Positions 1 to 22,964 of a DNA stretch of 22,964 bases are shown piece after piece (position 1 is the stretch's first letter; the number at the start of each line of letters is the position of its first letter). The position numbers and the translations under genes were made by a program. Source of the stretch: a virus; the IMG/VR virus record IMGVR_UViG_3300003806_000007, positions 1-22,964 of that record. The stretch is one strand, 5' to 3'. The notes under the pieces were generated by a model that ran no database searches, was not told where the DNA came from, and saw only the letters and a list, made by a program, of their open reading frames with translations.

Positions 1-77
1 CCTCCACCACCGCCGCCTCCACCCCCACCACCTTTGGGGACGTTCCAAAGGGAATACTTGTCTAACAATGTCATCAT
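1..77 (-). CDS. Partial protein with N-terminal poly-glycine run
   Basis: Only the first 25 codons are inside the window. The start ATG overlaps the stop of the upstream acyltransferase gene (ATGA), and a second ATG follows at once. A Shine-Dalgarno-like AAGGA lies about 9 nt upstream. The visible protein begins MMTLLDKYSLWNVPK and then enters an uninterrupted glycine run of at least ten residues that continues off the edge, written with mixed GGT, GGG, GGA and GGC codons. By position after the terminase genes it could be a structural protein, but nothing visible identifies it. The varied glycine codons argue against a simple sequencing artefact, although an assembly break in a low-complexity stretch is possible. 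Confidence 0.6.
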   Translation of the reverse strand, partial: MMTLLDKYSLWNVPKGGGGGGGGGG

Positions 78-466
78 AGGACAGATTCCTTTTGGACCCG
101 CTTACCATTGTAGTAGCGAACGTATTTGATCTTTTTACCCCAATGGCCCAATTCCAGCAACCGATGTCTGATCTTGAAGGCTATTTTTGTCCCATGTCCG
201 TAGGGAGACACGATATCCACCAGAACAAGGTTGTGACCATTGTTAAAGTCCTGTGGTCCGATCTTGCGGGTTCCATTCAGGAAAGCATCCAATGAGGCGT
301 TGCTCATATATGCCCATGTTCCAAATCCGACAACTTTGTCATTTTCACGAACAACAATGCACTGACCGGATTCGATTGGAGGCAAAATAATGTTAAAGAT
401 ATCCTCGACGTACCACTTTTTGTGGAGTCGTGATTGGCTCATCAAGGATAGGATGTCTTTGATCAT
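74..466 (-). CDS. HlyC-like toxin-activating lysine acyltransferase
   Basis: This 130-residue protein resembles the HlyC family (PF02794), enzymes that move a fatty acyl chain from acyl-carrier protein onto internal lysines of RTX toxins. Visible family features are SRLHKKW near the N-terminus, LPPI at about 28-31, GFGTWAYMS at about 47-55, and LVDIVSPYG at 82-90. The candidate catalytic residues are His15 and Asp84, 69 residues apart, the same separation as His23 and Asp92 in E. coli HlyC. The start overlaps the preceding stop by ATGA and its own stop overlaps the next start, so it is translated within the terminase operon. No RTX toxin is in the window. It may acylate a virion or host protein, but the substrate is unknown. 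It is shorter than HlyC (about 170 residues). Confidence 0.82.
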   Translation of the reverse strand: MIKDILSLMSQSRLHKKWYVEDIFNIILPPIESGQCIVVRENDKVVGFGTWAYMSNASLDAFLNGTRKIGPQDFNNGHNLVLVDIVSPYGHGTKIAFKIRHRLLELGHWGKKIKYVRYYNGKRVQKESVL

Positions 467-756
467 TGGCCGGAATGAGCCATGCGTTGAGCCATATAGC
501 GGTCAAAATCCAGTCCCCGCTTACGGAACTCTTCCCTGATCTTGGAGATAAGCGCTTCAGGGGTTGGCTCATCCACATGGCCACCATGCGCCATATTGAG
601 CTGCCCACTCATGGCAAGAGGCGATGTACCCATTACGGGTGAACCGGAAACCAGACCACCTGCTTGCATCAGATTTCCGATCTGGGTCTGGGTATCTTTA
701 CCATCGGACTGGTTGGCCCAGTTAATGGCGCCACCATCAATGAAATCAGATTGCAT
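463..756 (-). CDS. Small unknown protein downstream of large terminase
   Basis: A 97-residue protein whose ATG lies inside the last codons of the large terminase gene (11 nt overlap) and whose stop overlaps the acyltransferase start (ATGA). The N-terminal half is rich in Gly, Ser and Met with little predicted structure. The C-terminal third, from about residue 64, looks like an amphipathic helical segment (LISKIREEFRKRGLDFDRYM). I recognise no family. Position in a packaging operon suggests a virion, adaptor or assembly role, but that is inference from context only. The tight overlaps on both sides support that it is translated. Confidence 0.7.
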   Translation of the reverse strand: MQSDFIDGGAINWANQSDGKDTQTQIGNLMQAGGLVSGSPVMGTSPLAMSGQLNMAHGGHVDEPTPEALISKIREEFRKRGLDFDRYMAQRMAHSGQ

Positions 757-2191
757 ATGGATTCACCACTTCTGCTGGGGGACGGTAATCAATTTCGGGC
801 TGCTCACTGACAGAGATATTAGCATTATCTGCTATCCACCGTAAAGCCTGAGTCGTGGAATCCACATAATCATCGTGCCTAATGGACCCTTCTCCTCGGA
901 ACGAGCATAACTGGGAGATCATCTCATCCGTCCAAGTTGCGGGTACACCCGGCATTTTCTTGGACTCAACCACATAGACTAGGCCTGAAGCAAAGAAATG
1001 CGAGACGGCGTGAAGACGCTGGAGCTTAGATGCCTTTCCGGGATTATAACCAAATGGAAAAATTCCCTCTCGATAAAGCGTTTGCCGAAGGGATATACCG
1101 GAACCTTTGTCTTCGATGATAAGATGATCTGGCTTTTTGCCCATGTTGTAGGGCTTCCTTGATCCAAACTGGGGCTTGATAACGGCATTGAACTCTTCAT
1201 CACCCCACCTAACATTCATTTCTTTTTTGGCTCGATCAACAAGGTCAGGAAACCCCAGATGATCACTCCAGCAGTCCAGAAGAAGAAAACCAACCATACC
1301 ATCATGGTCAAAATACCCCCAAACAGTACACGCTGTAGGGTCGGGATCACCGCTCTTTTTGTTCTTGGTCTTCTCGGTAAAAGCCGTATCAAGGGACACC
1401 ACAATCATCTGGAAAGGAGGCAAAGGCAGGGTACGGGGCCAAATACTGAACCAGTCCCTCTTAATAATCCCACCCTCTTCAGAGTCAAGCAGCTCCCCCA
1501 TCAACTCCTGTCTGCCGATCTTCGTACCATTATATTGCGACAGATTCTCAAAAAAGTTGGCTGGCAGGTTCTTTTCATTGTCAAAAGTGCTGCCTCGTAT
1601 TAGAATAGTGTTCTGCAAATTAACAATCCGTCGGACATGAGCCACTGGCCTCGGCGTTGTCGTCCATACCGTCTGGGGATTATCACCAAGGCGCATACCA
1701 AATTGAAGCATATCCCATACTTCGTCGCCATTCTCCCAAGCCGCAAGCTCATCCCCCCAAGCCCAATGGTGCTGAGGACCACGCAGACGATCCGGCTCAC
1801 TGGCCGAAAACCCCTGCATTGTCGATCCATTCTTTAGCCGTATCTTCAACTCACTCTTATTGTAGCTCTCAATAATAGAGTCAGGCATCTGAGCCAATAA
1901 ACCCGCTGGCCCCTCAATACACACAGACTGGGCATCATACCGGGTAGGAGCAATAATTGCCCCATACGACTTAGGATTCTGCCACGCTTGCCACCAAGCC
2001 CAAGCAGCTCCCATCCTCGTCTTACCAAACCCACGGCCAGCCAAAGCCCCACAGTAAGACCAGTCCGTAGTCTCCGGTATTACCTGATTAGGCCTAGCCG
2101 TCTGGAGCCATTTAAGCCTAGCCAACACAGCCTCTTGGTTGATTGGATCGAGGTGTGCGATATTATTGCTAATGGTTTCAATGGCTTGCAT
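746..2191 (-). CDS. terL: Phage terminase large subunit (ATPase and nuclease)
   Basis: This 481-residue protein is the DNA-packaging motor and headful or site nuclease. Walker A is AGRGFGKT at 51-58. Walker B is WAWGDE with Asp147-Glu148. The coupling motif is TTTP at 177-180. The C-terminal nuclease domain shows SLDTAF (Asp268) and IIEDKGSG (Glu360, Asp361). The overall pattern resembles COG5323, the large terminase group common in alphaproteobacterial phages and the Rhodobacter gene transfer agent. Length is normal. The start at 2191 is the first in-frame ATG, with only a weak AAAG upstream, so initiation may be helped by the leader between the small and large subunit genes. The 3' end overlaps the next gene. 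Confidence 0.95.
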   Translation of the reverse strand: MQAIETISNNIAHLDPINQEAVLARLKWLQTARPNQVIPETTDWSYCGALAGRGFGKTRMGAAWAWWQAWQNPKSYGAIIAPTRYDAQSVCIEGPAGLLAQMPDSIIESYNKSELKIRLKNGSTMQGFSASEPDRLRGPQHHWAWGDELAAWENGDEVWDMLQFGMRLGDNPQTVWTTTPRPVAHVRRIVNLQNTILIRGSTFDNEKNLPANFFENLSQYNGTKIGRQELMGELLDSEEGGIIKRDWFSIWPRTLPLPPFQMIVVSLDTAFTEKTKNKKSGDPDPTACTVWGYFDHDGMVGFLLLDCWSDHLGFPDLVDRAKKEMNVRWGDEEFNAVIKPQFGSRKPYNMGKKPDHLIIEDKGSGISLRQTLYREGIFPFGYNPGKASKLQRLHAVSHFFASGLVYVVESKKMPGVPATWTDEMISQLCSFRGEGSIRHDDYVDSTTQALRWIADNANISVSEQPEIDYRPPAEVVNPYAI

Positions 2192-2308
2192 AAATCATAA
2201 CTTTGAAAACGGGTGGGTGGGGGGTATAAAAATTCTCGGAGGATCCCGATGGGGGGTGCCACCCCGATGGACGCCACGTCCTATCCAGAGATGACGCCAC
2301 GTCCACTT
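2192..2308 (-). promoter_or_regulatory. Leader between terminase genes with paired palindromes
   Basis: A 117 bp spacer between the small and large terminase genes, unusually long for this operon. It contains GGACGCCACGTCC at 2269-2281 and TGACGCCACGTCC at 2292-2304, two copies 23 bp apart of a GGACG-N3-CGTCC palindrome (one mismatch in the second). The same palindrome occurs as a pair at 3168-3205. A separate perfect inverted repeat, GGGGTG-C-CACCCC, sits around 2253-2265. These could be binding sites for a regulator or for the small terminase; neither is proven. Confidence 0.45.
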
Positions 2309-2683
2309 TTAGAAACTGCCTGCTTCGAGCAATGTCGGTTCCGGTGTCACGTCGATGGCCTCTCTTGTCCTAGCAATCTCAGCCAATGCCTTAAGAGCCT
2401 GACCGATATCTGTTTGTATTTGCAGGGGATTTTCCTTGTCGCCCTTCATCTCGATAGATGACAGCCTCGGATGGACATACGGAGCAGCAGCGATGGCGCA
2501 CTGGATCCTATCAGACATCTTGGCTTCTTTCAGGTGCATGATGGTCATCAAGAACGCAAGCGGAGTAGCCTCTGGACCTGACCCGATAGCATCCATCACC
2601 TCATTAACCTTAAATTTCCTCATATTTCGGTCAGAAGTACCCGCTTTCCTACCTGCTCCTACCCTTCTCCCACCCCTCGCCAT
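2309..2683 (-). CDS. terS: Phage terminase small subunit
   Basis: A 124-residue basic protein beginning MARGGRRVGAGRKAG, the arginine and glycine-rich start typical of many small terminase or terminase-associated proteins. The middle carries ATPLAFLMTIM and AAPYVHPRLSSIE, a pattern I associate with small subunits encoded just before large terminases. It would recognise phage DNA and load the large subunit. It is the first gene after a strong promoter, with AAGGGG placed before the ATG. The C-terminus (about 85-124) looks helical and then disordered. Assignment rests on this pattern and on adjacency to the large subunit. Confidence 0.8.
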   Translation of the reverse strand: MARGGRRVGAGRKAGTSDRNMRKFKVNEVMDAIGSGPEATPLAFLMTIMHLKEAKMSDRIQCAIAAAPYVHPRLSSIEMKGDKENPLQIQTDIGQALKALAEIARTREAIDVTPEPTLLEAGSF

Positions 2684-2718
2684 GCCTAACCCCTTGAAAC
2701 TTGCTTTTGCTCGTTTTG

Positions 2719-2746
2719 ATTATAATCAATTAAGGATGATTGTCAA
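2719..2746 (-). promoter_or_regulatory. Consensus sigma70-type promoter for terminase operon
   Basis: On the minus strand TTGACA (2746-2741) and TATAAT (2724-2719) both match the consensus perfectly with a 16 bp spacer. Transcription would start near 2712, about 30 nt ahead of the small terminase ATG. This is the clearest promoter in the window. Such a perfect promoter in front of late packaging genes is unusual unless it is held by a repressor. Confidence 0.8.
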
Positions 2747-3243
2747 AAGCGTTAGCGTTGAGTTTCCACCTTCCTGAGCTGATCCCTCCTGATGGCCTGT
2801 TTTTGCTTCTCCAGAGCCTCCCTGAGCCTGTCTATTCCCTTTCCCTGTACCTAGAGCATGACAACAAGGAGCAGCCTTCTGCGGCCCTTTATTTTGACCG
2901 CCTCCTGATCTCCTGATCCTGTCTTGATGACAACCCCTCCGGGCTTTTCTGTAGCAGGTAAAAGACCCGGCGTTTTGCCCCTGTCTTGTCCTGACCTTGC
3001 CCAGCGCCTGAGCTGTCCGGTCTACCTGCCCTCCCTCCCTTTGATGAACTACCCATCAAGAGCAGGTGATTTGCGGCCTTTGCGCGATTTGTTCGCTGAC
3101 CTACCGGAAACCGAATCAGCTAAACCATTGACAACACTATACGAAAAAAACCGCTTGACTACAAGACGGACGTAGCGTCCTAGTATTCCAGAGGACGCAC
3201 CGTCCTAGGCTGTTTGACATCGTAAAACCTGAATACTCCTGAC
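2747..3243. other. Control region without convincing genes
   Basis: About 500 bp between the leftward terminase operon and the rightward small-gene block. Short open frames exist on both strands (2924-3175 plus, 2889-3056 minus), but neither has a ribosome binding site or recognisable composition. The minus strand of 2760-3050 is purine-rich with repeated AGGAG and ATCAGGAG. An imperfect inverted repeat pairs 2954-2970 with 3017-3029 across a 46 nt loop. TTGACA or TTGACT occurs at 3128, 3155 and 3214, but none has a good -10 at normal spacing. A GAATC site (the CcrM methylation motif GANTC) lies at 3113-3117. The paired palindromes at its right end are listed separately. Confidence 0.5.
3168..3205. 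promoter_or_regulatory. Twin operator-like palindromes GGACG-N3-CGTCC
   Basis: GGACGTAGCGTCC (3168-3180) and GGACGCACCGTCC (3193-3205) are perfect palindromes with a 3 nt centre, 25 bp apart and each followed by TAG. TAGTAT at 3181-3186 lies between them, and TTGACT at 3155-3160 lies 20 bp upstream of it. The first palindrome therefore sits in an over-long promoter spacer, a geometry known from MerR-type activation. This may be the regulated promoter for the rightward block. No MerR-like gene is in the window. Confidence 0.5.
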
Positions 3244-3316
3244 GACAGCGGGAATGGATCGGCTCCGGCCTTTCCCTTCTCTCGGTCGCCAGTGACCGAA
3301 AACAGGAGAAACCACC
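3244..3316 (+). repeat. Two-hairpin leader cassette, copy A
   Basis: First of four related leaders. It starts GACAGCGGGA, forms a stem GGGAATGG / CCTTTCCC with one mismatch, then CTCGGTC and GACCG (3283-3287 with 3294-3298) as a second stem. It ends in AAAACAGGAGAAAC, which supplies the ribosome binding site for the gene at 3317. Preceding TGAC resembles the stop-codon junction that opens copies C and D, as if a gene once lay upstream. Confidence 0.65.
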
Positions 3317-3604
3317 ATGAACGACAGCCACCTAAGAACAAACGCAGACGGCACCGTTTGCAGCTATATCGGCGAGGACGCTACCCGCCTATTTCAAGCC
3401 AAGGTAGTGAAGCAAGGCCTCAGAGCTTGCAAGCTCGGCATGAGGCTTTCACGCAATGCCACGCCGACCACGCTTTTCGCTTTGACGAAGCAGTTTACCG
3501 GAAAGAGCTACAAGCGCGGCCAATATGACCTAGCTATTGCTGACCTCGACATCTGGATAACAACCATGCTTCACGCCCTACCCATCGAAACGACAGGAGC
3601 TTAA
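3317..3604 (+). CDS. Small conserved-looking phage protein, unknown function
   Basis: A 95-residue soluble protein with a good ribosome binding site (AACAGGAGAAACCACC) from leader copy A. The central part is basic (LRACKLGMRLSRNATP, about 35-50), followed by FTGKSYKRGQYDLAIADLDIWI. It has no signal peptide, membrane segment or obvious catalytic motif. It opens a rightward block of small accessory proteins, the class of early or host-takeover genes that phages keep in repeated expression cassettes. I cannot assign a function. Confidence 0.7.
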   Translation: MNDSHLRTNADGTVCSYIGEDATRLFQAKVVKQGLRACKLGMRLSRNATPTTLFALTKQFTGKSYKRGQYDLAIADLDIWITTMLHALPIETTGA

Positions 3605-3607
3605 ACC

Positions 3608-3886
3608 ATGATCAAGACCTTCACCGTGACCGCCCCGAGCTACTGGGCCTCTTACTATATCAACGACGATGCCTCGGGCCTCGAGGACGATGAGATCAAG
3701 GCAGCGGATGCCTTTTTCGACTATCTCGCCAAAAACGTGCCGAACCTGAGCTGCGTTGATGCTGCTTCGGATGACTTCATTGACTACCATGACGCCTTTG
3801 ATTTTTACCCTTATGGTTCGGACTGCTCAACCTATACCTTCCTTGTCGCCGAGGCCGATATCACTCTCGAACAGGTTACCCAGTAG
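3608..3886 (+). CDS. Acidic small protein, unknown function
   Basis: A 92-residue strongly acidic protein starting 3 nt after the previous stop, so probably translationally coupled; ACAGGAG precedes it. Acidic clusters include DDASGLEDDEIKAADAFFDYL (about 20-40) and SDDFIDYHDAFDF (about 64-76), with many aromatic residues. This composition would suit a DNA mimic or a protein-binding inhibitor, but no family is recognised with certainty and the small size limits any claim. Unlike its neighbours it lacks its own hairpin leader and shares the one before 3317. Confidence 0.7.
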   Translation: MIKTFTVTAPSYWASYYINDDASGLEDDEIKAADAFFDYLAKNVPNLSCVDAASDDFIDYHDAFDFYPYGSDCSTYTFLVAEADITLEQVTQ

Positions 3887-3955
3887 CAACAGCTCGAACG
3901 CATCTCACAAGGTGCGTTCCCACGGTTGCTAATGACCGAAAACAGGAGAAAAACC
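3887..3955 (+). repeat. Two-hairpin leader cassette, copy B
   Basis: Starts GCAACAGC right after the previous stop. Stem 1 pairs GAACGCATCT (3896-3905) with AGGTGCGTTC (3910-3919) over a CACA loop, ten pairs including one G-U. Stem 2 pairs CGGTT (3923-3927) with GACCG (3934-3938). It ends AAAACAGGAGAAAAACC before the ATG at 3956. Stem 1 differs from copies C and D at paired positions while staying paired, which suggests RNA structure is conserved. Confidence 0.75.
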
Positions 3956-4423
3956 ATGCAAGCCTACATTGAGCTTCCACACGGAACCATCATCACCACA
4001 ACGAACCCGCAGGTTTACAGCGGCCCCTTCCTATCAGGTAAGCGCCTTAGCAAGACTGAAGGCAAAAAGCGCCTAGAGCAGCAAGCCCGAGACAACTTGC
4101 TCGGACTAATCAGCCCGAAGGATACGGTCTACACCGTTCTAAGGTCGGTTTCAGCTTCTGGTATGAGCCGAGCCATTGATTTTTACATCATTAAACAGGA
4201 TCACCCCCTTTGGATCACCGGACTGGTTGCCAGTTTGCTAGGACTGAAAAAGGCCAAGGGCGAAGGCCTGACGGTCACGGGTTGCGGCATGGATATGGGC
4301 TTCGCCACGGTCTACAGCCTCGGCATGGCCCTTTGGCCCAACGGCACGCCGGAAGCCCACGGCACCCGCAACGGACAGCCCGACCATGACGGAGGCTACG
4401 CTTTGAAACAGGCTTGGCTTTAG
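3956..4423 (+). CDS. Conserved phage protein with SASGMSR and GCGMDMGF motifs
   Basis: A 155-residue protein. An earlier in-frame ATG at 3926 lies inside the leader hairpin, so the ATG after AACAGGAGAAAAACC is preferred. It contains TVYTVLRSVSASGMSRAID (about 58-76), TGCGMDMGFATVYSLGMALWP (about 105-125) and a C-terminal DGGYALKQAWL. I recognise this combination from hypothetical proteins scattered through phages of several bacterial phyla, but no function is known to me. The Cys and Met-rich GCGMDMG segment and the closing GGYALK motif are the conserved anchors. It is carried in the second leader cassette. Confidence 0.8.
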   Translation: MQAYIELPHGTIITTTNPQVYSGPFLSGKRLSKTEGKKRLEQQARDNLLGLISPKDTVYTVLRSVSASGMSRAIDFYIIKQDHPLWITGLVASLLGLKKAKGEGLTVTGCGMDMGFATVYSLGMALWPNGTPEAHGTRNGQPDHDGGYALKQAWL

Positions 4424-4500
4424 TGACAACAGCGGGAGCGCATCCCTCGGGGTGCGTTCTCTCGGTTGCCATGTCGGAACCGGAAACAGGAGAAACAACA
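4424..4500 (+). repeat. Two-hairpin leader cassette, copy C
   Basis: Begins with GACAACAGC at the end of the preceding gene (stop TAG, then TGACAACAG). Stem 1 pairs GGGAGCGCATCC (4434-4445) with GGGTGCGTTCTC (4450-4461) over a CTCG loop, twelve pairs allowing G-U. Stem 2 pairs CGGTT (4463-4467) with AACCG (4478-4482). It ends GGAAACAGGAGAAACAACA before the ATG at 4501. Confidence 0.78.
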
Positions 4501-4866
4501 ATGCAAATCGAATTGACAATCGACGCCCCTCGCACGTTCAAGGCCATCCCTCGTCCCCAGTGGTCGCCTTGGGGTAAGCCCGACCATGCCGAACAGGTGT
4601 TCGATGGCGTGTGGTCTATCTCGACGCCTCGGCACGGTGGCTTTTACGTCTCAGCCGAGCGCCGCAAGGCGATGCCGGAAGCGTGGCTTGTTGCGAGCTT
4701 CCATCGGCAAGGCCTCGACGGGTGGTTTGAGGAGGATTGTGACTGGTGCATGATCCCCCTCGCCTTTCCTGAAGAATGGCGCAAATGGCGGGGAGATGCC
4801 GCCGAACGCGAGATTGCGGGAGCGCAAAGCACGTTCGACCACTGGATAGCAAGCAAGCTCGTTTGA
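4501..4866 (+). CDS. Small protein, possibly DUF7007-like
   Basis: A 121-residue protein. The longer open frame begins at 4414 inside the previous gene, but the ATG at 4501 follows the cassette ribosome binding site and gives a sensible start. Visible motifs are PWGKPDHAEQVFDGVWSIST (about 22-41), HGGFYVSAERR (about 44-54) and GWFEEDCDWCMIPLAFPE (about 78-95). This HGG plus EEDCDW pattern resembles proteins annotated as DUF7007 in phages and plasmids, though I cannot confirm it. The function is unknown. The next leader starts in its stop codon (TGACAACAG). Confidence 0.75.
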   Translation: MQIELTIDAPRTFKAIPRPQWSPWGKPDHAEQVFDGVWSISTPRHGGFYVSAERRKAMPEAWLVASFHRQGLDGWFEEDCDWCMIPLAFPEEWRKWRGDAAEREIAGAQSTFDHWIASKLV

Positions 4867-4940
4867 CAACAGTCCAGACGCATCCTTCGGGGTGCGTCTC
4901 AGCGGTTGCCATAGTGGAACCGAAAACAGGAGAAAAACTT
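4864..4940 (+). repeat. Two-hairpin leader cassette, copy D
   Basis: Starts at the TGA stop of the preceding gene (TGACAACAG). Stem 1 pairs AGACGCATCC (4876-4885) with GGGTGCGTCT (4890-4899) around TTCG, ten pairs closed by the very stable C(UUCG)G tetraloop. Stem 2 pairs CGGTT (4903-4907) with AACCG (4918-4922). It ends AAAACAGGAGAAAAACTT before the ATG at 4941. There is no T-tract after stem 1, so it does not look like a simple terminator. Confidence 0.8.
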
Positions 4941-5228
4941 ATGATAACAGTAGCGATTTACATCGTTGATCGGGCCTATGGTGGCTCGGAGGAAGGCGGA
5001 TGGTGGTACGATTGCGGAGAGCCATCGGACGAGCAATGCAGTTATACGCGAGGCTTCGAAACCGAGGCCGAAGCCCTAAACTATTCTGCCGAGCTTTTGC
5101 CTATATGTCATGAGCTAAATGACGGAAGGCCGGACATCGGCCATTCGAACTCGGTCGGTCGCTATCTGCCGATCATTTCAGACGGAAACCCCAAGCCGTT
5201 CCCGAGCGAGCGGCCCTATTATTCTTGA
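4941..5228 (+). CDS. Small protein with GGxEEGGWWYDCGEP motif
   Basis: A 95-residue protein started by the fourth leader cassette; the longer open frame from 4776 would run through that leader and is rejected. The N-terminal stretch IYIVDRAYGGSEEGGWWYDCGEPS (about 6-29) is the distinctive part and resembles small hypothetical phage proteins I have seen, and the C-terminus ends PFPSERPYYS. No catalytic motif, signal or membrane segment is visible. It is the last gene of the cassette series; the following genes have ordinary ribosome binding sites. Confidence 0.72.
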   Translation: MITVAIYIVDRAYGGSEEGGWWYDCGEPSDEQCSYTRGFETEAEALNYSAELLPICHELNDGRPDIGHSNSVGRYLPIISDGNPKPFPSERPYYS

Positions 5229-5240
5229 GGAGGACAACCC

Positions 5241-5735
5241 ATGCCAAACTGGTGCAGCCACACGGCCACGATAAGCCACAACGATCCTTCAAAGATCGCT
5301 GAGCTTATCCAGACATTCTCGGACGGGAACACGTTCGAGCATTTCATCCCATTGCCCAACGGTGATTGGGATTATGATTTTTGCGTCGAGCATTGGGGGA
5401 CAAAATGGGACATCCGCGAGCCTCAATTTATTCTAGACGGCCCAACGATGGTTGACGTTGCCTTTGCTACCGCATGGGCGCCCCCAATCCCAGTATTCGA
5501 GCATATGAAGCAGCTCGGCTACACGGTCAAGGCGGACTATTGGGATGAAGGCGGGTTTTTTGTCGGCATTTGGAACGATGGCGAAAGCCGAGTATTTAGC
5601 CCAGACAATGCCCCCGAAGACATGGCCCACCTTGTCGCTCACTTTAATTACCCAGAGGACGACGAGCCAAGCGATCTCGAGGCCGAGGTCGAGGCCGAAA
5701 GCGCAACCCACGAAGCAGCAACCAACGCACAATAG
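5241..5735 (+). CDS. Api92/YubB-like ferredoxin-fold protein (DUF1281-like)
   Basis: A 164-residue protein beginning MPNWCSHTATIS, with FEHFIPLPNGDWDYDFCVEHWGTKWDI (about 32-58). These are hallmarks of the Api92/YubB group of phage and plasmid proteins (DUF1281), whose N-terminal domain has a ferredoxin-like fold. The WGTKWD motif is intact. The C-terminal 30 residues are a low-complexity acidic and alanine-rich tail (EAEVEAESATHEAATNAQ). A GGAGGAC ribosome binding site precedes the ATG. The molecular role of the family is not established; it is often found among early or antirestriction-type accessory genes. Confidence 0.85.
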   Translation: MPNWCSHTATISHNDPSKIAELIQTFSDGNTFEHFIPLPNGDWDYDFCVEHWGTKWDIREPQFILDGPTMVDVAFATAWAPPIPVFEHMKQLGYTVKADYWDEGGFFVGIWNDGESRVFSPDNAPEDMAHLVAHFNYPEDDEPSDLEAEVEAESATHEAATNAQ

Positions 5736-5745
5736 GAGGCCTATC

Positions 5746-5991
5746 ATGGGCGCACCCGTGACGCTTGCTTTTTTTAAGAACGACAATTTCAGCTATCAAG
5801 ACGCAAAAAAGAACGGCGCTGTCTATTCCTTTCAGTTGGATTACGGCGAGGCCCACAAAGGCCTTGCCCAGACCGCTGTTTGGGATGCTCTGGAGATCAT
5901 TAACGCCGTAAAAACCTGCTACGGCATAAAAGATGAACCGCTGTCTTTTGTCCTATTGGACGATAAACACAACATAATCGACGCGATGTGA
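5746..5991 (+). CDS. Small unknown protein
   Basis: An 81-residue protein with a strong ribosome binding site (TAGGAGG, 7 nt before the ATG) overlapping the end of the Api92-like gene region. A longer frame from 5545 would lie inside that gene and is rejected. It begins MGAPVTLAFFKND and ends LLDDKHNIIDAM, with alternating hydrophobic stretches suggesting a compact alpha/beta domain. I recognise no family. Its place between two other small accessory genes is the only functional hint. Confidence 0.65.
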   Translation: MGAPVTLAFFKNDNFSYQDAKKNGAVYSFQLDYGEAHKGLAQTAVWDALEIINAVKTCYGIKDEPLSFVLLDDKHNIIDAM

Positions 5992-6001
5992 AAGGGAAAC
6001 C

Positions 6002-6397
6002 ATGACAAAAGCAATTCCAATAAATGCAGGGTATGTGGCTTTTAACGGCCACGTTTTTACCGAAGCCGAGGCCAACGCCTACAATCAGGCCTGTCGGGAT
6101 GCCGAGCGCAGCCCGTCTGACTTTAACTTAGACCAACGTCATCGGGTTTTTGCTTCGATTATCCAGTCAAGGCAGAAAGCCGAGCTTGATCGAGATGAGC
6201 GCTATTTGGTGCAAATCTGGCAAGATGGCGAGCTTCTCGACTTTATCCGAACGGATGACGACGATCTGGCTTGGCAGACCTATTCCGAGTTTTGCAATGA
6301 TTTGCAATTAACGGGAAACAAGGCCTACGTCGAGATTTGGGATATAGATCGCTTACTTGGTGATCGGACGGTTTACAATGACACCGAAGCAGCTTGA
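6002..6397 (+). CDS. Small unknown protein, acidic and aromatic
   Basis: A 131-residue protein with AAAGGGAAACC before its ATG. The first half has FNGHVFTEAEANAYNQACRDAE (about 14-35); the second half has RYLVQIWQDGELLDFIRTDDDDLAWQTYSEF (about 76-106), resembling a beta-rich segment followed by an acidic helix. No family or catalytic motif is recognised. Its 3' end overlaps the following helix-turn-helix gene by 20 nt, so the two are probably co-translated. Confidence 0.7.
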   Translation: MTKAIPINAGYVAFNGHVFTEAEANAYNQACRDAERSPSDFNLDQRHRVFASIIQSRQKAELDRDERYLVQIWQDGELLDFIRTDDDDLAWQTYSEFCNDLQLTGNKAYVEIWDIDRLLGDRTVYNDTEAA

Positions 6398-6530
6398 CAC
6401 GATCCTGAAGGCCAACGGGGAAACCCGAACGGCCTTTGCCCTACGGATCGGGGTGACGCCCAGAACAGTCCGACGATGGCTTAACGGTCAACACCCGATC
6501 CCGCAATGGCTCGAGAACATACTGAAATAA
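6378..6530 (+). CDS. Small 50-residue helix-turn-helix protein
   Basis: A short frame of 50 residues starting MTPKQLDTILKANGE. Its core, AFALRIGVTPRTVRRWLNG (about 19-37), is a typical helix-turn-helix: a helix, the GVT turn, then a recognition helix with TVRRWLNG. It is followed by HPIPQWLENILK. It resembles minimal XRE/Cro-like proteins found in phages. Its start lies inside the previous gene (20 nt overlap) and it is directly followed by the terminator at 6535, so it closes the rightward operon. Such a small DNA-binding protein could regulate the palindromes at 3168-3205 or 2269-2304, but that link is a guess. Confidence 0.75.
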   Translation: MTPKQLDTILKANGETRTAFALRIGVTPRTVRRWLNGQHPIPQWLENILK

Positions 6531-6534
6531 AATT

Positions 6535-6568
6535 GGCCTCGGCAGTGTTTTTGCTGCCGAGGCCTTTT
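6535..6568 (+). terminator. Bidirectional intrinsic terminator
   Basis: GGCCTCGGCAG (6535-6545) and CTGCCGAGGCC (6554-6564) form a perfect 11 bp stem with an 8 nt loop, followed by TTTT. On the minus strand the stem is followed by AATTTTATT, so it can also end the leftward primase operon that finishes at 6600. It sits exactly between converging operons. Confidence 0.9.
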
Positions 6569-6599
6569 GCCGTCGAGAAACAGGAGAGCAACCCGACAG

Positions 6600-7553
6600 C
6601 TATTCCATTTTGCCCTTTACAAGCTCCCGAGCCTTTTCAGAACCGAGGAGCGTCAGAACATCATTCCAGTCTGCACCCGTGATATCGGGGACGACGACTT
6701 TAACAATTTCATATTTCGCGTTGCTATTCGCTAATTGATACCCTAGCCGATACGCCGCCGCTTGACCAGCAAAACCCTTGTCGTTGTCAGAAAAGATATA
6801 GACTTTTCTGACAGGCGTAGGTGGCGACCATTTGACCATCATTGAGGAGCTGATCGAAGCCCATGTCGGTATACCAAAGATCGCATAGGCCGAGATTGCA
6901 GTCTCGATGCCCTCCGCGATGCCGAGCGTGTCCTGATACGGGAACAACCGGATTGCTGAGCCGTCAGGGATAGACCCCTGCATCAACATCCTAGCCTTCT
7001 CGATAGCGGCCTTGTCGCCGTGCGGTGTGAGATATGTCCGGTGGATCGAGACGGGCTTGTTATCTGGATCGGTCACCTTGGCGATCATGGCCGGATGCTC
7101 CGACCGAGTATCAGAATGAAACAGCGCCGGATGGAACCGCAAAGCGCCCGGCACTTCGACCAGTCCCGTCCGACTATGTAAATACTTCTGGACCGGATCA
7201 CCCTCTGATACGTTGCGAGCCTTCGACCACACTTCGTTCAAAGCCTTGCGCCGCTCGGCGTCATTGATTTCCTTCTTGGTTTCCATCCGCTTTTCGACCT
7301 TCCCAACAATATACCCGACCTCGCGCATAGCTTGGCGCATATCCCAACCCTTGACCTTCGTCAGTAAGGTAAACCCAGTCCCTGCGCCACAATGGTTGCA
7401 ATGGAACGTCCCGAGGCCTTCCTTATCGTCGAAGATGAAACGATCTTTCCCACCACATATAGGACACGGCCCATGCTTTCTCAGGCGCAGCTTCAAGCCA
7501 AAATGATCCATCAGGCCTACCCATCGGCCCCGAGCCTCCTCGACGATATTCAT
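6600..7553 (-). CDS. DNA primase: zinc ribbon plus Toprim
   Basis: The protein has 317 residues from the ATG at 7553, which overlaps the helicase stop by ATGA; a TTG six bases earlier is possible but less likely. The N-terminal zinc ribbon has Cys30-x2-Cys33 (GPCPICGGKDRF) and Cys52-x2-Cys55 (FHCNHCGAGTGF), as in phage P4 alpha or T7 gp4-type primases. The Toprim catalytic core shows AEGIETA (Glu214) and IFSDND (Asp256, Asp258) with the trailing G-AA-RL pattern. It would synthesise RNA primers during phage replication. It lacks the C-terminal helicase domain of fused primase-helicases; the separate SF2 helicase next door may partner it. Confidence 0.92.
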   Translation of the reverse strand: MNIVEEARGRWVGLMDHFGLKLRLRKHGPCPICGGKDRFIFDDKEGLGTFHCNHCGAGTGFTLLTKVKGWDMRQAMREVGYIVGKVEKRMETKKEINDAERRKALNEVWSKARNVSEGDPVQKYLHSRTGLVEVPGALRFHPALFHSDTRSEHPAMIAKVTDPDNKPVSIHRTYLTPHGDKAAIEKARMLMQGSIPDGSAIRLFPYQDTLGIAEGIETAISAYAIFGIPTWASISSSMMVKWSPPTPVRKVYIFSDNDKGFAGQAAAYRLGYQLANSNAKYEIVKVVVPDITGADWNDVLTLLGSEKARELVKGKME

Positions 7554-9052
7554 TTCCAATTACCATTCGCGGCTTGCTCGGCCTTGCGCTTCCTGATCCA
7601 CTGATTCTTAACCCAGTTCGTGGTCTTCTTGGATGGCATCGCAGGTATCCGAATGAACGTCTTGTCGGGAAACTCGTGGTACTTGTCCTTATATTGGTGA
7701 TAGGCCCACCCTTGCTTGTATTTGCGCTCCTCGCAGATGCCGAGCAGCTCCCGATAGAACAGCTCCCTTTCCTCGAACGGCGTCATCACTTCACTGTAAA
7801 CCTTGTTGCCGCCCCTTCCTGATACTTCGTGCAGCTCGCCATCGGCGTAAAACACATTGGCCCGTGGCATGGTTTCGAACCCACAGGCAGGGCAAACCCG
7901 TATTCTGGCAGGTTTCAGGTAGGTGCATTTGGGGCAGACCTTCGGCAGCGGCTCTTGTTTCTCCCGTTTGTCACCGCCTCCCATCTTCTTTTTACCGTCA
8001 TCCAGATGGCCGTGGTGTATGTCGGTGACAAAACCGAGACGAGCCGTGGTGTCCGAATGATCGAGGATCAGGCAGTCTGACTTGCCCTTGAACATACGCA
8101 AGCCTCGACCGACGATCTGGCAGTACAGCATCTCGCTCTTAGTCGGTCTGGCTAGTATCAGACATGATACGAACGGCAGATCGACGCCCGTGGTCATCAC
8201 GCCGACATTGCAAATGACTTTGTAATCGCCATTGCGGAATTGTTTTGCGAGATCATCGCGCTCGTCGAGTGGAGTTTCCCCGTCCACATAAGCGGAAGGT
8301 ATTCCCGCCTTGTTGAAACTATCGCAGATATTGGCGGCGTGGGCGCGGTTGACGGCGAAGCAGATCGTCGGCCTGTCTTCCCCGAGCTTGATCCAAGTAT
8401 CAACAATATCAGCGACCAAAGCGGCCCTGTTCATGGCACTGGCTAGACCCTGTATCTCGTAATCTCCGGCAATAGTCTTGATGCCTTCGAGATCGGGCTT
8501 GGATGGGGCATACACCCGAAACTTGCTTAGAAACTCACTGTCGATGAGCTGTTGGGTCGTGGTCCCGATTATTAACTCGTCGTAGAGCTTGCCTAATCCT
8601 TTAGTCCAAGGAGTGGCCGACAAGCCAATGATGGGAACATTCTTCCACTCTGGGTCGTCGAACCAGCGCTTGTATATATCAAATACAACGTGAGCCTCGT
8701 CGATCATCACCAGATCGGCAGGTGGTATCTTGCGTCGCATCAAGGTTTGGATCGAGCAGATTTGCACCTTCGCGGACGCATCGGTCAGCTCGTGCATACC
8801 CTGCATGACGCCGATATCGTGAATCCCGTCCCGCTTGAAGCTCTCAATGGTCTGGGTAATTAGACTGAGAGCGGGGACCGTAAAGATCACCCGCTTGTCG
8901 TTGCCAAGGGCAGACCTGATGATAGAAGCGGCGGTGGCAGTCTTACCCGCACCCGTCGGCATCTGAAGCATCAAGCGCTTGTTGCCCTTGGCAATAGAGT
9001 TTCGAAGGCTGGCAATAGCAGCCTCCTGATAGTCCCGTAGTTCGTGTTGCAT
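7550..9052 (-). CDS. SF2 DEAD/DEAH-box helicase with C-terminal zinc finger
   Basis: This 500-residue protein unwinds or remodels DNA in replication or recombination. Motifs in order: RDYQEAAI (Q-like region, about 6-13), Walker A MPTGAGKT (31-38), DEAH (118-121), SAT (145-147), TTGVDLP (about 287-293) and QIVGRGLR (312-319). A C-terminal zinc finger follows with Cys373-x2-Cys376 and Cys387-x2-Cys390. This layout matches the RecQ/UvrB/RAD25-like helicases common in phages that lack their own replicative ring helicase. Its start overlaps the upstream stop (TAATG) and its stop overlaps the primase start, so the two are co-translated. Confidence 0.93.
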   Translation of the reverse strand: MQHELRDYQEAAIASLRNSIAKGNKRLMLQMPTGAGKTATAASIIRSALGNDKRVIFTVPALSLITQTIESFKRDGIHDIGVMQGMHELTDASAKVQICSIQTLMRRKIPPADLVMIDEAHVVFDIYKRWFDDPEWKNVPIIGLSATPWTKGLGKLYDELIIGTTTQQLIDSEFLSKFRVYAPSKPDLEGIKTIAGDYEIQGLASAMNRAALVADIVDTWIKLGEDRPTICFAVNRAHAANICDSFNKAGIPSAYVDGETPLDERDDLAKQFRNGDYKVICNVGVMTTGVDLPFVSCLILARPTKSEMLYCQIVGRGLRMFKGKSDCLILDHSDTTARLGFVTDIHHGHLDDGKKKMGGGDKREKQEPLPKVCPKCTYLKPARIRVCPACGFETMPRANVFYADGELHEVSGRGGNKVYSEVMTPFEERELFYRELLGICEERKYKQGWAYHQYKDKYHEFPDKTFIRIPAMPSKKTTNWVKNQWIRKRKAEQAANGNWK

Positions 9053-9447
9053 TACAAACCTGCACGTTTGAGGATGCTAAATACTCTTGACTGACTAATC
9101 TGGTGTTTCTTGCCTATCTCGGTCTTTGTAAAGCCCTGCTTAAACTGCTGAATGATCTCCTCATTCCTCGCCGTCTTCGCCGTTCTTTCCCGATAAGCAG
9201 CTAAACCATTAGACTTACCGGAAGCATGGTAGTTGTTCTTCTTAGGCAATACAACAGGTTTTTGTACAACGTGTGGAATAAATCCTTCTCGCTTTTGTTT
9301 GATGATAATGGAATTTAAACCCTCAATAATCGTAATTGCCGTGTTAAGAGTATTCAGCAGCCGAGACAGGAAAGCCTCGTTGTACGGGGGCTTCGTTTTG
9401 GTAAGCCTCCGTACATCATCCAAGAAGTAATCCAGACCCGTTTTCAT
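9052..9447 (-). CDS. Helix-turn-helix protein upstream of helicase
   Basis: 131 residues from the ATG at 9447, which overlaps the upstream stop as ATGA; a longer start at 9465 inside the upstream gene is less likely. The C-terminus (about 94-131) is a helix-turn-helix, NEEIIQQFKQGFTKTEIGKKHQISQSRVFSILKRAGL split as helix, GFTKTEIGKKH, turn, SQSRVFSILKR. The N-terminal part (about 1-50) is helical. The linker (55-90) is basic. It may recognise phage DNA such as an origin for the helicase and primase, or regulate the operon. No closer family is recognised. Confidence 0.75.
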   Translation of the reverse strand: MKTGLDYFLDDVRRLTKTKPPYNEAFLSRLLNTLNTAITIIEGLNSIIIKQKREGFIPHVVQKPVVLPKKNNYHASGKSNGLAAYRERTAKTARNEEIIQQFKQGFTKTEIGKKHQISQSRVFSILKRAGL

Positions 9448-9647
9448 TGCCCTACCATCCCGCAATAACCGTGGGTTGTGCTAAAAATTGGGTTCCAAGA
9501 ATTTGTTTCAGGGTCTTTTTCGTCTTCGTATTTAATAAGAACCCAGCACCAAGCCATGCACTTGGGGCCAAGGCAATTAGTAAAGACGGGTTGTGGGCAA
9601 TATTTTTCTTTTGCCTCTTCAGGGGTTATGTAATGCGGATTGATCAT
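9444..9647 (-). CDS. Cys-rich small phage protein, likely metal binding
   Basis: A 67-residue protein with cysteines at 17, 25, 30, 34 and 62. The pattern EAKEKYCPQP, NCLGPKCMAWCW and GYCGMVG matches a widespread family of small phage hypotheticals that share KWCP..., KCMAWRW and GYCG. The cysteine spacing suggests zinc binding. It is coupled by ATGA overlaps on both sides, so it lies firmly inside the replication operon. Function unknown. Confidence 0.8.
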   Translation of the reverse strand: MINPHYITPEEAKEKYCPQPVFTNCLGPKCMAWCWVLIKYEDEKDPETNSWNPIFSTTHGYCGMVGQ

Positions 9648-9898
9648 GGCTTGTTAAGTTCCTCAAAGTTTAGAGGATATTCTTTGTAATTGGCGATGAA
9701 GTTACCCGCCTCAACCAAGGTTTCAAAATCGGCAATCACGTCATAGCGCAACCCAAATTTGTGCCAACGCTTAACTTGGAAAATAACCTTTCCGTTTATT
9801 TTATTGCTATTTTCATCATAAGTAGCCGCTTGGTCTACATCAATGACCCACTTCGGGTGTGGGCTAAAGAATTTGATTAGGGTGTATATGAAGTTCAT
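9644..9898 (-). CDS. Small unknown protein, first gene of replication operon
   Basis: 84 residues from the ATG at 9898, preceded by GGAGAGGACCA. The open frame extends to 10063, but that part runs through hairpin-rich sequence without a ribosome binding site and reads like non-coding DNA. The N-terminus MNFIYTLIKFFSPHPKW is hydrophobic and may be a short membrane-associating helix. The rest contains a beta-rich section (KINGKVIFQVKRWHKFGLRYDVIADF). No family is recognised. Translation is coupled to the Cys-rich protein downstream. Confidence 0.65.
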   Translation of the reverse strand: MNFIYTLIKFFSPHPKWVIDVDQAATYDENSNKINGKVIFQVKRWHKFGLRYDVIADFETLVEAGNFIANYKEYPLNFEELNKP

Positions 9899-9914
9899 TG
9901 GTCCTCTCCATTTT

Positions 9915-10440
9915 ATTGCACTGCACCATTGCAGTAGACACAGTTCCGCTTCCGCTATCCCCCTGTCAGTCAGACAGTGCGGTCTAGGGGAGGTCTTCAG
10001 ACGCCGTTTACCCGCAGATGCCCTTGATGTCGGTGGGCCAGTCCGTCCCCCTAGCTGAACCATACAGCTATCATTGGGGTGTCTTTGTCTGCGGCTATCC
10101 CCTAGCTCGACCAGCGTCGGGGCCGTCGGAATGTCCCACCATCTCCAGTGGGGTAAGTTCCAGCGGCGTCACTCCGGTTTTACGACTCCGGCCCGTCCCT
10201 ATTCGCGTTGATGGGGTGAATAGTCAAAGCCCCCTCCAGTCTCGACGTGTTGATGCTCAATCAGTTATAGAAATAACTGGGCATTTTACACAATCGTTTC
10301 GGGGGCGAACCAGAGGAGATTGTTTGAACAGGCGCGAACACCTACAAATATCTCGTCTGAACCGTTGTCCCGCGAAAGACTGTTTAGTTCAGATAGGCCT
10401 CGGGTATAGAGCTGATTGCTCCCCGAGGCTTTCTTATTTT
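9915..10440 (+). ncRNA. Candidate large structured RNA
   Basis: At least ten short inverted repeats follow one another: ACTGCA/TGCAGT (9920-9935), CTGTC/GACAG (9963-9977), TAGCTG/CAGCTA (10052-10070), CGAC/GTCG (10108-10119), CCCAC/GTGGG (10135-10152), CTATTC/GAATAG (10199-10223), CAGTTAT/ATAACTG (10262-10279), ACAATC/GATTGT (10290-10323), TCTGAAC/GTTCAGA (10356-10393) and the terminator stem. Several are enclosed by CCCC...GGGG pairs. The plus strand ends in an intrinsic terminator with no gene before it, so a plus-strand RNA is favoured. A leftward transcript from 10548 would also read it, as a leader of about 650 nt. No plus-strand promoter was found, and an origin of replication is an alternative. 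Confidence 0.45.
10397..10440 (+). terminator. Intrinsic terminator with no gene upstream
   Basis: GCCTCGGG (10397-10404) and CCCGAGGC (10422-10429) form a perfect 8 bp stem, with a small inner AGC/GCT pair in the loop, followed by TTTCTTATTTT. The minus-strand side lacks a T-tract, so it is oriented for rightward transcription. The nearest annotated rightward gene upstream ends at 6530, beyond another terminator. Confidence 0.8.
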
Positions 10441-10554
10441 CAAGCTAATATTAAATTTATGGTCTGTCAAGCAGCGGGTGGCCTTCCTGACGCTGCTCTG
10501 CTTCGGTCGGCCCAAGGCTGGGAAGCAGCAGAAATCAGCCGCCCCGCTATCCCT

Positions 10555-10582
10555 ATTATAATTTTTGATATAAAATTGACAA
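10555..10582 (-). promoter_or_regulatory. Near-consensus promoter for leftward replication operon
   Basis: On the minus strand TTGTCA (10582-10577), a 16 bp spacer, then perfect TATAAT (10560-10555). The spacer length equals that of the terminase promoter at 2719-2746. The first leftward gene begins only at 9898, so the transcript would carry a leader of about 650 nt through the hairpin region. Confidence 0.65.
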
Positions 10583-10593
10583 GAATTTATTTT
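10565..10593 (+). promoter_or_regulatory. Possible promoter for metallophosphoesterase gene
   Basis: TTGATA (10565-10570), a 17 bp spacer, then TATTTT (10588-10593). It overlaps the leftward promoter, so the two directions may compete. A small stem CGCC/GGCG (about 10601-10615) sits right before the GGGG ribosome binding site of the gene at 10626 and might limit its translation. Confidence 0.4.
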
Positions 10594-10625
10594 ATACAAC
10601 GCCCATCTTTGGCGGGGATAACATC

Positions 10626-11561
10626 ATGTCTAATCCTAAATTGAGCGTAGACGTAATGATTGAAACATTGCGTCTGTTCGAAATGAATAACCGAAGCATT
10701 GCCGAATCAGCCCGTCAAATCAATATCAACCCCCACACCTTTTCCCACCGCCTAAGACTGGCAAAAGAAAAGTTCCCAAACGGCCTTCCAGAAGGGCAAC
10801 ATTCTCAGGGACGATGGACATACCCCAGACTAACTGGGATTGAAGCCCCGAACACCACATGGATCATAGGCTCTGACTTGCACGTCTGGAGCGGTGAACC
10901 GCCCCTCATTTACAAAGCCTTCGTAGCCGTCGCCAAGAAACTCAAGGTCGACGGCATTATTTTGAATGGTGATATCATTGACGGGGCCAGAGTAAGCCGC
11001 CATCCGTCCATCAGAGGCAGCTCGGCGCCCAAGATTGATGTGGAGATCGAGACAGCCAAGAAGTGGCTCAAGATGCTCCCCAATGCCCTACATAAATTAT
11101 GGACGTTGGGCAATCACGATCTTCGAATCGACAATTACATCGCAGCCAATGCCAGCGAGCTGAGCGACTATATCCTGTCCCTTGCTGAGCATTTCCCCGC
11201 TTGGAAGTTCGCTTTTGCCTTTTACCTGAATGAAACCCTAGAAGTCCGGCATCGGTTCAGGGGCGGCATCCACGGGGCTTGGAACAATACTCTGCATAGC
11301 GGCGTCAACATAGCCACCGGGCATACCCACCAGTTGCAGGTGACGGCAATGCGGGATCGGCATGGATCGAGATGGGGGATTGAGACTGGGACACTCGCAG
11401 ACCCGTTCGGGCCACAATTCGAGTATTCTGAAGGTACGCCAAGCCGCGCTCAAATGGGCTTTGCAGTCGTTAGCTTTGATGAAGATGGCATGATGTTCCC
11501 ACCAGAGCTGTGCGAGATGATTCGTGGTCGCCCCGTCTTCAGAGGCGACCACGTTCTATAA
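10626..11561 (+). CDS. Helix-turn-helix plus calcineurin-like metallophosphoesterase
   Basis: A 311-residue fusion. Residues 8-50 look like a helix-turn-helix (TLRLFEMNNRSIAESARQ, then ININPHTFSHRLRLAKEKF). From about 78 the metallophosphoesterase core has all expected motifs: GSDLH (Asp84, His86), NGDIID (Asp116, Asp119), GNHD (Asn163, His164), GIHG (His216) and TGHTH (His233, His235). The enzyme would be a two-metal phosphoesterase or nuclease; the DNA-binding head suggests a DNA-linked substrate or recruitment to a site. A similar arrangement is known from phage proteins of unknown substrate. It is a lone rightward gene between two leftward operons. Confidence 0.88.
   Translation: MSNPKLSVDVMIETLRLFEMNNRSIAESARQININPHTFSHRLRLAKEKFPNGLPEGQHSQGRWTYPRLTGIEAPNTTWIIGSDLHVWSGEPPLIYKAFVAVAKKLKVDGIILNGDIIDGARVSRHPSIRGSSAPKIDVEIETAKKWLKMLPNALHKLWTLGNHDLRIDNYIAANASELSDYILSLAEHFPAWKFAFAFYLNETLEVRHRFRGGIHGAWNNTLHSGVNIATGHTHQLQVTAMRDRHGSRWGIETGTLADPFGPQFEYSEGTPSRAQMGFAVVSFDEDGMMFPPELCEMIRGRPVFRGDHVL
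11523..11553. terminator. Perfect 10 bp inverted repeat at 3' end of gene
   Basis: CGTGGTCGCC (11523-11532) and GGCGACCACG (11544-11553) form a perfect 10 bp stem with an 11 nt loop inside the last codons of the metallophosphoesterase gene. It is followed by TTCTATAACC, a poor T-tract, so termination may be weak or need Rho; it could also protect the 3' end. It lies between convergent genes 10 bp apart. Confidence 0.5.
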
Positions 11562-11570
11562 CCAAGAGGA

Positions 11571-11927
11571 TTACTCTTCCTCTTCTTCCTCTTCGGACTC
11601 TTCTTTCGAATCATCGCTCTCATCTTCAGCTTCTTCTTCGAGTTCGACGAGTTCGCCGTCTTCGTTGATGTAAAGGACTGGAAGCTCGAGAGCTGCTGCC
11701 ATCTTTTCTACTTCGGCAGCAAGGTCTTCAAAGTCTGCACCGACGGCGGAAACAACCGTGTCGTCCCAATCTTCAATATTGCCTTCGTCGTCATAATAAA
11801 CTTCGAAGATGGTGTAGAGTTCGTCTTCATTCCAAACGACGCGATAATTGCTTTCCATTTCAGCCACCTCAGGTTCTGGGGTAATCGTAACGGTCGTGAT
11901 TTCGACCGACCAAGTTGCGTTAAACAT
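11571..11927 (-). CDS. Very acidic small protein with poly-Glu tail
   Basis: 118 residues from the ATG at 11927, which follows AGAAGGATAGACAA; the longer frame to 11990 has no such site. The first 25 residues (WSVEITTVTITPEPEVAEME) look beta-rich, followed by NYRVVWNEDELYTIFEVYYDDEG. The last 35 residues are almost entirely Glu, Asp and Ser, ending in seven glutamates. Such acidic tails occur in DNA-mimic, histone-like-binding and scaffold proteins, but no specific family is recognised. It is the last gene of the 15.5-11.6 kb leftward operon. Confidence 0.7.
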   Translation of the reverse strand: MFNATWSVEITTVTITPEPEVAEMESNYRVVWNEDELYTIFEVYYDDEGNIEDWDDTVVSAVGADFEDLAAEVEKMAAALELPVLYINEDGELVELEEEAEDESDDSKEESEEEEEEE

Positions 11928-11990
11928 TTGTCTATCCTTCTGTTGGAGACGGACAAAATATACCCCAAAACCTGATCTGCCGTATGACAA

Positions 11991-12314
11991 TCACACGTCA
12001 ATTTCCGGCTCATAACCCATATCCGGCTGGTTCCACCACCTCATATACTTGGCCGCTTCATGGGCATCCTTGGCCGGATACCCTTCTGCGATCAACCATT
12101 CTCCGAGGCTTACTGGCTCCGGCTTAGGTAACGGTTTAGGAAAACCGTACTTCCACCCCGATGGGGGGTCGGCCCATGTTGTATAAGATATGGGCGGCGT
12201 TAGCCCAGATTGCTCTATGAAGATTTTGAGGCCGGAGACTTCCATCTCTAACCTCCTGATCGATTCTTTGTCCCGAAGTATTTCGTCGGCGTAATCAGAA
12301 TGGAATTTCGTCAT
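11991..12314 (-). CDS. Small unknown protein with Pro-rich centre
   Basis: A 107-residue protein with AGGAG placed 7 nt before the ATG; the start lies 20 nt inside the upstream SSB-like gene. The first 35 residues are a probable coiled-coil (EILRDKESIRRLEMEVSGLKIF). A central segment ADPPSGWKYGFPKPLPKPEP (about 48-67) recalls short phage proteins with a PSGWKYGFPK motif. The C-terminus (about 69-100) is helical, with AEGYPAKDAHEAAKYMRWW. No function is recognised. Confidence 0.72.
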   Translation of the reverse strand: MTKFHSDYADEILRDKESIRRLEMEVSGLKIFIEQSGLTPPISYTTWADPPSGWKYGFPKPLPKPEPVSLGEWLIAEGYPAKDAHEAAKYMRWWNQPDMGYEPEIDV

Positions 12315-12534
12315 CTATGTTCTCCTGATGACTACTCTGACTAGTCTGACCAGTTTTCTCCTCCTCGGCCTTAAACTGAAGAGAATAGAACGGACCCTTC
12401 GATCCCATCTTATGCCACCCAGCAACGCGCATCTTGACGCCACTGATGGTTGCCTCTCCGGTTATGTCGGGGTGGCTGTCTAGTTTCTTGTACTTGTTCT
12501 TGGAAATAATCCCGCTGTTGTCGTATTTAGTCAT
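12295..12534 (-). CDS. Possible single-strand DNA binding-like protein, DDEIPF tail
   Basis: 79 residues from the ATG at 12534 (TAATG overlap with the upstream stop, AGAGGA before it). An ATG two codons earlier is also possible. The core, SHPDITGEATISGVKMRVAGWHK then GPFYSLQFKAEE, resembles small OB-fold-like phage proteins. The C-terminus ends in DDEIPF, the acidic tip that bacterial SSB uses to recruit partners such as helicases and nucleases. It may bind single-stranded DNA or mimic the SSB tail for protein recruitment. It sits in an operon with a DUF1064 nuclease. Confidence 0.7.
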   Translation of the reverse strand: MTKYDNSGIISKNKYKKLDSHPDITGEATISGVKMRVAGWHKMGSKGPFYSLQFKAEEEKTGQTSQSSHQENIDDEIPF

Positions 12535-12863
12535 TACCATCCTCTTTCTATGTCGCGGATCATGCGATCCTTGTGGTCGTAAGTCCCAATATCGGGGTCT
12601 TCGTAGTTAGAAAGCCTCGATCTCAAGTAGTCAATGTTCTCAGCTGCTGTATCGAGCTTCTTTTTAAGCTCAAAAGTTGATGTCAACAGACGGGAATGTT
12701 CCCCGACAAGCTGCCCCAGTGCGTCCCAAAATCCTTTCTCCCAATACTCATTATAGATGTGGCCTTCTGGATAAGGGTTTTCCCTCAAAGATGTACCAAT
12801 CTTAAAGGCAAAAACACCCTCGGCCTGAACCGTATTTAAACTTTCTTTCAAATCAGCTTCCAT
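12534..12863 (-). CDS. Rmf-like motif plus coiled-coil small protein
   Basis: 109 residues from the ATG at 12863, placed 7 nt after GGAGG of the shared junction. Residues 14-48 (AEGVFAFKIGTSLRENPYP then NEYWEKGFWDALG) match the pattern of ribosome modulation factor and CrpP-type proteins: G..A...NPY....... W..GF. The remainder (about 50-90) is a coiled-coil. Rmf itself binds the ribosome and CrpP was reported as a drug-modifying enzyme, so the motif alone does not fix the function here. It is one of the small genes joined by the repeated junction. Confidence 0.65.
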   Translation of the reverse strand: MEADLKESLNTVQAEGVFAFKIGTSLRENPYPEGHIYNEYWEKGFWDALGQLVGEHSRLLTSTFELKKKLDTAAENIDYLRSRLSNYEDPDIGTYDHKDRMIRDIERGW

Positions 12864-12876
12864 CACTCACCCTCCT

Positions 12877-12975
12877 TCAACGCGAGTGCCACTCTAATTT
12901 AATTACGTCATCCCACGCTATGAACCATCCGCCGTCATGGGATACAAATTCAAATTTCCAAAAACTAAATTCCAT
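12877..12975 (-). CDS. 32-residue micro-ORF
   Basis: Reads MEFSFWKFEFVSHDGGWFIA then WDDVIKLEWHSR, ending in TGA. Its ATG overlaps the upstream stop (TGATG) and has the junction ribosome binding site (AAGGAAGGGG). The stop is the TGA that opens the next junction. It is rich in aromatic residues and is too short for family recognition. The regular spacing and coupled start favour real translation, but it could also be a decayed remnant of a paralogue. Confidence 0.5.
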   Translation of the reverse strand: MEFSFWKFEFVSHDGGWFIAWDDVIKLEWHSR

Positions 12976-13226
12976 CACTCCCCTTCCTTCAGTGCGGCTT
13001 TTGGAATTTTCAAATTTGCTATCTGCATCATCCGAGCAATTTGATAGCCCATGAATGGCTTCAACGGGCTATAAATAACCAAGCCATCTTGATCTACTAA
13101 ATTTCTGGCGGCAATAAGAATCCATTCTGCCAATTCTTCAGTGGATTTTGGTTTGTAATCCAACAACATTTCCATTGCTAACCCTTCTCTTGGCTCGCGC
13201 ATAAACCAATCTTTGTTATCAATCAT
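12975..13226 (-). CDS. Small array protein ending in ALKEGE
   Basis: 83 residues from the second of two adjacent ATGs, chosen because it keeps the 7 nt spacing from GGAG used across the array. It begins MIDNKDWFMREPREGLAMEM and has a helical centre (STEELAEWILIAARNLVDQDG, about 28-48), then a segment KPFMGYQIARMMQIANLKIP. It ends in KAALKEGE, the tag shared with other array members. No known family. Unlike several neighbours it lacks the EIERLR coiled-coil, so the shared tag and unrelated body suggest recombination at the junction. Confidence 0.65.
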   Translation of the reverse strand: MIDNKDWFMREPREGLAMEMLLDYKPKSTEELAEWILIAARNLVDQDGLVIYSPLKPFMGYQIARMMQIANLKIPKAALKEGE

Positions 13227-13242
13227 CATTCACTCTCCTTCA

Positions 13243-13539
13243 TTATTTGTCATTTGCGTTTTCTTCAAATCTGCAATTGTTTTTAATTTCAATTATTCTT
13301 GAAGTATCCAACCGATTAAAAAGGTCAAATAAACCACGCTGAATTAAAGCAGCTATAACATCAGATTTACTCCAATCAGAAGCGATGCATATCGCATCTA
13401 TGTATTGAACGGTCAGATAATCAATTCTAATACTAAATTGCTTGCCCCCAGTGACAGGTTTCAAGTCAACAACAGGATCATTGTTGATTTTATTGGCTAA
13501 TATTTTAACGTATGAAGGATCGTGCGTTAACGGGTTCAT
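13243..13539 (-). CDS. Possible ribbon-helix-helix DNA-binding protein
   Basis: 98 residues from the ATG at 13539. The segment KQFSIRIDYLTVQYIDAICI then ASDWSKSDVIAALIQRGLFDLF (about 33-74) fits a ribbon-helix-helix fold of the CopG/MetJ kind: a beta-strand with alternating residues, helix one, the turn S-D-W-S-K-S, and helix two. Such proteins bind palindromic operators as dimers, so it is a candidate regulator for the palindromes in this phage. Its C-terminus is Asn and Glu-rich and lacks the ALKEGE tag. It ends 14-17 nt before the next start. Confidence 0.6.
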   Translation of the reverse strand: MNPLTHDPSYVKILANKINNDPVVDLKPVTGGKQFSIRIDYLTVQYIDAICIASDWSKSDVIAALIQRGLFDLFNRLDTSRIIEIKNNCRFEENANDK

Positions 13540-13853
13540 CACTCACCCTCCTTCAGTGCGGCTTTTGCGGTCTTCTGCATTTCTTTCCAAATTTCGTATA
13601 CGTCACCACCTTCGCAAGACGCAATCCATTGCAGGGCGTACCGCAGCCGTTCAATCTCATCGGCGGCATCGGTAATTGTTTTTGGCATGAGCCGTAACGC
13701 TTCCCGCAACCGTTCAAGTTCATTGGCAGCTTTTTGAAACGCATCCCAATAAAGACGGGATTCTTTCCGCAACCGTTCAATCTCAGCATTTTTTTGTTCA
13801 ATTTCAATTTCAAGCTGTTTGATCGTCTCGTCTTGTGTCCAGTCTTTTGCCAT
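13539..13853 (-). CDS. Coiled-coil array protein with repeated EIERLR
   Basis: 104 residues from the ATG at 13853 (TGATG overlap with the upstream stop, GGGGAGG upstream). It is almost entirely coiled-coil: IKQLEIEIEQKNAEIERLRK (about 11-30), ANELERLREALRLMPK (about 43-58) and DAADEIERLRYALQWIA (about 63-79). It ends in KAALKEGE. The repeated ERLR units are encoded by near-identical DNA shared with the genes at 14104 and 14367. This kind of protein is common in phages without a known role. Confidence 0.7.
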   Translation of the reverse strand: MAKDWTQDETIKQLEIEIEQKNAEIERLRKESRLYWDAFQKAANELERLREALRLMPKTITDAADEIERLRYALQWIASCEGGDVYEIWKEMQKTAKAALKEGE

Positions 13854-14104
13854 CACCACTGCACCTCCCCAATCACGCCCATAATATCTTTTGCCATATC
13901 CAATCGCCCAGCTTGTCTCCCAACAAAATACGCTTCGTTAATCGCTTCTGCTGAAATGCCGTGTTGGTCAATAAAATACTTTGGAACATTACCATCTACG
14001 GCTTTCAAGCGTTCGCTTGTCCAATGGGCGGAACTGCATATTTTACGAATGTCGTCTTTTATAAATTTGATCCGCATTTGTAGTTTTTCATAATCAGTTT
14101 TCAT
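13853..14104 (-). CDS. Small helical array protein, no ALKEGE tag
   Basis: 83 residues from the ATG at 14104, coupled to the upstream stop by TGATG and to the next gene likewise. It starts MKTDYEKLQMRIKFIKDDIR, has FIDQHGISAEAINEAYFVGRQAGRLDMAKDIM in its second half (about 45-76), and ends GVIGEVQW. The second half could be a helix-turn-helix-like or helical hairpin, but the match is weak. It lacks the ERLR repeat and the shared tag, and the junction that follows it is the only divergent one in the array, so it may be a later insertion. Confidence 0.65.
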   Translation of the reverse strand: MKTDYEKLQMRIKFIKDDIRKICSSAHWTSERLKAVDGNVPKYFIDQHGISAEAINEAYFVGRQAGRLDMAKDIMGVIGEVQW

Positions 14105-14367
14105 CACTCACCCTCCTTCAGTGCGGCACGGGCAATTTCGTGCATCTCATCACATTCCATGGACGCGCCTTCTGGCCCGTAGTATTTTACAGCGTCAATT
14201 TTCCGCAACGCTTCCCGCAACCGTTCTGGCGTGTCGCACAAAATCGTCCACATTTTAAAATTATCTTCCCGCAGCTTTTCAATTTCATTGGCGGCTTCAA
14301 CCATCATATCAGCCGCATAACCCGATAATCCATTGGCGTAATCACGCAACCGTTCAACGATGTTCAT
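14104..14367 (-). CDS. Coiled-coil array protein, MNIVERLRDYA type
   Basis: 87 residues from the ATG at 14367. It begins MNIVERLRDYANGLSGYAAD, close to the starts of the two next paralogues (MDIVEKIL and MDIVERLD). It continues with AANEIEKLREDNFKMW (about 26-41) and PERLREALRKIDAV (about 47-60), and ends RAALKEGE. The protein is predicted to be mostly helical. Similar short phage proteins with IVERLR and EIERLR are frequent in phage genomes, usually next to genes of this type; function unknown. Confidence 0.72.
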   Translation of the reverse strand: MNIVERLRDYANGLSGYAADMMVEAANEIEKLREDNFKMWTILCDTPERLREALRKIDAVKYYGPEGASMECDEMHEIARAALKEGE

Positions 14368-14594
14368 CACTCAACCTCCTTCAGTGTGGCTAATGTTTCT
14401 GGTTTTAAATAAAAATGATCCGCCCTTGAAACATATTGCTCCAAATCCCACAACGCTTCCCGCAACCGTTCAATCTCGTCGGCGGCTTCCTTCCAAGGAA
14501 CAAACTCTTCATCTGGCAAATCAAATATTGCCATTTGCTCAGGGTTGAATATGCTCAACTCATGTTGGCGTAATATCTTTTCAACGATGTCCAT
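14367..14594 (-). CDS. Coiled-coil array protein, MDIVEKIL type
   Basis: 75 residues. Two ATGs are adjacent at 14597 and 14594; the second matches the start spacing and sequence of the paralogues. Motifs are MDIVEKILRQHELSIF at the start, AADEIERLREALWDLEQYVS (about 37-56) and a C-terminal LATLKEVE, a variant of the shared tag. It is the shortest of the coiled-coil paralogues, with an acidic segment FDLPDEEFVPW between the two helices. Confidence 0.7.
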   Translation of the reverse strand: MDIVEKILRQHELSIFNPEQMAIFDLPDEEFVPWKEAADEIERLREALWDLEQYVSRADHFYLKPETLATLKEVE

Positions 14595-14607
14595 CATTCA
14601 CCCTCCT

Positions 14608-14682
14608 TCAACGAAACCATAAATATGCAAAAACTATCCAGAAAACCGTATTGCATATAAATTCAATCGCATGATCTGACAT
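14608..14682 (-). CDS. 24-residue micro-ORF with a single membrane helix
   Basis: Reads MSDHAIEFICNTVFWIVFAY then LWFR. The ATG overlaps the upstream stop (TGATG) and carries the junction ribosome binding site; the stop is the TGA that opens the next junction. Residues 8-22 are continuous hydrophobic and aromatic, enough for one membrane helix, with a basic C-terminal Arg. It could be a small membrane peptide such as a regulator of host membrane enzymes; this is inferred from composition only. Confidence 0.5.
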   Translation of the reverse strand: MSDHAIEFICNTVFWIVFAYLWFR

Positions 14683-14909
14683 CAATCACCCTCCTTCAGT
14701 GCTTTTTCAGCAAGACCAACTGCCATTGCCAGAACAGTCCATGTCACGCCTTCATTAGATGTTTGGGGCGTAGGTATGTCTTCATGCTCAATGTCTGCAA
14801 TTTGTTGCAATACACCGCGCAACCGTTCAATCGCGCTTTTTGCATCACGGGATAACTGATCTTTGCCATTGAACCGCAGATGTTCATCTAACCGTTCTAC
14901 AATATCCAT
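14682..14909 (-). CDS. Coiled-coil array protein, MDIVERLDEH type
   Basis: 75 residues from the ATG at 14909. It starts MDIVERLDEHLRFNGKDQLS and contains DAKSAIERLRGVLQQIADIE (about 23-42), and the C-terminus ends AEKALKEGD, the shared tag. It is a clear paralogue of the proteins starting at 14367 and 14594, with the same two-helix plan and the same start motif. Its ribosome binding site is in the last codons of the upstream gene. Confidence 0.7.
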   Translation of the reverse strand: MDIVERLDEHLRFNGKDQLSRDAKSAIERLRGVLQQIADIEHEDIPTPQTSNEGVTWTVLAMAVGLAEKALKEGD

Positions 14910-15124
14910 CACTCACCCTCCTTTTTCATGGACGAAAGGATGCGTTCTATATCCGCTTTTAACCTTTCGTTCTCCCTCCTGACTGGGCCAACCCACGCCA
15001 ATGTGTTCTCAAGCTGCATCTCGAGCTTAGCTATTTGCTTCCGCAGCTCGATGATATGGTCAATCGTTACAGGATCAGCGTAACGGCTGTCGGACATTAG
15101 GCTTTTGGATTGGAATCCAGTCAT
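14909..15124 (-). CDS. Small coiled-coil protein ending in KKEGE
   Basis: 71 residues from the ATG at 15124, which overlaps the stop of the DUF1064 gene by ATGA; the longer frame to 15235 lies inside that gene and is rejected. After a short N-terminal segment (MTGFQSKSLMSDSRYADPV) it is a coiled-coil from about 20: HIIELRKQIAKLEMQLENTL then RRENERLKADIERILSSM. It ends KKEGE, related to the array tag. It is the first member of the junction-linked array. Confidence 0.7.
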   Translation of the reverse strand: MTGFQSKSLMSDSRYADPVTIDHIIELRKQIAKLEMQLENTLAWVGPVRRENERLKADIERILSSMKKEGE

Positions 15125-15462
15125 TTCACTATCACCTCGATCTTGATGCCATAGAACAATTCTGCCGCCTTTTTCCTCAATCGGTATGCGGCGTCCTTGA
15201 CTGTACCACTGGATTTCAACTCTTCGATTACACATTGGCCGTCCCTCATGTACTTAAAGTCAGCCGTGTAGGTGCAGTAGTGTATACCATTGATAGATAC
15301 CTTAAATTCCGGCTGAAGCTCTAAATCGGATATTATTCCCGCTCGGGAATGTAGTTTTAGCTCGGCGTATCGATTCATCTCTTTTTTAGATGCAAAGACA
15401 ATACCGTCCAAAGTCCGCTCTTGGACCGGAGACACCTTATATCTATTTTTATTTTTTTCCAT
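15121..15462 (-). CDS. DUF1064-type predicted nuclease
   Basis: 113 residues from the ATG at 15462, with AAGGGGGC upstream; the longer frame to 15582 enters the divergent gene and is rejected. Motifs match DUF1064 (PF06356): GIVFASKKEMNRYAELKL (about 20-37), ISDLELQPEFKV (about 44-55), YTADFKYM (Asp68) and VIEELKSSGT (Glu81, Lys83). The Glu28, Asp68, Glu81-x-Lys83 set fits a PD-(D/E)XK nuclease, and the family is thought to resemble Holliday-junction resolvases. It probably processes recombination or replication intermediates with the divergent YqaJ/ERF module. Confidence 0.85.
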   Translation of the reverse strand: MEKNKNRYKVSPVQERTLDGIVFASKKEMNRYAELKLHSRAGIISDLELQPEFKVSINGIHYCTYTADFKYMRDGQCVIEELKSSGTVKDAAYRLRKKAAELFYGIKIEVIVK

Positions 15463-15538
15463 TGACAAGCCCCCTTGCAAAAAATTTTTTACTGATCTAT
15501 CTGTTGATTGTCGCGCTGTGCGACTGGGAGAAAATGAC
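15463..15538. promoter_or_regulatory. Divergent promoter region with A/T palindrome
   Basis: Seventy-six bases separate two divergent operons. AAAAAATTTTTT (15479-15490) is a perfect A/T palindrome. A GTCGC/GCGAC hairpin lies at 15510-15524. Weak promoter matches exist rightward (TTGCAA, 17 bp, TATCTG at 15475-15503) and leftward (GCGACA, 17 bp, TAAAAA). Promoter assignment is uncertain. Confidence 0.4.
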
Positions 15539-15766
15539 ATGGCCACATCTATCTTTAATGACATAAACCATTTGACTATCATGTTTTCTTACTCGCCAGA
15601 GGCGGGTAAGACCATCATGAATATCCTAATCGATACCAACCCCCGTGTCCCGGGACAAGCCGTCATGCACGAGGAAGTAGCCCTCATGTATCGCGGGATG
15701 CCGTCCGACCTGCGTAAAATGTTGAAGGCAGAGTTGGCTCACTTTATGGATGGTGAAGATGAATGA
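15539..15766 (+). CDS. Small unknown protein opening recombination operon
   Basis: 75 residues from the ATG at 15539, preceded by GGGAGAAAATGAC; an earlier frame start at 15518 is less well placed. It reads MATSIFNDINHLTIMFSYSP, then PEAGKTIMNILIDTNPRVPG (about 19-38), with EEVALMYRGMPSDLRKMLKAEL (about 45-66) and an acidic end DGEDE. The look is that of a compact helical protein. It overlaps the next gene and heads the operon that holds the recombinases, so a role in recombination control is possible but unproven. Confidence 0.65.
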   Translation: MATSIFNDINHLTIMFSYSPEAGKTIMNILIDTNPRVPGQAVMHEEVALMYRGMPSDLRKMLKAELAHFMDGEDE

Positions 15767-15947
15767 GATCATTCAAGGCCACGAGCTGGGCATCATCGTT
15801 GCCCTTATGTGGATCATCGCGCTGCTGTCGCTGTTCCATATTGTTGTTTTCTTTAAGTTTCTCCTGAAAGGGGCGGTGCGGCGCCTTGCTGGAGAAAGCA
15901 AATACCCCAACCAATACGAAGACCCTAACCACTTTGGGAGCCACTAA
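15759..15947 (+). CDS. Small single-pass membrane protein
   Basis: 62 residues from the ATG at 15759, overlapping the previous gene; an ATG at 15750 adds three residues. The segment GIIVALMWIIALLSLFHIVV (about 10-29) continuing to FFKFLL is a strong transmembrane helix. It is followed by a basic stretch (KGAVRRLAGESK) likely facing the cytoplasm, and a hydrophilic tail. It has no holin partner nearby and only one helix, so a lysis role is uncertain. Its stop overlaps the YqaJ start (TAATG). Confidence 0.65.
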   Translation: MNEIIQGHELGIIVALMWIIALLSLFHIVVFFKFLLKGAVRRLAGESKYPNQYEDPNHFGSH

Positions 15948-16753
15948 TGAATGACGTATTGATCGATCTTGGCCTGACGACGGGCCAGAAAGAGTTCCGC
16001 AAAAGGATTATTGGCGGATCAGATGCCAATATCCTTATGTCTGGAAACGATGAACGCATCCTACAGCTCTGGAAAGAGAAGCGGGGTGAGACTGAAGGTG
16101 AAGATCTATCTGATGTTCTCCAAGTTCAGCTCGGCAGCTGGACGGAAGCGTTTAACCGCTCTTGGTTTACCAAGAAAACAAAGCGTACCGTCACCAATGC
16201 AGGGGACCAGATGATTTGTCTGGACTACCCCTTCATGGGCTGCACCCTTGATGGCCTGACCGACAACAAGACAGTCCTCTGGGAAGCCAAGCACGTCTCG
16301 GCCTTCTTCAAGGATGAGGAAGTTCTGGAGAAATACATTCCCCAGTTAACCCACAACATGATCGTCTGCGGTCTGGGAGCAGCCACGCTCTCGGTAATCT
16401 TTGGCAACCATCGGTACGAAGCCTTTGATATCATGTTGGATGATGATTACGCCGCTGAACTGATTGAGATGGAGCAGCGCTTCTGGGAATGTGTCCAGAA
16501 TGGCATTGCCCCTGTCATCGTTGCTCAGAAATATACTGGCCCTGTCGACCGCAAGGTGGACATGACTGGGAACAACGTGTGGGCATCGGCTGCTGCTGAA
16601 TTCCTGAAGAACCAAGCTGCGGCCAAGCTGTTTGAGACTGCGAAAGCTGAACTGAAAGAAATGGTCCCCGTTGATGCTGTCGAAGCATTTGGCCATGGGA
16701 TCGCCATCAAACGGTCCAAGACTGGATCACTAACCATTAAGGAGTCAAAATGA
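15947..16753 (+). CDS. YqaJ-like viral recombinase exonuclease
   Basis: A 268-residue protein of the YqaJ/lambda-exonuclease fold (PD-(D/E)XK). It starts resection of double-stranded ends for single-strand annealing. Motifs are IGGSDA (22-27), LGSWTEAFN (Glu67), CTLDGL (Asp102), and LWEAKH (Glu113, Lys115) with a following Gln-bearing helix (KYIPQLTHNM). Length is typical. It is coupled to the membrane protein upstream (TAATG) and to the ERF gene downstream (ATGA), the classical exonuclease plus annealase pairing. Confidence 0.92.
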   Translation: MNDVLIDLGLTTGQKEFRKRIIGGSDANILMSGNDERILQLWKEKRGETEGEDLSDVLQVQLGSWTEAFNRSWFTKKTKRTVTNAGDQMICLDYPFMGCTLDGLTDNKTVLWEAKHVSAFFKDEEVLEKYIPQLTHNMIVCGLGAATLSVIFGNHRYEAFDIMLDDDYAAELIEMEQRFWECVQNGIAPVIVAQKYTGPVDRKVDMTGNNVWASAAAEFLKNQAAAKLFETAKAELKEMVPVDAVEAFGHGIAIKRSKTGSLTIKESK

Positions 16754-17385
16754 GAACGTCTGATAACATTGATGCCATCTCAGCTGCGCTTGCCAAGGTG
16801 CAGGGCGAAGTTGCCAACCCAGTATTTAACAAGACCAACCCGCACTTCAAATCATCCTATGCAGATTTGGCGTCGGTTCTCAATGCCGTTCGCCCTGCGC
16901 TGTCCAAGCATGGCATTGCAATTATGCAGATGACCAATCTGGAGGAGGCGGGTGTCGTTCTATATACGCGCTTGACACACTCCAGTGGACAATGGATCGA
17001 GTCGGTTTACCCAGTCACGACATCGAGCAAGCACCAAGAGATCGCTTCTTCTTTGACCTACGCCAAGCGACTAAGTTTGTCGGCAATTGTCGGAGTTGCT
17101 GGTGAGGATGATGACGATGGCAATGCGGCCAACACGGTCCCTGCAAAGGCTGCGAACGTAACCACGATTGCCAAGAAGTCTGAAGTCAAAGCTACCCTCA
17201 TCGGGGAGGAGGCTCAAAAGGCCATCGAGGAAATGTCGGAGGCTCTCAACTCATGTGCGTCAAAGACTGATTTACAGGGATGGGCAACCAAGTACTCCGC
17301 CGTTAAGAACCGCCTATCTGCCGAAGACCAGATGACGGTGACGAAGGCGTTCCAGTCTGCCCAAGAGCGCTTAAGAGCTTCTTAA
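16750..17385 (+). CDS. erf: ERF-family single-strand annealing protein
   Basis: A 211-residue protein of the ERF superfamily (PF04404), which anneals complementary single strands made by the neighbouring exonuclease. Diagnostic segments are NPHFKSSYADLASVLNAVRP (about 30-49), TRLTHSSGQWIES (about 73-85) and SSLTYAKRLSLSAIVGVAGE (about 99-118), followed by the acidic DDDDGN. The C-terminal half (about 125-211) is variable and helical, as in other ERF proteins. It overlaps YqaJ by ATGA. Confidence 0.92.
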   Translation: MRTSDNIDAISAALAKVQGEVANPVFNKTNPHFKSSYADLASVLNAVRPALSKHGIAIMQMTNLEEAGVVLYTRLTHSSGQWIESVYPVTTSSKHQEIASSLTYAKRLSLSAIVGVAGEDDDDGNAANTVPAKAANVTTIAKKSEVKATLIGEEAQKAIEEMSEALNSCASKTDLQGWATKYSAVKNRLSAEDQMTVTKAFQSAQERLRAS

Positions 17386-17831
17386 TGTCTGTAGCAATCC
17401 ATGTCAGGCGTAGTGGGGACAAGCTCGTTCCCATTACCGAGTGGGATCGGGAGCAGCTTCTGGATGTGCCGGAAGGCAAAGACTTATCCATCAAGCTCTC
17501 CCGTACCCGCAGCGCCAGACAACACAGATTGTTTTGGTCATTGATGCAGATCGTGGTGGACAACCATCCATACTATCTCAGACCGGAGCAGCTGGTTGAA
17601 TGGTTAAAGCTGCGCCTTGGGTACGTCGAGGAAATCATGTTCCATAATGGCGAGATGATGACGAAGCTATCGTCGATCAGCTTTACATCGATGGGACAGA
17701 TTGAGTTCCAAGAGTTCTTTAACAAAGCGCTCTACGTCATCGCAACTGAAGTCGCCCTGACTAGCGAGGAAGGTCTTATCGCTGAGTTGGAGCGCGTATT
17801 AGGGGAGAAGGCAGAGTCATGGTTAAAATAA
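17385..17831 (+). CDS. DUF1367-like or NinB-like phage protein
   Basis: A 148-residue protein overlapping the ERF stop (TAATG). It has KLVPITEWDREQLLDVPEGK (about 13-32), SRTRSARQHRLFWSLMQIVV (about 39-58) and SSISFTSMGQIEFQEFFNKA (about 96-115). This set (basic RSARQHRLFW and SISF..M...EF) resembles DUF1367 and the NinB type of proteins placed beside phage recombinases. A role in recombination with YqaJ and ERF is inferred from the neighbourhood. I prefer DUF1367-like, but NinB-like is an open alternative. Confidence 0.7.
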   Translation: MSVAIHVRRSGDKLVPITEWDREQLLDVPEGKDLSIKLSRTRSARQHRLFWSLMQIVVDNHPYYLRPEQLVEWLKLRLGYVEEIMFHNGEMMTKLSSISFTSMGQIEFQEFFNKALYVIATEVALTSEEGLIAELERVLGEKAESWLK

Positions 17832-18361
17832 CAAGTAACCGCCCTTGGTTGCTGGAAGAGCGGCAGCAGTGCATCGAGATGGCTAATGCAGGGTTTTCTG
17901 GAAGCGAGATAGCCGCCAAGCTGGATCGTCCGAGAAACGCTGTCATCGGCTTGCTTCACCGAGCTGGTGTACCTCTTCTCGGTCATCTGAGAAACAAAGA
18001 TGTACCGAAAAAGGTACAGGTTCCAAAACCAAGGATCATCGTCCGGGCTAAAACTCCTAAGCCTAAAGTCGTAGCACCTTACGTTCCAGAGCCTGAGCAG
18101 CCGCTGCCGGACATAAAACCCATCGTTCGGAGTGAGTACGGCCCGACATCTTTTACCGATGGAAGGTATGACCAATGCCAATGGGTCAGCCATGTAGCCA
18201 CAAATGACAGGCCAGCCATTATCTGCGGTCAAGCTGTCAAGAAAATTGGGTGCCGTTGGTGCGCTGAGCATTACGACATCGTTTACATTCCACGATCGGC
18301 TCACAAGCGGGTCATCGGTGCAATGGAATACGGGTGGAAAGGACCGTCAGCAAGGAAATGA
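17819..18361 (+). CDS. GcrA cell-cycle regulator homologue
   Basis: A 180-residue protein similar to GcrA (PF07750), the alphaproteobacterial factor that binds sigma70 and methylated GANTC promoters to drive S-phase genes. The N-terminus is helix-turn-helix: WLLEERQQCIEMANAGFSGS then EIAAKLDRPRNAVIGLLHRAG (about 10-50), where RNAVIGLLHRAG matches the GcrA signature. A Pro and Lys-rich linker follows (60-105). The C-terminus has QCQW (Cys120), ICGQ (Cys136) and GCRWCAEHY (Cys145, Cys148, His151), as in the sigma-interacting domain. It overlaps the previous gene by 13 nt. It could redirect host transcription or read host methylation. Confidence 0.85.
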   Translation: MVKITSNRPWLLEERQQCIEMANAGFSGSEIAAKLDRPRNAVIGLLHRAGVPLLGHLRNKDVPKKVQVPKPRIIVRAKTPKPKVVAPYVPEPEQPLPDIKPIVRSEYGPTSFTDGRYDQCQWVSHVATNDRPAIICGQAVKKIGCRWCAEHYDIVYIPRSAHKRVIGAMEYGWKGPSARK

Positions 18362-18732
18362 TTAAAGTAGAGGACATGGGTACGACGAAGCGGGGCAATC
18401 TTTCGCAACGTCGTAAGTTAGCAATCTGGGAGAGAGAACACGGAAAATGTATGGAATGTGGGGTAAAATTAATGACTGGTGGGTTTATTTACGAACACGT
18501 CAGGGCGCTGGAGCTGGGGGGAACAGACACGGACGACAATATCCGGCTTACCTGCAAGCCGTGCGCAACCTCCAAGACGAAGATAGATCATCAAACAGCG
18601 GGGAAGGCGAAAAGAAAGAAAGCAAGCTACTTGGGATTGAAGGAGTCCCGTACACCATTGCCATTAGGCAAGAACTCAAAGTGGAAGAAGAAGCTCAATG
18701 GACAGGTCGTCCTGAGAAACAGTGGAGAATGA
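18358..18732 (+). CDS. HNH endonuclease-type protein
   Basis: 124 residues from the ATG at 18358, which overlaps the GcrA-like stop as ATGA; an earlier frame start at 18334 is less likely. The HNH core is GKCMECG (Cys31, Cys34), YEHVRALELGGTD (Glu46-His47), DNIRLTCKPCATSKT (Asn61, Cys66, Cys69). The His-Asn pair and two CxxC knuckles are intact, so a nicking or cutting nuclease is plausible. The C-terminal 45 residues are highly basic. It may act in packaging or recombination, or be a free-standing homing-type nuclease. Confidence 0.85.
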   Translation: MIKVEDMGTTKRGNLSQRRKLAIWEREHGKCMECGVKLMTGGFIYEHVRALELGGTDTDDNIRLTCKPCATSKTKIDHQTAGKAKRKKASYLGLKESRTPLPLGKNSKWKKKLNGQVVLRNSGE

Positions 18733-18734
18733 CA

Positions 18735-19094
18735 ATGAATAAAGGCCAAATGCAGACAGCTCTTACCAAGGTGTCCGATACGTTCGCTAAGCTCGATGAG
18801 TACAACTTCAAAGACTTGTTGGGCAATACGGCTGTGTTCGCCAATATGAAGCTGGAGAACCCAGTGGATGAATGGAGCCTTGCGATCATCATGTCGGCTT
18901 TCGCAGATGCGAAGACCAGCATTATGCCTGAAAGGGTCGAAGCCTATCGGGAGTCCATCATGTGGACGGCTATCGCTGCCGACCTGAAGGAAGAGAAGCG
19001 CAATCAGATGCCTCGCGTCAACACGGCAATCGAGGCTGCGCTAAGCAATTACAACCCGGCATTGAACACGCCACCATTTACGGAACAAAACTAA
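18735..19094 (+). CDS. Small unknown helical protein
   Basis: 119 residues from the ATG at 18735, with AGTGGAG placed 7 nt before; an ATG at 18729 (ATGA overlap with the HNH stop) is also possible. The frame extending to 18447 lies in the HNH gene and is rejected. It is rich in Ala, Met and Lys: MNKGQMQTALTKVSDTFAKL at the start, DEWSLAIIMSAFADAKTSIM in the centre (about 45-64) and RVNTAIEAALSNYNP near the end. It looks wholly helical. No family is recognised. Confidence 0.7.
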   Translation: MNKGQMQTALTKVSDTFAKLDEYNFKDLLGNTAVFANMKLENPVDEWSLAIIMSAFADAKTSIMPERVEAYRESIMWTAIAADLKEEKRNQMPRVNTAIEAALSNYNPALNTPPFTEQN

Positions 19095-19372
19095 TGAGCA
19101 AGCTAAAGATTGGAGAAGTAATTTCCACCATAACGGGCGATGAGTCGTACTCGGTAATGATCGACTGGATGCGTCTAAAGCATCGGTACGGTGACAGCTG
19201 GTTCTTTTCGACCGACCCCGAGCTTTTGGACATCTTGAAGTGCAGAAGCAAAGCCAACGTCTCGGCCAAGCTGCAAAAACTTCATCTCATGGGATGGGCA
19301 AGCAGAAGCCTACCCAGTGATAAACGGGAAGGCTCCGGCAGTGTGCCGTACAAGTACAACGTAGGTAAGTAA
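19094..19372 (+). CDS. Possible winged-helix DNA-binding protein
   Basis: 92 residues starting at the ATG that overlaps the previous stop (TAATG). The second half, LDILKCRSKANVSAKLQKLH then LMGWASRSLPSD (about 44-78), reads as helix-turn-helix followed by a beta-wing (EGSGSVPYKYNV). This resembles small winged-helix regulators at the ends of phage recombination operons, for example NinH-like or replication-associated proteins, but the match is loose. It is the last gene before the terminator at 19380. Confidence 0.65.
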   Translation: MSKLKIGEVISTITGDESYSVMIDWMRLKHRYGDSWFFSTDPELLDILKCRSKANVSAKLQKLHLMGWASRSLPSDKREGSGSVPYKYNVGK

Positions 19373-19379
19373 GGAATGA

Positions 19380-19406
19380 CCCCCAGATTAACGTCTGGGG
19401 GTTTTC
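19380..19406 (+). terminator. Intrinsic terminator of recombination operon
   Basis: CCCCCAGA (19380-19387) and TCTGGGGG (19394-19401) form a perfect 8 bp stem with loop TTAACG, followed by TTTTCT. The loop holds the TAA stop codon of the convergent virion gene (19388-19390, minus strand), so the last bases of that gene and the terminator share the same DNA. The minus strand lacks a T-tract here, so it mainly stops rightward transcription. Confidence 0.88.
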
Positions 19407-22400
19407 TCTACGAGGCTGGACAGTGGGCCTCGAGCTGGCGTCGGCTGAAGTGCAGACATATCCCGACCAGCATTGACCATCACATCATTCATCTGCTTAT
19501 CAAGACGATCCATCTGCTGCTGCCTCATCAGTGGTGGCAGTTTAGGATTGTCCTTAACCTGCATCCGTTGCTGGCGTAGGTCTTTCAGCTCTTTATCGGC
19601 TGCTCTCATGGAGATGACAGGATCGCTATTGCTCCATGTAATCTTGCCATTCGACTCGGTTGCTCCCAGATCGTACAAAATCTTATCCATGACCTTGTAG
19701 TTTTGTGTCGTTGGGTTCTTCTGATAGTCAGCCACTGCCTTACGAGCCTCGTTCTCCCTTTGAGAAACAATGTCGTGCAGCTCGTAATAACGCTGGCTGG
19801 AGTCAAACTTGGATGGAGCAAAGCCCTTCACAAGCGGCGTATCCTCGGTCGGGCTTGGGATGCCAGTCATCAGGTTAGCCACATATTGATACAGGCTCGT
19901 GGCGGAACGACCAGCTCCACCGACAACAAAATCATAGAGATGCTGGACATCATCTGGATACACATCGATTGCACCCGGCTGAGCTGCGTTACCGCCCGTC
20001 GCGTTGTTGAGCCAACGGGTAAACTCCGAAAACGGAACGCTCGTGTTCTTGCTCTCCTGATACGAGCGAGGCGTACCCTTAGTGAATTGCGTCTCTGGCG
20101 GGTGAACGGGGCTACCAGTCCATTTCTGATTGTAATACAGATCGACAAGCGGCTGCACGACCGATGGTGCAATCATTTGTGCAAGCGGACCGGATGCAAT
20201 CGGCATGGCTGACCAGAACATACCAGATGCTGCATTGGCCGCTGTATCAGCTGGAGTTGCCTGACCTGCAAGCAAAGCAGCCAGCTTCTCACCAAGGTAG
20301 AACGGAATGTTAAGCTGGGCGCCGATAGGGATTTTGATATAATCCTTTTCGCCCGGACCTGTCTTGATAATGAGATTGCCCTGCTTTTCCCATTCAGGGA
20401 TATTCATATAATTCTTGCGGCCCTTCTTCATCTTGTCATCGTCGGATACCATCAGATTCCGAAGGCCATTGGCAAAACCAATACCGACAAGAGCGGCTGC
20501 TACACGCTGGCCACGCTTGGACCTGAGCAAGTTAGCCCATGTGAAGCCCGGCTGTAGAGCTGCATTGAAGAACCACTTATAGGCATTTGCATAGCTGGTG
20601 TATTTGCCACGACGACGGAAGTTAACCGTAGCGTCGAGCGCCATCAGTGCTGATTTCTCGTCCGAGTAACCAGACTTCTTAGCTGCCATATAGACAGCCA
20701 TACGGGTTGCTTCTTCCAATGGAGCGTTCAACTTCTCCATTGCATTTGGAATGGCCGTCAAGACCTTCCAGATTGCAGACCGAGCCTTGGCTGGAAGAGT
20801 ACGCCATGTAATCGGGTCAGCTTTGCCGGAGATGGCTTGCATATCACGGGCGATCTGCTCGATGTCTCCACCACGGTAATAGCTGATACGTCCACCGTTC
20901 TGGCGCCATTCGTCAAAAATTGCCTGTTGAGCTGGCGTCATCTTGCCGATGCTATGACGAATAGCGGTCATAAGAGCGGGGAAATAGCTTGTGGCAAAGT
21001 TGGCAGCGACCTTTGGGTCTTTGATGTAGGTGTAGGTCAGAGCATCCAGAACGTCGCGTGATACGTTCTTTGCCATGAAGTCTAGGTTCTTGCCTGTCTG
21101 GAGCTGAGAATAGAAATGGTTCAGCTCGTTAAACTTCTGCAAGAATTGTGGCATCTGGTTAAGGCCAACACGTTTGAAGGCCTCTGCCATCGCATCGTTG
21201 TTCAACCGAATGTAGTACGGCATACCACCGATCTTGGCGATGACCGTGCTTGGCGTGACCATACCTTCTACGTTGTACGTTACATATCCATCATCACCGA
21301 TGACCTTTTTCAAGACTGGTTTGTTAACCACCCATAGGTCTGGGTTTGGATAAGACTTAGCCAAACGATAAAGCGCCTTGGCTACGTTGTTCTTCTCAAT
21401 GCGATAGATGCCTTCCTGAGCGCGGAGGATGGTATTCATCAATGGATTGTCTGGGATCGACGTGCGGCCAGTCGCAGCTCGCCACTCGCTCGGGGAAACG
21501 CTGATCCCCTTGCCCAAATTCATGCCATTGTAGCCGGACGTGCGATCTTCCGATGCCTCACGTTCAGCAAAACCAAACAATGGAACGTAGCGAGGCGCTG
21601 CTGCCTTGAGAGCATCTGCATCGGCTTGGGAGATAAGACCATTGTCTACGCGGCGTTGCATATCCCGATCACGGATTGCATAGACATCCTGAGCCAGCTC
21701 TTCCAGCTCTTTTGCCTTTGGACCGTTTTGATACTTATCCAGCATCTCTCTTGCGGTCTGGTTCATAAGACCAGAGCCGCCGTCCGGCAGCTTTGGATTA
21801 CGAGCCGCAATCTCGGCGTTTCTTTCAAGAGCATGATGAGCAAGGAGATAGCCACCAAGCTCATCCTTGGTGACGCCGTACTCTTTCATCTTCTTGAACA
21901 AAGGATCGACTTCGTTTTTCTGGATGTCATACATTCCTTCCGACACACGACCGGGAAGGAGATTGGTTTTCATATAGACATCTAGGCTGTCAGGAAGAGG
22001 CGCACCGCTGCTACGCTGGATAGCTTCCTGTACCTTGCGCTGGTACACGAACTCATCCTGAATGGCGCGGCGGAACTGCCCAAAGAGGCCTTCCTTCGGC
22101 TCTTCAAAGGATTTAACGACAGCATTTTGCTGCTTCGGACCCATGCCATTGGCTTGGTTCATCCGATTCATCTCATCGATAGAATCCTGATCGAACGAAT
22201 TATGCGATGCGTCCGTAACTGGCTCTTCGGGTTCCTCCCCAGCAGTCATCTCGGCAGCGTCAAACATACTCTCTGATTCGTTTATGCGACGGTCCAAATA
22301 GTCCTTAATTGACTTGCGAGCCTTGCCCTGCATACCAGCCAATGACTGATAGAGACGCTTCAAGCCATCAGCGATGCGACCAAAGAACTTCCCGATGACA

Positions 22401-22964
22401 GACTGAGGACGCTCTTCAGACACCATGTATTTGGAAACCTGATCAGCGAAATACTCGCTAAACGAACGCCAATATGGAGTAAGGACTTCTGAAGCAGGTA
22501 AAGGTTTTGTGTGAGGGGTGATTTTTTGAAGTTTCCCAACAACATGAGCGCGAAGAGCTTTAACGTATTGCTCTACGTTGCTTGCCTTATGTTCTTTAAG
22601 AAACTGCTTGTAATCTTTAATAATCGCTTCTTTTTCTTCTGGCGAAGCGCGTTCGAACACTTCTTTTTCAAAAGTGTGGCCCAGCTCATGTGCAAGAATT
22701 TCGAGATTGAATGATTTTCTTGGATGCAATTTTAATGTGATAATAGACGTTCTTGTGGACGGGAACCATGTCCTCAATCCATTGGCAGTCTTTAGTGGTC
22801 TAGATATTGCTCTTTGATTGTAAGGTCTTAAGTCAAAATTCTTTACATCCTTATCAAGCATAAGGTGAATCTTGCCCTTCAATCCGAGCATATTGGCCCA
22901 GTCTTTTAGGACATTGAAATACTCTTCAGGCATATTGGGAGACTTGGAGAATTGATCCGGTCCC
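19388..22964 (-). CDS. Partial giant virion protein with HELGH metallopeptidase
   Basis: At least 1,191 residues; the frame is open to the edge (GPDQFSKSPN before the first Met at 22933, no ribosome binding site), so the N-terminus lies outside. Counting from that Met, HELGH is at 82-86 inside LEILAHELGHTFEK, with SFSEYFAD (Glu160) as the likely third zinc ligand, so a zincin peptidase is plausible. The middle and C-terminal parts (KNVSRDVLDALTYTYI, about 630-645) resemble the large polyvalent proteins (LPD38 group) and internal virion proteins of podophages. Hydrophobic stretches near 830-850 and 905-930 might insert in membranes during DNA ejection. The C-terminal 80 residues are basic and helical. 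Confidence 0.82.
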   Translation of the reverse strand, partial: GPDQFSKSPNMPEEYFNVLKDWANMLGLKGKIHLMLDKDVKNFDLRPYNQRAISRPLKTANGLRTWFPSTRTSIITLKLHPRKSFNLEILAHELGHTFEKEVFERASPEEKEAIIKDYKQFLKEHKASNVEQYVKALRAHVVGKLQKITPHTKPLPASEVLTPYWRSFSEYFADQVSKYMVSEERPQSVIGKFFGRIADGLKRLYQSLAGMQGKARKSIKDYLDRRINESESMFDAAEMTAGEEPEEPVTDASHNSFDQDSIDEMNRMNQANGMGPKQQNAVVKSFEEPKEGLFGQFRRAIQDEFVYQRKVQEAIQRSSGAPLPDSLDVYMKTNLLPGRVSEGMYDIQKNEVDPLFKKMKEYGVTKDELGGYLLAHHALERNAEIAARNPKLPDGGSGLMNQTAREMLDKYQNGPKAKELEELAQDVYAIRDRDMQRRVDNGLISQADADALKAAAPRYVPLFGFAEREASEDRTSGYNGMNLGKGISVSPSEWRAATGRTSIPDNPLMNTILRAQEGIYRIEKNNVAKALYRLAKSYPNPDLWVVNKPVLKKVIGDDGYVTYNVEGMVTPSTVIAKIGGMPYYIRLNNDAMAEAFKRVGLNQMPQFLQKFNELNHFYSQLQTGKNLDFMAKNVSRDVLDALTYTYIKDPKVAANFATSYFPALMTAIRHSIGKMTPAQQAIFDEWRQNGGRISYYRGGDIEQIARDMQAISGKADPITWRTLPAKARSAIWKVLTAIPNAMEKLNAPLEEATRMAVYMAAKKSGYSDEKSALMALDATVNFRRRGKYTSYANAYKWFFNAALQPGFTWANLLRSKRGQRVAAALVGIGFANGLRNLMVSDDDKMKKGRKNYMNIPEWEKQGNLIIKTGPGEKDYIKIPIGAQLNIPFYLGEKLAALLAGQATPADTAANAASGMFWSAMPIASGPLAQMIAPSVVQPLVDLYYNQKWTGSPVHPPETQFTKGTPRSYQESKNTSVPFSEFTRWLNNATGGNAAQPGAIDVYPDDVQHLYDFVVGGAGRSATSLYQYVANLMTGIPSPTEDTPLVKGFAPSKFDSSQRYYELHDIVSQRENEARKAVADYQKNPTTQNYKVMDKILYDLGATESNGKITWSNSDPVISMRAADKELKDLRQQRMQVKDNPKLPPLMRQQQMDRLDKQMNDVMVNAGRDMSALQPTPARGPLSSLVEKTPRR

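Follow-up and report, generated by a model that had tools for sequence, protein, structure and literature searches.

The closest working parallel to the repeated leaders described here is given by the intercistronic RNase III signals of bacteriophage T7 (R0.3, R0.5, R1, R1.1, R1.3, and R4.7), which, like them, occur within a single transcript in the gaps separating small genes, directly upstream of a Shine-Dalgarno (SD) motif, and are composed of a lower stem, an internal loop of 3–6 nt and an upper stem of about 10 bp. Integron attC sites, which the leaders resemble as imperfect palindromes at gene boundaries in a cassette-like array, carry the boxes RYYYAAC (R'') and GTTRRRY (R'). The internal loop of the T7 R1.1 signal is 4/5 (PMC6121014), and cleavage takes place at nucleotide 5887 (PMC8708148). 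When the lower stem of R1.1 was paired by hand, this position fell on the T7 sequence two bases before the 3' strand of that stem. An RNase III from Alphaproteobacteria reportedly requires dsRNA of greater length than its E. coli counterpart does (PMC6121014). Finally, the SAS and ESAS elements of the cluster K mycobacteriophages are repeated in each genome upstream of unrelated small genes, contain a well-kept SD motif and inverted repeats with a variable spacer, and differ between phage groups (PMC3203893). The changes in their repeats do not support RNA pairing, and DNA-binding sites were favored by the authors of that study (PMC3203893).

Genome setting and anatomy of the leaders

The window, that is, the whole stretch of DNA analyzed here (22,964 nt), covers most of the IMG/VR virus record IMGVR_UViG_3300003806_000007, which belongs to a freshwater phage and comprises 32,245 bases. 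The terminase genes are on the minus strand of the window, and the terminase large subunit shares 51% identity with those of the Caulobacter phages RW, RLK, and KcrB, and through this one protein a link with Caulobacter is possible. A cluster of small genes, the function of most of which is unknown, extends on the plus strand from 3317 to 6530, and within it a leader of 68–72 nt is located ahead of p1, p3, p4, and p5 (Table 1). Genes p2, p6, p7, and p8 of the same cluster have no leader, and no further copies were found in the 32,245-base record outside these four.

Upstream of the cluster, positions 3155-3215 of the window contain TTGACT, a spacer of about 21 nt and TAGTAT, with GGACG/CGTCC palindromes within and after the spacer. 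The same TTGACT/TAGTAT arrangement was found ahead of the first gene in two related contigs, L035 and L085, and may be a regulated operon promoter with long, MerR-like spacing. At the operon end (6535-6564) there is a strong hairpin, GGCCTCGGCAG/CTGCCGAGGCC, which scores as a minus-strand terminator. A promoter at the TTGACA of leader D was also considered and rejected, a −10 sequence in register being absent.

All four leaders of the window have the 3' end CCG(A/G)AAACAGGAGAAA, followed by ATG, and leaders C and D are 78% identical. Folding z-scores were −4.7 for B, −3.6 for D, −2.6 for C and merely −1.5 for A. A covariance model trained on 11 copies, the four window leaders among them, scored these four at E values from 2e-12 to 1e-18.

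Table 1. Leaders, their pairing strands and the neighboring genes (window coordinates).
Feature	Position	Strand	Details
Leader A	3240..3311	+	72 nt, 5' UTR of p1
Leader A parts	a 3240-3248; P2 ~3250-3281; b ~3283-3290; c ~3294-3299; SD 3302-3311		P2 imperfect
Gene p1	3317..3604	+	95 aa; L035 orthologue also behind its own leader
Gene p2	3608..3886	+	DUF6926; without leader; leader B begins with its stop codon, TAG 3884-3886
Leader B	3884..3951	+	68 nt, ahead of p3
Leader B, P1 and P2	P1 3884-3890/3925-3931; A.G 3891/3924; P2 3896-3905/3910-3919		
Leader B, P3 and SD	P3 3923-3927/3934-3938; SD 3942-3951		
Gene p3	3956..4423	+	phrog_12365 (function unknown)
Leader C	4424..4495	+	72 nt, ahead of p4; preceded by TAG 4421-4423
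Leader C parts	P1 4427-4430/4465-4468; P2 4436-4445/4450-4459; P3 4463-4467/4478-4482; SD 4486-4495		
Gene p4	4501..4866	+	DUF7007, E 5e-24
Leader D	4864..4935	+	72 nt, ahead of p5; TGA 4864-4866 is the p4 stop
Leader D, P1 and P2	P1 4867-4870/4905-4908; P2 4876-4885/4890-4899		A.G mismatch; C(UUCG)G loop in P2
Leader D, P3 and SD	P3 4903-4907/4918-4922; SD 4926-4935		P3 plus CCA/TGG
Gene p5	4941..5228	+	95 aa, phrog_7302-like

The 5' strand of the leader (a, G-R-C-R-A-C) pairs with strand b, the start of the second hairpin, forming the stem P1 that encloses the hairpin P2. A third strand, c, located directly upstream of the SD, pairs with the same b strand (P3) and, because both stems use b, P1 and P3 are mutually exclusive. 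A simple pseudoknot was rejected, since P1 and P3 occupy the same b bases in register. The sequence-only reading of this DNA had reported four copies at this place, a first stem that keeps pairing in B, C, and D despite changed letters, and a C(UUCG)G tetraloop in D, and all of these were recovered. However, it had described a leader of two hairpins, and these are not independent of each other: strand a base-pairs with the 5' arm of the second one, which is thus left with a competing partner. Neither the a:b pairing, nor the conserved A.G mismatch, nor the wide recurrence with different letters formed part of that reading.

Strand a is TGACGAC in A, TAGCAAC in B and TGACAAC in C and D. Its partners in b, the 5' arm of the second hairpin, are GTCG in A, GTTGCTA in B and GTTG in C and D, and strand c reads GACCG or AACCG. 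Leader A has a P1 of just 4 bp (CGAC/GTCG), and in it the change of b from CGGTT to CGGTC is matched both by a (CAAC to CGAC) and by c (AACCG to GACCG). In the common plan, P1 is followed by the conserved A.G mismatch, a single base pair, the 3x3 loop and then P2 (about 10 bp), c, the SD and ATG, the form from P1 to P2 amounting to about 22 layers of imperfect helix. Strands a and c are near-repeats in register; opposite the invariant G, nearly all leaders have A in strand a and C in strand c, strand a being a spoiled partner of b and strand c a perfect one. According to the computed energies, the P1 and P3 states are at most about 4.5 kcal/mol apart, and the P3 form is the more stable in A, C, and D. 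The accessibility of the SD was similar with or without strand a and, as the SD is largely open whichever state is formed, direct masking of it is unlikely.

Leader A apart, most leaders have the start of strand a no more than about 4 nt from the codon that ends an open frame upstream. The location in or next to the previous stop codon, proposed for all the leaders by the sequence-only reading, is correct for B, C, and D but not for A, which has no translated ORF upstream: the frame closed by TGA 3240-3242 lacks a start codon (ATG, GTG or TTG).

Recurrence in relatives and conservation of pairing

The same leader plan, often with unrelated letters, was found in at least 10 other phage contigs, all of them metagenomic and several being fragments. 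Two of the records, L003 and L012, are almost identical, and L022 is a close one. L035/L039 contain five leaders with a different gene order, and L085 and L086 one window-type leader apiece plus variants. Four leaders with other letters (CATTGC ... GGCAATG TTGCC) are present in L036, which was reached via its DUF7007 gene; this gene, p4 in the window, has a leader upstream in L035, L036, L194, and L195 as well. Relatives of p3 led to L124 (two leaders), L132 (two plus one T.G variant), L113, and L105, and a pattern scan yielded L194/L199 (six), L195 (four), and L196. Because L196 holds both GACAAC-type and CATTGC-type leaders, the two letter sets are linked; moreover, a covariance model made only from window-type leaders also detects one leader in each of the records L036 (E = 2e-4) and L194 (E = 7e-6). 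Weak matches in L001 and L017 were excluded.

Rfam 15 gave no match to the leader at the gathering score or at E values up to 5. BLAST comparison of the region gave no match with plasmids and, with phages, short coding matches only. The model R1 found no match in 385 genomes of one bacterial class, a class without positive control, nor in the partial records of Caulobacter RW and CcrRogue, Brevundimonas Strzyga, Sphingobium Lacusarx, and Achromobacter AchV4. The 32 scattered single matches of a pattern scan over genome contigs, one of them in L044 before a lipoprotein gene, were chance-like and were discarded.

The leaders were aligned by hand, with the A.G mismatch as anchor. P1 and the next pair were paired in 93.3% across 26 distinct leaders. 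For these 26, the covariation score of P1 was 0.955 vs. 0.266 after shuffling (none of 500 shuffles reached it) and 0.169 at best in slid registers, the P1 score being biased upward because several of the leaders had been found by searches requiring P1 pairing or letters. Considering alone the 11 window-type copies, which were located mainly via the SD motif, the score for P1 plus P2 was 0.467 vs. 0.179, and in window-type leaders seven of the eight outer P2 pairs are altered on both sides. P1 is 4–7 bp long and its third pair is broken in 11 of the 26 leaders. An open search for symmetric internal loops ahead of ORFs, over all the loci collected, returned the A.G mismatch 16 times and any other at most twice. 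P3 was more stable than shuffles of the spacer in every leader tested (p from 0.002 to 0.084; combined p = 6e-10, or 2e-5 with one leader per family), and its start column, two bases 5' of b, was identical in 26 of 28 leaders, a column reached by 19% of the shuffles. The proposal of a repeated RNA control or stability element, made from the sequence alone, is supported by the strong covariation, the copies in relatives and the lack of any terminator-like site at the leaders (plus strand, 3240-4940); a lack of covariation or of extra copies in relatives, which the same proposal had named as evidence against itself, did not occur.

Other leader-like arrangements were observed in these contigs. 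The p3 leader of L085 (about 3910-4000) has a P1 of CAATCTA/TAGATTG and a P3 of TTGCCA/TGGCAA, with C.A replacing the A.G mismatch. On the plus strand of L130 (420-4103) there are three copies of another kind of leader, different in shape (GTCGAGCC..GGCTCGCC plus an outer stem), which lies ahead of small genes and ends in ACGAGGAGC(A/G)AAGCC; some matches in L130, L146, and L101 looked repeated and were set aside for their different shape. The minus strand of L001 (about 8685-8800) has an AT-rich leader that starts from a stop codon; it carries the arms AAAGATTAAC/GTTAATCTTT and the same ribosome site, ACCGAAAACAGGAGAAA, its third strand could be ATTAAC, and it may be a distant case or chance.

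Processing, strand exchange and other possible roles

By analogy with T7, we tentatively prefer to read the leader as an element for RNase III-type processing and for stability, in which strand b, once freed, would refold as a 5'-terminal hairpin; this reading seems to us quite possible, if short of probable. The P1-loop-P2 form, in a polycistronic phage mRNA, would be an RNase III-type processing signal comparable to those of the T7 early genes. As in T7 R1.1, the cut would fall in the 3' strand of the internal loop, two bases ahead of b, and P2 would then be a 3'-end hairpin shielding the upstream message. Strand b, free for c, would form a flush 5'-terminal hairpin on the downstream message, followed by an open ribosome site, and the outcome would be a trimmed, protected mRNA of its own for each accessory gene from one promoter. 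As the cut placed by analogy would fall exactly at the P3 start, the downstream message would begin with a flush hairpin; this coincidence of columns and the location of leader A in a 5' UTR favor processing. Leader A, without a translated upstream gene, is comparable in this to the T7 site that precedes gene 0.3.

The leaders share with T7-type signals an irregular two-stem hairpin around an internal loop, of about 20 or more layers, and an intercistronic location upstream of a ribosome site; the lower stem of R0.5 is at a stop codon, as in the leaders. The same stop/start-anchored geometric search as for the leaders, run over T7, returned four places, the Tphi terminator and R0.5, R1.3, and R4.7, the latter three being RNase III sites of the T7 map of Dunn and Studier. 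In contrast to the T7 signals, the leaders have a fixed A.G mismatch and unrelated letters, and their cleavage is only predicted. A further difference is strand c, which in almost every copy makes a competing 5' hairpin starting at one fixed column; no P3 was seen at the T7 sites other than R1.1. Against processing, P1 is short, an alphaproteobacterial RNase III is reported as needing longer dsRNA, and leaders A, C, and D are computed to favor the P3 form, not itself a substrate of this kind. Also, a mismatch solely in a and a perfect partner in c suit a strand-exchange switch.

Possible, though uncertain, is a phage class of intercistronic RNA switches, repeated before several genes, in which b swaps between the mismatched a, at the upstream stop, and the matched c, at the ribosome site, so that what happens to each following gene depends on translation or cleavage of the one before it, the letters being rewritten between phages and the three-way pairing and the A.G mismatch being kept. 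In its translation-coupled version, which we find rather doubtful, the state of the ribosome at the upstream gene would set initiation or loading on the next one: a ribosome finishing the upstream gene would cover a and b would pair with c, while without a ribosome b would stay in P1 and the stretch before the SD would be single-stranded. The small energy difference between both states, the preference of A, C, and D for P3 and the mismatch base carried by a, with the matching C in c, opposite the invariant G are consistent with it. So is the proximity of a to the upstream stop in most leaders other than A, but any element would adjoin a stop codon in so compact an operon; in addition, all three strands are kept in leader A, which no translated ORF precedes, and the SD is nearly equally accessible in both states. 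Processing and strand exchange may both operate.

If processing, protection or coupling is indeed the role of the leader, phages unrelated to T7 would fit their accessory-gene arrays with a standard RNA part, conserved by its shape and not by its letters. The fixed three-strand design predicts a cut site, a 5' hairpin and an effect of the upstream stop. Constructs that express several genes could use the leader as a modular part, and it would be a marker of phage early operons missed by ordinary sequence searches.

It is unlikely that the leader is the binding site of a phage or host protein, such as a coordinating translational repressor, an activator or an anti-decay protein, that recognizes P1 with its A.G mismatch and the internal loop. 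The mismatch and the 5x5 geometry are constant while the P2 letters vary, and several copies per genome would permit coordinate control, but the P1 letters change completely between phages, so a single conserved binder would have to read shape only, and no gene for such a binder was identified.

That the leader acts in DNA, as a recombination site or cassette boundary by which small genes are moved, is very improbable. The cassette unit suggested by the sequence-only reading retains weak support from the recurrence of leader and gene in a different order among relatives and from the leaders of p1 and p3, which are closest to those of their orthologues (cores compared, P2 left out); the p4 leader is not, and leader presence varies for the same gene, as the L036 relative of p5 has none and p6 has one in one phage and lacks it in another. 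The compensatory changes are of RNA type, the strand sense is fixed before the SD, and no integrase was noted nearby. Unlike attC sites, the leaders show sense-strand RNA covariation, and identity with attC was rejected because b lacks the GTTRRRY box, reading, by inspection, GTTGCCA or GTTGCTA. Like SAS and ESAS, the leaders are repeated in each genome ahead of unrelated small genes and have an SD motif; unlike in these elements, pairing is strongly kept through compensatory change. The 13-bp SAS consensus GGGATAGGAGCCC (PMC3203893), allowing up to two deviations, does not fit the leader motif CCGRAAACAGGAGAAA, nor do the 17-bp inverted repeats of ESAS agree with the leaders, their changes being non-pairing and those of the leaders strongly compensatory. 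Intrinsic terminators or attenuators are hardly credible: P2 is a stable GC-rich hairpin, but the U-run is absent and nothing terminator-like was detected at any leader.

Two other RNA or junction features were observed on the minus strand of the window. Positions 10472-10549 match the CyVA-1 RNA (RF02965) with 47.3 bits, the gathering score being 41.4. Between 12861 and 14925, nine start regions are nearly identical (coding strand, TGAAGGAGGGTGAGTGATG); in them, overlapping stop and start codons link an array of small genes, several of which have IVERLR/EIERLR motifs, and they may represent another type of repeated gene junction.
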